NCBI GenBank assembly: GCA_019347945.1
Contig: JAHWKK010000006.1
Coordinates: 1-64,000, forward strand
DNA from: Acidobacteriota bacterium
GTDB taxonomy: Bacteria; Acidobacteriota; Thermoanaerobaculia; Gp7-AA8; JAHWKK01
Direction: 5' to 3'
DNA length: 64,000 nt
Shown: positions 1 through 64,000 of the stretch, piece after piece
Position numbering within the stretch: position 1 is the first letter of the stretch
Layout of the letters: each line of letters starts with the position of its first letter
Program-made: the position numbers and the translations under genes
Notes under the pieces: model-generated
What the model was told of the DNA's origin: nothing
Seen by the model: the letters and a program-made list of their open reading frames with translations, nothing else
Databases searched by the model: none

Positions 1-257
1 CCAACCCCCAAGGCACCCCACCCCCGCCTTCTCCCCTCTCCGTGGGGTGCCAGGGGCACCCGCGCCCCCCGGCTTCTCGGGCGCCGGCCCAATCGCGGGG
101 GGGGGGGGGGGGTACTCACTTTGAAACTAACCCCGGGGGTCCGGGCCGACCCCCGTTGGTCGGGTTTGTAATGTCCTTTTCCCCCCCCCGACCCCGCCCC
201 CTTCAATGGGGCGGCGATCGGCTCGCCGCCCCACGTTTGAATGAACCGAGATCCAGG
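1..257. other. Low-complexity GC-rich stretch, no gene seen
   Basis: No convincing coding sequence. It contains a run of 16 G at 97-112 and a C-rich run near 184-205. The skewed homopolymers differ from the rest of the window and could be contig-edge or sequencing artefact. The convergent gene on the minus strand ends at 258. Confidence 0.5.
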
Positions 258-725
258 TCAGGAATCCCCTCTGCGTTGCCGGTCACCGTGGCGCTTCGCT
301 CGCTTCTCCGCGAGCGCGTCCCACTTCTCCTGCTGCTCGGGTGTCAGCACCGCCCGGAGGCCGGTCTTCAACGACGCGCGCATCGTTTCGAGCTGTGAGC
401 GGAGAGCCTTGTTGTCGATTTGCAGCTGGCCGATTGCTTCGGCGTCTGCTGAATCCGATTCCAGTTCCGCCTTCAACGCCTCGCGATTCGCCTTCATCGC
501 TTCGTGGATGGGCTCAGCCGACGCGCTGAACGCTTCGTGAAGCCTCGTCCAGGCGGCCTGCTGATCGGCGGTGAGGTCGAGTGCCCTCGTCATCCGCTCC
601 ACCATGCGGGTTTTCGTTTCACCCCTGGTCCTGCCATGCCGCCCTTCCCCGTGGCCTGCGATCGCGACGCTCGAGAACGCCATGACGATGACTGCTGCTG
701 CTACGGTGAGTCTCCGATTGCTCAT
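258..725 (-). CDS. Spy/CpxP-family periplasmic LTxxQ protein
   Basis: A 155-aa protein with an N-terminal signal peptide (a hydrophobic run after MSNRR ending near AIA), then a helical, Glu/Lys/Arg-rich body. Two LTxxQ-type motifs, LTADQQ and LTPEQQ, bracket the helical part; this is the hallmark of Spy/CpxP periplasmic chaperone-like proteins. The start at 725 was chosen because a GGAGG sits 5 nt upstream; an in-frame GTG four codons earlier overlaps that ribosome site. Family members buffer envelope stress or metal stress, but the partner here is unknown. It is the first recognisable gene after a low-complexity window edge. Confidence 0.75.
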   Translation of the reverse strand: MSNRRLTVAAAVIVMAFSSVAIAGHGEGRHGRTRGETKTRMVERMTRALDLTADQQAAWTRLHEAFSASAEPIHEAMKANREALKAELESDSADAEAIGQLQIDNKALRSQLETMRASLKTGLRAVLTPEQQEKWDALAEKRAKRHGDRQRRGDS

Positions 726-826
726 CTGTACCTCCACGTCTGGTTGTTTGAAATGCCGGAAACGACGCTCGTTTCTGATGAATGGACGCGTTCCGGCTCC
801 AGACGTTTACGCGATGCCGGGCTGTT

Positions 827-1834
827 TCAGTTTCCTGACTTCAGCATCCGCACCACATCCTTCATCAGGTGCGCGCGGTTCCGGTCGAGAACGAGGATGC
901 CGTCATCCGTCTCGATGACGACCACCCGATCTACGCCGGCTACGACGATCGGTTTCGTCGAAGAACGCTTCACGATAGTGTCGATCGACTCGACCAGATG
1001 CGCATCCTCGTCGGATTCGATCAGCTCGGCGAGCGCATCCCACGACCCGAGATCCGACCAGCCCGCGCTGACCGATACCGCTGCGACCTGGGAAGCCTGC
1101 TCCATCAGCGCGTAATCGATCGAAATGTCCGGCATCTCGAGATAGCGTTCGATCGGAGCGCCCGAGGCCAGTGCAGCCGCGATCCCGGCGATCCGGGGAG
1201 CTGCCGCTTCGAGCTCGCGCCTGAACGAGTCGTACCGCCAGACGAAGATTCCGGCGTTCCAGCGATACGAGCCGGATTCGACCAGCCGGGCCGCGGTCTC
1301 CGCATCGGGTTTCTCCACGAACCGGACGACCTCCCTGGCCTCGTCTCCGATCCGGCTTCCGAGCTCGAGATAGCCGTACTCGGTGCTCGGAGCGGTCGGC
1401 TCGACGGCGAGCGTGACCAGACTCGAGCTCGATTCCGCCAGATCGAAGGCAGTCGAAAGGGCGTCGCTGAAGGCATCCTCCCCGGCCACGAAATGATCCG
1501 AGGGGAAGACTCCGGTGATGTGGTTCTCGCCAAGCTCGGCTCTGAGCATCTCGGCGGCGTATGCGATCGCGGGAGCGGTATTTCTGCGGGCGGGCTCGGT
1601 CACAACCAGGGAAGGGTCGAGGCCGAGATCTTCAATCACCCGTGGTGCGTAGCGTTCGGACGTGGCAATTCGGATCAGCGAAGGATCGACGACCCTGGCG
1701 ATCCTCTCCCAGGTCATCCGGAGGAGCGATCTTCCATCGCCCAGTGTCAGAAACTGTTTCGGTCTCTCGTCGGTGCTCAGCGGCCACAGACGCGTCCCGC
1801 CGCCTCCGGCGAGAATGATTGCGGCGCGCTTCAG
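827..1834 (-). CDS. manC: Mannose-1-phosphate guanylyltransferase (GDP-mannose pyrophosphorylase)
   Basis: Makes GDP-mannose from mannose-1-phosphate and GTP in the cytoplasm. The 335-aa product has the nucleotidyltransferase signature GGGGTRLWPLS at residues 10-20, the PKQF lysine at 26, a YGYLE segment and the FVEKP motif. The first ATG (1717) would delete this signature, so translation must begin upstream. The only sensible site is CTG at 1834, with GGAGG 4 nt upstream and the CTG overlapping the TGA of the preceding gene (CTGA). It lacks the C-terminal isomerase domain of long bifunctional ManC proteins. It is translationally coupled to the glycosyltransferase upstream, which may use a GDP-mannose-derived donor. 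Confidence 0.85.
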   Translation of the reverse strand: MKRAAIILAGGGGTRLWPLSTDERPKQFLTLGDGRSLLRMTWERIARVVDPSLIRIATSERYAPRVIEDLGLDPSLVVTEPARRNTAPAIAYAAEMLRAELGENHITGVFPSDHFVAGEDAFSDALSTAFDLAESSSSLVTLAVEPTAPSTEYGYLELGSRIGDEAREVVRFVEKPDAETAARLVESGSYRWNAGIFVWRYDSFRRELEAAAPRIAGIAAALASGAPIERYLEMPDISIDYALMEQASQVAAVSVSAGWSDLGSWDALAELIESDEDAHLVESIDTIVKRSSTKPIVVAGVDRVVVIETDDGILVLDRNRAHLMKDVVRMLKSGN

Positions 1835-3246
1835 GACGCCTCCGTTTCCGGTTTGACGCCGATCACGACGAGACTCAGACCCTCCGGAGGATCATCCGGT
1901 TCGAGTCTGCGAAGGATGGGAACGGCTGCATCGAACATCTTCGACTGGGCGAGAGGAAGGGTCCGGGCACCGGAGTTCATCCGCCAGCCGATTCGTCCGG
2001 TAACGTTGTGGTAGGCGGCGTTCTCGATCTCGAAGCCCGCTTCCTGCATCATCTCGATCAGCGCGCCCTTTTCGTACCGCCGGCGGTGACCGACGGACTC
2101 GTCGAGACGCCCGAAGAGCGACGGGTCCGCCGGGACGTAGACGACGAGCTTCCCTCCAGGCTCGAGAAGATCGAACGCGTTCCGCAGAAGGGCGGCATCG
2201 TCCTCGTGATGCTCGAGCACGTTGACCGCGAGCACGGTGTCGAGCCGGAGCTCGCGCAAGGCTGCCGCATTGTCCGGGGCGGAGAGATCGAGGCGGCGAA
2301 CCATGATCCCCGGGCTGCGCCTGAATCGATTCATCAGCCGGTCCACGTACCCAGTCTCCCGATCGGTTGCAACGACGAGCTCACGGCCGTAGAGCAGCTG
2401 CGTGAGACTTCCGGTTCCGGCGCCGAGCTCGAGCACTCTCTGTCCGACGTAAGGGGAGATTCGATCCCAGATCCACCGGGTATAGCGTCTCAACCCTTCC
2501 AGCCGCCGCACCGATACGTAAGTCCGCGGCTCGCTGTCCGGGTCGACGAAGAGACCGTACTTCAGGATCGACCACAGCGCGCTGACCCCATCCTTCCAGT
2601 TGATCTTCTTTCCTTCCCAGTAGTCGCGTCCGTGGTAGGAGATCGGTACCTCGTAAATGCGGTATCCCCGGCGCGCAAGCTTCGCCGTGACCTCCGGCTC
2701 GAACCCGAACCGGTCCGAGCGGAGGTGGATCGACTGGATGACCTCGCGTCGGAAGACCTTGTAGCAGGTTTCCATGTCGGTGAGCGTGAGGTTCGTCGTC
2801 ACGTTCGACAGGGCCGTGAGTAGCTTGTTCCCGAGCGTGTGCCAGTAGAGCATCACGCGCCTCGGATACCCCTCGAATCTCGAACCGTAAACGACGTCCG
2901 CGTGGCCATCGAGGATCGGTTTGATCAGTTTCGGATACTCCTCCGGGTCGTATTCGAGATCGGCGTCCTGGATGACGATGAGCTGCCCCTTCGCCACAGC
3001 GATGCCGCGGCGAATGGCCGCACCCTTTCCTCGGTTCGACTCCTGCCGGATGTGCTGCAGCTCCGGCCACTTCGCAGCAAGATCCGCAACGACGTCCAAC
3101 GAGCCGTCGGTGGAGCAATCATCGATCGCAATGATCTCCTTGTCGATATCGACTGCCCGGACACGGCGAAGAAGCTCGGCCACGGTGGCCCGCTCGTTGT
3201 ACACGGGAACGATCACCGTGAGCATGGGTCCCGATGGATCGCTCAC
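1831..3246 (-). CDS. Fusion of GT2 (dolichyl/polyprenyl-phosphate sugar transferase-like) and SAM methyltransferase
   Basis: From the internal Met (3225), residues 1-240 form a family 2 glycosyltransferase with VPVYNE, DDCSTDGS and a metal-binding DAD at 87-89, resembling polyprenyl-phosphate mannose/glucose synthases. Residues about 250-464 form a class I methyltransferase with motif I VLELGAGTG. No transmembrane anchor is obvious. The annotated start is a GTG at 3246, because a TAGAAT -10 element lies 7 nt before it and no Shine-Dalgarno serves either start. The gene is divergent from the beta-lactamase-like gene and overlaps manC by CTGA. Its likely role is glycolipid or polysaccharide assembly; the sugar and methyl acceptor are unknown. 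Confidence 0.8.
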   Translation of the reverse strand: MSDPSGPMLTVIVPVYNERATVAELLRRVRAVDIDKEIIAIDDCSTDGSLDVVADLAAKWPELQHIRQESNRGKGAAIRRGIAVAKGQLIVIQDADLEYDPEEYPKLIKPILDGHADVVYGSRFEGYPRRVMLYWHTLGNKLLTALSNVTTNLTLTDMETCYKVFRREVIQSIHLRSDRFGFEPEVTAKLARRGYRIYEVPISYHGRDYWEGKKINWKDGVSALWSILKYGLFVDPDSEPRTYVSVRRLEGLRRYTRWIWDRISPYVGQRVLELGAGTGSLTQLLYGRELVVATDRETGYVDRLMNRFRRSPGIMVRRLDLSAPDNAAALRELRLDTVLAVNVLEHHEDDAALLRNAFDLLEPGGKLVVYVPADPSLFGRLDESVGHRRRYEKGALIEMMQEAGFEIENAAYHNVTGRIGWRMNSGARTLPLAQSKMFDAAVPILRRLEPDDPPEGLSLVVIGVKPETEAS

Positions 3247-3253
3247 GCGGCGT

Positions 3254-3259
3254 ATTCTA
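3254..3259 (-). promoter_or_regulatory. Putative -10 (TAGAAT), leaderless start of the GT2-methyltransferase gene
   Basis: TAGAAT lies 7 nt before the GTG at 3246, placing transcription start at or within a base or two of the start codon. No -35 consensus was seen. Confidence 0.5.
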
Positions 3260-3305
3260 CAGAGGCTTCGGGGGATGAGGCCGAAACCGCGAGCGCTCCT
3301 GCTTC

Positions 3306-3314
3306 TGTTACGAT
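3306..3314 (+). promoter_or_regulatory. Putative extended -10 (TGTTACGAT) of the beta-lactamase-like gene
   Basis: A TGn-TACGAT extended -10 ends 8 nt before the ATG at 3323. No Shine-Dalgarno is present, so a leaderless transcript is implied. It is divergent from the TAGAAT at 3254-3259. Confidence 0.5.
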
Positions 3315-3322
3315 CCCGCACG

Positions 3323-4201
3323 ATGAAGAGCTCACTGGTCCTCCTCTCGATTCTGCTCACCGGGTGCACCTCAATGAAAACAGAAGACATCGATCGCCGG
3401 ATCGACCGTATTCTCGACGAAAGCGCGGCCGAACGGGTCGGCATCTCCTTCTACGATTTTCGCGACGGTACCGTCTGGGAGCACAATGCCGACGAGCTCT
3501 TTCACGCGGCGAGCACGATGAAAGTGCCCGTCATGATGGGCATCTTCAGGGCGGCCGAGCAGGGGGAGCTGTCCCTCGATCAGATGATCCCCGTGCACAA
3601 CGAGTTCATCAGCATCTACGACGGTTCCACGTTCGCGAGCGGAGCGGACGAGGACTCCGATATCGAGCTCTACGATCACATCGGCTCGACGATGTCGGTT
3701 GAAGAGCTGACGAGACGGATGATCGTCCGAAGCTCGAACCTCGCGACCAATATCCTGATCCAACGGATCGGTGCCGAGCGCGTCACCTCGATGATTCGCG
3801 AGGCCGGTGGCCACCGGATGGAAGTACTTCGCGGAGTTCAGGATCTCGCAGCATATGAAGCGGGCATGAACAACACCGCTACGGCCCATGATCTGATGGT
3901 CGTCCTTCGAAAGATCGCGGAGAGCGCTGAGGCCCAGAGCGACGGGCCGGCCGACCGGATGGTTCGGATCCTCGAAGCGCAGGAATTCAACGAGGGGATC
4001 CCGGCGGGATTGCCGGAAGGAACCAGGGTTGCGCACAAGACCGGCTCGATCACCGAGATCTATCACGACGCCGCCATCGTCTATCCGGAGGGGGAACGCC
4101 CCTGGATACTGGTCGTCCTGACCGGCGGAACCTCAGATGCGGAGGCCTCGAAGACTGTTCGCGAGATCGCGACGGCATTCCACCAGTGGCGGAAGCGTTG
4201 A
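3323..4201 (+). CDS. Class A beta-lactamase-like serine hydrolase, lipoprotein
   Basis: A 292-aa protein with a lipoprotein signal (lipobox LLTGC, Cys15). All class A active-site elements can be placed: Ser64-x-x-Lys67 (STMK), Ser137-Ser-Asn139 (SDN equivalent), Glu179 with Asn183 (omega-loop Glu166/Asn170 equivalents), and Lys239-Thr-Gly. It probably sits on a membrane facing the periplasm. Whether it hydrolyses clinical beta-lactams or acts on cell-wall peptides cannot be told from sequence. No LysR or AmpR-type regulator is adjacent. It stands alone between divergent glycosyltransferase and downstream efflux genes. Confidence 0.8.
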   Translation: MKSSLVLLSILLTGCTSMKTEDIDRRIDRILDESAAERVGISFYDFRDGTVWEHNADELFHAASTMKVPVMMGIFRAAEQGELSLDQMIPVHNEFISIYDGSTFASGADEDSDIELYDHIGSTMSVEELTRRMIVRSSNLATNILIQRIGAERVTSMIREAGGHRMEVLRGVQDLAAYEAGMNNTATAHDLMVVLRKIAESAEAQSDGPADRMVRILEAQEFNEGIPAGLPEGTRVAHKTGSITEIYHDAAIVYPEGERPWILVVLTGGTSDAEASKTVREIATAFHQWRKR

Positions 4202-4264
4202 GGTGAATGCTGCCCGGCCCGCCCGTTGCCACGGAATCCAAAACGATTCGCTCCGGAGGTTGAA

Positions 4265-4273
4265 TGTTATGGT
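4265..4273 (+). promoter_or_regulatory. Putative extended -10 (TGTTATGGT) of the efflux operon
   Basis: A TGn-TATGGT element ends 12 nt before the ATG at 4286 and only 3 nt before an alternative ATG at 4277. This spacing favours 4286 as the translation start. Confidence 0.4.
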
Positions 4274-4285
4274 GAAATGGCCCGC

Positions 4286-5359
4286 ATGAATACGCGTCCC
4301 GTCGGACGAGTCCTCATCGTCCTTTTCACACTCTTTCCGATGATCCTCCAGGCGCAGGAGATGCCTCCTACGCCCGTCCGCGTCACGCCTGCGCAGCAGC
4401 ATTCGCTGAAGCGAACGATCGAGCTGAGCGGCGTGGTCGAGAGCCGGGGCAGCAGCGTGCTGGCCAGCGAGATCGGGGGGATCGTCGAGGAGCTTTTCGC
4501 ACGAGAAGGGGAGCAGGTGCGGGCGGGAACACCCATCGTCAGGCTCCGGAGCGAGGATCTGCGGCTTCGACTCGAATCCGCCCGGGCAGAGTTCGAGGAA
4601 GCGCGTGCGCGACTCGATCTCGCCGAAACGAGTTACGAGCGGATGAAGGGACTTTTCGACGATCAGGTGGCGAGCCGCCAGCAGCTCGACAACGCAACTA
4701 GTGAGCGGGCGGCCTGGGCCGGCCGGGTCGCCAGGACCGAGGCCGAGGTCAAGCGCCTGGAACGCGATCTGGCGAGGACCGTCGTCAGGGCGCCATTCAC
4801 GGCGGTGGTGATCGAGGAACGGGTAGGGGTCGGCGAGTTCGTCAACGCCGGCGGACCTGTCGCGGAGGTCATCGACGTCACCAACCTCGACGTGACCGTC
4901 GAGGTTCCCGAACGGTACTTCGCGGAGATCTCGCGGGGGAGCGCCGCGCGCGTCGAGATTCCGTCGCTCGGACGTTTCGAGACGGGGGGCTCGGTGCGTG
5001 CGATCATTCCGCGAACGACATCCAATGCACGGACGTTCCCGGTCAAGGTGGCCATCAGCGGTGGCAGGATCGGGATCGGCATGCTCGCAACCGTCCACAT
5101 CTCACTCGGTCAGCCGAAACCCTCGGTCATCGTTCCGAAGGACGCGATCGTCCGTCAGGGAAACGCTCAGACCATCTTCGTCGTCGACGACGACAACACC
5201 GTCAGACGTGTCCCCGTCACTACATCGGAGTCTACCGGGTCGTGGATCGCGGTCGACGGGGACGTCGTTCCGGGCGATCCGGTGATCACGCGAGGCAATG
5301 AACGAATAAGGCCCGGCCAGAAGGTCACGCCGGCGATTCTCGAGTACCCAGCGCCATGA
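4286..5359 (+). CDS. RND efflux periplasmic adaptor (membrane fusion protein)
   Basis: A 357-aa HlyD/AcrA-type adaptor linking an RND pump to an outer-membrane channel. It has an N-terminal signal sequence (hydrophobic VLIVLFTLFPMIL), a lipoyl/barrel-sandwich half (EIGGIVEELFAREGEQV), a helical hairpin rich in Glu/Arg near residues 85-150, the second barrel-sandwich half (RAPFTAVV) and a beta-barrel/membrane-proximal end. The start at 4286 follows an extended -10; ATG 4277 is the alternative. Its stop overlaps the pump start (ATGA), so the two are co-translated. No TolC-type outer-membrane gene is beside them. Confidence 0.88.
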   Translation: MNTRPVGRVLIVLFTLFPMILQAQEMPPTPVRVTPAQQHSLKRTIELSGVVESRGSSVLASEIGGIVEELFAREGEQVRAGTPIVRLRSEDLRLRLESARAEFEEARARLDLAETSYERMKGLFDDQVASRQQLDNATSERAAWAGRVARTEAEVKRLERDLARTVVRAPFTAVVIEERVGVGEFVNAGGPVAEVIDVTNLDVTVEVPERYFAEISRGSAARVEIPSLGRFETGGSVRAIIPRTTSNARTFPVKVAISGGRIGIGMLATVHISLGQPKPSVIVPKDAIVRQGNAQTIFVVDDDNTVRRVPVTTSESTGSWIAVDGDVVPGDPVITRGNERIRPGQKVTPAILEYPAP

Positions 5360-8300
5360 ATCCGATCCAGGCAGCAATCCGCTATCCCGTCACGACCTCC
5401 GTCGTGATGATTCTCCTCGTTCTTTTCGGCGTGATTTCGCTGACCCGCATCCCTGTTCAGATGACGCCGACGGTCGAGGAGCCGCAGATCAGCGTGTCGA
5501 CGTTCTGGCCGGGAGCCAGTCCGAACGAGATCGAGCGTGAGATCATCGATGAGCAGGAAGATCAGCTCAAGAGCATCGAGGGAGTCGTCCGGATGGAGTC
5601 CTCGAGCCGGGATTCCCGCGGATCGATCACTCTGACCTTCCAGCCGGGAACCGACGTTGATGCCTCGCTTCTGAAGGTTTCCAACGCGCTCGATCAGGTT
5701 CCGTCCTATCCGGTCGACGCGGACAAGCCGGTCATCCAGGTCGTAGGAGAGAATTTCAACGCGATCGCCTGGTTCATCCTTCTTCCCGCGGAAGAGAACC
5801 CGTACGAAGGAACTGTTCCGGACCTGCTGACCTTCGTCGAGGAGTCCGTCAAGCCGGAGTTCGAGCGGGTTCCCGGTGTCGGAGCGATCAATGTCTTCGG
5901 CGGTCAGGAGAACGAGATGCAGGTGATCGTCGATGCGGGAGCACTCGCATCGCGACAGATCACGATTCCCGAACTGATGCGGGCAATCGACCGGGAGAAC
6001 CGGGATTTCTCGGCCGGCGACTTCACCGAGGGGAAAAGGCGCTACGTGGTCCGAACGGTTGGAGAGTACGGATCCCCCGGAGAGATCGAAGAGGTCATCG
6101 TCGCGATTCGAAACGGTGTCCCGATCCAGGTCCGCGACGTCGCGCGGGTCGAGCTGAGTCACTCGAAGCCGATCGCGAGGGCGTTTTACTTCGGCGAACC
6201 GATGATCGCATTCAACGCGGTCCGCGAGTCGGGAGCCAACGTACTCGAGGTGATGGAGGGTCTGAAGCAGACGATGGGAGAGGTCGAGGCCGATCTGCTG
6301 GCGCCCCGGGGCCTTCGGCTCGTGCAGGCCTACGACGAGACGACCTACATTCATTCGGCGATCGACCTGGTCAAGTCGAGCCTTCTGATCGGTGCCTTCC
6401 TCGCGATCGTCGTGCTGCTTCTCTATCTGCGAAGCCGGACGAGCACCCTGATCGTCGCCATCGCGATTCCGATCAGCATCGTCGGAACCTTCCTGATCAT
6501 GTATGCCGCGGGCCGGTCGATCAACGTCATCAGTCTCGCCGGAATGGCATTCGCCGTGGGAATGGTGGTCGACAATTCGATCGTCGTCCTCGAGAACATC
6601 TACAGGCACCGAGAAATGGGGAAGCACCGCTCTCGAGCCGCGCTCGATGGTGCGAAGGAGGTCTGGGGTGCCGTTCTCGCCTCGACGCTCACGACGATCG
6701 CCGTATTTCTGCCGATCTTCTTCATTCAGGACGAGGCCGGGCAGCTCTTCAGAGACATTGCCATCGCCATCTCGGCGGCCGTCTTCCTCAGCATGCTCGT
6801 TTCGATCTCGGTGATCCCGACGCTTTCCGCCCGAATTCTCGGAACGGCCGGGTCGACCGGTTCCGAGCGCTCATTCCGCAATCTCTGGGGATTTTCGCCC
6901 CGATTTGCTTCCGTCCCTGGCTGGATCACCGGCAGAGTCGACTGGATCCTCGAGTCGACGAAACGGAAGATCGCCGTAGTCCTCGTCTTCACGCTCAGCG
7001 CGCTGGCCCTGAGCTACATCCTGACACCTAAGGTCGAATATCTCCCGACGGGAAACCGGAATCTTCTCTTCGGCATCATCCTGCCGAATCCAGGACACAG
7101 CCTCGAGGAAAATACCGAGCTTCGAAATCTCTACGTCGAGGAACTGCAGCATCTCTGGAAGGCGCCCCCGGAAGAGTCGGTGGATCTTCCCGGCGGGGGG
7201 ATCGCCGGCTGGTTTTACGTCGCGTTGAACGACCGCGTCTTCATGGGAGCGCGATCGCGCGACGACCGTCGAGCTCGAGAGCTCCTCGCCGAGTTCCAGC
7301 GAGTCAATGCGAAGGTTCCCGGAGCAATCGCCTTCATGTCGCAATCGAGTCTGTTTCAGCGAGGGTTCGGCCAGGGGCGCAACATCGAAGTCGAGATCGT
7401 CGGTCCCGATCTCGAGCGCCTGATGGAGATCGGCGGTGAAGTGTTCGCCAGCGTCGATCAGGTTCTGCCGGGATCGCAGGCGCGCCCGATTCCCGGACTC
7501 GATCTCGGAAATCCGGAGATTCAGGTCCGGACCGACCGACGGCGAGCCGCCGAAGCGGGGATGACTCACGCGGACCTCGCGGCGACCGTCAACGCACTGG
7601 TGGACGGAGCGCGCGCGAGCGATTACCGTTATCAGGGACAGCAGATCGACCTCCGCGTGATCGGCGAGACCCAGCAGATGGAGCGAACACACCTGATCGA
7701 ACAGATCCCGCTCTCGACTCCGGACGGCGATCTCGTGACCGTCGGTTCGGTCGCTGAGGTCGAGCTCGTCAACGGACCAGCCGAGATCGCGCATCGCGAA
7801 CGGCAACGGTCGGTGACGATCGCGATCACACCGCCCGAGGAAATGCCGCTGCAGGAAGCGATGGAGCTGGTGGAAACCAGGATTCTCGATCCGATCCGCG
7901 ATCGCGGTGAGCTCGGCGGACTCTATCGGGCCCGCATGTCGGGAACCGCGGACAAGCTCACGCAGACCTGGCAGGCCCTGATCTGGAACTTCATCCTCGC
8001 CGTGTTGATCACCTATCTCCTGATGGCAGCACTCTTCGAGAACTTTCTCTATCCCTTCGTCATCCTCTTCACTGTCCCGCTCGCCGCGCTCGGCGGTTTT
8101 CTCGGTCTCGGGTTGATGAACCTCTTCCGGTATCAGGCGCTCGACATCCTGACGATGCTCGGGTTCGTCATTCTCGTCGGTACGGTGGTGAACAACGCCA
8201 TCCTCATCGTTCATCAGACCCTCAACTACATCCGTGACGCGGGGATGGACATTCGCAGCGCCATCACCGAATCGGTGCGAACCCGTGTCCGGCCAATCTT

Positions 8301-8523
8301 CATGAGCGTGACGACGAGCGTCTTCGCGATGCTGCCGCTGGTTCTTTTCCCGGGCGCCGGCTCGGAGCTCTACCGGGGACTCGGGAGCGTGGTGGTCGGC
8401 GGTCTCGTCGTCTCCTCCGCGTTCACTCTCTTCCTTATTCCGGCATTGCTGAGCCTGACCATGGAAGCCCGCGAAGCATTCGCCCGGCGGTTCCAGGGAG
8501 AGGAGTCGTCCGCCGTCGCATGA
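5356..8523 (+). CDS. RND multidrug efflux permease (AcrB/HAE1 type)
   Basis: A 1055-aa inner-membrane proton-driven pump, a typical length for the family. It has an N-terminal transmembrane helix, a large periplasmic porter loop, a transmembrane cluster near residues 335-500, a second porter loop and a C-terminal cluster near 870-1045. The TM4 motif reads VVDN rather than the VDD of AcrB: the first Asp of the proton-relay pair is kept and the second is Asn, a variant common in HAE1 relatives. The start overlaps the adaptor stop. Substrates are unknown, and an outer-membrane partner must be encoded elsewhere. Confidence 0.92.
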   Translation: MNPIQAAIRYPVTTSVVMILLVLFGVISLTRIPVQMTPTVEEPQISVSTFWPGASPNEIEREIIDEQEDQLKSIEGVVRMESSSRDSRGSITLTFQPGTDVDASLLKVSNALDQVPSYPVDADKPVIQVVGENFNAIAWFILLPAEENPYEGTVPDLLTFVEESVKPEFERVPGVGAINVFGGQENEMQVIVDAGALASRQITIPELMRAIDRENRDFSAGDFTEGKRRYVVRTVGEYGSPGEIEEVIVAIRNGVPIQVRDVARVELSHSKPIARAFYFGEPMIAFNAVRESGANVLEVMEGLKQTMGEVEADLLAPRGLRLVQAYDETTYIHSAIDLVKSSLLIGAFLAIVVLLLYLRSRTSTLIVAIAIPISIVGTFLIMYAAGRSINVISLAGMAFAVGMVVDNSIVVLENIYRHREMGKHRSRAALDGAKEVWGAVLASTLTTIAVFLPIFFIQDEAGQLFRDIAIAISAAVFLSMLVSISVIPTLSARILGTAGSTGSERSFRNLWGFSPRFASVPGWITGRVDWILESTKRKIAVVLVFTLSALALSYILTPKVEYLPTGNRNLLFGIILPNPGHSLEENTELRNLYVEELQHLWKAPPEESVDLPGGGIAGWFYVALNDRVFMGARSRDDRRARELLAEFQRVNAKVPGAIAFMSQSSLFQRGFGQGRNIEVEIVGPDLERLMEIGGEVFASVDQVLPGSQARPIPGLDLGNPEIQVRTDRRRAAEAGMTHADLAATVNALVDGARASDYRYQGQQIDLRVIGETQQMERTHLIEQIPLSTPDGDLVTVGSVAEVELVNGPAEIAHRERQRSVTIAITPPEEMPLQEAMELVETRILDPIRDRGELGGLYRARMSGTADKLTQTWQALIWNFILAVLITYLLMAALFENFLYPFVILFTVPLAALGGFLGLGLMNLFRYQALDILTMLGFVILVGTVVNNAILIVHQTLNYIRDAGMDIRSAITESVRTRVRPIFMSVTTSVFAMLPLVLFPGAGSELYRGLGSVVVGGLVVSSAFTLFLIPALLSLTMEAREAFARRFQGEESSAVA

Positions 8524-8537
8524 TGCCTTCGGGCATA

Positions 8538-8543
8538 TAGACT
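8538..8543 (+). promoter_or_regulatory. Putative -10 (TAGACT) for priA
   Basis: TAGACT within a TATAGACT stretch ends 9 nt before the priA ATG in the 29-bp gap after the pump gene. No Shine-Dalgarno is present, consistent with a leaderless mRNA. Confidence 0.45.
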
Positions 8544-8552
8544 CGCGGCGCC

Positions 8553-10976
8553 ATGGCGCGCTATGCCGAAATCGCCATTCCGGTCCCGGTGAGGAGCCTG
8601 TTCACGTACCGGGTTCCCGAGGAGCTGGAAAGCGAGCTCGTTCCCGGGCATCGCGTCGAAGTGCCGTGGGGGAAGGGTCTCACCACCGGCTTCGTCGTGA
8701 AGCTGGCGGACGAAACCGCGGTCGAGGCGAACAAACTGAAGTCCATCACGTCGATACTCGACGATGAAGAACCGTCGATCCTTCCCGAGATCCGCGAGGT
8801 TTGCGAGTTCGCCGCAAGCTACTATCTGGCACCCCCCGGAGAAGTCTTTCGCGCCGCGGTTCCCGCGAACATGGCGAGCCGGGGAAAGCGCATCCTGCGA
8901 CTCGCCCGTAATCTCGACGAGACGGCTCCCGCGCTGGTTTCCGGCTCGCTTTCAGACGAAGACGTCGAACTTCTCGCGCAGCTCGGAGGAAAGGGTCGCG
9001 ACGCGCGGCCGATGATGCGACGGGACCCCTCTCTCCGGTCACGGATTGCGCGACTCGAGCGGGACGGGTGGATCTCCGCCGAGGAAGAGCTTCATGATTC
9101 CAGCGGCGTGCGATGGGAGCAGTGGGTGATGCTCACAGACCGAGAAGTCCAACCGACCAGCACACAGCAGGAGCACGTTCTTCGGCTGCTCGAAGGGACC
9201 GGCGGGGAGGCGCCCAAACGCGCGATCCTCGACGCCGGCGGAAGCTCCTCCGCGATCCAGACCCTGATGAAGAAGGGGAAGCTCGTCGGCGACAGAAGGC
9301 CGGCTGAGGCCGACATCGACCTGCTGTCGATGGCCGCAACCTCGAAAGGGGACCTCGCTCTGAACCGGGGGCAGCTCGAAGCGATCGCGACCGTCACCGA
9401 TTCCCTCGGATCATTTCATCCGTTCCTTCTGCAGGGTGTGACCGGCAGCGGCAAGACCGAGGTGTACATCGAGATCATGCGCGAGGCGGTGCGTCGCGGC
9501 CGCAAGGCGATCCTGATGGTCCCCGAGATCGCCCTCACCCCGGCCGTGGCTGCGAGACTGCGCGAGCGATTCGGCGACCGGATCGCCATTCTGCACAGCA
9601 ACCTCACGCCTGGCGAACGGTGGGATCAATGGAGGCGGGCGAGAAGAGGGGAGACCGACGTTTCGGTCGGTCCGCGCTCGGCTCTGTTCACCCCTTTCGA
9701 AGATCTCGGCGTGATCATCGTCGACGAAGAGGGAGACGGCGCGTACAAGCAGGATGAAACGCCCCGATACAACGCGAGAGACCTCGCGGTGGTACGTGCC
9801 CGCGCATCGAAATGCCCCGTCATCCTCGGTTCTGCCACTCCTTCGCTCGAGAGCAGATACAACGTCGAACAGGGTCGTTACACGCATCTGACGCTTCCCG
9901 CCCGGATCGGTGCAAGCCAGCTCCCCGAAATCGAAATCGTCGATCTGCGGAACGAAAGAGCGGAGAAGGGCGACAAGGGGATGGTGATCTTCTCCGAACC
10001 TCTGAAGAATGAGATGACCCGGGTGCTTCTCGAGGGACAACAGATCATCATCCTGATCAATCGCCGCGGCTACGCCCCCTTTCTTCTCTGCCGCGAATGC
10101 GAGAATGACTTTCGTTGCGCGAACTGTTCGGTCACGCGCACGGTCCATCGCCGCGATGGCCAGCTCGTCTGCCATTACTGCGGCTACAGGACGGCGATTC
10201 CCGCTGCTTGCTACGAATGCGGCGGCGAAGTGCTCCAGCCGATCGGCTTCGGAACCGAGAAGGTCGAAGAGCGCTTCATGCGCGATTTCCCGGAGGTACC
10301 CGCCGCGGTTCTCGACCGCGACTCGGTGAGACGAAAGGGCTCGCTGCTGAGGATTCTTCGCGATTTCAGAGACGGCCGGACCCGCGTACTGATCGGAACG
10401 CAGATCGTGAGCAAGGGTCACGACTTTCCGGGAGTCACTCTGACCGGAGTCCTCAACGCAGACTCGGTGCTCGGGTATCCCGATTTCAGGTCGGCCGAGA
10501 AGACCTTCTACCTCCTGACTCAGGTGGCCGGAAGGTCGGGACGAGGGGAGGATGCGGGGAGGGTCATGATCCAGACGGCGTGGCCACATCACCACGCGAT
10601 CCAGTCGGCGATCAGCCAGGATTACGAGGCCTTTTATGCGTCCGAGATCGAGTTTCGATCGCGCTTTCACTATCCGCCGATCACCGGTCTCATTGCCATC
10701 AGGCTGAGAGGTAACGAGCAGCCGGCGGTCGAGCGCACCGCCAGAAGGATCGGGGACCGTCTCGAACGTTTTCTCGGCTCGGTCGAAGACGCACGAATGC
10801 AGGGACCCGCTCCGGCGCCGCTCGAGCGGCTGAAGGGGATGTGGCGCTACCAGATCCTGGTTCGATCGCGGCAGAAGGGGATGTTGCGCTCCGCAGTGGA
10901 CCGCGCATTGACCGACGCGGAAGTATCTCCGGGCGTCGAAGTCACCATCGACGTCGATCCTTTGAATATCCTATAG
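8553..10976 (+). CDS. priA: Primosomal protein N' (replication restart helicase PriA)
   Basis: An 807-aa superfamily 2 helicase that reloads the replisome at stalled forks. The N-terminal DNA-binding domain is followed by a Walker A GVTGSGKT near residue 295, a DEAD/H-type box at 391-394, helicase motif III GSATPSLES, and a zinc-binding region near 513-560 with paired CxxC motifs (CRECE, CANC, CHYC, CYECGG). The helicase C-terminal half is intact. Odd point: the usual PriA DEEH box reads DEEG. It is slightly longer than the E. coli protein because of an insertion after the N-terminal domain. Confidence 0.95.
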   Translation: MARYAEIAIPVPVRSLFTYRVPEELESELVPGHRVEVPWGKGLTTGFVVKLADETAVEANKLKSITSILDDEEPSILPEIREVCEFAASYYLAPPGEVFRAAVPANMASRGKRILRLARNLDETAPALVSGSLSDEDVELLAQLGGKGRDARPMMRRDPSLRSRIARLERDGWISAEEELHDSSGVRWEQWVMLTDREVQPTSTQQEHVLRLLEGTGGEAPKRAILDAGGSSSAIQTLMKKGKLVGDRRPAEADIDLLSMAATSKGDLALNRGQLEAIATVTDSLGSFHPFLLQGVTGSGKTEVYIEIMREAVRRGRKAILMVPEIALTPAVAARLRERFGDRIAILHSNLTPGERWDQWRRARRGETDVSVGPRSALFTPFEDLGVIIVDEEGDGAYKQDETPRYNARDLAVVRARASKCPVILGSATPSLESRYNVEQGRYTHLTLPARIGASQLPEIEIVDLRNERAEKGDKGMVIFSEPLKNEMTRVLLEGQQIIILINRRGYAPFLLCRECENDFRCANCSVTRTVHRRDGQLVCHYCGYRTAIPAACYECGGEVLQPIGFGTEKVEERFMRDFPEVPAAVLDRDSVRRKGSLLRILRDFRDGRTRVLIGTQIVSKGHDFPGVTLTGVLNADSVLGYPDFRSAEKTFYLLTQVAGRSGRGEDAGRVMIQTAWPHHHAIQSAISQDYEAFYASEIEFRSRFHYPPITGLIAIRLRGNEQPAVERTARRIGDRLERFLGSVEDARMQGPAPAPLERLKGMWRYQILVRSRQKGMLRSAVDRALTDAEVSPGVEVTIDVDPLNIL
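10967..10972 (+). promoter_or_regulatory. Putative -10 (TATCCT) inside the priA 3' end
   Basis: TATCCT in the last priA codons ends 7 nt before the next ATG (10980), fitting the leaderless pattern seen elsewhere and suggesting that the amidohydrolase has its own promoter. Confidence 0.4.
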
Positions 10977-10979
10977 GGC

Positions 10980-12677
10980 ATGAAAAGCGAAAAAAGCTCC
11001 ATCTTCGTCTTCCGCCCCGGCACTGCCGGCCTCCTTCTCGCTCTTCTCTGCTGTGTGGCGTCTTGCGCGACCGGACCTGCACGCGAGGTCCATGACTGGG
11101 ACCTTCTTCTCACCAACGGGAGGATCGTCGACGGAACCGGAGCCCCCTGGTTCCGCGGCGACGTTGCGATCAGAGGCGACTCGATCGTCGCGGTCGGGAC
11201 GCTCGACCGGAAGCGCGCAGCCGAGGTCGTCGACGTAGGCGATCGGGTCGTGGCACCCGGATTCATCGATCTTCTCGGCTGGTCGCACTTTCCTGCACTC
11301 GTCGAGCCGGCGCTCGAAGGAAAGATCCGGCAGGGAGTAACCACGGAGGCGACGGGGGAGGGGAGGTCGCCCGGTCCGATCGACGACGCGATGGCAGCCC
11401 GCTGGCGAGGTGTCGGCGGAGAGGATCCGGTCGAGTTTCGAACGCTCGGGGACTTCATGGCGCTCATCGAGTCGAGAGGAACTGCCCTCAACTTCGCCTT
11501 TTTCGTCGGTGCGACCAACCCCCGAGAGATCGTCCTCGGACTGAACGACGTCCAGCCGGATGAAGAACAGATGAGGCGGATGGAAGCGATCGTCGATCAG
11601 GCGATGCGGGAAGGAGCGATCGGAATCTCGACTTCGCTCATCTACGTACCGGCGAGGTACGCGACGACCGAAGAGCTCATCCGTCTCGCTCGCGTCGCTT
11701 CGTCATGGGGTGGCGTCTACTTCACTCACATGCGAAGCGAAGACGACGGCATACTCGAAGCCGTCGACGAGACTGTGAGGATCAGCCGTGAAGCTGCGAT
11801 TCCCGCCAACATCTGGCATCTGAAGGTGGCCGATCGGAATGCTGCAGGACGGATGACGATCGTTCTCGAGAAGATCGAGGAGGCGCGAAGGGACGGCGTC
11901 GACATCGCGGCGAACCTCTATCCCTACTCCGCTTCATCGACCGGACTCGATCTGCTGGCACCGAGCTGGGCGCTCGAGGGAGGTTATGACGCTTTTCTCG
12001 AGCGGCTGGCCGATCCGGAGCTCCGTGCCCGCATCATCGAGGAGATCCGCGGACCGGGGCGGTATCAGCGGATCGGCGGAGCCTCGGGGGTGATCGTCAG
12101 CAGCATCGGCAACCCCGAGATGAAGCACCTCGAGCCGATGTACCTTTCGGAGATTGCCGAACAGCTCGGGATGGATCCCGTCGACGCTCTCATCCATATT
12201 TTCGAGAACAACCGGAGCGCCCCGCAGGCGATCTACTTCGCGATGAACGAACAGGACATGAAGGAAGCTCTTCGGCGTCCGTGGGTCTCGGTGGGAGCCG
12301 ACTCCGGATCGGTCGTCGCCTCGAGGCGAACCTCGGGAGCGCATCCCCGTGCGTACGGAACGTTTCCCCGGGTCGTCGGGAGGTTCGTGAGGGAAGAGGG
12401 GCTGCTCACTCTCGAGGATGCCGTGCGTAAGGTGACCTCGCAGGCGGCCACCAGAATCGGCGTGCACGACCGGGGAGTCATCCGCCCGGGGATGAAGGCG
12501 GACGTGGTGGTTTTCGATCCCGACCGGCTCGAGGACATCTCGACCTTCGAGGATCCACATCATTATTCGGTCGGAATCGACCATGTGATCGTGAACGGCA
12601 TTTTCGTACTGCGCGATGCGGCGATGACGGGAAGCCTGCCGGGGCGCGTTCTCCGCGGGCCCGGATACCGGAGATGA
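10980..12677 (+). CDS. N-acyl-D-amino-acid deacylase family amidohydrolase, lipoprotein
   Basis: A 565-aa amidohydrolase-superfamily protein with a signal peptide and lipobox (LLCCVASC). D-aminoacylase-type features include the small beta-sandwich start (LLTNGRIVDGTG), PGFID, the GVTTE strand, THMRSED (metal His), IWHLK (second metal His), a C-terminal GADSG Asp and GVIRPGMKADVVVFD. The usual HxH after PGFID is replaced by LLGWSH, as in a side branch that cannot bind two metals canonically. Likely role: release of free D-amino acids or related acyl compounds at the cell surface. The next gene overlaps it (ATGA) and encodes a D-amino-acid lyase type, supporting a shared pathway. Confidence 0.85.
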   Translation: MKSEKSSIFVFRPGTAGLLLALLCCVASCATGPAREVHDWDLLLTNGRIVDGTGAPWFRGDVAIRGDSIVAVGTLDRKRAAEVVDVGDRVVAPGFIDLLGWSHFPALVEPALEGKIRQGVTTEATGEGRSPGPIDDAMAARWRGVGGEDPVEFRTLGDFMALIESRGTALNFAFFVGATNPREIVLGLNDVQPDEEQMRRMEAIVDQAMREGAIGISTSLIYVPARYATTEELIRLARVASSWGGVYFTHMRSEDDGILEAVDETVRISREAAIPANIWHLKVADRNAAGRMTIVLEKIEEARRDGVDIAANLYPYSASSTGLDLLAPSWALEGGYDAFLERLADPELRARIIEEIRGPGRYQRIGGASGVIVSSIGNPEMKHLEPMYLSEIAEQLGMDPVDALIHIFENNRSAPQAIYFAMNEQDMKEALRRPWVSVGADSGSVVASRRTSGAHPRAYGTFPRVVGRFVREEGLLTLEDAVRKVTSQAATRIGVHDRGVIRPGMKADVVVFDPDRLEDISTFEDPHHYSVGIDHVIVNGIFVLRDAAMTGSLPGRVLRGPGYRR

Positions 12678-13786
12678 GGATCGGCGATCTCCCGACCCCT
12701 GCCTTTCTGGTCGACCGCGAACGGGTGGCGAACAACTGCGAGCGGATGCGGAAGAGGGCGACGGAATGGGGCGTGACCCTGCGCCCGCACGTCAAGACGC
12801 ACAAGACGATCGAGGGCGCGCGGATGCAGCTCGGCGCACCATCGGGGCCGATCACCGTCTCGACACTCGCGGAAGCCGAGTTTTTCGCCAGCGAAGGGTT
12901 CACTGACATTACGTGGGCTGTGCCGGTCGTGCCGGCTAAGATCGGTCGGGCAATCCGAATCGGGAAGGGGATCGAGCGACTATCGCTGGTGATCGATCAT
13001 GCCGACATGGTGCGCGAGCTCGAGGCCGCCGGCCGGCGGGAGGCGTACACGATTCCGGTCTTCATCGAAATTGATTGTGGCGATCACAGGACCGGGATCG
13101 AGCCCGGCGAAGAAGCGGTGGCGCTTGCGCGAAGGGTCGCGGACGCCTCGAATCTCGAGTTTCGCGGTCTTCTGACCCACGCCGGTCACTCCTATCAGGC
13201 GAAAGGGGGCGGAGAAATCCATTCGATCACCGAGCAGGAGCACAGGAGCGTACGCGCCATGGCGGACGAACTGATCGCGGAGGGGATCGACGTGCCGGTG
13301 GTGAGCGCGGGCTCAACGCCGACGACGACGGTGGGTCTGCACAACGGAGGAGTGACCGAGATTCGTCCGGGTAACTACGTTTTCTTCGACGCTTTTCAGG
13401 CCGCCCTCGGATCCTGCACTCTCGATCACTGCGCTGTATCCGTCCTCGCCACGGTCATCGGATGCTATCCCGGCCGGAGCTCGATCGTGATCGATGCGGG
13501 AGCGATCGCGCTCTCCAAGGACCGCGGCGCCGTACATCTCGGCGGCGACCCGGGCTATGGAATCGTTTGTGATGAAGAGGGGCGGGTATTGGAGGAGCTC
13601 CACCTGCACACGCTTTCCCAGGAGCACGGCGAGATTGCGACGGAGAGCGCTGGCTCGTTCGCGATCGGAACGAAGGTTAGAATCATTCCGAATCACTCGT
13701 GTCTAACGGCCGCGCAGTTCGAGATCTATGAGATCGTGGAGGGAGCCGAGGTGGTGGACCGGTGGAAACCGGTCAATCGGTGGTGA
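12674..13786 (+). CDS. D-serine dehydratase / D-threonine aldolase-like PLP enzyme
   Basis: A 370-aa fold-type III PLP enzyme with an alanine-racemase-like N-terminal barrel and a DSD1-like C-terminal domain. The PLP lysine lies in RPHVKTHK; HAGH, SAGSTPTT and the QEHG and PNHSC segments are also seen. The His-x-Cys pair matches the zinc site of eukaryotic-type D-serine dehydratase. It would act on D-serine, D-threonine or a related D-hydroxyamino acid, but the exact substrate is uncertain. Translation is coupled to the preceding deacylase by ATGA. Confidence 0.85.
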   Translation: MRIGDLPTPAFLVDRERVANNCERMRKRATEWGVTLRPHVKTHKTIEGARMQLGAPSGPITVSTLAEAEFFASEGFTDITWAVPVVPAKIGRAIRIGKGIERLSLVIDHADMVRELEAAGRREAYTIPVFIEIDCGDHRTGIEPGEEAVALARRVADASNLEFRGLLTHAGHSYQAKGGGEIHSITEQEHRSVRAMADELIAEGIDVPVVSAGSTPTTTVGLHNGGVTEIRPGNYVFFDAFQAALGSCTLDHCAVSVLATVIGCYPGRSSIVIDAGAIALSKDRGAVHLGGDPGYGIVCDEEGRVLEELHLHTLSQEHGEIATESAGSFAIGTKVRIIPNHSCLTAAQFEIYEIVEGAEVVDRWKPVNRW

Positions 13787-13823
13787 GGAGCAGAACCTGA
13801 CGAAGGTTGGTGGTGAGGAGCAG
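13779..13823 (+). repeat. Two 15-bp direct repeats, 30-bp period
   Basis: GGTGGTGAGGAGCAG occurs at 13779-13793 and again at 13809-13823. The first copy overlaps the stop of the PLP-enzyme gene. The second supplies an AGGAG 6 nt before the ATG at 13827. It looks like a local duplication that created or copied a ribosome-binding site. Confidence 0.6.
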
Positions 13824-13826
13824 CGA

Positions 13827-14075
13827 ATGAGCGAACAATACGACCATGTCGATTCGGAAGCGGAAGCGGGTGTCGAGCGTGAGACCGGACGGGCGCGATC
13901 AAAACCGGGCATCGGCGGGCGCCGCTCCCCTGATGACGGGAGGCTGAGTGACCGCGTTGGGAGCATATCCCCAGGCGCACCGGAGACGAGTATCGATCGG
14001 ACTGGAAAGAAACAATCTCAATGGGGGCCCGGGTCGAAGCGGGACAGCTGGTATCGAAGACGTGACTACAGCTGA
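13827..14075 (+). CDS. Possible small ORF or out-of-frame N-terminus before the GGDEF/EAL gene
   Basis: An 82-codon reading frame with the best ribosome-binding site in the area (AGGAG, 6 nt spacing). The product is Ser/Arg/Glu-rich with no domain. It overlaps the start of the large signalling gene in another frame and ends 11 nt before that gene's GTG at 14086. It may be a leader peptide giving translational coupling, or the true N-terminus separated by an indel, for instance in the G/C run near 14021-14031. Confidence 0.3.
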   Translation: MSEQYDHVDSEAEAGVERETGRARSKPGIGGRRSPDDGRLSDRVGSISPGAPETSIDRTGKKQSQWGPGSKRDSWYRRRDYS

Positions 14076-17000
14076 CACTGGCAGCGTGGGAGAGCCGACC
14101 GGAACAGGAAGGGCTGAGGGAGGACTCGAGTATTACCTCGAGTGCGAACGCACTGTCTCTTCGATCTCCGCCCGATTGATCAGCGTTCCGACCGAGCGGA
14201 TCGACGAGGTGGTCGGGGATGCCGTCGAACGAATCGGCACATTCGCAGGAGTCGACCGTTCGTACCTCTTCGTATTGGAGGAAGGGGGCGAAACGGCGAG
14301 CAACATCTTCGAATGGTGCGCTCCCGGAATCGAGCCGCAGATCGCCAACCTTCAGAACATCCCGACGGAGGCGGCTCCATATACGACCGCGAAGCTGAAG
14401 AATCTCGAAGTCGTCATCATCGACGATGTTGCCAACCTTCCGGAGGAGGCTGCCCTCGACAAAAAGCTGCTGGAAGCGCAGGGAGTGCAGTCCTGCGTCA
14501 TCGTTCCCCTCGCCGTCAGCGGCAAGCTCATCGGGCTTCTCGGCTACGACATGGTTCGCGAGAGGCGGGCGTGGCAGGAGAACACGATCGGTCCTCTTCA
14601 GATCATCGGTGAAATGCTCTCGAGCGCGATCGCTCGCAAATGGTCGGAGGAAGCGCTTCGAGCAAGCGAGGAACGTTACCGAAAGCTCTTCGAAACGACC
14701 CCCGATCTGATTCTTCTTCATCGGGAAGGTCAGATCGTCTACATCAACGAAGCGGGTGCTCGACTTCTCGGCGCATCCGTCGATGAGATCGTCGGCGCGG
14801 ACGTACTGTCGATCATCGAAGACACTGACCACGAACAGGTTCAGAATCGGATCGAAGCGATCACGAAGACGGGAAAGGAGATCGATCTCCAGAGAGAATG
14901 CTTCCTCCGGCGCGACGGATCCTCGGTCGATGTCGAGGTATCGGCGCGCCGGCTGGTCCACGGCGGCAAGCCTTCCGTTCTCGTCGTCGCGCGTGACGTC
15001 AGTCCCCGTCTCGAGGCGGAGCGGATCGAAAAGCGTACCGCTTCGCTTCTTCAATCGACTCTCGAGAGCACCGACGACGGAATCCTCGCCATCGATCTCG
15101 ACGGACGGATCGTCACCTACAACCGCCGACTTCTGGAGATCTGGAGCATCTCTCCATCGACGCTCGAATTCGGTTCCGAGCAGACCTTCCTACGCGCGAT
15201 GGCCAAGTTCCTCACCGAGCCGGACGCCTTCACCGCTCGCTGGAGATCTCTGAGGCTAGATCCGCTGAAGGAGTCCTCCGATCATCTGGAGCTCAAGGAT
15301 GGGCGGATTCTCGAGATGTTCTCCAAACCTCAGATGCTGGACGGAAAGCCCGTCGGACGGGTCTGGAGCTTTTCGGACGTATCTCAGCGTCGTGAAGCCG
15401 AGCGTGCACTGAGGGAGTCTGTCGAGCGCTTCCGGCTCCTTTTCGAGCGCAACCTCGCAGGCGTCTACCGAAGCTCGGTCGACGGCCGGATTCTCGACTG
15501 CAACGATGCCTGCGCCCGCATTCTCGGCTACGAATCCCGCAACGAGCTGATGATGGTGAATGCTGCGGACGTCTACTTCGAATCCGAGGAACGCGAAACT
15601 CTGATTCGTGATCTCGAGAGGCGCAAAGCGTTCACCAATCGCGAAAACTGTTTCAGAAAGAAGGATGGAAGTCCGGTCTGGGTACTCGAGAGCGCCACGC
15701 TTCTCGACGCTACCGTCGACGGTCCCGATCGACAGATCGAAGGGACGATGATCGACATCACCGAGATCAAGCGCGCCGAGGCAACCCTCCGGGAGAGCGA
15801 GGAGCGGTACCGGCTGATGACGCAGTATTCGACCGACATGATCTCCCGGCTCACGCCCGACTGGCTCTTCATGTACGCCTCGCCCGCGGCGGAGAGCCTT
15901 CTCGGATACGCCGTGGAGGATCTCGTCGGTACCCCGCTCCCCTCGATCATCCATCAGGACGATCGCGAATCCTTTCTGACCGCGGCTCAGCGCGTTCTTC
16001 AGGAGAGGGATGGGGGGACCGTCAGCTATCGGGTTCGTCACCAGCACGGGGGATTCGTCTGGATCGAATCGACGATCAAGCCGGTCCTGAGCGAGGAAAC
16101 GGGCTCGATCGTCGAGATCGTCACGGTCTCGCGCGACGTCAGCGAGCGTCGTCGGGCGCAGGAAGAAGTCGAGTACCAGGCATATCACGACCCGCTCACC
16201 GCGCTCCCGAACCGCATGCTGTTCCTCGACCGCCTTTCGGTTGCCCTGAATCACGCGAAGCGTAACCAGACGCTGGTCGCCGTCATGTTTCTCGACCTCG
16301 ACAACTTCAAGTTCATCAACGACACCCTCGGCCACTCCGTCGGGGATGCGCTCCTGAAGGAAGTTGCCGCGAGGCTGTCATCATCGGTACGTCTCGACGA
16401 CACCGTTTCGCGGATGGGTGGAGACGAATTTACGCTACTCACCGACATTCCCGTCGAAGACGACGCCAGAACGATCGCGCGCAAGATTCTCGATGCCGTG
16501 GCCGAACCATTCCTGATCGACAGCCACGAGCTCTTCATCACGACGAGTATCGGGATCGCGCTGTACCCCGAGGATGGCGAAGACTCCGACACACTGTTGA
16601 AGAATGCCGACAGCGCGATGTACCGCGCGAAAGCGCTCGGGCGAAACAACTACCAGCTCTGTTCCGACTCGAACGGAGCCAGCGCGGAAGAGCGTCTCAC
16701 GCTCGAGCACTACCTGCGGGGAGCCGTCGAACGGGACGAGCTCGAGGTGTACTACCAACCCCAGGTCGATCTCGTCTCCAACCGGATCATCGGCATGGAA
16801 GCGCTGGTTCGCTGGAACCACCCCGAAAAGGGGCTGATTCAACCGAACGACTTCATCCCGCTCGCCGAAGAAACCCGACTGATCTTCACCGTTGGCGAAT
16901 GGGTTCTCCGGCAGGCGTGTACCCAACTGAAAAAGTGGCAGAACGCAGGTCATCGCGACCTTCGCGTCGCCGTGAACCTGTCGGTCCGGCAGTTCCAGCA

Positions 17001-17460
17001 CCGGGGGCTCGTCGGACGCGTTCGCAACATTCTGGAGGAGACGGGGCTCGAACCGCGGTTCCTGGAGCTCGAGATCACCGAATCGACCGCGATGAAGAAT
17101 GCCGAATGGACTCAGAGGATGCTCGCAGATCTGCGCGGCATGGGCGTAACGCTCACGATGGACGACTTCGGTACGGGCTACTCCTCGCTCAACTATCTCA
17201 AACGATTCGCGCTCGACGTCATCAAGATCGACAGAGATTTCATCGTCGAGATGCTCGACAGCGAAGGCGATGCCGCCATCGTATCGGCGATCGTCACGAT
17301 GTGCCGCGGCCTCGGTCTTCAGGTGATAGCCGAGGGAGTCGAGACCGAAGAGCAGAAAATCGCTCTGCGCGATCGAGGATGCGAGCTGATGCAGGGGTAT
17401 CTCTTCGGCCATCCGCTGCCGGCACCGCAGATGCTCGACATGCTGAAGCGGCAGATCTGA
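13948..17460 (+). CDS. GAF-PAS(x4)-GGDEF-EAL cyclic-di-GMP signalling protein
   Basis: Up to 1170 aa. A GAF domain spans about 65-230, followed by four PAS modules (about 235-740), a GGDEF domain (about 745-905) and an EAL domain (about 920-1165). The GGDEF core is intact (RMGGDEF), and an RxxD I-site (RLDD) sits five residues before it, so product inhibition is expected. The EAL side keeps EALVRW, LEITES and DDFGTGYSSL, so phosphodiesterase activity is plausible. No transmembrane segment is seen, so it is probably a cytoplasmic multi-input sensor. The start is uncertain: GTG 13948, 14062 and 14086 all lack a Shine-Dalgarno. Confidence 0.88.
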   Translation: MTALGAYPQAHRRRVSIGLERNNLNGGPGRSGTAGIEDVTTADTGSVGEPTGTGRAEGGLEYYLECERTVSSISARLISVPTERIDEVVGDAVERIGTFAGVDRSYLFVLEEGGETASNIFEWCAPGIEPQIANLQNIPTEAAPYTTAKLKNLEVVIIDDVANLPEEAALDKKLLEAQGVQSCVIVPLAVSGKLIGLLGYDMVRERRAWQENTIGPLQIIGEMLSSAIARKWSEEALRASEERYRKLFETTPDLILLHREGQIVYINEAGARLLGASVDEIVGADVLSIIEDTDHEQVQNRIEAITKTGKEIDLQRECFLRRDGSSVDVEVSARRLVHGGKPSVLVVARDVSPRLEAERIEKRTASLLQSTLESTDDGILAIDLDGRIVTYNRRLLEIWSISPSTLEFGSEQTFLRAMAKFLTEPDAFTARWRSLRLDPLKESSDHLELKDGRILEMFSKPQMLDGKPVGRVWSFSDVSQRREAERALRESVERFRLLFERNLAGVYRSSVDGRILDCNDACARILGYESRNELMMVNAADVYFESEERETLIRDLERRKAFTNRENCFRKKDGSPVWVLESATLLDATVDGPDRQIEGTMIDITEIKRAEATLRESEERYRLMTQYSTDMISRLTPDWLFMYASPAAESLLGYAVEDLVGTPLPSIIHQDDRESFLTAAQRVLQERDGGTVSYRVRHQHGGFVWIESTIKPVLSEETGSIVEIVTVSRDVSERRRAQEEVEYQAYHDPLTALPNRMLFLDRLSVALNHAKRNQTLVAVMFLDLDNFKFINDTLGHSVGDALLKEVAARLSSSVRLDDTVSRMGGDEFTLLTDIPVEDDARTIARKILDAVAEPFLIDSHELFITTSIGIALYPEDGEDSDTLLKNADSAMYRAKALGRNNYQLCSDSNGASAEERLTLEHYLRGAVERDELEVYYQPQVDLVSNRIIGMEALVRWNHPEKGLIQPNDFIPLAEETRLIFTVGEWVLRQACTQLKKWQNAGHRDLRVAVNLSVRQFQHRGLVGRVRNILEETGLEPRFLELEITESTAMKNAEWTQRMLADLRGMGVTLTMDDFGTGYSSLNYLKRFALDVIKIDRDFIVEMLDSEGDAAIVSAIVTMCRGLGLQVIAEGVETEEQKIALRDRGCELMQGYLFGHPLPAPQMLDMLKRQI

Positions 17461-17562
17461 GCGATCATAAGGTCGCGCGAGCCTCTTCAATCGCGCTTCA
17501 CGAGCTTCCCCGGACACGGGTTCTCTCGGGTTTCGATTTGAGCAACAGCCCGCTGATTCCTG

Positions 17563-17622
17563 GCCCCTGAACCCTAATCCCTGCTCTTCCCCTGATCCCT
17601 GATCCCTGATCCCTGACCCCTG
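17563..17622 (-). repeat. Heptamer array (AGGGATC type), G-quadruplex-like, after typA
   Basis: Tandem units of CCCTGAT on the plus strand, so GGG every seven bases on the typA sense strand, begin 5 nt after the typA stop. At least four GGG runs are separated by 4-nt loops, meeting the canonical intramolecular G-quadruplex rule. The same heptamer recurs at 51745-51789. Confidence 0.7.
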
Positions 17623-17627
17623 CTTCT

Positions 17628-19550
17628 CTACGCACTCGCTTTCTTCTCGACGATCTTCCGCTGCGCGTGATCGAGGATCCGCTTCCGGAGACGGACCGCG
17701 GTCGGTGTCACCTCGGCGAGCTCGTCGTCCTCGATCCACTCCAGACACCGCTCGAGCGACATCTTCGTCGGCGGCGTGATCTGCGTCGCGATGTCCGAAC
17801 CTGAAGCCCGCATGTTGGTCAGATGCTTCTGCCGGCAGATCTGCACGACCATGTCGTTGTCCCGCGCGTTCTCTCCGACCACCTGCCCCGCATAGACCTT
17901 GTCGCCGGGACTGACGAAGAGGGTCGAGCGCTCCTGAAGCTGCTCGATCGCGTAGGCGGTGACGTCGCCCCCTTCCTTGGCGATCAGCGCCCCGGAAGCG
18001 CGGGCCACGAGACGGCTCTTCACCGGCGCGTACTTTTCGAACGTGTGGTACATGATGCCGGTCCCACGCGTCTCGCTGAGGAAGATCGTCCGCATTCCGA
18101 ACAGTCCGCGCGTCGGAATCGAAAGCTCGATCCGGACGCGCCCCGATCCGGGGTTCTCGAGATTGGTCACCTCGCCGCGCCGAAGCTGCATCGTCTCCAT
18201 GATCGCGCCCATGCTCTCCTCGGGGACGTCGAGCACCAGCGACTCCCATGGCTCGCAGGCGACCCCGTCGATCTCCCGCACGACCACCTGTGGACGGGAA
18301 AGGCAGAACTCGTAACCTTCGCGACGCATCTTCTCGGCCAGGATCGAAAGATGGAGCTCGCCCCGACCGCTCACCTCGATCGAGCTCGAGGCCTCGACCG
18401 AGCGGAGACGCAGCGCCACGTCGCGTCGCGCTTCCTTTTCGAGACGCTCGACGATCTTCCGAAAGGTGACGTACTTGCCGTCCCGCCCCGCGAAGGGGGA
18501 GTCGTTGACCACCCATTCGATCGAAACGGTCGGCTCGTCGATCAGGATCGGCGGAATCTGCTCCGGTTCGGTGCCATCCGCCAGCGTTTCTCCGATCTCG
18601 ACGTCGGGAAACCCGGAGACGGCGACGATGTCCCCGGCCCGTGCCTGATCGACATCGGTCTGCTCGAGACCCTCGTAGGAGACCAGCCGGGTGACCCGTC
18701 CACGAACCGTCGCTCCATCGCGCCGCATCAACGTGATCGTTTCGCCCTTCGAGATCGTACCGCGCCGGATGCGTCCGATCCCGAGACGTCCGACGTAGTC
18801 GTCGTAATCGACCGAGCTGACCAGCATCTGGAGCGTTCCGGTGTCGATCAGCGGGGGAGGGATGCGCTGGAGAATCACGTCGAGAAGCGGTCGTACGTCC
18901 TCGTTCGTGTGATGCAGTTCGTGGCGGACGTATCCGCTTCGTCCCGAAGCGAAGAGGATCGGGAAGTCGAGCTGCTCATCGGAGGCTCCGAGCTCGACCA
19001 TCAGATCGAAGACCTCGTCGACGACCTGGTTGGGCCGGGCGTCGGCTCGATCGATCTTGTTGATGATGACCGTCGGCAGCAGTCCGAGAGCCAGCGCCTT
19101 TCGCAGGACGAATCGCGTCTGGGGCATCGGGCCCTCCGCCGCATCGACCAGAAGAATCACCCCGTCCACCATCGAGAGAGATCGCTCGACCTCTCCGCCG
19201 AAGTCGGCGTGGCCGGGCGTGTCGACGATGTTGATCTTGACCGCGGCCGGATGGACGAAGTCTGCCGGAAGTGTGTGCCCCAGGTAGGTCGGCGTTGGCT
19301 CATGGTGGACCGGATGCCCCTCGGCGTCCGGCTCGTCGACCCGGTAGATCAGCGACGCATTCTTCGCCAGGATCGTGATTCCACGCTCCTTTTCCAGGTC
19401 GTTCGAGTCCATGACCCGCTCTTCATTTCCCCCGGACCGCGCGCTTCGAATCGCACCCGTCTGGCGCAGCAGGGCGTCCACGAGGGTGGTTTTTCCGTGG
19501 TCGACGTGCGCGATGATCGCGACGTTTCGTATGTCGTATCGAAAACTCAT
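17628..19550 (-). CDS. typA: Ribosome-associated translational GTPase TypA/BipA
   Basis: A 640-aa translational GTPase that binds the ribosome and aids 50S assembly and stress adaptation. The G1 motif AHVDHGKTT lies near residue 15, the effector RGITI follows, then [12 protein letters not shown] (G3) and NKIDR (G4), EF-G-like domains II, III and V, and the BipA-specific C-terminal region. It starts at ATG 19550, with GGGGAG about 6 nt upstream inside a small palindrome (GGGAGCTCCC, 19552-19561). The flanking gene is divergent. The stop is followed directly by a G-rich heptamer array. Confidence 0.95.
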
Positions 19551-19903
19551 AGGGAGCTCCCCTTATGGGAACGCACCTGCAACGCCGGTGCGAGCCGGGA
19601 GATTTCGCTCCCTGGGATGCGTTTGACGGGAGAGCGAGCCTCTGGCGGGCCGCGAGCTCGCGGGATTGGATGGCTGACGCGACCCGCCCGGATGGTCGCC
19701 GGTTTCAGGTTCGGCTTCGAGAATCGCGGCCCGCCAGAGGCGCGATCTCCCTGGACAACTCCCTTATTTTGCGAGCGTGCCGACCTCCGCGGCACAGACG
19801 CCGTCGACACGAAATCGGATATTCTTCGTCTGAACTGCTTCGCAGTCCGATTCCAATCACCCCGGCAGAGATGCCATTTTCAACCTATCAGGAGGTCCAA
19901 CCC
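19551..19903. other. Intergenic region with a 17-bp inverted repeat
   Basis: This 353-bp divergent spacer holds a perfect 17-bp inverted repeat (19639-19655 and 19724-19740, core CCTCTGGCGGGCC) separated by 68 bp. It also contains the typA start palindrome and the AGGAGGT (19890-19896) for the peptidase gene. No coding sequence is supported between the two starts. Confidence 0.6.
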
Positions 19904-22789
19904 ATGAGAAGTGCTTCAGGTTTTCTGACCGGAGCCATTCTGGTCTTCGCGATGGCCTGCGCGACGCCGATGGCGACCGCGCCCGAGCCGGAACCGGTCA
20001 CCACGCCCCCGGCGCCATTGTTGACGATGGAGCCTGTGCCGGTCGCGGAACTGGTCCGCGAAGTCGAGATACCGTACGAACAATTCACTCTCGACAACGG
20101 GCTGAGAGTCATCGTTCACGAAGATCGGAAGGCCCCTGTGGTGGCAGTTTCGGTCTGGTACAACGTCGGCTCGAAGGACGAGCCGAAGGGAAAGACCGGT
20201 TTCGCGCACCTTTTCGAGCATTTGATGTTCAACGGTTCCGAGAATGCCCCGGGCGACTATTTCGAGCCGCTCCGGCAGATCGGGGCAACCGATCTGAACG
20301 GCACGACCTGGTTCGATCGGACCAACTACTTCCAGACCGTTCCAACGCCGGCCCTCGAGACCGCTCTGTTTCTCGAGAGCGATCGGATGGGCCACCTTCT
20401 GGGCGCGGTCACTCAGGAAAAGCTGGACAACCAGCGGGGAGTCGTTCAGAACGAGAAGCGTCAGGGCGACAATCAGCCCTACGGCCTGGTGGACTACGCG
20501 CAGCTGAGCGTCCTCCCGGAGGGTCATCCGTACGCGCACTCGACGATCGGCTCGATGGCCGATCTCGACTCGGCGAGCCTCGAGGATGTCAAGCAGTGGT
20601 TCCGCGACAAATACGGCCCGAACAATGCCGTGCTCGTCCTCGCCGGTGACGTCGACACCGAAACGGCTAAACGTCTGGTGAATCAGTACTTCGGTGACAT
20701 TCCTCGAGGTCCGATCAACCATCCCGCCGAGGCCTCGATCCCGGTTCTGGACGAGGCGGTTCACATCGACATGCAGGACCGTGTCGCGACAACGCGTCTT
20801 TACAGGAACTGGATGACGCCCGGGCTTACCGATCCCGAGAGCATTCCCCTCGACGTCGGAATGACCGTTCTGGGAGGTCTCGCGAGCTCGCGGCTGGACA
20901 ATATTCTGGTTCGTGAGGAACAGCTGGCGGTACGCGTCGCCGCATTCCTCCAGGACTTCCACCGCCTCGGGTTCGCCGAGGTGCAGGTCGACGTCAAGCC
21001 GGGCGTGGATGCCGACATGGTGGCGCGCCGGCTCGATGAAATCATCGCCGAGTTCATCGCGAACGGTCCCACCGAGGATGAGGTCCAGAGAGTCGCGATG
21101 CGCCAGGTTTCGAACCGGATCAAAGGGCTGGAGCAGGTCGGTGGGTTCGGGGGCAAGGCGGTGGCGCTGGCCGAGGGCGCTCTCTACATGAACGACCCCG
21201 ACTTCTTCCGGACACAACTGCTCGCGTACGGCCGGGTGACGCCCGCTCAGGTGCAGCAGATGATGGAGAAGTGGCTCACGCGTCCCAGGCTGACCCTCCG
21301 CGTGACCCCTGGAGAGCGCGGCGAGTATGAGGAAGCCGCGTCGGTCGGCAGTTTCACTCAGAGGCCGTCGTACTTCCGCCCGCCGGCGGATGGCGACGAG
21401 CTGATGGCTCCGGTGCCGAAGGTGATGGCAGATCGTGAATGGCCGACCGTCGGAACGATTCAGGATCTCGACTTTCCCGACGTCGAGCGAACGCGACTTT
21501 CCAACGGCATCCCCGTCGTCTACGCACGCAGAGACGTCGTACCGGTCGTGCGGATCGCGGTCGAGCTCAACGCCGGTCATGCAGCCGACCCGAAGGAGAA
21601 GCTCGGGACGCAGGCGCTGATGCTCAATCTCCTCGAGGAGGGGACGACGAGCATGAATTCGATCGAGCTCGCGGAGGCTCAGGAGCGGCTGGGTGCGGCA
21701 ATCAGCACGGGTGCTTCGCTCGACCGTACGGCGGTGACGATGTCGGCGCTGACTCCGAACCTGCTGCCTTCGCTGGCACTGATGGCGGACATCATCCGAA
21801 ATCCAGCCTTCGCTCCCCGGGAGATCGAACGGCTGCGCGACCAGCAGATCACCTCCATTGCGAGTGAGATGACCCAGCCGTTCGCCATTGCGTACCGCTC
21901 GCTCCCGCCGCTGATTTACGGCGATGAGCACCCCTATGGAATCCCGTTCACCGGATCGGGCGATCCGGAGCTTCTGAAGACCGTGACTCGCGACGACCTG
22001 ATTCGCTTCCATCAGACCTGGATCAGACCGGACAACGCGACGATCTTCGCGGTCGGAGACATTCCGCTCGCAGAATTGACTCCGATGCTCGAGAGTCAGT
22101 TCGGTGCGTGGGAAGCGCCAGCGACGCCGAAAGGTGTCAAGCGGTTCGACGCCGAGGTGCCGCCGGCTCGTCCGCGGATCGTCATCATCGACCGGCCGCA
22201 GTCGCCGCAGTCGCTGATTCTCGCCGGAACCATCCTTCCGGTGAAGGGAACCGACGACCTCCTCGTCCTCAACGCCGCCAATGAGGTGCTCGGAGGCAAT
22301 TTCCTGTCACGGCTCAACATGGATCTTCGCGAAACCAAGGGATGGGCGTACGGAGTCCGCGGATTCATCAATCAGATCGAGATGGACTCTCCGTACCTGG
22401 TCTACGCTCCGGTCCAGGCGGACAAGACCGGACCCTCGATCGCCGCCCTGATGGGAGACATCGAGGCATTCCTCGGTGACTCCGGCGTCACCGCCGCCGA
22501 GCTCGAGCGGACGATCAATGGGAACGTCCGCCAGCTCGCGGGCAGTTTCGAGACGTCGGCAGATGTCCTCAGTGCGCTGCGAAGCAACGCGCTGTTCCGG
22601 CGACCGGACAACTATTACGAATCGGTCGCTGACCGCTACCGAGCGCTCCAGGCTGCAGAGCTCGACGCCGCAGCTCGCGCAGCCATCGACCCGGAGAAAC
22701 TGATCTGGGTGGTCATCGGCGACGAATCCGTAATTCGTCCTCAGCTCGAGGAGCTGGGCATGCCGATCGAGACGATGACGCTGAACTGA
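19904..22789 (+). CDS. M16 (pitrilysin/insulinase-type) zinc peptidase, lipoprotein
   Basis: A 961-aa two-lobe M16 peptidase like PqqL. The signal peptide ends in a lipobox (FAMAC), so envelope anchoring is likely. The N-lobe has the inverted zinc motif HLFEH, with downstream Glu residues for the third ligand. The C-lobe, starting near residue 520, has the M16 fold but no HxxEH (AGHAADPKEKLG), as in paired active/inactive lobes. The start at 19904 has a perfect AGGAGGT 7 nt upstream; upstream in-frame codons are spurious. It probably degrades peptides in the periplasm. A strong bidirectional hairpin follows the stop. Confidence 0.9.
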   Translation: MRSASGFLTGAILVFAMACATPMATAPEPEPVTTPPAPLLTMEPVPVAELVREVEIPYEQFTLDNGLRVIVHEDRKAPVVAVSVWYNVGSKDEPKGKTGFAHLFEHLMFNGSENAPGDYFEPLRQIGATDLNGTTWFDRTNYFQTVPTPALETALFLESDRMGHLLGAVTQEKLDNQRGVVQNEKRQGDNQPYGLVDYAQLSVLPEGHPYAHSTIGSMADLDSASLEDVKQWFRDKYGPNNAVLVLAGDVDTETAKRLVNQYFGDIPRGPINHPAEASIPVLDEAVHIDMQDRVATTRLYRNWMTPGLTDPESIPLDVGMTVLGGLASSRLDNILVREEQLAVRVAAFLQDFHRLGFAEVQVDVKPGVDADMVARRLDEIIAEFIANGPTEDEVQRVAMRQVSNRIKGLEQVGGFGGKAVALAEGALYMNDPDFFRTQLLAYGRVTPAQVQQMMEKWLTRPRLTLRVTPGERGEYEEAASVGSFTQRPSYFRPPADGDELMAPVPKVMADREWPTVGTIQDLDFPDVERTRLSNGIPVVYARRDVVPVVRIAVELNAGHAADPKEKLGTQALMLNLLEEGTTSMNSIELAEAQERLGAAISTGASLDRTAVTMSALTPNLLPSLALMADIIRNPAFAPREIERLRDQQITSIASEMTQPFAIAYRSLPPLIYGDEHPYGIPFTGSGDPELLKTVTRDDLIRFHQTWIRPDNATIFAVGDIPLAELTPMLESQFGAWEAPATPKGVKRFDAEVPPARPRIVIIDRPQSPQSLILAGTILPVKGTDDLLVLNAANEVLGGNFLSRLNMDLRETKGWAYGVRGFINQIEMDSPYLVYAPVQADKTGPSIAALMGDIEAFLGDSGVTAAELERTINGNVRQLAGSFETSADVLSALRSNALFRRPDNYYESVADRYRALQAAELDAAARAAIDPEKLIWVVIGDESVIRPQLEELGMPIETMTLN

Positions 22790-22804
22790 TTTGAACCGAT
22801 GAGA

Positions 22805-22834
22805 CGTGGCCACCATCTCCGGATGGTGGCCACG
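22805..22834. terminator. 12-bp-stem hairpin between convergent genes
   Basis: A perfect 12-bp inverted repeat (CGTGGCCACCAT and its complement) closes a 6-nt loop in the 53-bp gap between the convergent M16 and lptFG genes. It is flanked by modest T-rich sequence. A bidirectional terminator is the natural reading. Confidence 0.8.
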
Positions 22835-22842
22835 CTTCGTTC

Positions 22843-25158
22843 TCAGGTCTCGACACGGAGAAACATCGTGATCGCCGCGATCGCGAACAGCACGTTCGCA
22901 CTCCATGCCGCGAGAATGGCCGGGAGATTTCCGACTTCGCCGAACTTGGTGAAGAGTACGAAAACGAGCCAGTAGGCGAACCCGAGGAAGATGGCGATTC
23001 CGATTCCGTAGAGCGCCCCCCGCTTGCCCATGCGGAACGCGAAGGGGAGGGCGATCAGTGCCATCACGAGCGGGAGAAATGGCCAGGCGGTCTTCCGGTA
23101 GAGCTCGACCTGCAGAGCGTCGGCCGCGTATCCGGACCGCTGGAGATCCCGGATGTGCCGTCGCAGCTCGCCGAAGGTCATCTCCTGAGGTGTGCGAATC
23201 TCGGTTGAAAAGTAGAGCGGTCGCTCGGGGTAATGCAGACGAATCGGCGAACGGATCGGCGTGAAGCTGACCCCTCCGTCCTCGCCGAACGATCGCATCC
23301 ATCCGTCGACGAAGACCCAGCCGACTCCGTCGAAACGTGCTTCCCTCGCCGAGATCCGGCGGGTAACGCTGAAGTTCTCCTGATCGAACTCGAATACCTG
23401 AACCTCCGAGAGCGTATTGGCTCGCTCGTCGAACGTGAGGAAGTTGAACAGCCACGGACCTTCGCCCCAGACCCACTGTCGCTGATTCAGATCAACCGCT
23501 GCTGCCGACTCCCGCCCTTTGATCAGATTCTCCAGATCGTGATACCGCCGGTTGGAATAGGGGAGGACGAAATCGAGAAGAAAATACGACACCACTGAGA
23601 TCAGAGCCGCGACCAGAAGAACCGGCACGCTCAGGCGATAGAGCGAGACCCCGCTCGATTTGATCGCGACCAGCTCGCTGTTTCGCGACAGAATCCCGAA
23701 TGTGATCAGGGTCCCGAGCAGGATCGCAAGCGGCAGAAGGATGTCGAGAATCTGCAGCGAATAGAACTGATAAAAGGAGATGACGTCCGTCATCGCGATC
23801 GCGTTCTCGCGGATGTCGTCGGATATCTCCGTGTAATTGATCACGACGAAGAGGATGAGCGTCGAAAAGAGAACGAGAAGAGTGATCCGGACCAGCAGGG
23901 TCAGGACGTACCGGTCGAGCAGGTTCGGAAACGTCACGTCCAGCCGCTGCAGAAGGGGCTGGTAGGACTGCTCCACCGCCTGGGTCCGTTCACTCGACTC
24001 CTTGCTCTTTCCCTTCCGAAGCCTCTCGACGAGCCTGGCGATCCGGCCCGACCCGCCGCGCTGGCCAGTGTCACGATTCGCACGATTCAGAAGCATCGCT
24101 CCGAGAATGATGAGCGCGATGTTCGGCAGCCAGATCCCGAGTCCCGCCGGAATCCTTCCTTCCTCGGCGAGATCCGATCCCCAGGTCAGGAGAATGTAAT
24201 AGAAGAGGATGATCGCGATGCTCAGTGAAAAACCGGAGCTTCGGCCTCCTCGCCGGTTCGTGAGACCGAGCGGAAGGGCGACGAGACCGAAAGCGATGCA
24301 CGCGAAGGGAATCGAGAGCTTCTTGTGAATCTCGACCCGGACGTTGCGCCGGTCGAGCGGATTGTCCACCCGGGCGAGAGCTCTCCAGAGCTCCCCGAGG
24401 CTCATGCTCTTGTATGAGCGTGAGGTCTCTGCCTCGACCGTTTCGATCCTCGGTGACAGTCGCTGGGTACCATGGGTCACCAGGTCGTATGTTTCCGCAT
24501 TGCCGGGCCGCCCGATGTGGTTCCGCGCGTTGACCAGATCGATCCAGGTCCGGGAGGTCCCTTCCTCGATCGTCAGATTTCCCGAGGAGGCGACGATGAC
24601 ATTGCTCCGGCCCGGCTGGGTCGAATCGGCGATGAAAATGCCTTTCCATCGACCGGTCGACGAATCGATGTCGTCGACGTACAGCACGAGATCGTCGAAC
24701 TCGTCGTAGAAAACCCGGGGCTGAATCTGGCTCTTGACGGCCCGCGTGGCCAGCTCGGTCTGAATCTCCTGAAGCCGTGTGTTGCTGTACGGCACCAGAA
24801 CGTTGATCAGAATCACGTTGATCAGGAAGATCCCGATCGAGAAATAGAGGACCGGCCGGTACACGAACGGAAGCGAGAGGCCACTCGAGCGCATCGCGAT
24901 GATCTCGGAGTCGCTCGAGAGACGCCCGACCGCGATCAGAATCCCGAACAGCACGGCCATGGGAACCGTCAGGACGACCACGTGTGGGATGGTGAAGAGC
25001 AGCAGCGTTCCGATCGTGCCGGGACCCGCACCTTCCCGGATGATGAGCTCCGCGAGCATCATCGTCTCGCGGGTAATCAGGATGAAGGTGTAGAAGGAGA
25101 GACCGAGCAGGGTGGGACCGAGCATCTCCCGGATCAGATATTTGTTGAGGATCTTCAC
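22843..25158 (-). CDS. Fused LptF-LptG lipopolysaccharide export permease
   Basis: A 771-aa protein holding two complete YjgP/YjgQ permease units in one chain. Residues 1-365 match an LptF/G unit (start KILNKYLIREM, internal MRSSGLSL, LVPYSNTRLQ, IPFACIAFGLVALPLG). A charged linker spans about 370-420. A second unit follows (LLDRYVLTLLVRI, IKSSGVSLYR, VLPYSNRRYH, WPFLPLVMALIALPFAFRMG). Normally two separate genes form the heterodimer that extracts LPS with LptB. Start is GTG 25158, with a TAGTCT -10 element 9 nt upstream. It is separated from parB by a hairpin-rich island. Confidence 0.9.
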   Translation of the reverse strand: MKILNKYLIREMLGPTLLGLSFYTFILITRETMMLAELIIREGAGPGTIGTLLLFTIPHVVVLTVPMAVLFGILIAVGRLSSDSEIIAMRSSGLSLPFVYRPVLYFSIGIFLINVILINVLVPYSNTRLQEIQTELATRAVKSQIQPRVFYDEFDDLVLYVDDIDSSTGRWKGIFIADSTQPGRSNVIVASSGNLTIEEGTSRTWIDLVNARNHIGRPGNAETYDLVTHGTQRLSPRIETVEAETSRSYKSMSLGELWRALARVDNPLDRRNVRVEIHKKLSIPFACIAFGLVALPLGLTNRRGGRSSGFSLSIAIILFYYILLTWGSDLAEEGRIPAGLGIWLPNIALIILGAMLLNRANRDTGQRGGSGRIARLVERLRKGKSKESSERTQAVEQSYQPLLQRLDVTFPNLLDRYVLTLLVRITLLVLFSTLILFVVINYTEISDDIRENAIAMTDVISFYQFYSLQILDILLPLAILLGTLITFGILSRNSELVAIKSSGVSLYRLSVPVLLVAALISVVSYFLLDFVLPYSNRRYHDLENLIKGRESAAAVDLNQRQWVWGEGPWLFNFLTFDERANTLSEVQVFEFDQENFSVTRRISAREARFDGVGWVFVDGWMRSFGEDGGVSFTPIRSPIRLHYPERPLYFSTEIRTPQEMTFGELRRHIRDLQRSGYAADALQVELYRKTAWPFLPLVMALIALPFAFRMGKRGALYGIGIAIFLGFAYWLVFVLFTKFGEVGNLPAILAAWSANVLFAIAAITMFLRVET

Positions 25159-25167
25159 TGACGGGAG

Positions 25168-25173
25168 AGACTA
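25168..25173 (-). promoter_or_regulatory. Putative -10 (TAGTCT) for lptFG
   Basis: TAGTCT ends 9 nt before the GTG start of lptFG with no Shine-Dalgarno between. An AT-rich tract further upstream (25226-25250) is a second promoter candidate. Confidence 0.45.
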
Positions 25174-25297
25174 CAGGAAGTGGCGGGACGGGGTCGACGA
25201 ATGCAACGGTTCTATATCGGAGGCCATATTTAACATAATATATCTTATGAGACACTGCGGAAATCCGCAGGAAACACCAGAAGATCCGGATTTGGAC

Positions 25298-25343
25298 GAG
25301 TCAGACGTGTCCGACAGGTCAGACAGGTCAGACCGTCCGACTC
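25298..25343 (+). repeat. Nonamer-type array (GTCAGAC family), copy 1
   Basis: Repeats of GTCAGAC/GTCCGAC spaced about 9 bp apart (for example AGGTCAGAC twice). The same family occurs at 45509-45548 and 49183-49229. The units are partly self-complementary (GTC...GAC). Confidence 0.6.
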
Positions 25344-25400
25344 AAATGCGGACCACCTGAAACCTCAAACACTGCGTGAGCTTTTCAGCGCGCCGGGGTT

Positions 25401-25859
25401 CTGTCGCCCGCTAAAGCAGGCTCGACATTTGAGGATGCCACGTTTCTGTCCCCCGGCTGAAGCCGGGGGCTAAGATCTGGCGCCGCCCTCCGGTGGCTCC
25501 GTAAGCTGCGTCCAATTCGAGCGTATCTGGAACGTTCAGCCGGTCGTGTCTCGATCTGTCGCCCGCTCCGCGGTCGCGCACACCGCGCGAGGACCAGTCT
25601 TTGCCAGCCCCCGCGGTCGGTGTGCTACAGAGACGTCGCCGGCCCACGAAGACGTCTGAATCTCTCCAGACCTCCGCTTTGCAGCCCGCGGTCCGCGGGC
25701 GACAGAACGTCGAGCGCCCTCAAACACGCTGAATCTCGCGAGATCTCCACTTCGGATGAGCCCGCGCCGCGCGGGCGAAAGAACTTAGCCCCCGCGGCTT
25801 CAGCCGGGGGTTGGGAGAGCCGTCGCAGAGAATGTCGAGCCCGCTTCAGCGGGCGACAG
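25401..25859. repeat. Mirror-symmetric hairpin island beside parB
   Basis: Non-coding island. Outer 29-bp inverted repeats (25401-25429 and 25831-25859) match at 27 of 29 positions. An inner pair (25450-25474 and 25784-25810) carries CCCCCGGCTGAAGCC. Between them are short hairpins with the shared stem GCCCGCG/CGCGGGC (25684-25700, 25760-25776) and a related GCCCGCT/AGCGGGC (25839-25854), spaced 76-79 bp. The left half carries the tail motif CTGTCGCCCGC; the right half carries its complement. No ORF of substance is seen. Confidence 0.7.
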
Positions 25860-25910
25860 ATTATCGCTGAAGCCGCGGACCATATCTGGAGCGTACAATT
25901 CAGCGCCCGA

Positions 25911-26741
25911 CTACTCCCGTTTCAGACGGTCGATCACCATCTTCAGCGCGTCGATGATCTCCTCACGCTCCACCCGGGACTTCCGGAAGTTCATCTCCAG
26001 ACGAAACGGAAGATCCTTGTCCCTGAAGCTGTACCTGAAGTTTTTCGGTCGCCCGCGCTGCGCCTTCTTCGCAGCCTTCCCGGAGGTCTGCTCCCGCACC
26101 CCGGCCCGCGTCAGCCCACCCCCGGCCAACTGCTCCACCAGCGAGACCATCGCCGCCTCGTCATCGGCCCGGGCGATCTGGATGAGCACCGACTTGCTCG
26201 TGATCCCGGCCTCGAGGCACAACTTCCGGATCCGGTTCGGGATCCGGTTGAGCTGGAGACTTTCGGTGATCGTGGTTCGCGACTTCCCAAGGACCTGGGC
26301 GAGCCGCTCGTGGGTGTAGCCGAATTTTTCCTGGAGCACCTGAAAGCCTTCAGCCTCCTCGAACGGCGTGAGGTCCTTCCGCTGGATGTTCTCGATCAGC
26401 GCGATCTCGAGGACCTCGGAATCGTCCGCATCGAGCTCGATCGCCGGGATCTCCTGGAGACCGGCTGCCGCGGCCGCTCGGTATCGCCGCTCGCCCGAGA
26501 TGATCATGTAACGGCCGTCGTCGCTCGAGCGGACCAGAATCGGCTCGAGGACCCCCTTTTCCGCAATGGATGCGGTGAGGTCGTCCAGGTCGCCGAGCTG
26601 CCGTCGCGGCTGCTCGGGGTTCGGATCGATGATCGAGAGCGGAAGAATGATGCCGATCGTGTTGCCGGATCGACGGACGAGCTCTTCGACGAAGTGCGCG
26701 TCGTGACGCATCGACTTCCGTTGAGGCAGACCGCGTCTCAT
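25911..26741 (-). CDS. parB: Chromosome partitioning protein ParB
   Basis: A 276-aa ParB/Spo0J CTPase that loads on parS sites and spreads. The N-terminal ParB domain has the CTP-binding GERRYRAA at 83-90 and ENIQRKDLTP near 117-126. A helix-turn-helix region (about 130-200) and a short C-terminal dimerisation end follow. AAGGAG upstream of ATG 26741 sets the start, 19 bp after parA. No canonical parS (TGTTTCACGTGAAACA) was spotted in the window. The downstream neighbour is a non-coding hairpin island. Confidence 0.93.
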   Translation of the reverse strand: MRRGLPQRKSMRHDAHFVEELVRRSGNTIGIILPLSIIDPNPEQPRRQLGDLDDLTASIAEKGVLEPILVRSSDDGRYMIISGERRYRAAAAAGLQEIPAIELDADDSEVLEIALIENIQRKDLTPFEEAEGFQVLQEKFGYTHERLAQVLGKSRTTITESLQLNRIPNRIRKLCLEAGITSKSVLIQIARADDEAAMVSLVEQLAGGGLTRAGVREQTSGKAAKKAQRGRPKNFRYSFRDKDLPFRLEMNFRKSRVEREEIIDALKMVIDRLKRE

Positions 26742-26759
26742 CCCTTCTCCTTCCCGTGA

Positions 26760-27521
26760 TCAGACCCTGCCGAGCATTTCCTCGGAGAGCGAGTAGTACT
26801 CCAGCGCCCCGCTCGAGCGCGGAGCGAAGGTGAAAATCGATTCCTTGTAGGCGGGACTCTCCTCGAGCCGGATCGACTTGGAGATCACCGTCCTGAAAAG
26901 CCTGTCGCCGAAAACGTTCCGGATCTGCTTGCGGATGTCGCGCGCCAGCGTCGTTCGCTTGTCGTGCATCGTGATGACCACACCGAGCAGCTGGAGGTTC
27001 GGGTTCGGTCTGCTCTTGATCTTCTCGACCGTTTCCAGCAGGTCGTCGGTTCCCTCGAGCGCGAAGTACGACGACTGGATCGGCACCAGTACGTGAGTCG
27101 ACGCCACCAGCGCGTTGACCGTGATCATCCCGAGCGTCGGCGGTGTATCGATGAAAACATAGTCCCATCGGTTCGGGACGTCGGACGCCAGGAGCCGGTC
27201 TTTGAGCCTGTAGTAAGCGTCGATCTCGCCGATCAGCTTCGACTCCAGCTTCGCGAGCGCGATCCTCGCCGGAGCGACCTGGAGGTTGTCCACCTTCGTC
27301 GGCAGGATGACGTCGTCGATCGACACCGAGTCCGTCGCCAGCACGTCGTACATCGATTTCTCGACCGCATCGTGGTCCACATAGCTCATCGTGGAGTTGG
27401 CCTGAGGATCGAGATCGATGAGAAGGGTCGACAAACCCTTCGTGGCGACGGCCGCAGCGAGATTGATGGTGGTGGTGGTCTTCCCTACCCCACCTTTCTG
27501 GTTCGCGACCGTAATGATCAT
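26760..27521 (-). CDS. parA: Chromosome partitioning ATPase ParA (Soj)
   Basis: A 253-aa Walker-type ATPase that pairs with ParB to segregate origins. The deviant Walker A KGGVGKTT starts at residue 9, LIDLDPQ is Walker A', and FIDTPPTLG is Walker B. There is no N-terminal DNA-binding extension, so this is a chromosomal (type Ib-like, short) form. It is first in the parAB unit. An extended -10 (TGATAGAAT) lies 12 nt upstream and no Shine-Dalgarno is seen. Confidence 0.93.
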   Translation of the reverse strand: MIITVANQKGGVGKTTTTINLAAAVATKGLSTLLIDLDPQANSTMSYVDHDAVEKSMYDVLATDSVSIDDVILPTKVDNLQVAPARIALAKLESKLIGEIDAYYRLKDRLLASDVPNRWDYVFIDTPPTLGMITVNALVASTHVLVPIQSSYFALEGTDDLLETVEKIKSRPNPNLQLLGVVITMHDKRTTLARDIRKQIRNVFGDRLFRTVISKSIRLEESPAYKESIFTFAPRSSGALEYYSLSEEMLGRV

Positions 27522-27533
27522 TCCCGGTGGCGG

Positions 27534-27542
27534 ATTCTATCA
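27534..27542 (-). promoter_or_regulatory. Putative extended -10 (TGATAGAAT) for parAB
   Basis: A TGn-TAGAAT element ends 12 nt before the parA ATG, implying a very short or absent leader. The purine-rich array at 27549 begins immediately upstream. Confidence 0.5.
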
Positions 27543-27548
27543 GGTCGG

Positions 27549-27843
27549 GAAACAGGAGTCAGGAAACAGGATCCAGGAAGCAGGATCCAGGAAACAGGAT
27601 TCAGGAAACAGGATTCAGGATCCAGCGATTCGCGGAAGCTCCAGCTTTCATGAATCGCGATTGAAGAATGAACCGACCTTGTCCTCCCCGGCCGCGAATC
27701 AGACTTCGCGGGAGCGCATTACCGCGCAGGATGCCGTGTCCTGACCCTTGCAATCACTCCTGGCTGCCGGTTTCTGCTGCTTCCTGGATCCTGCTTCCTG
27801 ACTCCTGTTTCCTGACTCCTGGATCCTGTTTCCTGACTCCTGC
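27549..27843. repeat. Inverted pair of CAGGANN heptamer arrays with 155-bp core
   Basis: The left array (27549-27623) has CAGGAAA/CAGGATC/CAGGATT units on the plus strand; the right array (27779-27843) is the same family inverted. Together they could form a long stem around a non-coding core. The right array begins 4 nt after the stop of the bifunctional-nuclease gene. No gene is seen in the 326-bp spacer. Confidence 0.7.
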
Positions 27844-27847
27844 CTCT

Positions 27848-28333
27848 CTACATCTCGTATTTCCCGAAGTCTTCCGGCCGCATCTGCTCGAGCCACTTCT
27901 TCACCGAGTCCTCGGAAGCCTGATCCGGCTTGATCGTCCGGGCCTCGTCGAGCACCGAGCGCGCGACGAAGATCGGAGCCTTCGTCCGCAGAGCGAGCGC
28001 GATCGCGTCGCTCGGGCGGGAATCGATCGTGAGCGAGCGTGACGACGAGTCGATGTGGATCTTCGCGTAGAAGGTGTTCTCGCGAAGGCCGTCGATAACG
28101 ATCCGCGTCACGACCGCCTCGAGCGTCGACAGAACCGACTTCAGCAGATCGTGGGTCATCGGCCTCGGCGTCTCGACACTCTCCAGCTCGAGGGCAATGG
28201 CGTTGGCTTCGAAAATCCCGACCCAGATCGGCAGATACGTCGAATCGGCGTCGTCCTTCAGAACGACAATCGGAGAGTTGGCTACCGGATCGAGCATCAA
28301 TCCCTTGATCGTCATGGCCACTTCTTCACTCAA
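27848..28333 (-). CDS. Bifunctional nuclease (BFN/DUF151) domain protein
   Basis: A 161-aa BFN-domain protein: a GLMLDPVANSPIVVLKD opening, LPIWVGIFEANAIALELE, then SRPSDAIALALR and a short acidic tail. The family is widespread and best known from a plant dual-specificity nuclease; its bacterial role is unclear. Start is TTG 28333, because AGGAG lies about 7 nt upstream and the TTG overlaps the miaB TGA (TTGA). ATG 28315 is the alternative. It is last of a seven-gene coupled cluster. Confidence 0.85.
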   Translation of the reverse strand: MSEEVAMTIKGLMLDPVANSPIVVLKDDADSTYLPIWVGIFEANAIALELESVETPRPMTHDLLKSVLSTLEAVVTRIVIDGLRENTFYAKIHIDSSSRSLTIDSRPSDAIALALRTKAPIFVARSVLDEARTIKPDQASEDSVKKWLEQMRPEDFGKYEM

Positions 28334-29634
28334 GCCGCTTCTCCTTTCAACGTGTGATGCCTTGCTTCGATGATCTTTACCGGGACCAGAGCGCCGACAC
28401 AATTGTCAGCTCCTCCGGTGAAATTCACGGTCAAGTTGTCGTCGGTACGTCCTGCCAGCTCCAGCTCCGATGCCCGGCTCGGACCCTCCACCAGGACATC
28501 GACCGTCTTTCCGACGTAGCCGTCGAGCACCTCGGATTGAATCCGCTCCTGAAACGCGAACAGACGGTTCAGCCGCTCCCGCGCCACACCTTCATCGACC
28601 TTGTCTCCGAGACGAAGCGCCGGCGTACCAGGCCGCTCGGAGTAGACGAAGGCGAAAAGCGAGCCGAAGCGGACTTCCTCGAGAAGCTCGAGGGTCTGGC
28701 GGAAATCGTCCTCCGTCTCCCCCGGAAAACCGACGATCACGTCCGTGGAGAACCGGATCTGCGGCATCGCCCCCCGGATACGGCCGACGATCTCGAGATA
28801 GCGTTCGGGCGTATAGAGCCGTTTCATTCGCCTCAGAATCCGCGATGAACCCGACTGAACCGGGAGGTGGAGGAATTTCGAGACGTTCTCGTTTCCTGCC
28901 ATTGCGGCGATCATCGAGTCGTCGACCTCGGCCGGGTGGGATGTCATGAATCGGACGCGCCGGACCCCCGGGACGCCCGCGACGGCATCGAGCAGATCCC
29001 CGAATCCCGCGTCGCTCTCCGGGCATCTCCATGCATTGACCGTCTGTCCCAGAAGCTCGATCTCGGATCGTCCCGTCGAAACGGCGTGGCTCGTCTCCGC
29101 CACGATGCTCCGGAGCGATCGTGAGACTTCGCGGCCGCGCGTTGTCGGAACGATACAGTAGGTGCAGTTCTTGTTGCATCCCTCCACGACCGTGACCTGC
29201 GCCCGAACCTTCGAGGGCCTGTCGATCGAGAGCCAGTCGTAACGCCGGTCCGCCGGAAACTCTGTGGCGATGCGGCGCTCCCCATCGAGCACCTCGTCGA
29301 GGAGCCCGACCGTTCCGGGACCCATCACGAAGTCCACCCAGGGTGCCCGGTCGAGAATCCTTCCCGCTTCCTGCTGCGCGACGCAACCGGCGACGCCGAT
29401 CTTCAATGGTCTCTCGGACTTCAGGCTGCGGAGACGCCCGAGATAGTGGTAGACCTTCTGCTCCGATTTGTCGCGAATACTGCATGTGTTGAGAAGGACG
29501 AGATCCGCCTCGGCGGGGCCGGTTGCCGGAGCCCACCCCCTCAGCGTCAGCTGGCCGGCGAGCCTCTGCGAGTCCAGATCATTCATCTGGCACCCCCAGG
29601 TCTCGATGAAGAACCGTCCAGAGGATGCCGTCAC
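28330..29634 (-). CDS. miaB: tRNA-2-methylthio-N6-dimethylallyladenosine synthase MiaB
   Basis: A 434-aa radical-SAM methylthiotransferase that adds ms2 to i6A37 of tRNAs. The auxiliary-cluster cysteines are Cys15 (GCQMN), Cys51 (NTCS) and Cys84 (GCVAQQEA). The radical-SAM cluster is Cys153-x3-Cys157-x2-Cys160 (CNKNCTYC). A TRAM domain closes the C-terminus. Both ends overlap neighbours (ATGA upstream, TTGA downstream), so it is embedded in the PTS-containing operon. Confidence 0.95.
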   Translation of the reverse strand: MTASSGRFFIETWGCQMNDLDSQRLAGQLTLRGWAPATGPAEADLVLLNTCSIRDKSEQKVYHYLGRLRSLKSERPLKIGVAGCVAQQEAGRILDRAPWVDFVMGPGTVGLLDEVLDGERRIATEFPADRRYDWLSIDRPSKVRAQVTVVEGCNKNCTYCIVPTTRGREVSRSLRSIVAETSHAVSTGRSEIELLGQTVNAWRCPESDAGFGDLLDAVAGVPGVRRVRFMTSHPAEVDDSMIAAMAGNENVSKFLHLPVQSGSSRILRRMKRLYTPERYLEIVGRIRGAMPQIRFSTDVIVGFPGETEDDFRQTLELLEEVRFGSLFAFVYSERPGTPALRLGDKVDEGVARERLNRLFAFQERIQSEVLDGYVGKTVDVLVEGPSRASELELAGRTDDNLTVNFTGGADNCVGALVPVKIIEARHHTLKGEAA

Positions 29635-30281
29635 TCGTCCCCCAGCTCGTCGAGCTGTTTGCGCAGCTCGGCGCGTTCCTTCTGACTGGCCGCGAACTTC
29701 GCTTCCAGCTCTTCCCGCCGGATGTCGTCCTCAGTGGTATAAAACTCGTCTTCGTAACGTGCCAGGCGCGCTTCGATCTCCGCAATTTTGTCGGTCAACA
29801 GCTTCCGCTGTTTCTCGCGCAGAGCCTGCGTGCGGGCCGCCTGGACCGTCGCGGTCACGGCTTTCCGCGACTCCTCGGGGTCCTTTTTCGTGGCCGCTGC
29901 TGGCGGATCGTCCTGCTGGCGCCCGGAGCCCTCGAGCACGATGAGAGTTCCCTTCGTTTTGTCGAGGTCGGCGTTGGTCAGGCTGATGCGCGCCCCCTTC
30001 GATTCGGACGCGCTCTTCGCGGCCCTCACCATCCGGGACTCTGGAGAACGAGCAGGCTGTACCCGCCTTGTCTCCGGCGTCGTCGCCGCTTTCCTTCGAT
30101 CGGCCGAGGCGGCTTCGGTGCGCCCGGACTCTTTCGAGGTTTGCTCGTTCTCGTCCGCCCGGGTCGATTCCCCGGCTTCGCTCGCTTCCTGGTCCTGAGA
30201 CTGGAGCGCGTGCAGAGCGGCACCCGGCGCCAGCATCAACGCGGCGATCAGCGCAGTCTCAATTCTCTTCGACCCGGCCAT
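29631..30281 (-). CDS. Exported coiled-coil protein, function unknown
   Basis: A 216-aa protein with an N-terminal signal sequence (IETALIAALMLAPGAALHA), a Ser/Glu/Lys/Arg-rich, probably disordered stretch to about residue 85, and a C-terminal Glu/Lys/Arg heptad-rich coiled coil (about 140-216). I recognise no family. It overlaps the cupin gene by 23 bp and miaB by ATGA, so it is a real operon member. The position between a cupin and a tRNA-modifying enzyme gives no clear functional hint; an envelope scaffold is possible. Confidence 0.7.
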   Translation of the reverse strand: MAGSKRIETALIAALMLAPGAALHALQSQDQEASEAGESTRADENEQTSKESGRTEAASADRRKAATTPETRRVQPARSPESRMVRAAKSASESKGARISLTNADLDKTKGTLIVLEGSGRQQDDPPAAATKKDPEESRKAVTATVQAARTQALREKQRKLLTDKIAEIEARLARYEDEFYTTEDDIRREELEAKFAASQKERAELRKQLDELGDE

Positions 30282-30645
30282 ATCGATCCTCCAATCTCAC
30301 GACGTCGTCGAGCTCCGTGGTCGAAACTTCGGCGATGTCGGAGTCCTCGATTCCTTCGATCCGGTGAATCATTCGCGGGGGAACGTGGAACGCCTGACCC
30401 TCCCCCAGTTCGATTACACGACGCTGACTGTCCCATTCGACTGTCAGCCGTACTCGTCCTCGAACAACATAGAGGGTCTCTTCCTTCATTTCGTGATACT
30501 GCAGACTGAGCGATTCACCTCCGGTGACGTGGAGGATCTTGCCGACGTAACGGTCCGTTTTTGCGAAGATCAGCTCGTAGCCCCACGGCTTCGGGACGCG
30601 TACGACGCGCGCCGCCTGGAGCCTTCCCGGTTCCTTCTTCGTCAT
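30259..30645 (-). CDS. Cupin, mannose-6-phosphate isomerase C-terminal-like
   Basis: A 128-aa single-domain cupin. It carries PKPWGYE near the start, LSLQYHEMKEETLYVVRGR (metal His/Glu set), FHVPPRMIHRIEG and a ST-TELDDVVRLEDRYGR ending. This matches type II phosphomannose isomerase/guanylyltransferase cupin tails, which isomerise mannose-6-phosphate and fructose-6-phosphate or merely bind sugar phosphates. It overlaps the EI gene by ATGA. It could link sugar-phosphate metabolism to the PTS relay, or to the manC gene at the window's left side. Confidence 0.85.
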   Translation of the reverse strand: MTKKEPGRLQAARVVRVPKPWGYELIFAKTDRYVGKILHVTGGESLSLQYHEMKEETLYVVRGRVRLTVEWDSQRRVIELGEGQAFHVPPRMIHRIEGIEDSDIAEVSTTELDDVVRLEDRYGRVEEN

Positions 30646-32429
30646 CCGAACCTCGAGAGTCCCTGCGGAATCCGCGTAGCCACCTGCTCGATGACGTACT
30701 CTTCGATCTCCTGCGCAGTCTTCCGGAGCAGGGCCTGTTCGGCGATCCGCCGCGAATCCGAATACTTCAGATTCGTGATGACGCTCTTGACCATCGGAAT
30801 GGACGCCGGACTCATGGAAAAGTGCTCGAGACCCAGTCCCAGAAGAATCGCGGTAAAAATCGGATCTCCCGCCATCTCACCACACAGCGAGACCGGAATG
30901 TTCGCCTCGCTTCCGGCGCGGATGACCCCCCGTATCATCCGGAGCACGCCTGGATGGAAGGGCTCGTACAAATACTCGACGTTCTCGTTGCCGCGGTCGA
31001 TCGCAAGGGAGTACTGGATCAGGTCGTTGGTTCCAATGGAGAAAAAATCGACCTCCGTCGCCAGAATGTCCGCGATCAGAGCTGCCGCCGGCACCTCGAT
31101 CATGATCCCTACCGGAATGTCCTTCCGAAACTCGATCCCCTCGGCTTCGAGCTGCCGCTCGATCTCCTTGAGAAGCGCCTTCACGTGCCGGACCTCCTGG
31201 AGATTCGACACCAGCGGGAACATGATCCAGAGATCCCCATGCACCGACGCACGATAGAGCGCTCGAAGCTGGGTCCTGAACATATCCCTGTGCCTCATGC
31301 AGAGACGCAGACCTCTCAGGCCGAGCACCGGGTTGTCCTCATCGCTTCCGATGACTTCCCGCGCGAGTTTTTTTCCGCCGAGATCGAACGTCCGGATGAT
31401 CGTCGTATTCGGAGACATCTTCTCGAGCAGCTCCCTGTAGACCTCGTAGTGCTCGTCCTCCGAGGGGAGGTCCGGACTTTTGGAGATGTAGAGAAACTCC
31501 GAGCGATAGAGACCGATCCCCTCGGCGCCGAACCGGATCGCGTCGTTGACCTCCGGGACGAGCTCGATATTCGCTCGGAGCGTCACAGTCCGCCCGTCAC
31601 GCGTGACCGGCGGAACGTCCCGGTTCTCGAGCAGCCGGCCCTCCTGCTCGCGATGCCTCCGCTCGCGACTGAGGCATTCCTCGATCATCGCCCGGGACGG
31701 ATTGACGTGGATTGTCCCCTCCCACCCGTCGATGATCACCAGCTCCTCGTTATCGATCATCTCGGTCAGGCGCGGAACGCCGATCACTGCCGGAAGGAAA
31801 ATCGATTTCGCGATGATCGAGGTATGTGAGGTCCGCCCGCCGGACTCGGTGGCGAAGCCGACGATCGGCTTTCGGTTGTAATGGACCGCGTCCGACGGTG
31901 TCACATCATCGGCCAAAATGATCACGTCATGCTCGATTTCCGACAAATCATGACGGGCGTTCCCCTCCAGACTCTCGATCAGCGTCCGGGCAACGTCCGA
32001 GATGTCCTCCCCCCGTTCCCGAAGATAGGCGTCCTCGAAGCTGTCGAAACGGGCGAGGAGCTCATCCTTGACGGTGGTGACGGCCCACTCCGCACTGATC
32101 AATTCGGACTCGATGCGCTGCCGGATCTCGTCGACGAACGAAGGGTCTTCGATGATCATCGCGTGTGCGTCGAAGATCGAGGCATACTCGTCGCCCATCG
32201 AGCGGGTGACCTTTTCGCGCAGGTCCTCGATCTCGGCTTTCGTGTGGGCGATCGCCTGATCGAACCTTCGAAGCTCTTTCGCGACGTCGTCCGGGCGGAT
32301 CGGGACGCGATAGATCGATCCCCCTCGCTTTTCGAGAATGAGGGCGCGTCCGATCGCGATGCCGGGAGAGACGCCTGTCCCCTTGTAGGTGCGAAGTCTG
32401 CCTCGCGGTTCCTCGGTCATGGTGGTCAC
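30642..32429 (-). CDS. ptsI: Phosphoenolpyruvate-protein phosphotransferase (PTS Enzyme I)
   Basis: A 595-aa Enzyme I that moves phosphate from PEP to HPr. The N-terminal HPr-binding part leads to the phosphorylated His202 in GGRTSHTSI. The PEP-binding C-terminal barrel carries EFLY and the active Cys in SLCGEMAGDP. No N-terminal GAF domain is present, so it is EI rather than EI-Ntr (PtsP) type. Start is GTG 32429, with a GGAG upstream spanning the HPr stop; ATG 32420 is the alternative. No sugar-specific EIIB/EIIC follows. Confidence 0.93.
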   Translation of the reverse strand: MTTMTEEPRGRLRTYKGTGVSPGIAIGRALILEKRGGSIYRVPIRPDDVAKELRRFDQAIAHTKAEIEDLREKVTRSMGDEYASIFDAHAMIIEDPSFVDEIRQRIESELISAEWAVTTVKDELLARFDSFEDAYLRERGEDISDVARTLIESLEGNARHDLSEIEHDVIILADDVTPSDAVHYNRKPIVGFATESGGRTSHTSIIAKSIFLPAVIGVPRLTEMIDNEELVIIDGWEGTIHVNPSRAMIEECLSRERRHREQEGRLLENRDVPPVTRDGRTVTLRANIELVPEVNDAIRFGAEGIGLYRSEFLYISKSPDLPSEDEHYEVYRELLEKMSPNTTIIRTFDLGGKKLAREVIGSDEDNPVLGLRGLRLCMRHRDMFRTQLRALYRASVHGDLWIMFPLVSNLQEVRHVKALLKEIERQLEAEGIEFRKDIPVGIMIEVPAAALIADILATEVDFFSIGTNDLIQYSLAIDRGNENVEYLYEPFHPGVLRMIRGVIRAGSEANIPVSLCGEMAGDPIFTAILLGLGLEHFSMSPASIPMVKSVITNLKYSDSRRIAEQALLRKTAQEIEEYVIEQVATRIPQGLSRFG

Positions 32430-32436
32430 GGCCTGG

Positions 32437-32706
32437 TCACTCCGACTCGTCGAACTTGTCGTCGAAAAGCTGCTGGATCGACTCGATCGCCTCGTTTTCG
32501 TCCGATCCGTCGGCCGAGATGGTGATCTTCGATCCTTTGGCGGCTGCCAGCAGCAGAACCCCGAGAATGCTCTTTCCGTCGACCTCCTCGGAACCCTTCT
32601 TCACCTTGATGTCGGAGGCGAACCGGGCCGCCGTGTGAACGAGCTTCGCGGCAGCTCGCGCATGAAGGCCGAGCTTGTTGCTGATCTCGATCTCACGCTC
32701 GATCAC
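32437..32706 (-). CDS. Phosphocarrier protein HPr/NPr
   Basis: An 89-aa HPr. His15 (LGLHARAAA) is the EI phosphorylation site, and Ser46 (GKSILG) is in the position used by HPr kinase in many bacteria. An acidic C-terminal tail follows. The start overlaps the EIIA stop (ATGA), and EI begins 7 nt downstream. With EIIA and EI it makes a complete phosphorelay lacking a sugar permease, typical of regulatory PTS systems. Confidence 0.93.
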   Translation of the reverse strand: MIEREIEISNKLGLHARAAAKLVHTAARFASDIKVKKGSEEVDGKSILGVLLLAAAKGSKITISADGSDENEAIESIQQLFDDKFDESE

Positions 32707-33131
32707 TTCTCCTCCCCTCCGGCCGCCTGCTGATGCAGCAGCTCGGAGGCGACGCAGATTGCCCGAGCGCCCTTCTCCCGCACGATCTGCGAGATTTGCG
32801 ATAGTTCGCAGTCTCCGCGATTCAACGCTCCGAACTTCACGATCATCGGCAGGTTCACACCTGTAATCACCTCGACTTTTCCCTCCTGCATGAACGGCAT
32901 GCTGAGATTGCTCGGCGTTCCGCCGAACATGTCGGTGAAGATGATCAGATCGGTTCCCCGGCGAATGATTCGATCGACGGCGGCACGAACCCTCTCCTGG
33001 GCCCGGTCGACATCTTCATCCCAGTCAAGAGTCAGCGCCTCGATCCCTTCGATTGTGCCTTCGATTCTCTTCGCAGCTTCCAGAAGCTCGTCTGCGAGCC
33101 CCCCGTGCGTGACGATCAAACCATGGATCAA
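32703..33131 (-). CDS. PTS EIIA, mannose (Man) family
   Basis: A 142-aa EIIA-Man-type protein. His9 in LIVTHGGLA is the phosphorylation site, and the DMFGGTPSN motif is diagnostic. It starts with TTG 33131, supported by AGGAGG 9 nt upstream. No EIIB, EIIC or EIID gene follows, so its phosphorylation state probably serves regulation. It heads a seven-gene block with 4-bp overlaps. An extended -10 (TGCGATAAT) lies upstream. Confidence 0.88.
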   Translation of the reverse strand: MIHGLIVTHGGLADELLEAAKRIEGTIEGIEALTLDWDEDVDRAQERVRAAVDRIIRRGTDLIIFTDMFGGTPSNLSMPFMQEGKVEVITGVNLPMIVKFGALNRGDCELSQISQIVREKGARAICVASELLHQQAAGGEEK

Positions 33132-33167
33132 TGCCAGGAGCCTCCTCTCACGTTACTTCAAGGGATC

Positions 33168-33176
33168 ATTATCGCA
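33168..33176 (-). promoter_or_regulatory. Putative extended -10 (TGCGATAAT) of the PTS-miaB operon
   Basis: A TGn-GATAAT element lies 36 nt before the EIIA start. Here the leader is long enough to include the AGGAGG ribosome site, unlike the leaderless genes nearby. Confidence 0.5.
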
Positions 33177-33234
33177 CCGCGGCCCGAACTCATTCCTTCG
33201 CCTGAGCGGGTCGATGGCAGCGGCAGTTGTCGGG

Positions 33235-33243
33235 TGCTATGCT
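33235..33243 (+). promoter_or_regulatory. Putative extended -10 (TGCTATGCT) of the aminotransferase gene
   Basis: A TGn-TATGCT element ends 8 nt before the GTG at 33252. There is no Shine-Dalgarno, so a leaderless transcript is implied and GTG 33252 is chosen as start. Confidence 0.5.
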
Positions 33244-33251
33244 CGGGCGCC

Positions 33252-34418
33252 GTGAAGAAGCGTACCGCATCACGCCTCGACGGGTTCACTCAGTCCGACA
33301 TTCGCCGGATGTCGGTCCTCTGCACCGAGGCCGGCGGCATCAACCTCGGTCAGGGCATCTGTGACATCGACACCGAGCATCTCGTCGCCGAGGGCGCCAT
33401 TGACGCCATCAGAGAAAACCTCGCGACCTACTCCCGGATGGATGGAATCGATCTGCTCCGCAAGCGCATCGCAGAGAAAGCCGCCAGCTTCAACCGGATC
33501 GAAGCAGATCCGGACGGGCAGATCATCGTCACGGTCGGAGCGACCGGTGGATACGCGATGGCGGTCCTGGCCACGCTCGAGCCGGGAGACGAGATCATCG
33601 TCTTCGAACCTTGGTATGGCTACCACGTCAGCACGCCGAAGCTGCTCGGCGTCGGCGTCCGTTCGGTCCGGACCCATCCTCCCGACTGGCGCTTCGATCC
33701 GGACGAGCTCGCGGCCGCCTTCAATGACCGGACCCGGGCAATCGTCGTCTGCACTCCCTCGAATCCGTCCGGCAAGGTGTTCCGGCGTGAAGAGCTCGAG
33801 CTGATCGGCCAGCTCGCGATCGAGCACGACTGTCTCGTCTTCACCGACGAAATCTACGAATACATCGTCTACGAGGGGAGCGTCCACCTCTCGATGGCAT
33901 CGATGCCGGGTCTGGCCGATCGCGTCATCACGATCTCCGGCTTCTCGAAGACTTTTTCGATCACTGGCTGGAGGATCGGATACGTGATCGCTCCTCCCGA
34001 CATCGCTCCCGGGATTGCGCTTCTCAACGATCTCTTCTACGTGTGCGCCCCAACCCCGCTGCAGTGGGGTGTCGCGGCGGGTCTCGAGATCGATCAGAGC
34101 TACTACCGGAAGCTCGCCGAGGACTACGAGGACAAGCGCGACATGCTGGCATCCGCGCTGAGGGATGCGGGCTTTCAGCCGTGGGTACCGCAGGGCGCCT
34201 ACTACATGCTGGCTGGTACGGGAGGTCTCGGCTACGATCACTCCCGCGAGGCCGCGGAATCGCTTCTGGAGCGGGCGGGAGTCGCAGCAGTCCCCGGCGC
34301 CGCCTTCCACCCGCCGGGAGCCGGAGAAGACCTTCTCCGATTCTGCTTCGCGAAGAGTTTCGAAGATCTGGAAGAAGCCTGCCGGCGTCTCAGGGACTTC
34401 GGCAGAAAAGGAGATTGA
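33252..34418 (+). CDS. Class I/II PLP aminotransferase (aspartate/kynurenine-aminotransferase-like)
   Basis: A 388-aa fold-type I aminotransferase. INLGQGICD opens the substrate pocket, NPSGK and FTDEIYEY follow, and the PLP lysine lies in SGFSKTFSITGWRIGY. The C-terminal RFCFAKS supplies the carboxylate-binding Arg. It resembles aspartate or aromatic/methionine aminotransferases; the substrate is not resolved. The GTG start is set by the adjacent extended -10. A peroxiredoxin gene follows 5 bp after the stop. Confidence 0.88.
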   Translation: MKKRTASRLDGFTQSDIRRMSVLCTEAGGINLGQGICDIDTEHLVAEGAIDAIRENLATYSRMDGIDLLRKRIAEKAASFNRIEADPDGQIIVTVGATGGYAMAVLATLEPGDEIIVFEPWYGYHVSTPKLLGVGVRSVRTHPPDWRFDPDELAAAFNDRTRAIVVCTPSNPSGKVFRREELELIGQLAIEHDCLVFTDEIYEYIVYEGSVHLSMASMPGLADRVITISGFSKTFSITGWRIGYVIAPPDIAPGIALLNDLFYVCAPTPLQWGVAAGLEIDQSYYRKLAEDYEDKRDMLASALRDAGFQPWVPQGAYYMLAGTGGLGYDHSREAAESLLERAGVAAVPGAAFHPPGAGEDLLRFCFAKSFEDLEEACRRLRDFGRKGD

Positions 34419-34423
34419 GCTGA

Positions 34424-34912
34424 ATGCAGGATTACTACGAACCGAAAATTGGCGAGAAGGCGCCCGACTTCGATCTTCCCTCCACCGACGGCAGCGACGT
34501 CAGCATCTCCGATTTCAGGAAGAAATGGGTCGTCCTCTACTTCTACCCGAAAGACGACACGCCGGGATGTACCGCCGAAGCGTGTTCCTTCCGCGACTAC
34601 CGCGCCGAGCTCAGAAAAGAGGGTGCCGAGATTCTCGGCGTGTCGACGGATTCCCTCGAGTCCCACGAGAAGTTCCGCGAGAAATACGACCTCCGTTTTC
34701 CCCTCCTTTCGGACAGCACGGCCGACATTGCCAAGATGTACGGAGCGTGGGGGGAGAAGAACTTTTACGGACGAAGATCATGGGGCGTCAAAAGGATCAC
34801 CTTTCTGATCGGACCCGATGGTCGCATCCGAAAGATCTATCGGAAAGTCGATGCGAAAACACACGGTGAAACCCTTCTGAACGACCTCCGCGAGCTGAAA
34901 AAGGAGAAATGA
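34424..34912 (+). CDS. bcp: Peroxiredoxin, Bcp/PrxQ type
   Basis: A 162-aa thiol peroxidase reducing peroxides in the cytoplasm. The peroxidatic Cys49 and resolving Cys54 lie in TPGCTAEACSF, the atypical 2-Cys arrangement of Bcp. The catalytic Thr and later Arg region are conserved. GGAGA upstream of ATG 34424 fits a ribosome site, and the gene follows the aminotransferase closely. The stop is followed after 10 bp by a 92-bp perfect palindrome. Confidence 0.93.
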   Translation: MQDYYEPKIGEKAPDFDLPSTDGSDVSISDFRKKWVVLYFYPKDDTPGCTAEACSFRDYRAELRKEGAEILGVSTDSLESHEKFREKYDLRFPLLSDSTADIAKMYGAWGEKNFYGRRSWGVKRITFLIGPDGRIRKIYRKVDAKTHGETLLNDLRELKKEK

Positions 34913-34922
34913 GGACGGGATA

Positions 34923-35014
34923 CGGGGTCGGGTCTGAACTTGGAACTTAACTCCGAAAACGTTTGATCAAGCGCCGCTTTTGGGAGTTAAGTTCCAAGTT
35001 CAGACCCGACCCCG
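34923..35014. repeat. 92-bp REPIN-like palindrome, copy 1
   Basis: Arms 34923-34954 and 34983-35014 are perfect 32-bp inverted repeats (starting CGGGGTCGGGTCTGAAC) around a 28-nt loop. A second copy at 54296-54387 has the same arms except one base pair (T-A here, G-C there) and an unrelated 28-nt loop. This fits a mobile palindrome of the REPIN kind. It lies 10 bp downstream of the bcp stop and could also stop transcription. Confidence 0.85.
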
Positions 35015-35157
35015 CCTCAACGCCGTATGTTGGTGGTCATCAACCCCCCGCCCAGATTCTTCGCCCGCGCTCCGCCGGGCTCAGAATGACGAATGTTCTG
35101 TTTGCGCGAAGTGACGATCAAGGACGAATGTTTGCTCTCGCGAAACCCACCCCTTCG

Positions 35158-35327
35158 TCATCCTGAGCAGGTGACCGGCGCCTTGCGCCGGTGAAGCGCA
35201 AATGACATCCGGGCCCAGAAAGGTCCGCACGTGCATACTCAAACCGACGTCATCCCGAGCGGGCGGTCGGGGCGGGCAAGCGAGGGACCTCGCAGGCTGG
35301 GACAGTCGGGCCAAGCGGAGCGCTGAA
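35158..35327 (-). repeat. Dispersed long repeat, copy A (diverged)
   Basis: Shares blocks with copies at 38126, 39553 and 58688: a GCGCCGGTGAAGCG hairpin region, ACTCAAACCGACGTC, CCCGAGCGGGCGGTCGG and GGCAAGCGAGGGACC. Same orientation as copy D, opposite to B and C. The whole 34913-35390 spacer holds repeats only; no gene is seen. Confidence 0.7.
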
Positions 35328-35369
35328 GGGTGGCCTGGGCGGCTCGCGAGTGGGTGGCCCCTTCCCATT

Positions 35370-35400
35370 TCACTCTTCACTCTTCACTCGTCACTCTTCC
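35370..35400 (-). repeat. TCACTCT array ending in the pepE stop codon
   Basis: Tandem ACTCTTC-like units on the plus strand (GAGTGAA on the pepE sense strand). The array supplies the pepE TGA at 35391-35393. Confidence 0.65.
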
Positions 35401-36092
35401 AAGTCGAGCTCCGAGTCCGGTTCGACGTCATAGGGATCCACGCCGCGCCGGAAGATCCGGGCCGGAAACCTCCCCCCCGCCGTGTACGTCTCCCCCTCGA
35501 CTCTGATCAGGCTCCCCTCCCGGATTCCGACCACGGGGGTCTCGTTCTCTTCGAGGTACTGGATCAGCCGCTCTTCCCGAGTCTCTCCCATGTGTGACGA
35601 CGCGGGATCGGGATCGGTGTAATGCGGATTGATCTGAAAAGGGACGATTCCAATCGCATCGAACGACGCCGGCTGAACGATCGGCATGTCGTTGGTCGTT
35701 CGGATCGTCGGAGCGGCGACGTTCGATCCGGCGCTGCTTCCCATGTATCGGAGCTCGCCCGACGCGACACGGTTGCGAATCACCTCGACGACTCCGGCAC
35801 GCTGAAGCCGGTCCAGCAGCCGGAACGTGTTGCCTCCTCCGACGAAGATCGCCGATGCCTCGTTGATCGCCGCGACCGGATCATCCGATTCGTGGATCGA
35901 CGAGAGCCCCAGTCCGAAGGAGTCGAAGGCCGAACCGACCTGTCTCGCATAACCTTCATGATCGCTGAGCGCCCATGGCACGAAGAGACAGTTCTCCGAG
36001 TCCTTCAGAAATTCACGGATCTCGGTCGAACACCACTCGAGCATCGATTCGCCCGACAGCCTCGAGTTGCTGAGCAGCAGCGCCTGCTTCAT
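35391..36092 (-). CDS. pepE: Peptidase E (alpha-aspartyl dipeptidase), S51 family
   Basis: A 233-aa cytoplasmic serine peptidase cleaving Asp-Xaa dipeptides. The nucleophile Ser120 lies in GSSAGSN and the catalytic His157 in NPHYTD, matching known PepE numbering; GGGNTFRLL is also family-typical. Its start overlaps the DUF481 gene stop (ATGA), so it is third in an rfbC-DUF481-pepE unit. The stop codon lies in a short tandem array. Confidence 0.92.
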   Translation of the reverse strand: MKQALLLSNSRLSGESMLEWCSTEIREFLKDSENCLFVPWALSDHEGYARQVGSAFDSFGLGLSSIHESDDPVAAINEASAIFVGGGNTFRLLDRLQRAGVVEVIRNRVASGELRYMGSSAGSNVAAPTIRTTNDMPIVQPASFDAIGIVPFQINPHYTDPDPASSHMGETREERLIQYLEENETPVVGIREGSLIRVEGETYTAGGRFPARIFRRGVDPYDVEPDSELDLEE

Positions 36093-36841
36093 TCCACGCC
36101 TCCCCCGGCGAGCCGCTCGAGCTCGAATACGACCGATGCGGTCGCAATCGTATCGGTGCTCTCGAAACCGGGCACGGGCACCGCGTCGTATCGGAGGCCG
36201 TACGACACCTTCAACGCCAGCAAGCCGGTCAGGTCCGCCTTCAGGCCGACCTGGGCGTCGATTCTGTAGTCGTCGGTATCATCGAAGTTCGGCTCGAATC
36301 TGATGGACTGTTCCGAGCTGGCCGTTTCCGACAGATCCCACACGCTTCTGACGGCGAGGAGCGCCCCGGCGTACTCCTGGTCCGATCCGTCGGTCAGCTC
36401 CTCCATGTTGTACGTCGCCGCCGCAATGGCATTCACCGACCAGTCCTCGCGATCGATCGCGCGCCAGTCGGCCCCGAGGTCGACAGTCGAGCGAAAATCG
36501 ATCCCGGCGAACCGGTTCTGTTCCCCGAGAATACCGCCGGTGATCGAAAGCCGGTCCCGGATCAGCCTCGACGCCCGTCCTCCGAGAGTGAACGCTTCCG
36601 CGACCGTCTCCCCTCCTTCGCTCGCCTCGAGAGCTCCCGCGATCAGCAGATAGCGCCAGTCACCCTGCTTCCGCTCGTAGTTGGAGGCAAGCCCGAACGA
36701 CGAGGATTCGCTGTTTCCCGTCGTCGACAGCCAGGAGATGCCGGCGTTGAAGCGATATCCATCCACGTCGAGCGCGTCCGCCGAAGCGGGCAGCGACAGG
36801 CCGCTCAAAACGAGTGCGACGAGCAGTCCTGTTTTCTTCAT
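36089..36841 (-). CDS. DUF481 outer-membrane beta-barrel protein
   Basis: A 250-aa protein with a signal peptide (KKTGLLVALVLSGLSLPASA) and a DUF481 barrel: alternating strands such as FNAGISWLSTTGNSESSSFGL and a final KVSYGLRYDAVPVPG strand. Family members include salt-induced outer-membrane proteins. The start at ATG 36841 overlaps the rfbC stop (ATGA); the ATG three codons earlier lies inside rfbC. It ends overlapping pepE. Confidence 0.85.
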   Translation of the reverse strand: MKKTGLLVALVLSGLSLPASADALDVDGYRFNAGISWLSTTGNSESSSFGLASNYERKQGDWRYLLIAGALEASEGGETVAEAFTLGGRASRLIRDRLSITGGILGEQNRFAGIDFRSTVDLGADWRAIDREDWSVNAIAAATYNMEELTDGSDQEYAGALLAVRSVWDLSETASSEQSIRFEPNFDDTDDYRIDAQVGLKADLTGLLALKVSYGLRYDAVPVPGFESTDTIATASVVFELERLAGGGVE

Positions 36842-37389
36842 CCATTCCATTCGGGAAGTACCTCCGCGTCTGCAATCAATGTTGCCGTCGCGTCCTTTTC
36901 GGACAGGACGGGGTCGGTGATTGGCCAATCGATTCCGATGGCCGGGTCGTCCCACCGGATCACCCGGTCATCGGGACCGTGCCACAGCTCCGTGCATTTG
37001 TAGATGACGTCCGCCTCGTCCGAGGTGACGCAAAACCCGTGGGCGAAGCCCGGCGGAACCCAGAGCATTCTCCGGTTGCGATCGCTGAGCTCCGCCGCCG
37101 TCCACCTGAGAAACGTCGGCGAGCCTCGCCGGATGTCGACCGCGACGTCGAAGATCTCCCCTCTCACTGTCCTGACGAGCTTTCCCTGAGGCCTCGGTTC
37201 CTGATAATGCAGCCCTCGAAGCACGCCGTAAGCCGAGCGAGAGTGGTTGTCCTGGACGAACCGGGCAGGGATTCCGGCGCTCTCGAACCGCCGGGAATTG
37301 AAGGTTTCCATGAAGTAGCCCCGGGCATCCTCGAATACGTCCGGCTCGATGAGCAAAACTCCCGGCAGGTCGGTCTCGATCACGTTCAT
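36838..37389 (-). CDS. rfbC: dTDP-4-dehydrorhamnose 3,5-epimerase
   Basis: A 183-aa RmlC epimerase in dTDP-rhamnose synthesis. It carries FMETFNSRRF, the catalytic His in GVLRGLHYQ, KLVRTVRGEIFDVAVD and WVPPGFAHGF. No rmlA, rmlB or rmlD is adjacent. Start ATG 37389 was chosen because the longer reading frame (37407) runs through a TATGAT -10 element that ends 9 nt upstream of 37389, again without a Shine-Dalgarno. Confidence 0.93.
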   Translation of the reverse strand: MNVIETDLPGVLLIEPDVFEDARGYFMETFNSRRFESAGIPARFVQDNHSRSAYGVLRGLHYQEPRPQGKLVRTVRGEIFDVAVDIRRGSPTFLRWTAAELSDRNRRMLWVPPGFAHGFCVTSDEADVIYKCTELWHGPDDRVIRWDDPAIGIDWPITDPVLSEKDATATLIADAEVLPEWNG

Positions 37390-37398
37390 CGGCGCGGA

Positions 37399-37404
37399 AT
37401 CATA
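37399..37404 (-). promoter_or_regulatory. Putative -10 (TATGAT) for rfbC
   Basis: TATGAT ends 9 nt before ATG 37389, implying a leaderless or near-leaderless rfbC transcript. Confidence 0.5.
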
Positions 37405-37438
37405 CACGGCGAGAGCCGACTCTCCACATTGGTAACCC

Positions 37439-37447
37439 TGCTAGAAT
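37439..37447 (+). promoter_or_regulatory. Putative extended -10 (TGCTAGAAT) for the membrane-protein gene
   Basis: A TGn-TAGAAT element 19 nt before ATG 37467, with AGGAGG between. This is a leadered contrast to the leaderless promoters nearby. Confidence 0.55.
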
Positions 37448-37466
37448 CCGGCCGCAGGAGGCCGTC

Positions 37467-38012
37467 ATGATCCCGATTCTCGAGCTTTGGGTGCCCATAC
37501 TCCTCTCCGCCGCCCTCGTCTGGATTGCAAGCGCGATCATCTGGATGGTCCTCCCCCATCACAAGACCGACCTCGAACCCCTCCCTGATGAAGATTCGGT
37601 CATGAAGGCAGTCGGCCCCGTTCCGCCCGGCGTCTACTCGATGCCGTACGTCAGGGAATGGAAATCCATGACTCCGGAGCTGAAGGAGAAACTCGCCAGA
37701 GGCCCATCCGGGTTCGTGACGATTCTGAAGTGGTCGCCCAACATGACCAGGCAGCTCTCGCTCTGGTTCGTCCACCTGACGATCATCGGCATCTTCGTCG
37801 CCTACATCGCCGGTCGCACGCTTGCGCCAGGCACCGAATACCTCGACGTGTTCCAGATCACCGGTGCGATCGCCGTTCTGGCCCATGGTGCGGGATCTTT
37901 CGTCGAATCGATTTACTGGGGTCGGCCCTGGAGCACGACCGTCAAGAACTCGATCGATGCCACGATCTACGGACTCCTGACGGCGGGGGTCTTCGCCTGG
38001 CTCTGGCCGTGA
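37467..38012 (+). CDS. Integral membrane protein, function unknown
   Basis: A 181-aa protein with an N-terminal transmembrane helix (ELWVPILLSAALVWIASAIIWMVL), a soluble segment with PHHKTDLEPLPDED and PPGVYSMPY, then three hydrophobic segments (about 108-130, 132-152, 163-181). AGGAGG precedes the ATG. Similar short membrane proteins exist in environmental bacteria but I cannot assign a role. Genes on either side are not coupled to it. Its stop is followed at once by an AGGATNTG tandem array. Confidence 0.75.
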   Translation: MIPILELWVPILLSAALVWIASAIIWMVLPHHKTDLEPLPDEDSVMKAVGPVPPGVYSMPYVREWKSMTPELKEKLARGPSGFVTILKWSPNMTRQLSLWFVHLTIIGIFVAYIAGRTLAPGTEYLDVFQITGAIAVLAHGAGSFVESIYWGRPWSTTVKNSIDATIYGLLTAGVFAWLWP

Positions 38013-38431
38013 GATGAGGCAGGATATGAGGATTTGAGAAAAGGATATGAGGATTTGAGGATTTGAGGATCACCGCCTTCCGGAGTGAAGAGGCATCTTT
38101 GAGGCTCACAAATCGCGTCGATTCCGCGAGCCACCGCCCAGATCCTTCGCCGTCCTTCGGCGGCTCCTAATGAAACGACCACGAAATTGCGTGGACTTCG
38201 ACCTTTTGCAGCGCTTCGCTTGGCCTGATGTCCCAGCCTGCAGGGTCCCTCGCTTGCCCACCCGACCGCCCGCTCGGGACGACGTCGGTTTTGAGTAGGG
38301 GGTGCGGAGTTTTGCGGGCTCCGGTTTTCATTCCCGCTTCACCGCTCAACGCGCCGGTCAATTGCTCAGGATGACGAGTGCTTGCTCGTGCCGGCCCGAT
38401 CCTTAAATCCTCAAATCCTTACATCCTCATA
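38013..38431. repeat. Composite repeat B: inverted AGGATNTG arrays around a 264-bp core
   Basis: The left array (38013-38070) of AGGATATG/AGGATTTG units follows the membrane-protein stop. The core (38126-38389) is nearly identical to copy C (39553-39815) and carries a CCACGAAATTGCGTGG hairpin. The right array (38399-38431) is inverted (TCCTCAAATCC) and supplies the last codons and stop of mtgA. No gene is seen in it. Confidence 0.75.
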
Positions 38432-39372
38432 GCCTTGTCATCCGGCGGTTCTTCGGGATTCTCTTCCCCTTCCGGAGGGAGGGGCTCGGCGGGTTCGAGA
38501 GGTTCGACCGGCTCATCCTCTTCGACAGGCGGTTGCTCTTCCACCGGTTGCTCCTCGGTTTCCACGGCGGGTTCTTCGCCGCTCGTTTCGACATCCGGGA
38601 GCATGGATTCTTCGGGCGTGACGTCGTCGGCCGATTCCGTGGTTTCCGATTCCTCGATTTCCGCCTCGCTCTCAACGCGACGATCGGCGATGTAGCCCCA
38701 GCGCTGCATCCTGGAGACGATGATGTCCCGACGGGATTGAAGATACGGTCCCGGATTTCCCGGGTTCATCTTTCGCGGATTCGGCAGACTTGCAGCGAGC
38801 AGTGCCGCCTGCGACGGTGAGAGCGACGAGGCGGGGACTCCGAAATAGTGCCAGGCGGCCGCTTCCGCTCCGTAAACTCTCTCACCCATCTCGACGACGT
38901 TGAGGTAGAGCTCGAGAATCCGTTTCTTGGAAAGCTTCCGCTCGAGCTGTTTCGCGATGAGGAGCTCCTTGAGCTTCCTCCAGGGAGATCGGGAGGGTGA
39001 CAGATAGAGATTCTTCGCGAGCTGCTGCGTGATCGTCGACCCTCCCCGGCCGAGACTCTTCTTCTCCCACGCTTCCCGTGCGACCTTTTCGAGCTCTTCG
39101 GTATCGAGCCCTTCATGCTCGTAGAAGCGGCTGTCCTCCGAAACGATGACGGCGGCCCGGAGATTCGGAGAGATCCGATCCCACGGGACGAAGCGGTAAT
39201 CGAGCTCGTCGGACTTCCCCGCATCCCGCAGCTCTTCCTTCCGCTGCTCCATGAATGCCGTCGTTTCGGGATTCGTGGTGGCCAGTTTGCCCACCCGCGA
39301 GAAGGTGATCAGCTGCCAGAGGAGAAACACCCCGAGAATGGCACCCAACGCGATCAGAACTTTCTTGAGCAT
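38419..39372 (-). CDS. mtgA: Monofunctional peptidoglycan transglycosylase (GT51)
   Basis: A 317-aa protein with an N-terminal transmembrane anchor (VLIALGAILGVFLLWQLITF) and a GT51 glycosyltransferase domain: VSEDSRFYEHEG (catalytic Glu), GGSTITQQLAKNLYLSP, KRILELYLNVVEMG, and AALLAASLPNPRKMNP. It polymerises lipid II in the periplasm. Residues about 234-317 are an unusual Glu/Pro-rich acidic tail whose final Met-Arg-Met-stop is encoded by a tandem-repeat array. Composite repeats B and C flank the gene as direct repeats. Confidence 0.92.
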   Translation of the reverse strand: MLKKVLIALGAILGVFLLWQLITFSRVGKLATTNPETTAFMEQRKEELRDAGKSDELDYRFVPWDRISPNLRAAVIVSEDSRFYEHEGLDTEELEKVAREAWEKKSLGRGGSTITQQLAKNLYLSPSRSPWRKLKELLIAKQLERKLSKKRILELYLNVVEMGERVYGAEAAAWHYFGVPASSLSPSQAALLAASLPNPRKMNPGNPGPYLQSRRDIIVSRMQRWGYIADRRVESEAEIEESETTESADDVTPEESMLPDVETSGEEPAVETEEQPVEEQPPVEEDEPVEPLEPAEPLPPEGEENPEEPPDDKAMRM

Positions 39373-39476
39373 TTCCTAGCGCCTCCGTCAGCGAAGCCGA
39401 TGCACGGACCGGACCCCATTCGCTGAAGTTCGAATTGAGCGAGTTTGATCGCTCTGCCCGTCGTCTTTGTGAGAGA

Positions 39477-39930
39477 AGGATATGAGGATGTAAGGATTTG
39501 AGGATCACCGCCCTCTGGAGTGAACCGAAGAAGAATCCGGTACTGGCGTTTCGCGAGCCACCGCCCAGATCCTTCGCCGCGCTACGCCGGCTCCTGATGA
39601 AACGACCACGAAATTGCGTGGACTTCGACCTTTTGCAGCGCTTCGCTTGGCCTGATGTCCCACCCTGCAAGGTCCCTCGCTTGCCCACCCGACCGCCCGC
39701 TCGGGACGACGCCGGTTTGAGTATGGGGTGCGGAGTTTTGCGGGCTCGGTTTTCATTTCCGCTTCACCGGCGCAACGCGCCGGTCAATTGCTCAGGATGA
39801 CGAGTGTTTGCTCGTCCCTGGACCGATCCTACATCCCCCACATCCTGAATACTCACCCTCTTCCATCCTTAAATCCTGAAATCTTCATATCCTTTCCTCA
39901 CATCCTCATATCCTCACATCCTCATATCCT
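39477..39930. repeat. Composite repeat C: second copy, direct to B
   Basis: Left array 39477-39505, core 39553-39815 (almost the same as 38126-38389), right inverted array 39826-39930, longer than in B. The 39373-39997 spacer otherwise holds only the mtgA and metG upstream regions; no gene is seen. Confidence 0.75.
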
Positions 39931-39997
39931 TTTCACAGCAATACGTCGCTTTCTCACCCGGTTAGGGTAAATTCGCGGCCAGCCGGAACGACGCACC

Positions 39998-42010
39998 ATG
40001 AAATACTCGATCACGACAGCAATTCATTACGTTAACGACCTCCCCCACATCGGCCACATCTACGAGAACGTGACGGCGGACGTCGCCGCCCGCTATCACC
40101 GGCTCATCGGAGACGACGTCTTCTTCCTCACCGGCACCGACGAGCATGGGCAGAAGATCCAGCGATCGGCGGAGAAGGAAGGCATCGCGCCGATCGAGCT
40201 CGCGGATCGTGTGGTCCGCAATCATCACGAGCTATGGAAAACGCTCGCGATCAGTCATGACGACTTCATCCGCACGACCGAGCCGCGACACAAGGCCGGA
40301 GTCTACGAGCTCATCCGGCGAATCCGGGAGCGCAACCCCGACGACCTCTACGTCGGTGAGCACTCCGGCTGGTACTGCCAGAGCGAGGAAGCCTTCATTC
40401 CCGATTCGCAGCTCGTCGACGGGCTCTGCCCCGACGGTCACAAGGTGGAGAAGACGACCGAGCGCAACTACTTCTTCCGACTCTCGGCCTGGGAAAAGCC
40501 GCTTCTCGACTTCTACCGCGCCAATCCCGGGTTCGTCAGACCGAAGACCCGTTTCAACGAGATCATCTCGTTCGTCGAACAGGGCTTGAAAGACCTCTCG
40601 GTCTCGCGGACCTCGATCTCCTGGGGCATCCCCTTTCCCGACGATCCGGAGCACGTGATCTACGTCTGGATGGATGCGCTGACCAACTACATCTCCGCGA
40701 TGGGCTTCGGCAGCAACGATCAAACGCTGCTCGAGAAGTACTGGCCGGTCGACGTTCACCTCATCGGCAAGGACATCGTTCGTTTTCACGCGGTCTACTG
40801 GCCTGCCTTCCTGATGTCGGCCGGGATCGAGCTCCCGAAGAGCATCATCGGGCACGGCTGGTGGCTCCGGGACGATCAGAAGATCTCGAAATCGACGGGC
40901 AACATCGTTCGTCCCAATCACATCATCGAGCGATTCGGTCCCGATGCCCTCCGCTATTACATGACCCGCGAGATGAGCTTCGGACAGGACGCCAACTACT
41001 CGGACGAGGCGTTCGTACAGCGGTTCAATGCCGACCTCGCGAACGATCTCGGCAACACCCTCTCACGCGCGCTGAAGATGTCGCGGACGTATTTCGACGG
41101 CAGCACCCCGCCGGTCGAGTGCGGCGACAGCGATATCCGGACCCGGGCGCTCGCGGTGATCCCTCGATGGAGGGACGCGATGGACGGCTGGAACTTCCAG
41201 CGTGCGCTCGACGAGGTGTGGGATCTCCTCAATTCGATCAATGCCTATATCGTGGCCCGCGAGCCGTGGAAGCACTACAAGGAGAAGGGCGCCGACGAAA
41301 GTCTCTCCCGCATCCTCTGGAATGCTCTCGAAGGTCTGCGGCTGGTCTGGGTCATGATGTCACCCGTGATGCCGCGGGTATCCTCGGCGGCTTTTCGCCA
41401 GCTCGGGATCGAGCCGGAGTCCACCGGGGCGCGCGCGCTCGAATGGGGATCTCTGCAGACCGGCCTCGCGCTGCCCGAAGGAGAAGCGCTCTTTCCCAGA
41501 ATCGATCAGAAACAATTCCTCGAGGAGATTTCGATGACCAGTCAGGACAAATCCGGCCCCCCGATCGACACCACTCAGGCGGCGAACCCCGCGGCGACTC
41601 GAAGCGACGACACTGCGAGCCCTCCCCCGGCGGGAGGAACCGGAGTCGCGCCTCGCGAGACCACCGAGGCCCAGCCTCCCGACGCGACGGAGATCTCGAT
41701 CGATGAATTCTTCCAGACGAAGTTGCGCGTCGCCGAGATTCTCGAGGCCGAGAGAGTCGAGAAGTCGAACAAGCTCGTGAAGCTGCGGGTCTCGACCGGC
41801 GATGGCGAGCGGACGGTGGTCGCCGGAATCGGCAAGGCCTACGACCCCGCCGAGCTCGTGGGACGCAAGGTGGTCATCGTCGCGAATCTGAAACCGGCGA
41901 AGCTGATGGGGATCGAGTCACAGGGGATGATCCTCGCGGCCTCGGTCGACGGCGTCCCGTCGCTTCTCGGTGTCGACCCCGCCGTCCCCCCCGGAACCGA
42001 AGTCCGCTGA
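39998..42010 (+). CDS. metG: Methionyl-tRNA synthetase with C-terminal tRNA-binding domain
   Basis: A 670-aa class I synthetase charging tRNA-Met. The HIGH motif is PHIGHIYE near residue 18, and KMSKS reads KISKS near residue 298. After the anticodon-binding helices (to about 505) a Pro/Thr-rich linker leads to a Trbp111/EMAPII-like domain (about 565-670, VAGIGKAYDP, GRKVVIVANLKPAKLMG). The start at 39998 lacks a Shine-Dalgarno; a TAGGGTAAAT promoter-like stretch lies about 30 nt upstream. Confidence 0.96.
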   Translation: MKYSITTAIHYVNDLPHIGHIYENVTADVAARYHRLIGDDVFFLTGTDEHGQKIQRSAEKEGIAPIELADRVVRNHHELWKTLAISHDDFIRTTEPRHKAGVYELIRRIRERNPDDLYVGEHSGWYCQSEEAFIPDSQLVDGLCPDGHKVEKTTERNYFFRLSAWEKPLLDFYRANPGFVRPKTRFNEIISFVEQGLKDLSVSRTSISWGIPFPDDPEHVIYVWMDALTNYISAMGFGSNDQTLLEKYWPVDVHLIGKDIVRFHAVYWPAFLMSAGIELPKSIIGHGWWLRDDQKISKSTGNIVRPNHIIERFGPDALRYYMTREMSFGQDANYSDEAFVQRFNADLANDLGNTLSRALKMSRTYFDGSTPPVECGDSDIRTRALAVIPRWRDAMDGWNFQRALDEVWDLLNSINAYIVAREPWKHYKEKGADESLSRILWNALEGLRLVWVMMSPVMPRVSSAAFRQLGIEPESTGARALEWGSLQTGLALPEGEALFPRIDQKQFLEEISMTSQDKSGPPIDTTQAANPAATRSDDTASPPPAGGTGVAPRETTEAQPPDATEISIDEFFQTKLRVAEILEAERVEKSNKLVKLRVSTGDGERTVVAGIGKAYDPAELVGRKVVIVANLKPAKLMGIESQGMILAASVDGVPSLLGVDPAVPPGTEVR

Positions 42011-42073
42011 CGCCGGCGCCTTCCGCGGACCACGAACCCGAGCGAGGCACATCGCTTGCTCTCGGGAACGCGG

Positions 42074-42634
42074 ATGATGCGGCGTGCAGGGTTGCTTCCA
42101 CTGATCTTCGTTCTTCTGGTGCCGGCGTGCCGTGAGCGGTCCGAACCGGAGGAAGGGACGGTCCCCGGTGAAACGGATACCGTGGCGGCCGGAGGAATCG
42201 TCGCCCCGCCACCGCCTGCATTGCGTGCCCGCCTCGACGAGATTCAGCCGGCAATTCCCATCTATCCCGGAGCGGAGGAACAGCGACAGAATGGCGACTC
42301 GTTCGACCTCGTCACGAATGATCCTTTTCCGATGGTGTGGCACTACTATGTGACCTACCTCGCGCAATTCCGCGCCTGGGACCATCCGGCCCCGTACCCT
42401 TCGAGGAACGAGTCTGCTCGCCGGCTGGTCATTCCGCTCAATGAAGCGATGAAGCAGCCGTTCATTCCGGGCTCGGCGATTCCGGACGGCTCTCCGAGCG
42501 TCATGCTCGAGCTCAGGGAAATGCCCAGCGGCGCGGGGACATCAATCCGCTACGCGATCCGGAATCGCGAGCCGATACCTGATGCTGACGAGGCGGGCGA
42601 CGACGCGGCGCGAACCACCACCACCGCCGACTGA
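42074..42634 (+). CDS. Lipoprotein, function unknown
   Basis: A 186-aa protein with a lipoprotein signal (RRAGLLPLIFVLLVPAC). After the Cys comes a Pro/Glu/Thr-rich linker, then a compact domain containing IPIYPGAEE and FPMVWHYYVTYLA, ending in an acidic/Thr tail. No family is recognised. Two ATGs (42074, 42077) are possible. It is 63 bp downstream of metG on the same strand and convergent with the YbjN gene. Confidence 0.7.
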   Translation: MMRRAGLLPLIFVLLVPACRERSEPEEGTVPGETDTVAAGGIVAPPPPALRARLDEIQPAIPIYPGAEEQRQNGDSFDLVTNDPFPMVWHYYVTYLAQFRAWDHPAPYPSRNESARRLVIPLNEAMKQPFIPGSAIPDGSPSVMLELREMPSGAGTSIRYAIRNREPIPDADEAGDDAARTTTTAD

Positions 42635-42645
42635 TCGAGGCGCTG

Positions 42646-43131
42646 CTAATTCACGTGAGGCATTCGTCGCGACCAGGCCCGTAACCGGTCGAGAGCCCGC
42701 TCGCCGCCGTACTTCTCGACGATGATGTCGTCATGCTCGTCGGCGACCATCGCAACGTTGTCGAGCGATGAGATCAGCTGATCGGGATCGAGACGCCGCC
42801 CGAGGAATGCGTGGCTGTAGAAGACATCGTTGTGAACCATGCTGAACGCACCCATCGGCAGCTCGGCGTTGAAACGGAGCAGCTCTCGCGTCAGCCCGGC
42901 CGTCGGCTCCACCCCGTACACGCAGAACGCCACGATCTCGACGATCGCATCATCCTGTCCGTACGGCTCGATCGAGATCTCGACGAGCGTCGAGCCGTAT
43001 TTCAAATAGAAGTCGCAGTGCTCCGCGTCGTCGAAGTGTTCGTCGACGAGCATGTCGAGATAGCCACGAATCTGCAGATACACCTTCTCCTGGCAGGGAG
43101 TGTGGAATCTCTGTCGGGTAGTAATGCTCAC
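42646..43131 (-). CDS. YbjN-domain protein (type III chaperone-like fold)
   Basis: A 161-aa protein with a YbjN-type fold: YLDMLVDEHFDD, LVEISIEPYG, VEIVAFCVYGV, LLRFNAELPMGAFSM and ISSLDNVAMVADEHDD. Function is poorly known; relatives resemble secretion chaperones or regulatory scaffolds. Start GTG 43131 is fixed by a perfect TATAAT whose last base is 6 nt upstream; a longer reading frame would cross that promoter and the neighbouring gene's promoter. Confidence 0.75.
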   Translation of the reverse strand: MSITTRQRFHTPCQEKVYLQIRGYLDMLVDEHFDDAEHCDFYLKYGSTLVEISIEPYGQDDAIVEIVAFCVYGVEPTAGLTRELLRFNAELPMGAFSMVHNDVFYSHAFLGRRLDPDQLISSLDNVAMVADEHDDIIVEKYGGERALDRLRAWSRRMPHVN

Positions 43132-43137
43132 CCGGTC

Positions 43138-43143
43138 ATTATA
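43138..43143 (-). promoter_or_regulatory. Consensus -10 (TATAAT) of a leaderless GTG gene
   Basis: A perfect TATAAT with 6 nt to the GTG at 43131. The expected transcription start coincides with the start codon. Confidence 0.6.
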
Positions 43144-43214
43144 GGTCGCCGGGGTCCGGCCGTGCGACCAGACGGTTACGATCCGCTTCGCGAGTTTGAG
43201 CGCGCGCGACGATC

Positions 43215-43223
43215 TGCGACAAT
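43215..43223 (+). promoter_or_regulatory. Putative extended -10 (TGCGACAAT) of the EVE-gspE unit
   Basis: A TGn-GACAAT element ends 6 nt before ATG 43230, with no Shine-Dalgarno. It is divergent from the TATAAT at 43138-43143. Confidence 0.45.
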
Positions 43224-43229
43224 GGCCGT

Positions 43230-43712
43230 ATGCCGACCAGGTACTGGCTGATGAAATGCGAGCCATCAGCCTACGACATCGAGGATCTCGAGCGCGACGG
43301 AAAGACCAGCTGGGAAGGCGTCCGTAACTATCAGGCGCGGAATCTCATGCGGGATCAGATGCAGACCGGCGACAAGGTTCTCTTTTACGCTTCCAACGCC
43401 GATCCCTCGGGCGTGACCGGTGTCGCCGAGATCGTCCGGGAGGCGTATCCCGATCAATCCGCCTTTCAGAAGAAACACCACTACTTCGATCCGAAGAGCG
43501 ACCCCGAGAACCCGACCTGGTACATGGTCGACATCGGATTCGTCGAGAAATTCGACGGTACCGTTTCGCTCTCCGAGATGAAGGACGAGCCGAAGCTGGC
43601 CGGCATGATGGTCACCCGGAAGGGATCACGGCTCTCGGTACAGCCCGTCGAGCGCGAACACTTCCAGACGGTCGTCAGGATGGGCCGCGCGAAGAAAGCG
43701 AAAAAGAAATGA
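43230..43712 (+). CDS. EVE domain protein
   Basis: A 160-aa PUA-like EVE protein. Family motifs: YWLMKCEPSAYDIEDL, WEGVRNYQARN, GDKVLFYASNAD, GVTGVAEIVREAYPD, and a Lys-rich C-terminus (AKKAKKK). EVE domains bind modified bases in DNA or RNA and sometimes occur in restriction contexts, but no such genes are near. The stop overlaps the next gene (ATGA), coupling it to a GspE/PilB-type ATPase. The start follows an extended -10 without leader. Confidence 0.9.
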   Translation: MPTRYWLMKCEPSAYDIEDLERDGKTSWEGVRNYQARNLMRDQMQTGDKVLFYASNADPSGVTGVAEIVREAYPDQSAFQKKHHYFDPKSDPENPTWYMVDIGFVEKFDGTVSLSEMKDEPKLAGMMVTRKGSRLSVQPVEREHFQTVVRMGRAKKAKKK

Positions 43713-45508
43713 CGGGAGTCGCGGGAGAACAGTTCGCCACCGGATCGAAGGAGATCTCGATCGGCTACATCGCGCACCTGCTCTACGGCGCCGGCTTCAT
43801 CGACGCACAACAACGCGCGGAGATCGACCAGCTCGACAAGCAGAAGAAAAAAGTCCTCGACCGCAAGCGCAGCGAGGATGAGCCATCTCCGATCGCCACG
43901 GTGTCGGCGCTCAATCTCACCGACGCGAGCCAGCAGGGGACGAAGATCGACGACATTCTGATCGCACGATTGATCGCCGAGGATGCCGATCTCCCCTACT
44001 TCAAGATCGATGCGTTGAAGCTCGACATCGACCTGATCGAAAAAAAGATCTCGCGCCCGTTCGCGCGCCGGCATCGAATGCTCCCTGTGGCCGTGAGGGA
44101 CGGCAGGCTTCGCGTCGCCGTCGTCAATCCCTTCGACGTCGCGTCGATCGAGTCGTTCCGGAACATCGCCGGGCAGGAGATCGAGCTCGTCGTCTCCTCG
44201 GAAGCCGACGTGATGCACGCGATCAACGACATCTACGGGTTCCGCTCCTCGGTCACCAAGGCGGAGCGCGACCTCCGCGGCGGAATGGATCTGCTGAATC
44301 TCGAGCAGTTCGTCCGGCTGAAGTCGAACCAGGAAATCGAAAGCTCCGATCAGCACATCGTCAACGCCGTCGACTACCTGCTCCAGCACGCGTATGACTC
44401 GCGCGCGTCCGACATCCACATCGAACCGAAGCGCGAGCACGCACTCGTCAGATTCCGGATCGACGGCGTGCTTCATCCGATCCAGCGCGTGCCGCGTCTG
44501 GTCAACCTGGCCGTGACCTCGCGACTCAAGACGATGTGCCGAATGGACATCGCCGAGAAACGGCGGCCTCAGGACGGGCGAATCAAGACCGAGCGGGAGG
44601 GGAAGGAAATCGAGCTCCGCGTCTCCACGCTTCCCACCGCCTTCGGCGAGAAGATCGTCATGCGCATCTTCGACCCCGACGTTCTCCTCCGCGATCTCAA
44701 GGAGCTCGGATTCGAAGACGACGAGATGAATCGTTTCACGAACTGGATTCATCGTCCCCACGGCATCATCCTCGTTACAGGTCCGACCGGCTCCGGAAAG
44801 ACGACGACCCTCTACTCAGCCCTACGGCTCGTCTCGAGCCCCGAGGTCAACATCACGACGATCGAAGACCCGATCGAGATGATCTACGACGAGTTCAATC
44901 AGACCTCGGTGCAGAACAAGATCGGCGTCACCTTCGCCTCCGCGCTCCGAACGATTCTTCGCCAGGATCCCGACATCATCATGGTCGGAGAGATCCGTGA
45001 CCTCGAAACGGCGCAGAACGCCGTTCAGGCCGCGCTGACCGGTCACCTCGTCTTCTCGACGCTGCATACCAATGACGCCGCGACCTCGATCACCCGTCTG
45101 ATCGATCTCGGCATCCAACCGTTCCTCATCTCCTCGACACTCGTCGGCACGATGGCCCAGCGACTCGTCCGGAAGATCTGCGACGGCTGCAAACGGAATC
45201 GCCCGCTCTCGCTCGAGGAAGCCGGGATGCTCAACCTGAAGACCCCCTCCGGAAAGCGAATCGTGGTGAAGGAGGGAGAGGGTTGTCAGAAGTGCCGCAA
45301 CACCGGATATTTCGGCCGCAGCGGGATCTTCGAGCTCCTCGAGATCGATTCGACGATGCGGGAGCTCATCGATCGCTCCGAGGACTTTCTCACGATCAAG
45401 GACGTCGCCACGAAAAACGGGATGCGCACACTGCGCGAGTCGGCGCTCCGCAAGCTCGCCGAGGGTGTGACGACCTTCGAAGAAGTCATCCGGGTGACCG
45501 GAATCTGA
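43709..45508 (+). CDS. GspE/PilB-family type II secretion or type IV pilus assembly ATPase
   Basis: A 599-aa secretion ATPase. The N-terminal MshEN-like domain (about 70-200) precedes the ATPase core: Walker A GPTGSGKTTTLYS near residue 354, Asp box, EDPIEMIYDE, Walker B DIIMVGEIRD, His box TGHLVFSTLHTNDA. A zinc tetracysteine (CDGC ... CQKC) follows near 490-530. The hexamer would power pilus extension or secretion. It is isolated from pil or gsp genes and instead sits behind an EVE gene. A GTCGGAC array begins right after the stop. Confidence 0.92.
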   Translation: MTGVAGEQFATGSKEISIGYIAHLLYGAGFIDAQQRAEIDQLDKQKKKVLDRKRSEDEPSPIATVSALNLTDASQQGTKIDDILIARLIAEDADLPYFKIDALKLDIDLIEKKISRPFARRHRMLPVAVRDGRLRVAVVNPFDVASIESFRNIAGQEIELVVSSEADVMHAINDIYGFRSSVTKAERDLRGGMDLLNLEQFVRLKSNQEIESSDQHIVNAVDYLLQHAYDSRASDIHIEPKREHALVRFRIDGVLHPIQRVPRLVNLAVTSRLKTMCRMDIAEKRRPQDGRIKTEREGKEIELRVSTLPTAFGEKIVMRIFDPDVLLRDLKELGFEDDEMNRFTNWIHRPHGIILVTGPTGSGKTTTLYSALRLVSSPEVNITTIEDPIEMIYDEFNQTSVQNKIGVTFASALRTILRQDPDIIMVGEIRDLETAQNAVQAALTGHLVFSTLHTNDAATSITRLIDLGIQPFLISSTLVGTMAQRLVRKICDGCKRNRPLSLEEAGMLNLKTPSGKRIVVKEGEGCQKCRNTGYFGRSGIFELLEIDSTMRELIDRSEDFLTIKDVATKNGMRTLRESALRKLAEGVTTFEEVIRVTGI

Positions 45509-45548
45509 GGTCGGACAGTCGGACCTGTCAGACATGTCTGAAGTCTGC
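45509..45548 (+). repeat. Nonamer-type array (GTCAGAC family), copy 2
   Basis: GTCGGAC/GTCAGAC units spaced about 9 bp begin at the first base after the gspE TGA and run to the GNAT stop region; related to arrays at 25298 and 49183. Confidence 0.65.
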
Positions 45549-45550
45549 CT

Positions 45551-46075
45551 TCAGCTTCCCGGATAGATGTACAGATCGACCACGATCTCCGGCATCCGAT
45601 GCCCGATCTCTTCTCCGGTGACGCGCCGGTCGTACGCCATCCCGAGACGCTCCGCGACCCGCTTCGATGCCACGTTCTCCGGATCGATGATCGCCACAAC
45701 CCTCGGCTTTCGCATCACCTCGAGCACGTGATCCCTCGCCGCCCTCCCCGCCTCGGTTGCGAATCCCCTTCCCCAGGCGTCGCGCGAAAAGATCCAGCCG
45801 ATCTCGAAGTCCTCCGTGGTTCCGAGGCGCTGGATGCCGGCGATTCCGACGAGCCTTCCCGTCGCCTTCTCGATCGTCGCGCCCATGCAGACGCCGTCAT
45901 CGCCGAGGTTGCGCGTCTGCCGCTCGAGAAATTCGGTGACCTTCTGCTCATCCCACCCCCCCGCCTGGCTGAGGTAGCGCATCACCTCGCCGTCGCTCGT
46001 AATCTCGACGAGAGCTGGACGATCTTCCTCGTTCCACGGCCGAATCGTGAGCCTTTCTGTTTCCAGCCCGAACAT
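45551..46075 (-). CDS. GNAT N-acetyltransferase, RimJ/RimL type
   Basis: A 174-aa acetyltransferase. LETERLTIRPW opens the fold, GIAGIQRL is a core strand, IGWIFSRDAWGRGFATEA is the acetyl-CoA pyrophosphate loop, and ENVASKRVAERLGM follows. The acceptor could be a ribosomal protein, other N-terminus or a small molecule. Start ATG 46075 is fixed by TATGCT 7 nt upstream; an upstream in-frame ATG (46087) overlaps that element. Confidence 0.88.
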   Translation of the reverse strand: MFGLETERLTIRPWNEEDRPALVEITSDGEVMRYLSQAGGWDEQKVTEFLERQTRNLGDDGVCMGATIEKATGRLVGIAGIQRLGTTEDFEIGWIFSRDAWGRGFATEAGRAARDHVLEVMRKPRVVAIIDPENVASKRVAERLGMAYDRRVTGEEIGHRMPEIVVDLYIYPGS

Positions 46076-46082
46076 GCGGGAA

Positions 46083-46088
46083 AGCATA
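46083..46088 (-). promoter_or_regulatory. Putative -10 (TATGCT) for the GNAT gene
   Basis: TATGCT ends 7 nt before ATG 46075. It is contiguous with an AGGATNTG array on its upstream side. Confidence 0.5.
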
Positions 46089-46117
46089 TGAGGATATGAG
46101 GATTTGAGGATATGAGA
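46087..46117 (+). repeat. AGGATNTG array upstream of the GNAT gene
   Basis: Three to four AGGATATG/AGGATTTG units, the same family as in composite repeats B and C. Confidence 0.65.
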
Positions 46118-46218
46118 GACAGAAATACGGCAGCTGGGAGCACGGGGCAAACCAACCTCCAACCTCGAACGGCCGCGTCGCGGCCCCGGGGTCGGGTTTT
46201 TGCACCTGCGAACCCCCA

Positions 46219-48063
46219 ATGACCGATTCCACCGCCGACTTCACATCCCTCGGGCTCGAGTCGCGCCTGGTCGAGACGCTCGGCCGGCTCGGCTACGAAG
46301 CGCCGACGCCGATCCAGCAGAAGACCATCCCCCTCCTCCTCGAGGGCCGCGACCTGATCGGTCAGGCCCAGACCGGAACGGGGAAGACCGCGGCGTTCGC
46401 GCTCCCGATGCTGCAGAAGATCGACCGGAGCACCCAGACCACGCAGGCGCTCGTCCTCACACCGACCCGCGAGCTCGCCATCCAGGTCGCCGAGGCGATC
46501 CATACGTATGCCCAGGGTACGGGATTCGTATCGGTGCAGCCGATCTACGGCGGCGCGCCGATCAGCCTGCAGATCAAGCATCTCAAACGCGGCGTCCAGA
46601 TCGTCGTCGGCACGCCGGGACGTCTGATCGATCATCTCAATCGGAAGTCGCTCTCGCTCTCGAGCATCTCGATGCTCGTCCTCGACGAGGCCGACGAGAT
46701 GCTGCGGATGGGCTTCATCGACGACGTCGAGCGGATTCTCTCCGAGGCTCCGAAGGAGCGGCAGATCGCACTCTTTTCGGCGACGATGCCGCAGCCGATC
46801 CTCCGCATCGCGAAGACGCACCTCCGCGATCCGGAATCGGTGAAGATCGAGCATCGCGGAGTCGCCGCACCCGCGATCGAGCAGAAGTTCCTCAATGTCT
46901 CGCAGCACCAGAAACTGACGGCTCTCACACAGATCCTCGAGCTCGAGCAGAGCGAAGGAGTGCTGATCTTTACGCGCACCAAGCTCGGGGCCGCCGATCT
47001 CTCCGAGAAGCTCCAGGCGCGCGGCTTCGCCTCCGCCGCCCTCCACGGCGACATGACCCAGGCGATGCGCGAAGCGGTCGTCAGAAGGATGAGAAAGGGC
47101 GAGGTAGAGATCGTCGTCGCGACGGACGTCGCCGCCCGCGGGCTCGACGTCGACCAGATCACTCACGTCGTCAACTACGACATCCCCAACGACGTCGACG
47201 CCTACATTCACCGGATCGGACGCACCGGCCGGGCCGGGCGCAGCGGAACCGCGACGCTCTTCGTCACCCCGCGCGAGAAACGAATGATGCGCGACATCGA
47301 AAAGCACACCGGCACCTCGATCACGCCGATGAAGATGCCGACCAGGGCGGACGTCTCCGCGCGCCGTGTGGCCATTCTGAAGGAGGGGATCGCCGCTCAG
47401 ATCGAACAGGGCGACCTCGATCTCTATCGCAACCTCGTCACCGAGCTCTCCACAGAAGGTCCACACGATCTCACGCAGATCGCGGCCGCGGCGGCCCGAC
47501 TTGCGAGCAGCGCGGCGAGCTTCACCCCGCTCGAAGAAGCGATTCCCGAGATCGCACCCGAGCGCCCGAGAGATCGGGATCAGAAGGGAAAGCGCGGCGC
47601 TCCGCCGCGCGCCGACAAACGGCGTGACGACTCGAAACGTGCGCCGAAAGCGTTCGACCGCAAGCGTCGGGACGAGCCGAAGGTTCAGCTGATGATGGGA
47701 ATCGGGAAGGAAGCAGGAATCCGCCCCGCCGACGTCGTCGGATCGATCGCAAACGAGGCCGACATCCCCGGCTCCGACATCGGACCGATCGACATTCGCG
47801 ACGACTTCACGCTCGTGACGATTCCGGAGAGGTATGAGCGCCAGGTGGTCGGCGCGCTCAAGGCCGCCCGCTTCAAAGGGAAGCCATTCGACATCCGGAC
47901 GGCGCGCCCCGGGCTCGGCCGGCCGCCCGCGGGCGGCGTACGAGACCGGGGGAAGCCACCAAAGGGAACGGTCAGAGGTGGCGCGCGATCCGGAAGGCCG
48001 GCCGGTAAAACGACGTCGGGCCGCTCCGGCGCTGGTCCTCGCAAACCCGTCAAGCGAAAGTAA
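46219..48063 (+). CDS. DEAD-box ATP-dependent RNA helicase (DeaD/CsdA-like)
   Basis: A 614-aa RNA helicase. Q motif YEAPTPIQQ, motif I AQTGTGKT near residue 55, TPTRELA, LDEADEML (DEAD), FSATMP, VLIFTRTK and HRIGRTGRAGR are all present. A Lys/Arg-rich linker (about 445-490) leads to a DbpA-type RNA-binding domain (about 490-570) and a basic Gly/Arg/Pro tail. Such proteins act in ribosome assembly or mRNA unwinding in the cold. Long open frames on both strands over this gene are shadows of its GC-rich codons. Confidence 0.95.
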   Translation: MTDSTADFTSLGLESRLVETLGRLGYEAPTPIQQKTIPLLLEGRDLIGQAQTGTGKTAAFALPMLQKIDRSTQTTQALVLTPTRELAIQVAEAIHTYAQGTGFVSVQPIYGGAPISLQIKHLKRGVQIVVGTPGRLIDHLNRKSLSLSSISMLVLDEADEMLRMGFIDDVERILSEAPKERQIALFSATMPQPILRIAKTHLRDPESVKIEHRGVAAPAIEQKFLNVSQHQKLTALTQILELEQSEGVLIFTRTKLGAADLSEKLQARGFASAALHGDMTQAMREAVVRRMRKGEVEIVVATDVAARGLDVDQITHVVNYDIPNDVDAYIHRIGRTGRAGRSGTATLFVTPREKRMMRDIEKHTGTSITPMKMPTRADVSARRVAILKEGIAAQIEQGDLDLYRNLVTELSTEGPHDLTQIAAAAARLASSAASFTPLEEAIPEIAPERPRDRDQKGKRGAPPRADKRRDDSKRAPKAFDRKRRDEPKVQLMMGIGKEAGIRPADVVGSIANEADIPGSDIGPIDIRDDFTLVTIPERYERQVVGALKAARFKGKPFDIRTARPGLGRPPAGGVRDRGKPPKGTVRGGARSGRPAGKTTSGRSGAGPRKPVKRK

Positions 48064-48069
48064 CCGAGC

Positions 48070-49113
48070 TCACGCTTTCGCCATCTCCGCGACCACATCG
48101 TCGACGAATCGCGCGCCGAATGCCCGCGCCGGAGTCCACGCGCCCGGCTCGACTCCTCCTTCCATGACCCGCTCTGCCGCGAGAACCGCGGAGGCGGCCG
48201 TGAAGGTGTAGCCCTCCGGAATGCGCATCGTTCTGGACCTGCGCACCCCCGAAGCGTTCAACGCCTCTCCCCAGAGCTCGATGTGCGCTTTCCCCCGCTC
48301 CGTTTCGTCCGGTCCGCTGCGGCGATCTGCGATCCGCAGCAGCAGCCACTTCACCGGCGGCAGACCCACCACGGGAAGCAGCCAGCGGAGCATTCTCATC
48401 CGGCGAATCGTCTTCGGATGCGTAGCCGTGTAGACGCGAACATTCGGAATGCCCGTCGTGTGAAACGCCGTCGAGACGTCTCCCCACGGAATCGTCATCG
48501 ACGAGCGAGGCCCGGACTCGTAAGGAATCTCGCGGGAATCCCACGCGACCGGGACTCGGACGATCCTCCCCTCTTTCCGGATTGCACCTCCTTTTCCGAT
48601 CCCCTCGATCATCGTCTTCAGCGTTCCTCTGCTGATCCCTCCCCTCTTCGAGGAAAACGCGAGGTCGAGATGAGACGCGTCCGCGACATCCTCCGCAAGC
48701 TTCGCCGCGAGGCAGTCGGTCGGCACGACGTCGAAGCCGACACCCGGGATCATCACGATGCCCGCATCCTTCGCTTCGGCGCCGAGGCGCATGATGGCCT
48801 CGAAGACCTCGATCTCTCCGGTGATGTCGAGATAGCTCACCCCACCTCGTATGCAGGCGCTCACCATGGGAGCGCTCGTCTGCTCGAAGGGTCCCGCGCA
48901 GTGGAGAACCAGCTCGACATCGGAAATCTCGCGGTCGATTCCCTCGTCGAGCGCGAATGCACGACCTTCGAGCCCGGTCGCCGAAGCGAGCTTTTCGATC
49001 TGCTCCGGATCCCTCCCCGCGATTACGGGGCGCATCCCTTTTCGAAGCGCCTCGGTGACGATCAGCTTCCCGGTGAACCCGTACGCTCCATAGATCAGCC
49101 ACCGCTTCGACAT
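48070..49113 (-). CDS. Saccharopine dehydrogenase-like / trans-acting enoyl reductase family protein
   Basis: A 347-aa NAD(P)-binding protein. An N-terminal Rossmann motif YGAYGFTGKL, AGRDPEQIEKLA, HCAGPFEQTSAPMVSACI and YLDITGE resemble saccharopine-dehydrogenase-like oxidoreductases and enoyl reductases of lipid synthesis. A hydrophobic patch (RWLLPVVGLPPVKWLLL) lies near 245-262. The substrate is unknown. Start ATG 49113 follows a TAGAAT element with only 5 nt between. Convergent with the helicase gene (6-bp gap). Confidence 0.85.
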   Translation of the reverse strand: MSKRWLIYGAYGFTGKLIVTEALRKGMRPVIAGRDPEQIEKLASATGLEGRAFALDEGIDREISDVELVLHCAGPFEQTSAPMVSACIRGGVSYLDITGEIEVFEAIMRLGAEAKDAGIVMIPGVGFDVVPTDCLAAKLAEDVADASHLDLAFSSKRGGISRGTLKTMIEGIGKGGAIRKEGRIVRVPVAWDSREIPYESGPRSSMTIPWGDVSTAFHTTGIPNVRVYTATHPKTIRRMRMLRWLLPVVGLPPVKWLLLRIADRRSGPDETERGKAHIELWGEALNASGVRRSRTMRIPEGYTFTAASAVLAAERVMEGGVEPGAWTPARAFGARFVDDVVAEMAKA

Positions 49114-49118
49114 GGTTC

Positions 49119-49124
49119 ATTCTA
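49119..49124 (-). promoter_or_regulatory. Putative -10 (TAGAAT) for the oxidoreductase gene
   Basis: TAGAAT ends 5 nt before ATG 49113 with no room for a ribosome site. Confidence 0.45.
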
Positions 49125-49182
49125 ACCAGCGGCGTCTCGTCCGATGAGAAAGCGCCGGTGGAGTGGCTCAATCGCCATGCGT

Positions 49183-49229
49183 TGTCGGACCTGTCAGACG
49201 TGTCAGACCTGTCGGACCCGTCAGACCTG
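49183..49229 (+). repeat. Nonamer-type array (GTCAGAC family), copy 3
   Basis: Five GTCAGAC/GTCGGAC units at 9-bp spacing (CTGTCAGAC, GTGTCAGAC, CTGTCGGAC, CCGTCAGAC) between the oxidoreductase start and the DUF547 stop. Confidence 0.7.
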
Positions 49230-49267
49230 GGCCGCACCTTCATCCGACGGCAGAGTGATTCGAGTCG

Positions 49268-50032
49268 CTACTTCCTGTCGTTGAGCGCCCAGTCGTAGTC
49301 GTCGTAGCGAACGCGAACTTCCGACGCTTCGTTGATCACTTTCAGCTTGTCAGGGCTGAGGTATTTCTTCAGGAAGGCGATGTCGCCTCCGGCTTTCTCG
49401 AAATCCTCACCGAACCAGTCCATGATCTTCGTCGTGTAGACGTCGAGCCGGTTGCGGCTCTTGCGAAAGTGCACGCCGAGCTTGCCATTGAGGAACTTGC
49501 GCGTCTGGTCGTCGAGCTGTGCGTCGAGCCGGGCGCCGACGTACGGCTCCTCCCGGATCGGCGGGCAGCTCTTCGCCGCGCAGTTGATCGCGAAGTGGAT
49601 CCGTGGATCGCCGAAACCTTCGCGGATTTTCACGTTCTCGACGTCGTTGAGCGACATCGGCCCGTCCGGACCTTTCACGTAATTCTTCTTGAAGACGTTC
49701 AGTCTGATGATCGGATCGGTCGAGATCGACCGGATCGAATCGACCGGATAGTTGTCGGTGACTACCGACACGGCGCTGATGTTGTAGAGGTTGATCCAGT
49801 AGGCGAGCTGCTCATTCCGGTTCAGCGACGAAACGTCGACCTTCGCCATCTCGTTGCGCAGCTTCTCGAGCCTTGCCCGGTCACGCTTCAGAGCGGCGTA
49901 GTCCATGCCGCGCGCGGGATCGTAATGCTCTTTCAGAATCGCTCCCCATTCCGAATAGTCGGGTTCCGCCCCCTCGGAAACCACCGGGAACGCTGCCAGG
50001 GCCATCACCAGAAACGCCGTCGCTCGTCGCAT
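49268..50032 (-). CDS. DUF547 exported protein
   Basis: A 254-aa protein with a signal peptide (ATAFLVMALAAFPVVSEGA) and a DUF547 domain: YWINLYNISAV, LNDVENVKIREGFGDPRIHF, NCAAKSCPPI (conserved Cys pair) and LDDQTRKFLN. The function of the family is unknown. Start ATG 50032 has AGGAG 9 nt upstream; a GTG two codons earlier is too close to that motif. No operon partner. Confidence 0.88.
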   Translation of the reverse strand: MRRATAFLVMALAAFPVVSEGAEPDYSEWGAILKEHYDPARGMDYAALKRDRARLEKLRNEMAKVDVSSLNRNEQLAYWINLYNISAVSVVTDNYPVDSIRSISTDPIIRLNVFKKNYVKGPDGPMSLNDVENVKIREGFGDPRIHFAINCAAKSCPPIREEPYVGARLDAQLDDQTRKFLNGKLGVHFRKSRNRLDVYTTKIMDWFGEDFEKAGGDIAFLKKYLSPDKLKVINEASEVRVRYDDYDWALNDRK

Positions 50033-50466
50033 CGTCACATTCTCCTTCAGGAGAGATTACTTCAAAGACGACCGGATGATTCCGGATACTTTCAAAAGTG
50101 CCCGTGGCGGGACCGATCCTGAATGTCTATTCGAGTGCGCAGGCTCGCGAGCGCGGAGGCTGCCGCATCGTTCCGAGGCCCGGCGTGGCTCGATCCGGAG
50201 GGCGAAAGGGCGCCCACTGCAGAGGCCTGGGGGATCCAGCGCCGGCGGCGCGGCAGAAAGTAGCGCGCTACTTTCTGACCGCCCTGCCGGGGCGCATCGA
50301 TCTCTTTCTTCCATGGCTCGAGATTGTGCGCTTGACCCGGGTTATTCGCGGCAACGCGGCTCCACCCCGGGCTGCAAGGGGCCTGCGGATCGTGGCTTGG
50401 CTCGACGATAGCACCGCCGCTGCGCCTGGAAGCGCCGAGGCTCCGACGGCATCCAACTTCGCGAAG
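50033..50466. other. Intergenic region with a 22-bp perfect palindrome
   Basis: No supported gene in this 434-bp spacer. A perfect palindrome (AGAAAGTAGCGCGCTACTTTCT halves) occupies 50255-50276 within GC-rich sequence. It could be an operator, a cruciform or a terminator-like element for the convergent or upstream transcripts. Confidence 0.55.
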
Positions 50467-51225
50467 TCACCGGCGGTCGAAGACCAGCTTCCGGCCCGGG
50501 TGCGTGACGAGGGTGAGCGTGTCCCCCTCGAGCTCGTAGTTGACCGTTTCGGAGAGGTCGGTGGTGAACTGGCCCTCGAAGAGGAGGCGCCCCTCGTCCC
50601 GGCATTCCATCTCGTTCATCGAAATGGTCGTGATGTCGATCTCGTCACCTTCCGCCGTGTAGGTACCGGTGAAGCCCCGGCATCCGGCGAATCCCTCGAT
50701 GCGGCCGCGTTCGAGCTCGAGCGTGATCGTGGAGCCGGTCGGGACCCTCGCCCCCTCCATCGAGCGAAGTCTCCACTCGGTACCGATCAGGTCGTCCGGG
50801 TTCATCCGGAGCGGCACCCTCCGGTCGTATACGAGGAGCGTGTTCCCGGAATCGTCACGAAGATGGAGCTGGCCGTTCTCGACCGACCAGCGGGAGACGC
50901 GACCGAATGCGCGGAGGTAAGCCGTCTCGCGGTCATTGGCGGCGCGTTCGGCGCAGGCGCGCAACGTCTGCTGCATATCTCCGAGCTCGAGCCTCGAGCC
51001 CGTCTGCGCATAGGTGCCTCCGAACCAGTTGCAACCGGCGTAACCTCCGAGCTGATCATGCTCGAACGTGAGGGTTACGCGGGGCTTGGCGGGCACCGGG
51101 TTTCCCTCGATCGACACGAGCTCCCACTCGGTATCGGCGAGCACCTTCAACTCGCTCGTGGCGTCAGTGACAGCGGAACCGCTGCAGCCGGCAACCAGGA
51201 GAACCGCAAACGCGAAGAGTCTCAT
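50467..51225 (-). CDS. Lipoprotein with two META/HslJ domains
   Basis: A 252-aa lipoprotein (lipobox LLVAGC). Two META/HslJ repeats are visible: WELVSIEGNPVP ... GGYAGCNWFGGTY ... and WRLRSMEGARVP ... EGFAGCRGFTGTY, each with the GC-x(n)-F/Y-G core. HslJ-like proteins are implicated in antibiotic tolerance and envelope stress. Start ATG 51225 fits the signal peptide; an upstream extension (51255) runs into the vapC-like stub. No partner gene. Confidence 0.85.
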   Translation of the reverse strand: MRLFAFAVLLVAGCSGSAVTDATSELKVLADTEWELVSIEGNPVPAKPRVTLTFEHDQLGGYAGCNWFGGTYAQTGSRLELGDMQQTLRACAERAANDRETAYLRAFGRVSRWSVENGQLHLRDDSGNTLLVYDRRVPLRMNPDDLIGTEWRLRSMEGARVPTGSTITLELERGRIEGFAGCRGFTGTYTAEGDEIDITTISMNEMECRDEGRLLFEGQFTTDLSETVNYELEGDTLTLVTHPGRKLVFDRR

Positions 51226-51258
51226 GGCCTGCCGAGCGATCAAGAAGCACGCCACGGG

Positions 51259-51312
51259 TCATCCGATCGGATCGCGCACGTAGACGAGAATGCTGGCGTC
51301 AGGAATCGGCAG
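51259..51312 (-). pseudogene. Remnant of a VapC PIN-domain toxin
   Basis: Overlapping the antitoxin's 3' end in another frame is an 18-codon stretch reading LPIPDASILVYVRDPIG then TGA. The IPDxxILVYxxD pattern is the first beta-strand of PIN-domain toxins with the first catalytic Asp. The rest of the toxin is missing. This looks like a toxin truncated to a stub, leaving an orphan antitoxin. Confidence 0.45.
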
Positions 51313-51577
51313 TGTTCTGCCCCGTATGCTCTGCAAGACCTTCCGATTCCAACTCATCGAGGAGCGAGTTGAGCCGCGACGGTTCGACCCCGGGGCGGAA
51401 CCCGAGGGATCGCGGAACCACCTCGAATCTCGCTTCGGTTCGCTCGCCTGAAGATCCGGTCATCAGGCCACGCCGCAACGCATCGTTGACGACGTCACGA
51501 AAGGCAACACCCTGGACGGACGCACGCTCCCGCAGAACGTCGTAGAGATCGTCGTCGATGGTCAGGGTGGTCCGCAT
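51299..51577 (-). CDS. VapB-like ribbon-helix-helix antitoxin, orphan
   Basis: A 92-aa protein. The N-terminal RHH segment MRTTLTIDDDLYDVLRERA and a DVVNDALRRGL helix are typical of VapB-type antitoxins that bind operator DNA and a PIN toxin. The C-terminal toxin-binding tail (SRLNSLLDELESEG) is retained. Start ATG 51577 is close to a consensus promoter (TTGACA at 51604-51609, TATGGT at 51582-51587). The toxin gene downstream survives only as a stub. Confidence 0.8.
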   Translation of the reverse strand: MRTTLTIDDDLYDVLRERASVQGVAFRDVVNDALRRGLMTGSSGERTEARFEVVPRSLGFRPGVEPSRLNSLLDELESEGLAEHTGQNTADS

Positions 51578-51581
51578 CTGA

Positions 51582-51609
51582 ACCATATACCTGATGGCTT
51601 TGATGTCAA
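51582..51609 (-). promoter_or_regulatory. Promoter with consensus -35 (TTGACA) and -10 (TATGGT)
   Basis: TTGACA and TATGGT are separated by 16 bp, ending 4 nt before the antitoxin ATG. It is the only clear consensus -35 found in the window. Confidence 0.6.
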
Positions 51610-51744
51610 GATGCCGATCCGGATTTCTCCGCTTTTCGTTCGATTTCAGCAAGCCGACATTTGCGCGAGTATGTGACGGGGCGGCTCGGCAGGAGCCTCG
51701 CCCTCCCAGAGGATGCGGAACGGGCGCACAGAGTTCACTTCCTC

Positions 51745-51789
51745 CAATCCCTGATCCCTGATCCCTGATCCCTGATCCCTAATCCCTAA
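51745..51789 (-). repeat. Heptamer array (AGGGATC type), G-quadruplex-like, at the EamA stop
   Basis: Six near-perfect CCCTGAT/CCCTAAT units on the plus strand. On the EamA sense strand GGG recurs every 7 nt with 4-nt loops. The array supplies the gene's TAG stop (in GATTAGGG). Same family as 17563-17622. Confidence 0.75.
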
Positions 51790-52640
51790 TCGGGCGGCGC
51801 CACCTTTCGCCGATGCGGCGGGCCGGTCTCGATTGTCCGCCAGGCGATTGCCGCGAGAACGATCACGCCGCCGGCAATGGCCCACGGCGACGGCCGCTCT
51901 CCGAGGACGAGAAAGACCCAGACCGGGTTCGAGACGGGCTCGATCATTCCCGTGAGCGATGCGGCGGTGGCCGTGACGCTCTCGAGCCCTTTCACGAAGC
52001 AGGCGTACGCGAGCGCAATCTGGAAGACGCCGAGAAACAAGAGCCATCCGAGCGATACGGGAGTGACCGCGAGGTCGTCGAAAACGAAGGGAAACAGCGC
52101 AACCGCGACGAGGACGTTCCCCCACGTGACCGCGGCCTCGGCGCCGGCGCCTCTCTCGAACCGGAGTGCGACGACGAGAATCGCGAAGAAGATTCCCGAG
52201 ACCAGGCCCATCAGATTCCCAGCCATCGTTCCTCCGCCGAAACGGCCGATGAAGAAGAGCGCCATCCCGCCGATGGCAACCGTGCAGGCGATCGCGTCGC
52301 GGCGCCGCAGCGTCTCCTTCAGCACGAGTGGAGATGCGACGAGCACCCAGACGACGCCACTGTACTGGAGAAAAATCGCGTTCGCCGCGGTCGTCATCTT
52401 CGTCGCGAGAACGAAGGTCGTCAGGCAGATCGCGTAACTTCCGATCGCGGTGAGGAACGGCACCGTCCATCGCACCGCCCTGGGACGAAAGATCGCAAAG
52501 AGGACGACGGCCGCGATCGCCGATCGGTAGAACGCGACCTTCAGCGCAGGGTCGGCGACCGATTTGATCCCGAGCCCGCCGCTCGACCAAAGCAGCGCCG
52601 CCGCAACGACCCACCAGATCCCGCCGAATCCGCTCTTCAT
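51786..52640 (-). CDS. EamA/DMT-family transporter
   Basis: A 284-aa drug/metabolite-type membrane transporter: about ten transmembrane segments in two EamA repeats (IWWVVAAALLWSSGG ... ; GLVSGIFFAILVVALRF ... ; GMIEPVSNPVWVFLVLGE near the end). It likely exports or imports a small metabolite; the substrate is unknown. Start ATG 52640 follows TAGTCT by 8 nt. The stop codon lies inside a G-rich heptamer array. Confidence 0.88.
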   Translation of the reverse strand: MKSGFGGIWWVVAAALLWSSGGLGIKSVADPALKVAFYRSAIAAVVLFAIFRPRAVRWTVPFLTAIGSYAICLTTFVLATKMTTAANAIFLQYSGVVWVLVASPLVLKETLRRRDAIACTVAIGGMALFFIGRFGGGTMAGNLMGLVSGIFFAILVVALRFERGAGAEAAVTWGNVLVAVALFPFVFDDLAVTPVSLGWLLFLGVFQIALAYACFVKGLESVTATAASLTGMIEPVSNPVWVFLVLGERPSPWAIAGGVIVLAAIAWRTIETGPPHRRKVAPPD

Positions 52641-52648
52641 CGAGCCCG

Positions 52649-52654
52649 AGACTA
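52649..52654 (-). promoter_or_regulatory. Putative -10 (TAGTCT) for the EamA gene
   Basis: TAGTCT (or the overlapping TATAGT) ends 8-10 nt before ATG 52640, with no Shine-Dalgarno. Confidence 0.45.
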
Positions 52655-52875
52655 TACGCACGATCCGGCCGGGCAGAACAGAAATCCCTCGGACCGGCGA
52701 GGAAACCGGTCCGAGAGGCACGGCCCCGCTCTGCCGTCCTCTTCCATCGCGAATGACGTTACAGACTCTCAAACTTCAAGAATGTCACCAGTGCCGGAAA
52801 CGACAGGCGGGCCAGCGTGGGATAAGTTCCTGCGGTCCGGCACTGGGTCGGAGCGCACGACGGAAAAACTCACCC

Positions 52876-53355
52876 ATGACGAAGACATTCGACCGCGATA
52901 ATGCCACGTCCATCGGACTGCTGACCCTGCGAGTGGGGATCGCCGGCTTCCTGATGACCCATGGCTGGGGCAAGCTTCAGATGATTCTCGACGATCAGTA
53001 CGAGATGATGGGTGATCCGATCGGCATCGGGAATGTGGCGAGCCTCTGGCTTCTGATGTTCGCCGAGCTCATCTGCGGCGGCCTGGTCGTCATCGGACTC
53101 GCGACCCGGATCGCCGCGATCCCGCCGATCATCGCAATGGGCGTTGCCGCATTCGTCGCGCATGGGACCGATCCGTGGACGATGTCGGAGGGAGCGCGTC
53201 TGTTCTTCGAAGAGCTGTCGGAGTCGTGGGCGAGCAAACAGCCGGCGCTGATGTTCCTCGTCGTCTTTCTGACTCTGGCACTGACCGGGCCGGGCCGCTA
53301 CTCGCTCGACGAGCTCATCCGGCGGCGGCGGGAGCGCGGGCACCAACCGGCCTGA
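52876..53355 (+). CDS. DoxX-family membrane protein
   Basis: A 159-aa protein with four hydrophobic segments: LLTLRVGIAGFLMTHGWGKL, LWLLMFAELICGGLVVIGL, IAAIPPIIAMGVAAFVAHG and ALMFLVVFLTLALTGPGRYSLD. The GPGRYSLD ending is typical of DoxX. Family members link to quinone or oxidative-stress functions, but the role is not established. Start ATG 52876 was chosen because the upstream extension is low-quality; no clear Shine-Dalgarno or near -10 was found. Confidence 0.85.
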   Translation: MTKTFDRDNATSIGLLTLRVGIAGFLMTHGWGKLQMILDDQYEMMGDPIGIGNVASLWLLMFAELICGGLVVIGLATRIAAIPPIIAMGVAAFVAHGTDPWTMSEGARLFFEELSESWASKQPALMFLVVFLTLALTGPGRYSLDELIRRRRERGHQPA

Positions 53356-53449
53356 TCGACCCGACGTGACCTTCTCCGCGCAAATCTCATCGGATCGACA
53401 CGATGACGCCACAATCGAGCTTCATACTTCCGATTGTGGAGGTGACACT

Positions 53450-54310
53450 TTGAGAAGAACCTGCGTAGCCGCTTCGATCCTGATCGCGCTGGCCGTCCCG
53501 CTGACTGGCGACGACCCTGCTTCGTGGACCCAGCCGGTCGAGCCATTTCGCGTCATCGGCAACGTCTGGTACGTCGGAACTGCCGACCTCACCTCGTGGC
53601 TCATCACGAGCCGGGAGGGTCACATCCTGATCGACGCTCCGATGGAGGAGAACGTCTCTCATATTCTCGGTGCGATCAGGAAGCTCGGATTTGATCCGCG
53701 CGACGTCGAGATCATGCTCAACAGTCACGCACACTACGACCACGCCGGCGGTTTCGCCAGGATGAAGGAGGCGACGGGAGCACGTCTGCTCGTTTCGGAG
53801 GCGGATGCCAGGCTCATCGAAAGCGGTGGAAGAGGTGATTTCGCCTTCGGCGACGACGCTACATTCCCTCCGGTAAAGGTCGACGGATTCGTCCTCGACG
53901 AGGAGGTGATCGAGCTCGGAGGCGTTCGCCTCACCGCGATGGCGACACCCGGCCACACGAAAGGAAGCACGAGCTGGCTTCTCGATGTCGTCGAAGTAGG
54001 AAAGAAGTACCGGGTCCTCTTCGCGAACAGCCTCTCCGCTCCTGGTTACCGGCTGGTCGGCAACGACAGCTATCCGGAGATCATCGAAGACTATCGACGA
54101 AGCTTCGAACGGCTCGGATCGGTCGACGCGGACGTCCTTCTGACCACGCACGGCAGCTTCATCCAGCTTCAGCGCAAGATCGAGGCGATGAAGGCCGGCG
54201 GTCCGAATCCCTTCATCGACCCGGCCGCCACGAAGAGCTACGTCGAGCGGTGGAGACTCCGCTTCGAGGAAGAGCTCGCGAGGCAGAGAAAAGCGCGGGG
54301 TCGGGTCTGA
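53450..54310 (+). CDS. Subclass B3-like metallo-beta-lactamase
   Basis: A 286-aa exported metallo-hydrolase. A signal peptide (AASILIALAVPLTG) precedes the domain. B3 zinc ligands are present: His93, His95, Asp97, His98 (NSHAHYDHAGG), His169 (PGHTKGS) and His234 (TTHGSF). The EPFRVIGNVWYVGTADLTSW opening is strongly B3-like. Start is TTG 53450, with a GGAGGTGA ribosome site 7 nt upstream. It may hydrolyse beta-lactams in the periplasm. Its last codons and stop are encoded by the left arm of a 92-bp palindromic repeat. Confidence 0.88.
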   Translation: MRRTCVAASILIALAVPLTGDDPASWTQPVEPFRVIGNVWYVGTADLTSWLITSREGHILIDAPMEENVSHILGAIRKLGFDPRDVEIMLNSHAHYDHAGGFARMKEATGARLLVSEADARLIESGGRGDFAFGDDATFPPVKVDGFVLDEEVIELGGVRLTAMATPGHTKGSTSWLLDVVEVGKKYRVLFANSLSAPGYRLVGNDSYPEIIEDYRRSFERLGSVDADVLLTTHGSFIQLQRKIEAMKAGGPNPFIDPAATKSYVERWRLRFEEELARQRKARGRV

Positions 54311-54387
54311 ACTTGGAACTTAACGCCCGGAATATCCCGGCTTTCGACCAATTTCGGCGTTAAGTTCCAAGTTCAGACCCGACCCCG
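54296..54387. repeat. 92-bp REPIN-like palindrome, copy 2
   Basis: Perfect 32-bp arms (54296-54327, 54356-54387) around a 28-nt loop. The arms match copy 1 (34923-35014) except one paired change (G-C versus T-A), while the loops are unrelated. The left arm overlaps the 3' end of the metallo-beta-lactamase gene and supplies its TGA. Confidence 0.85.
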
Positions 54388-54411
54388 TATCGCTACCCCG
54401 CCAGTCCTCCG

Positions 54412-55287
54412 TCAGCCTCCGCTGGTCTGGATCAGGATCGACGAGTCGCGCGGAACGACTTCCACCTTCGCGGGCGACGAGAGCAGCTTTTCGGTTTCCA
54501 TCACCTCGAGCACGGCATCGAGAATCTCCGGGTCCGTCTGCCTGATCTGGTTGAGCGTCTCCCCGACCACTGCCGGTCGCGATGCCGACGCCTCGGCAAG
54601 TTTCTGCGAGACCTTCTTTGCCGTCTCGCTCTGGATCAGCCCCACGCGGTTCTCTCCGTCCTGCCGCATGGCGCTGGTGACCTGAACGAGCCGCTTCACG
54701 ACCTTCTCGGTGATGTTGTCGACCATCGAGCGATCGGTGAACGCGACCTTTCTGATGTAGACCGAGCCGAGCCTGTAGCCCCACTTTTCGCTGAGCGGCG
54801 AAACCGCCGCACGAACCGTCCGGCTCAGACTGTGCCGGCTCTCGAGCATCTTCTCCATCTCCAGATTCGACAGCGTGGAGATCGTCGAGCTGGCGACATT
54901 CGCCGAAAGCGATCCTTCGGGATTCGCATTGACGAAGAGGTACGAGACGGGATCGCTGACCTTCATCTCGTACCAGATGCCGACGCCCATCGGCGTCCCC
55001 TCTTCGGAGTTCACCATCAGCTTCCGGTAGTAATGCTGCTTCCAGGCGGTCGAAACCCGGTAGCGCTTACCGAAGAACGGGACGAGAAACGCGCGCATGC
55101 CGAGCTGCGTCATCGGGAAATTGAGACCCGGCTCGTCGAGCACGCCCAGAACCTTGCCGAATACCGTGAAGACCTGAGCTTCCCGCTCCTCGACGACGGC
55201 GTAAATCCCGAAACGTTTTGCGAGACCGAGGGCGATCGGAACGACGATCAGACCGAGAAAGAAAGCAATGAATGGCATTGGTGTCAT
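54412..55287 (-). CDS. SPFH/band 7 membrane protein (second of a pair)
   Basis: A 291-aa prohibitin/stomatin-type protein. One N-terminal transmembrane segment (PFIAFFLGLIVVPIALGLA) is followed by an SPFH domain (VVEEREAQVFTVFGKVLGVLDEPGLNFP) and a helical C-terminal part with AMRQDGENRVGLIQSETAKK. Start ATG 55287 has GGAGG 9 nt upstream and lies 4 nt after the preceding SPFH gene. Together the two probably form a hetero-oligomeric membrane scaffold. Confidence 0.85.
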   Translation of the reverse strand: MTPMPFIAFFLGLIVVPIALGLAKRFGIYAVVEEREAQVFTVFGKVLGVLDEPGLNFPMTQLGMRAFLVPFFGKRYRVSTAWKQHYYRKLMVNSEEGTPMGVGIWYEMKVSDPVSYLFVNANPEGSLSANVASSTISTLSNLEMEKMLESRHSLSRTVRAAVSPLSEKWGYRLGSVYIRKVAFTDRSMVDNITEKVVKRLVQVTSAMRQDGENRVGLIQSETAKKVSQKLAEASASRPAVVGETLNQIRQTDPEILDAVLEVMETEKLLSSPAKVEVVPRDSSILIQTSGG

Positions 55288-55291
55288 CGGC

Positions 55292-56260
55292 TCAGTCCTC
55301 CACCCGGATGACGCGATCGGCCCGGGCATAGAGTGGAACGCGAAGGTTGCGCATGTAGGCTTTGAGCGCATCCCTCCCACCGGTGGTCTTGATCTTCGAA
55401 AGAATGGTCGCGAGCTCTCGAAGCGGCGCGACCTCCGCTTCCGCGTTGTTCCGTGCAATCTCCACGGCGCGTTCGCTCATCGTGATCTGCTGCTCGGCAT
55501 CGGCACGAGCCGTTGAGATGTCGGCCGCGACCTGGTTTCGCGTCGAGTTGATCGCCGACAGCGCCTGATCGACCTCTGGCGGAGGATCGATCTCGGTGAT
55601 CAGCGCTGCATCGAGCTCGATCCCATATCGTCCGATCGTCGAGTTGCACTGCTGCTCCATGTACTCATTGATCATCGGCAGGTTCTTGCGGAGATCATTG
55701 ATCGACACTCCCTCGGAAAGCTCCACCGCCGACGGAGTACCGGCATCTCCCCCGACGAGCGGAGCTCCCTTCGGATCGGAAAAGTTGGCGATCCGTTCGC
55801 GGAGCACGGAGATGAAATACCCCATCACATGCTCAAGCGGGCTCTCGACGCCGAACAGATACGGATAGAGATTCTCTTCGGAAGCCCGGTAACGGATCTG
55901 GCCATTCACACCCGTCGTCAGGTTGTCCTTGGTGACGGCTTCAATGGTCGACTGTTGCTTTGTCGGATCCCAGACGATGTCGAGCGCCTGCGTGGCGATC
56001 GGTACCTTGTGCACCTTCTGCCACGGCATCTTCAGATACGGCCCTCCCGGCGGTATCACACGCAGTGCCGGGTAGGAGTAGAGATCCGCCTCGTCCTGAA
56101 CGCTCGGATGCGTTTGTTCGCTCGCGCCCGGCATCCTCTCCGCGCGCCCGAAACTCGTCTTGACGGCTCTTTCGTCAGGCCGCACCGTGTAGAAACCTCG
56201 AATGCCGACCTTGAAAACGATATACACGAGCAGGCCTAGAATGAAGGCGATCAGACTCAT
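55292..56260 (-). CDS. SPFH/band 7 membrane protein (first of a pair)
   Basis: A 322-aa SPFH protein. An N-terminal membrane segment (LIAFILGLLVYIVFKVGI) leads to the SPFH domain (FYTVRPDERAVKTSFGRAERM, VIPPGGPYLKMPWQ) and a long Ala/Glu-rich helix (ADAEQQITMSERAVEIARNN). A GAGGAGG ribosome site precedes ATG 56260. No NfeD or FtsH gene is adjacent, so its partner is the second SPFH protein only. Confidence 0.87.
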   Translation of the reverse strand: MSLIAFILGLLVYIVFKVGIRGFYTVRPDERAVKTSFGRAERMPGASEQTHPSVQDEADLYSYPALRVIPPGGPYLKMPWQKVHKVPIATQALDIVWDPTKQQSTIEAVTKDNLTTGVNGQIRYRASEENLYPYLFGVESPLEHVMGYFISVLRERIANFSDPKGAPLVGGDAGTPSAVELSEGVSINDLRKNLPMINEYMEQQCNSTIGRYGIELDAALITEIDPPPEVDQALSAINSTRNQVAADISTARADAEQQITMSERAVEIARNNAEAEVAPLRELATILSKIKTTGGRDALKAYMRNLRVPLYARADRVIRVED

Positions 56261-56547
56261 GAAGAGCCCTCCTCAATTCAATTTTGAACCGACGACCGTG
56301 GACGTACTGCCGCTTTTCGACGCGGCAGATTACCACAGAGATTTCGCTTCCGGAGAGGCTGTACCTCAACTGGTGGTTATGCGTATCGGCGGACCCGAAC
56401 CGGACTGGAGAGGTCCCCGGTTTTGCTCAGCGATAGGGCGCCGTGACGCCGCCGTCGACGATCTCGAATGACCACCTTTCCGTCGAGCGCCACGTCTTCG
56501 CTCAATCCCGCCGATCCTATACCCCGAGATCGCGAGGCTTCCGTCGT
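56261..56547. other. Intergenic, no gene seen
   Basis: Short upstream region of the SPFH operon and the AlkA-like gene's 3' end. Only shadow frames are present; an 18-20 codon stretch ending VDGGVTAPYR-stop is not convincing. Confidence 0.4.
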
Positions 56548-57177
56548 TCAGCGGGCACGTATCGTATTGAGGTAGTGGTGCCAGAGAATGCGGGCGGCGA
56601 CGGCGCGGTACGGACGCCACACCTCCCCGATCTTCTCGAGCTCTTCGGTCGTCGGGTCAACCTCGAGTCGCTTGACTTCCCGGGCGGCCACCACGAGCGC
56701 GCGGTCTCCAGTCGGCCAGGCATCCGGCCTCAGCATGACCATGAGCAGATAGACCTCCGCGGTCCAAGGTCCGATCCCGGTGACTGATCGCAGCGCCCGG
56801 CGCGCTTCGTCATCGGACATCGACGCGAGCGCCGCCGGGTCGAACGAACCGGAGAGGATCGCTTCGGCGAGCAGTCGTGCATACCGTGCCTTCTGCCGGC
56901 TGAATCCGATCGCGCGGAGCGTTTCGTCGTCGAGCTCGACGAAGCGCCCGGGAGTGAGCTCGCCGCCCGCTGCATCGACGAGCCGGGCGAACGTTGCGCG
57001 CGCGGACGAGAGCGAAACCTGCTGCTCGATGATCAGCATGACGAGCGTCGCGAACCCCGGCTCTCGCGGAAGAAGCTCGGGGTACCCGTGGTCGCGGAAG
57101 ACGCGCCCGAGGTCGGGGTCGAGCAAAGCGAGTCTCTTCACCGCCGCGCGGAACGATCGTTTCGTGAGCCCCTTCAT
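56548..57177 (-). CDS. DNA-3-methyladenine glycosylase II-like (HhH-GPD)
   Basis: A 209-aa base-excision repair glycosylase of the AlkA/MAG type. IIEQQVSLSSARATFARL opens the fold. The helix-hairpin-helix with catalytic Asp reads LRSVTGIGPWTAEVYLLMVMLRPDAWPTGDRAL, in which the Asp of PTGDRAL is the nucleophile-activating residue. The N-terminal AlkA beta-domain is absent. Start ATG 57177 follows TAAGCT by 6 nt. It lies 17 bp downstream of the AsmA-like gene. Confidence 0.88.
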   Translation of the reverse strand: MKGLTKRSFRAAVKRLALLDPDLGRVFRDHGYPELLPREPGFATLVMLIIEQQVSLSSARATFARLVDAAGGELTPGRFVELDDETLRAIGFSRQKARYARLLAEAILSGSFDPAALASMSDDEARRALRSVTGIGPWTAEVYLLMVMLRPDAWPTGDRALVVAAREVKRLEVDPTTEELEKIGEVWRPYRAVAARILWHHYLNTIRAR

Positions 57178-57183
57178 CGCCCC

Positions 57184-57189
57184 AGCTTA
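57184..57189 (-). promoter_or_regulatory. Putative -10 (TAAGCT) for the AlkA-like gene
   Basis: TAAGCT ends 6 nt before ATG 57177, within the 17-bp gap after the AsmA-like gene. Confidence 0.4.
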
Positions 57190-57194
57190 TCCCG

Positions 57195-58523
57195 TCAGTC
57201 GAGGAGGCTTCGGAGGCCCTTCTCCAGCGATTCGAGCACCCGGCCCGGGTTGCTTCTCCCGATCCGTGCGAGCTCATTCCAATCGGGACGGATACGAGGC
57301 TCTTCGATGGTGCCCCGCATCACCAGGGGGATCGAAACGTACCCACGCTCGTCGGTGAGTATGTCGACCAGCTCGTCCGGAATCTCCTTCACGCGCACCA
57401 TAGCCCGCGGCGCGCCGACCCGCACGTCGAGATTCAGCGGCCCCTCGAGATCGACCGCCCCCTCGATGTCGAGTTGTGCGCTCTCGAGCGCAATCGTGAA
57501 CGGAAGCAGACGGACCGTGCTCTCCGCGATCTCGAAATCGACGTCCGCCGGTTCCCATCGTTCACCGGCGATCGGCACTCCTCCGAGGAGCGACTCGATC
57601 AGCGCGAGATAAGGAGAAGAAGGGACCTCTCCTCCCGGCAGATGAACGCGGCCGTCTCCGCGAAGCCCATCCTTCTCGGGTCCTGCTCCCGTTCCCTCGA
57701 GAAAGAACTCCCCCGTCTCTCCTTCCCCCGAGCCTCCGAGCAGCGACGCGACGTGGAGCGGATCGCCTTTCAGGATGAGCCTGTAGGTAAAGGGCTCCGC
57801 CGCCGGATCGATCTCGAGCACCTCCGCTTCGAACTCTCCGAGCTCGGTCGCGAACTGGTGGCCATTGAGGATCAGCGTGCCGTTCTGCAGCGTCAGTGGT
57901 CCGCTCGAGTCGCGAGCGATGAGATCTCCGAGTTGAATCGAATCGCTGACGAGCGTGCCGTGCCCCGAGAGACCTTCGACCGCGCTCGCGGCAGGATCGA
58001 GCCGGAGCTCGTCGAGCTCCAGCCGGAATCCTCGAATCGCGAGCCCCGTCTCTCCATCCGACACGACTACGAAATTTCCATCCGTGATGAGGATCGACGA
58101 GATCACCATTCTCGCCTCGGAGCTTTCTTCGTCGGGGATCGCGAGCGCCGCCGGAACGGCCGCCGCACCGAAGAGCTCGCCTGACGCGCTGGTTTGGAGC
58201 TCGATACGGGGGCTTTCGATCTCGATGCGATCGAATACCCACTCTCCCCGCAGAAGCGGGAGCAACCGGTGCTCGAGCCGGACCGTTTCGATCTCGAGAT
58301 CGAGGTCGCGGTCCACTCCCGTCGATGATCCCCGCATGTTCCGGATCGTCACTCCCCGAAGCAGACTCACCCGGAGCTCGTCGGCCTGGAGATCCATCTC
58401 CGCGCGCTCGCCGAGCCGGGAAAGAAGGAGCCGTCCGAGCTCGGGAGAATCGAATTCGACCAGACCGATCCCGATCACCGCCAGGAGAAGGATCGGGACT
58501 GCGATGAGGAGGATTCTTTTCAC
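57195..58523 (-). CDS. AsmA-like / DUF748-type envelope protein
   Basis: A 442-aa protein with one N-terminal membrane helix (ILLIAVPILLLAVIGIGLVEF) and a long periplasmic beta-rich region with LRVSLLRGVTIRNMRGSS, EWVFDRIEIESPRIEL, and a C-terminal PLVMRGTIEEPRIRPDW. This pattern is typical of AsmA/TamB/YhdP-like lipid-transfer proteins. Start GTG 58523 is set by the signal-anchor; upstream codons read into repeat-like DNA. It possibly assists outer-membrane lipid homeostasis alongside the LptFG exporter elsewhere in the window. Confidence 0.75.
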   Translation of the reverse strand: MKRILLIAVPILLLAVIGIGLVEFDSPELGRLLLSRLGERAEMDLQADELRVSLLRGVTIRNMRGSSTGVDRDLDLEIETVRLEHRLLPLLRGEWVFDRIEIESPRIELQTSASGELFGAAAVPAALAIPDEESSEARMVISSILITDGNFVVVSDGETGLAIRGFRLELDELRLDPAASAVEGLSGHGTLVSDSIQLGDLIARDSSGPLTLQNGTLILNGHQFATELGEFEAEVLEIDPAAEPFTYRLILKGDPLHVASLLGGSGEGETGEFFLEGTGAGPEKDGLRGDGRVHLPGGEVPSSPYLALIESLLGGVPIAGERWEPADVDFEIAESTVRLLPFTIALESAQLDIEGAVDLEGPLNLDVRVGAPRAMVRVKEIPDELVDILTDERGYVSIPLVMRGTIEEPRIRPDWNELARIGRSNPGRVLESLEKGLRSLLD

Positions 58524-58879
58524 CGCCGAGGCTGCGATGCGGGAGCGGGGCCAAATGCGGGGCGCGACATTTTTCCAGCCCGCGTCATCCCGAGCCATTT
58601 GAACGAAGCTACGCCCCGGTTAAGCGGGAATGAACGCGAGATGCGCCGGAGAAAGGGCGATGTTGGGTCGGCGCTTCGCTGGGCATGACCTTGCGCCGGT
58701 GAAGCGGGAATGAAAACCGGAGCCCGCAAAACTCCGCACCCCATACTCAAACCGACGTCGTCCCGAGCGGGCGGTCGGGCGGGCAAGCGAGGGACCTTGC
58801 AGGGTGGGACATCAGGCCAAGCGAAGCGCTGCAAAAGGCTGCCACTTCATTCCGAGCCGAGGCTACGTCCGCGGTGCGG
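58524..58879. other. Repeat-bearing spacer
   Basis: This 356-bp gap holds repeat copy D (58688-58838) and fragments of the same family (GCGTCATCCCGAGCC; TTAAGCGGGAATGAA). No gene is supported. Confidence 0.6.
58688..58838 (-). repeat. Dispersed long repeat, copy D
   Basis: Inverse-orientation copy of the B/C core: TTGCGCCGGTGAAGCGGG, CCCGCAAAACTCCGCACCCC, ACTCAAACCGACGTCG, GGCAAGCGAGGGACCTTGC and CAAGCGAAGCGCTGCAAAAG all match. It has no flanking tandem arrays here. Confidence 0.75.
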
Positions 58880-59122
58880 TCACTCTGCGGGCGACTCCGG
58901 CAGATCGGTCGCCGGGTCGCCTGAAAGAGGCTCCTTCGCGCGCTTCTTCTCCTGTGCACCGCCAAAGACGAGACCGAGACCCATTCCGAGAGCAAGCCCC
59001 AGCGCGAGATTGTCGAGCGCGACCCCGAACAGAAGTCCAATGGATAGTCCAATTGCGATACCCGCTGCGACCGCCTGCCCGGGCTGCGCCTTCTTCTTCT
59101 GCGGCTGAGGTTCCGTAACCAT
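58880..59122 (-). CDS. Small glycine-zipper membrane protein
   Basis: An 80-aa protein. A basic/Gln/Pro N-terminus (PQPQKKKAQPGQ) is followed by a Gly/Ala/Leu-rich hydrophobic hairpin (AGIAIGLSIGLLFG ... GLALGMGLGLVFGG) and a charged tail. It is probably membrane-inserting and oligomeric through GxxxG contacts. AGGAG upstream of ATG 59122 supports the start. Function unknown. Confidence 0.7.
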   Translation of the reverse strand: MVTEPQPQKKKAQPGQAVAAGIAIGLSIGLLFGVALDNLALGLALGMGLGLVFGGAQEKKRAKEPLSGDPATDLPESPAE

Positions 59123-59196
59123 CGTCTCCTCCTGTTCGAACGGATTCAACCATAGCAAGACCTCTGTTGAAGGGCAACGATGAAGACGTAACTGAC

Positions 59197-59229
59197 TCCT
59201 CCAACCTCCAACTTCCAACCTCCAACCTA
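59197..59229 (-). repeat. AGGTTGG array supplying the kinase stop
   Basis: CCAACCT units on the plus strand (AGGTTGG on the kinase sense strand). The TAG stop at 59227-59229 lies at the array edge. GG pairs recur closely enough for a two-tetrad quadruplex. Confidence 0.65.
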
Positions 59230-61269
59230 TTGCTCACTTTCCGGCTGATCCGCTTTCGGAAGAAACAGGTGGAATGTCGAGCCCCGGTTCTCTTCGCTCT
59301 CGACGAAGAGGTGGCCACCATGCGCGCGAACGATCTGGTGACTGACGGCGAGCCCGAGTCCCGTTCCCTTCGGCTTCGTGGTGAAGAACGGCTCGAACAG
59401 CCGTTCCCGGACATCTCTCGCTATCCCGGGGCCCTGGTCCCTGACCATGACGTGCGCGTGGCTGTGCGGATTTGCGAGAACACCAAAGCGACCTCCCCCG
59501 TCCCACGCTGGCGATGCAACGACGATTTCGATGCGCCCTTTTCCGTCCATGGCATCGCGTGCATTCAACAGAAGATTCATGATCACCTGCTCCATCTGCG
59601 AGCCGTCGATCGAAATCTCCGAGTCATGCTCGACCGAGAGGACGACTTCCATCTGATCGCCGAGGGCCATCCTGCTTGCGGCGACGAGCTCCCGCAGCCA
59701 GTCCCCGGCAGAAACCACTTGCCTCGTCGGAACGGCCGGTCGGGCGAACCGAAGCACCTCGCCGGTGATTCTCGTGCCGGTCTTAATTGATCGCGAAATC
59801 TGCCGGGCACACATCTGGAGACGCTCGTCCTCGCCTGCAACGCGTGCCACGACCTCTGCAAAGGGCTGGATCCCCATCAGGACGTTATTGAACTCGTGCG
59901 CTACATTCGCGGCGACACGACCGAGGCTGTCGATCCGCTCGGCCTGGGCGAGCTTCAACTCCATCTGAATCCGTCGGTTCTCGGCATCCCTGAGATTCGT
60001 CAGATCGATGCCGCATGCGAGAATCTGCCGCTCCCCGTTGTGGGTGAACGTGTCAGCTTTCCATCGAACGATTCGACGGTCTCCATCCCTGGTTCGAATC
60101 GGCTTCTCGTAATACTCGATGGAACCCTCTTCGAGCACCCTCTTAAGATCGTCGGCGGCCGTCTCCCGAGTGTCGTCGGTGACGAACAGATCGAACATCG
60201 AGCGTCCAATGCACTCCTCAGGGGAGTAACCGGTCACTTCCGCGAAACCCTGATTGATGCGAACGAAGCGCCCCTCGTCATCGATCACGATCACGAGCAT
60301 TTCGGAAAAGTCGAGTACTTTCTCGAGAAACTGACGTTCTTCCCGAAGCTCCCGCTCGGTATCGACCCTTCTGATCGCATTTCCCAGAACCTCTCCGGCG
60401 ATGTTGATCAGGCCGACTGTCTCGTCCGACCAATCGGCGTCCGCGAGTCCTTCGCAAACGAGAAGCCCCAGGTTTTCTCCCAGCGGCGAGATCGGAACCA
60501 GCAGAAGTGACTCGATCCGAGGATCGGAAAACAACCAGGTCTTCGGCTCCGCTTCGGGCGGAAGATCCTTGATACTGTTCACGCGTAAAGGCTTCGAGAG
60601 CCCGGACTCGTGGAACAGCGACTCGAACCGATGAAGCGGAACTCGACACTCGCCCCGTCTTTCCAGGCCCGGCCGAGCCCATTCGAATGTATTCGTCAGG
60701 TACTTCCGCGAGGGGTCCTTCGTATAAATGCAGATCCGTTCAGCTCCGATGAATCGCCCGAGATCGTCGAGCGCTTCCTGAACGGCTGGCTCGAGACTGT
60801 CGATCTCGCCTTTGTCGAAGCTCACCGAGAAACGATTGATCACGTGTTCCAGCCGCTGTCGATGCCGCAGCGCTTCTTCAGCCTTCCGGTTCTCGATCCG
60901 GGCGTCTGCCTCTTCTCTGGCACGAACGATTGCAGATCCCAGCCGCTGGAGTCTGTCCTTCAGGACGTAGTCGGCAGCTCCTTCCTTCAGAAACTCCACC
61001 GCTTTCTCTTCACCGAGAGCACCGGTCACGAAGATCACAGGGGTATCGGGATACTTCTCCTTCGCCATCTTCAGGGCCTCGAGCCCATTGAACGATGGCA
61101 GCGAGAAATCGCTCAGAATCACGTCGGGTTCCAGCTCATCCAGACACTTCCGGAAACTCTTCCGATCGTTCGCATAGGTACAGTCGAGCTCGAGATCTTC
61201 ACGTTTCAGCTGCCTGCGGATCAGCTCCTGATCGACGGTCGAATCCTCCAGGTGAAGAAGCTTCAGCAA
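59227..61269 (-). CDS. REC-GAF-PAS hybrid sensor histidine kinase
   Basis: A 680-aa cytoplasmic signalling protein. An N-terminal receiver domain (DVILSDFSLP, phospho-Asp near 54; K near 100) is followed by a GAF domain (about 145-300), a PAS domain (about 315-430, with VTGYSPEECIGRSMFDL), a HisKA region with HEFNNVLMG (phospho-His) and an HATPase (NLLLNARDAMDG, VRDQGPGIA, FEPFFTTKPKGTGLGLA). The HEFNN box resembles NtrB-type kinases. It begins 4 nt after the response-regulator gene. Confidence 0.92.
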   Translation of the reverse strand: MLKLLHLEDSTVDQELIRRQLKREDLELDCTYANDRKSFRKCLDELEPDVILSDFSLPSFNGLEALKMAKEKYPDTPVIFVTGALGEEKAVEFLKEGAADYVLKDRLQRLGSAIVRAREEADARIENRKAEEALRHRQRLEHVINRFSVSFDKGEIDSLEPAVQEALDDLGRFIGAERICIYTKDPSRKYLTNTFEWARPGLERRGECRVPLHRFESLFHESGLSKPLRVNSIKDLPPEAEPKTWLFSDPRIESLLLVPISPLGENLGLLVCEGLADADWSDETVGLINIAGEVLGNAIRRVDTERELREERQFLEKVLDFSEMLVIVIDDEGRFVRINQGFAEVTGYSPEECIGRSMFDLFVTDDTRETAADDLKRVLEEGSIEYYEKPIRTRDGDRRIVRWKADTFTHNGERQILACGIDLTNLRDAENRRIQMELKLAQAERIDSLGRVAANVAHEFNNVLMGIQPFAEVVARVAGEDERLQMCARQISRSIKTGTRITGEVLRFARPAVPTRQVVSAGDWLRELVAASRMALGDQMEVVLSVEHDSEISIDGSQMEQVIMNLLLNARDAMDGKGRIEIVVASPAWDGGGRFGVLANPHSHAHVMVRDQGPGIARDVRERLFEPFFTTKPKGTGLGLAVSHQIVRAHGGHLFVESEENRGSTFHLFLPKADQPESEQ

Positions 61270-61273
61270 GCCG

Positions 61274-61738
61274 TCATCTCCTCTCGCCGTCTTCAGGGGG
61301 ACGGTTCAGGGCAAGCCAGTAGAACCCTGCCTGCGAGACTGCCTTGATGAACTCGTCAAAAGCGATCGGTTTCACCAGAAAGCTGTTTACACCGAGCTTG
61401 TAGCTTTGAAGGCGATCCTTCTCCTCAGTCGAGGAAGTGAGCATGACGACCGGAATCGTCTTGGTCGCCTCATTCGCCCTCAGCTTCTCCAGAACTTCCA
61501 GCCCGTCGACCTTCGGAAGCTTCAGATCGAGAAAAATCACCCGTGGTTTCCGGTTGATGTCCCGGCCGCTGAACTTCCCGTCGGAGAAGAAGTAGTCGAG
61601 CGCCTCGGCACCGTCGCTGAGAGTGAGAATCTTGTTGGTTATGTTGTGCTTTCTGAGAGCTCTGAGAGTCAGCTCCAGATCGTGCGGGTTATCCTCGACA
61701 ATCAGAATTTCCACATCGGTCAATTCTTCCTCTTTCAT
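61274..61738 (-). CDS. Single-domain response regulator (Rcp1-like)
   Basis: A 154-aa receiver-only protein. ILIVEDNPHDLELTLRAL opens the fold; phospho-Asp lies in VIFLDLKLPKVDG; Thr/Ser and Lys are in MLTSSTEEKD and VKPIAFDEF. The DNPHD start and length match Rcp1-type regulators of phytochrome-like kinases. It has no output domain, so it probably shuttles phosphate. Its start overlaps the upstream kinase stop (ATGA). Confidence 0.93.
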   Translation of the reverse strand: MKEEELTDVEILIVEDNPHDLELTLRALRKHNITNKILTLSDGAEALDYFFSDGKFSGRDINRKPRVIFLDLKLPKVDGLEVLEKLRANEATKTIPVVMLTSSTEEKDRLQSYKLGVNSFLVKPIAFDEFIKAVSQAGFYWLALNRPPEDGERR

Positions 61739-63402
61739 CGCCTCTCCTTTTCCCCCTCACTTGTTTCATCTCGCTCCGGCCGCGCATCAGCCGCGGGCAA
61801 TGTGAACCAGAACGTCGCTCCTTCTCCGAGCTGCGACTCGGCTCCGACCTCGCCTCCGTGCTTCTCGACGATCCTTTTGACGATCGACAGCCCCACTCCG
61901 GTGCCCTCGAACTCATCTCCGTGGAGTCGCTGGAAAACACCGAAAAGCTTGCCGGCATACCGGGAGTCGAATCCGACGCCCTGGTCCTCGATCAGATACC
62001 GGTTGAACTTTTCACCGCGCTCACCCCGGAGGCGGATGGTTCCCCCGGGCTTCCGTTCGCTGTACTTGATCGCGTTCGAAACGAGGTTCTCCACGACCTG
62101 TTTCGTCATTGCGGGATCCGCCTGGGCCGGTGGAAGGGCTTCAAGTTCGAATTCGACCGTTTTTCCGAGCCTGGCGGCCGCCGCGGCGACCAGCTCCTGC
62201 GTGAGCCGGCTCATGTCGACGGTCGTGGTCCTGACTTCCTGCCGCGACACACGCGAGAACGCCAGCAGGTCGGAGATGAGATCACCCATCGTCTCCGTAT
62301 TCGTCCGGATGATTCCGAGATACCGCTTCGCCTCGTCGTCGAGGCGAGGACCGTATTCATCCTGCAGGATCTGCGAAAAGCCCGCGATCGCACGCAGCGG
62401 AGCCCTCAGATCATGCGAGATCGAGTACGAGAAGGATTCGAGCTCCCCATTCAGTTTCTGAAGCTCTGCCGTCCGCCTTGCTACACGGGCCTCCAGTTCG
62501 TCCTTCGCTCTGCGCAATCCTCGTGTCGCTTCGGCCCGCTCATCATCGATTTCCTGCAGCTGTACGGCACTTCGCCAGATCAGAAAAGACAAGGCGAGCA
62601 TCTCGAGCGCCACGAAGAGTGGTAACGCAAAGCTTCTGCTGAAGAGCTGTGCGTCTCTGGCCATCCCGATGACCAGTCCCAGCGCCAGAGTCCCCACGAG
62701 AGCCGACGGGAGAAACCAGCGCAGCATCCGGCCCGCCGCGTTCGGTTGCGACAATGCGCGAGCGATCCCCCATTCCGTGTCGGAGCAGAGGACAGCGACT
62801 CCGAACACCATCAGACCGGCTGCCGTCAGAGGGCTGATCATCACGAATCGCTGAACGCCTTCGACATCGTCGATGCGGAACAGACGAGCGAGCAGGGCCA
62901 CACCCGCAATACTTATCGCCGTCACCGTGAGCCAGTCCGCCGCGGCCCGAGCCAACCTCTCCGTCCTCATCAGCAGATAGCCCGACGTGACCAGCAGCAG
63001 CACCGAGAATGCTCCGAGGTGGACGGCCGGAAACCCACCAAAGACGAACGAGACCATCAGGGTTGCAAAAGCCAGGACCGAAAGGGCCCGCGCCACTCCC
63101 AGGCCCACCTTCCTTCTGAAATGAAATGAAATGACGGCCAGTGAAGCAAGAAGAGCCGGAAGATCCATTTCGATGGCCAGGCTGAGCGAGCTCATCAGCC
63201 ACGACCGCCCCACCAGGTCGATCATGCTCCCGACCGCCACCGCAACGGCACACCAGAGCGAGAGTTGGCGGAGGCGCCAGGCGTGAAGGTGCAGCAGGTC
63301 ATCAGACGCCCAGAGACCATCGGAATCCGATGCGACAGTCCGACGCCCGAAGATCGGAGCTTCCGATCGTTCCGCCTGTGCAGTCGCCTCCTGCCCGCCC
63401 AT
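61735..63402 (-). CDS. Membrane sensor histidine kinase (phytochrome-type kinase core)
   Basis: A 555-aa kinase with seven to eight hydrophobic segments (about 50-290) and no recognisable periplasmic domain, a coiled linker, HisKA with SYSISHDLRAPLRAI, and an HATPase (NLVSNAIKYSERK, IEDQGVGFD, FGVFQRLHGDEFEGTGVGLSI). The kinase core matches bacteriophytochrome kinases, consistent with the Rcp1-like partner just downstream. Start ATG 63402 has GGAGG 5 nt upstream; ATG 63414 and TTG 63420 are alternatives. Confidence 0.85.
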   Translation of the reverse strand: MGGQEATAQAERSEAPIFGRRTVASDSDGLWASDDLLHLHAWRLRQLSLWCAVAVAVGSMIDLVGRSWLMSSLSLAIEMDLPALLASLAVISFHFRRKVGLGVARALSVLAFATLMVSFVFGGFPAVHLGAFSVLLLVTSGYLLMRTERLARAAADWLTVTAISIAGVALLARLFRIDDVEGVQRFVMISPLTAAGLMVFGVAVLCSDTEWGIARALSQPNAAGRMLRWFLPSALVGTLALGLVIGMARDAQLFSRSFALPLFVALEMLALSFLIWRSAVQLQEIDDERAEATRGLRRAKDELEARVARRTAELQKLNGELESFSYSISHDLRAPLRAIAGFSQILQDEYGPRLDDEAKRYLGIIRTNTETMGDLISDLLAFSRVSRQEVRTTTVDMSRLTQELVAAAAARLGKTVEFELEALPPAQADPAMTKQVVENLVSNAIKYSERKPGGTIRLRGERGEKFNRYLIEDQGVGFDSRYAGKLFGVFQRLHGDEFEGTGVGLSIVKRIVEKHGGEVGAESQLGEGATFWFTLPAADARPERDETSEGEKERR

Positions 63403-63760
63403 CTCTGCCTCCATCAACAAGGTAGCGTCTCGGAGAGCTCCTCGGATCCCTGGTCAGGACCCGGAAACACGCCCGCTCTTCTGTTACGTCTTCACGAGTT
63501 TTCGGTTTTGCCCATCTTACACCGAACGCGCAGAAAAGGACGATTCGCATCGGAGGCGAATGACATCCCGGCCGGCGCCGGCACCCACTTTTTCAGCTGA
63601 ACGGATCAACCACCAATGGCGACAGAATTGATCACCATTTCAATTTCAGGAAACATGCCACTCGGAGCCGACAAAACAGGAGGCGCTCGGAGATCCTCCG
63701 ATTCCGGGTGCAGATCGACATGAACGCTTCAGAACAGACTGTTCCGGTCAGGAGATCGGT
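63403..63760. other. Divergent intergenic region
   Basis: Between the kinase and the ABC permease. It contains a 12-bp GC palindrome (GCCGGCGCCGGC) near 63572-63584 within sequence resembling the ends of the dispersed repeats (GAATGACATCCCGG). No gene is supported. Confidence 0.45.
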
Positions 63761-63766
63761 TAGACT
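63761..63766 (+). promoter_or_regulatory. Putative -10 (TAGACT) for the ABC permease gene
   Basis: TAGACT ends 10 nt before ATG 63777, favouring that start over an in-frame ATG at 63720. Confidence 0.4.
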
Positions 63767-63776
63767 CTCCGACCCG

Positions 63777-64000
63777 ATGAGTCTGCGACGCGCCGTCTGG
63801 CGGGCGGCACCCTTCCTATCGATTCCGCTCTTCGTGATCCTCTGGCAGACCGCCGTCATGCTCGACCCTCGCCCGCTCGTTCCCTCGCCCGTCGCGGTGG
63901 CGGCGGGGACGCTCGAGCTTCTGGAGCGCGGGCTGCTGTTCCGATACATCGTCGCCTCTCTTTTCCGCACCACCTGGGGGTATCTGCTTGCGGTCGGACT
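63777..64000 (+). CDS. ABC transporter permease (SsuC/TauC/NrtB type), partial
   Basis: Truncated by the window end; about 74 residues are visible. A first membrane segment (AAPFLSIPLFVILWQTAVML) is followed by LVPSPVAVAAGTLELL and the SLFRTTWGYLLAVGL opening of a second segment. These match permeases for sulfonate, taurine, nitrate or riboflavin-type uptake. The gene continues beyond 64000; partner ATPase and binding-protein genes are not in view. Confidence 0.75.
   Translation, partial: MSLRRAVWRAAPFLSIPLFVILWQTAVMLDPRPLVPSPVAVAAGTLELLERGLLFRYIVASLFRTTWGYLLAVG

Follow-up and report, generated by a model that had tools for sequence, protein, structure and literature searches.

Arm-conserved, loop-variable palindromes at gene 3' ends in an Acidobacteriota genome: probable dimers of TIRYT-type terminal inverted repeats

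Two palindromes with identical arms and dissimilar loops are present in the window (the whole stretch of 64,000 nucleotides analyzed here), and they raise the question as to what kind of element they are and how it came to be dispersed. The dimensions previously proposed for them (a total length of 92 bp, perfect arms of 32 bp, and a 28-nt loop in both copies) and all their coordinates were confirmed (Table 1). These palindromes are not the product of chance: the arm sequence occurs at four places in the window, all of them belonging to the two palindromes, and at none in 100 dinucleotide-preserving shuffles, and each palindrome folds as single-stranded DNA into one long hairpin (-44.0 kcal/mol in the case of copy 1 and -43.5 kcal/mol in that of copy 2; z = -13.7 and -12.7, respectively). 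In our reading, to which we assign a probability of roughly 0.87, they are non-autonomous, REPIN-like TIR dimers, that is, two terminal inverted repeats of the TIRYT type (RAYT-like, HuH/Y1) placed in inverted orientation on either side of a short spacer that diverges freely. They are presumably moved in trans by a Y1 transposase.

Table 1. Positions of the two palindromes in the window and of the non-intact copies elsewhere in the genome
Feature	Position	Strand	Description
Palindrome copy 1	34923..35014	.	92 bp, flanked by the peroxiredoxin gene and, in convergent orientation, a peptidase S51 gene
Copy 1 left arm	34923..34951	+	29-bp family core CGGGGTCGGGTCTGAACTTGGAACTTAAC
Copy 1 right arm	34986..35014	-	29-bp family core, inverted
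Copy 1 variable loop	34952..34985	.	34 nt between the core arms; edge bases still pair
Palindrome copy 2	54296..54387	.	92 bp, flanked by the metallo-beta-lactamase-fold gene and, in convergent orientation, an SPFH/Band 7 gene
Copy 2 left arm	54296..54324	+	29-bp family core
Copy 2 right arm	54359..54387	-	29-bp family core, inverted
Copy 2 variable loop	54325..54358	.	82% identity with the C3:223230 loop
Coding part of copy 2 arm	54296..54310	+	Encodes the C-terminal tetrapeptide RGRV and the TGA stop; gene 53366-54310 (metallo-beta-lactamase fold)
Non-intact palindrome	C1:303808		Left arm damaged
Non-intact palindrome	C31:34157		Degraded
Non-intact palindrome	C49/C19		Split over two contigs
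Non-intact palindrome	C26		Cut by the contig end

The peroxiredoxin stop codon precedes the start of copy 1 by 10 bp. Copy 2 was rightly said in the earlier note to supply the stop of the metallo-beta-lactamase gene, since the palindrome provides the four final codons together with the TGA. As the homologues of this gene stop at about the same place, it has not been truncated by copy 2. Other repeats also occur in the window. A dispersed repeat a few hundred bases long, the copies of which are up to 95-98% alike, was found in both orientations at 38122-38429, 39549-39855, 58697-58838, and 35234-35304; about 220 bp downstream of copy 1 there is a fragment of it. Near this repeat, units of 8 bases (for example AGGATTTG/AGGATATG) form arrays between genes, at 38019-38078, 39467-39513, and 46073-46119, and at 38399-38443 and 39849-39938. 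Further tandem arrays were detected at 17547-17622 and 51738-51788, at 27544-27625 together with 27771-27851, and at 25285-25343, 45518-45541, and 49178-49236; their units consist of 7 bases (TGATCCC), 7 or 14 bases (mutually inverted at 27.5-27.9 kb), and 9 bases (GTCAGACCT).

The genome carrying the window (3.72 Mb in 49 contigs, 99.65% complete) contains many more of these elements. A 27-nt core of the arm, with up to three mismatches, matched the genome 42 times, 21 on each strand, the reversed control giving no match. Genome-wide, these matches make up about 21 palindromes, 17 of which are intact, so that the search with the arm sequence proposed in the earlier note extended the family beyond the two copies in the window. 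A few half copies occur besides these palindromes. Decayed copies are not numerous: a covariance model scored 17 copies at 86-102 bits, the scores then dropping to 61 bits. When up to three mismatches were allowed, no arm was found in the 60 relatives searched, the nearest genomes compared belonging to another taxonomic family; the exact arm had no match in GTDB contigs or viral contigs, nor did the 92-mer in plasmids.

Some local peculiarities were noted at individual sites. In the palindrome on contig C49 (L050, about 5904-5960), the flank and the outer arm are tandemly duplicated, a GTATGGGGAGACGGGGTCGGGTC-like unit occurring twice in a row. On C4, a half-palindrome lies about 1.5 kb from a full copy (C4:61109 and C4:62639; L042 4110 and 5640) and has a nearly identical loop end, which suggests a local duplication. 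A second palindrome family was found by the covariance model, with two copies at C3:25800 and C3:109298 (L232 799-897 and L233 797-895) and one half copy at C11:12298: its arms (GGGGACAGGTGAGAACTTCG[G/C]GAACTTCAC) have a start that fits the TIRYT motif GGGGWSAS, and its 33-nt loops are nearly identical.

The arms and the loops of the main family show different degrees of conservation. Family-wide, the conserved arm is 29 bp long (CGGGGTCGGGTCTGAACTTGGAACTTAAC), and most of its columns are invariant in the 17 copies. The covarying pair noticed between the two window copies (T-A versus G-C) is real, but it is pair 30, at the edge of the loop, and the stem does not depend on it: of 16 copies, only 11 keep Watson-Crick pairing at pair 30, 12 at pair 31, and 11 at pair 32. 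Paired changes are also present within the arm, from T-A to A-T at position 18 in the C14 and C40 copies and from T-A to C-G at position 13 in the C8 copy. The core arms of the intact copies enclose loops of 34-35 nt, the mean identity of which is 56% in the better orientation; 36% of all loop pairs give p < 0.01 versus shuffled loops, and the nearest-neighbour identity ranges from 57 to 88%, the closest pairs being C14/C40 (88%, inverted) and C3/C6b (82%). Based on these comparisons, the loops of the family are diverged homologues, occurring in either orientation. The two window loops, which had been described as equal in length and unrelated, are indeed not individually recognizable as mutual relatives, but they belong to this homologous set, and each of them has a recognizable relative elsewhere in the genome. 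Since the C14 and C40 copies share both an arm variant and a loop, the unit is copied whole. In the close pairs C14/C40 and C3/C6b no arm change was observed, versus about 7 and 10 expected at the loop rate (P = 7e-4 and 1e-5, respectively), which indicates that the arms evolve more slowly than the loops. This difference may be due to selection or homogenization, to the exclusive copying of units with intact ends, or to additional mutation of the loop.

The search for a Y1 transposase with the same palindrome beside it, as suggested in the earlier note, gave a divided answer: no transposase gene between exactly these arms (GGGGTCGGGTCTGAAC ends) is present in the 99.65% complete assembly, but an intact relative with related ends was identified on contig C31. 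The remnants on C4, C5, C10, C31, C37, and C38 were rejected as the cognate transposase, none of them having the palindrome ends. The C31 gene is an intact open frame encoding 348 aa, with a Y1_Tnp domain above the Pfam cut-off, and the protein scores 72.3 bits against the NCBIfam model of the REP-associated tyrosine transposase, just under the cut-off of 80. It carries HYH at 62-64, Y121 followed by N125, and a C-terminal extension of about 180 residues including a helix-turn-helix-like sequence, for which no Pfam HTH match was obtained; it thus has the HuH motif, the one catalytic tyrosine, and the C-terminal extension of TnpAREP subclass 2.1. The best transposase match in a named genome is that of an Acidobacteria MAG (57%). 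Imperfect inverted repeats (GGGGTCAAACCTCGAATCTTAACTTAACG type) lie on both sides of the C31 gene, and similar ones flank its decayed relative on C4. The C31 ends and the palindrome arm are both 28 nt long, start with GGGGTC, and have AACTTAAC at the inner end; they differ between these two parts, only about 18 of the 28 positions being matched. The cognate enzyme may have been lost; it may be unassembled, since C26 ends inside a palindrome and a small contig is therefore possibly missing; or the C31 enzyme may fill its role by acting on related ends. A second TIRYT group in this genome (C7, C1, and C38) has a different end type, GGGGCCACACCTTCG. This group (L148, L149, and L152) includes several copies and remnants, and the flanks of its genes carry tandem-like clusters of CGAAGGTGTGGCCC/GGGCCAGACCTTCG.

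Closer associations between gene and arms were found in other genomes. In G002, which belongs to the same order as the window genome, a transposase gene (55% identical) lies between GGGGTCACACCTGGAAAATCAACTTAAC arms, the downstream one differing by one base; the same arms form about 23 dispersed palindromes, and a further palindrome arm lies a few tens of bases beyond. The G002 arm and its outer flank fold into a stem-loop of their own, whereas a single arm of the present family alone forms no hairpin (-0.6 kcal/mol, z = 0.2), so that both forms exist within one order. In G004, another genome of this order, the transposase gene lies between palindromes with GGGGTCAGGTCTGAAGTTGAAAGTGAC arms, about 18 palindromes were found by the model, and arm variants mostly have a counterpart on the opposite side. 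The families of G002 and G004 thus each have a cognate gene between the same ends as their dispersed arms, but none is present for ours in the assembly of the window genome. In G016, the ends of the gene are closely related, though not identical, to the dispersed palindrome arms. Among the loci of named genomes, which cover many phyla, flanking inverted repeats were detected in 42 of the 52 testable cases, versus 1 with shuffled flanks. The repeats in these 42 cases mostly start with GGGGTCAGGTCT, the arm of our palindromes starting with GGGGTCGGGTCT. When a matrix built from the foreign termini was applied to 127,978 window positions, it picked out the four palindrome arms alone.

The dispersal of TIR dimers of this kind can be pictured as follows. 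In the single-stranded state, for example on the lagging-strand template, the arms would form a hairpin, the GGGGTC-type ends of which would be recognized by a Y1 transposase provided in trans and nicked by means of its tyrosine at the GGGG edge; the TIRYT would then join the unit at a new site. The insertions would tend to persist near the 3' ends of genes, where the arms provide TGA and TAA stops. The loop would subsequently drift while the arms stay fixed, because only units with intact, self-complementary ends would be copied, and perhaps also because the resident copies are useful or homogenized. Several points count against this explanation: no assembled transposase gene has exactly these arms, the C31 ends agree with the arm at only about 18 of 28 positions, and the identity of the arms among copies with very different loops exceeds that accounted for by recent copying alone.

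In a rival explanation, the palindromes are now used by the host as RNA hairpins at 3' ends (mRNA stabilizers or two-way 3' boundaries), their arms being under purifying selection and mobility being their origin only. Based on genes predicted by a simple codon-usage gene caller, nine sites are convergent, nine are tandem, and none lies between divergent genes; 14 of 18 copies overlap a predicted stop codon or lie within 30 bp of one, and the predicted gene end falls inside the palindrome in six copies. Such locations fit the mobile-element explanation but would also be in keeping with a host function, as would the unchanged arms of the close pairs and the scarcity of decayed copies. However, placement at 3' ends is common to REPs generally and can be explained simply by where insertion is tolerated (PMC3733652); in addition, the gene neighbours vary between copies, the family was not found in the 60 relatives, no T run follows the hairpin at either window copy, and no Rfam match was obtained at gathering thresholds anywhere in the window. 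We therefore regard this host function as unlikely. The possibility of an RNA gene was rejected on the basis of the Rfam result. It is also doubtful whether the resident arms are actively kept identical genome-wide, by host selection or by hairpin-to-hairpin sequence correction, with the loop changing many times faster, which would make this an orphan family without a transposase persisting as fixed 3'-end hairpins, beyond mobility.

Other sources of mobility than a TIRYT were also considered. The small IS200-like Y1 genes at C8:405-740 (L031) and C5:112637-112972 (L032), which are perhaps class 3 TnpAY1 genes as described in Acidobacteria, might move the palindromes, since the end of the C5 domain match is about 310 bp away from a solitary half-palindrome. 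However, no arm is present beside the C8 gene, the protein fits the IS200/IS605 model and not the RAYT model, and another repeat (CTGTCGCCCGC...GCGGGC and CTGTCCCCCGGCTGAAGCCGGGG) surrounds both genes; because they carry other repeats, they are a very improbable source. MITEs of ordinary DDE insertion sequences resemble the palindromes in being short, non-coding elements with inverted ends and many copies, which are thought to be mobilized in trans, but the termini here are those of a Y1 element, and no target-site duplication was detected (0-1 nt in 17 copies), which led us to reject an origin of this kind as scarcely credible. As regards the classical GTAG-type REPINs or BIMEs moved by a RAYT, the plan is much the same: the REPINs of Pseudomonas fluorescens SBW25 are likewise extragenic inverted doublets forming one hairpin, with conserved ends, a fixed-length, variable and less conserved spacer, and compensatory changes (PMC3116915). 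These features of a REPIN are found in our palindromes, but about 21 copies are present here versus hundreds in SBW25, and the termini fit the TIRYT consensus; since a single arm has neither a stem-loop nor a GTAG tag, it falls outside the definition of a REP, and membership of the classical type is most improbable. The proposal made in the earlier note, that the palindromes are REPINs moved in trans by an IS200-like RAYT, therefore holds in one respect: Y1 (RAYT-like) movement is well supported by the number of copies and by the same kind of arm flanking such genes here and in relatives. The elements themselves are TIRYT TIR dimers and not GTAG REPINs.

Several families of TIR-dimer palindromes thus occur in one bacterial order (in the window genome, G002, G004, and G016), and in two of them (those of G002 and G004) the dispersed arms are the very ones that enclose the transposase gene. 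This order therefore constitutes a compact system for testing whether TIR dimers are copied by Y1 proteins of this class, and it is also suited to measuring why the loops drift while the arms stay fixed.

TIRtrons, TIRYTs, and TIR dimers were described by Di Nocera et al. (2013; PMC3733652), and the TIRYTs named at that time were judged to be probably less productive than RAYTs. They have since been equated with TnpAREP subclass 2.1 (PMC6006769), beside the genes of which no REP-like sequences were found in the 2018 survey, where further analysis was called for (PMC6006769). The TIRYT/TIRtron system combines a Y1 transposase having a long C-terminal part with GGGGWSAS inverted repeats and with dispersed TIR repeats, many of which are dimers (PMC3733652), and the same combination is seen here, apart from the fact that the palindrome arm (GGGGTCGG) is one base off the strict GGGGWSAS motif and that no assembled gene has the exact ends. 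With arms matching the TIRYT ends and some 21 dispersed inverted dimers, the palindromes very probably form a family of TIRYT TIR dimers, a kind of element which has been described but little studied.
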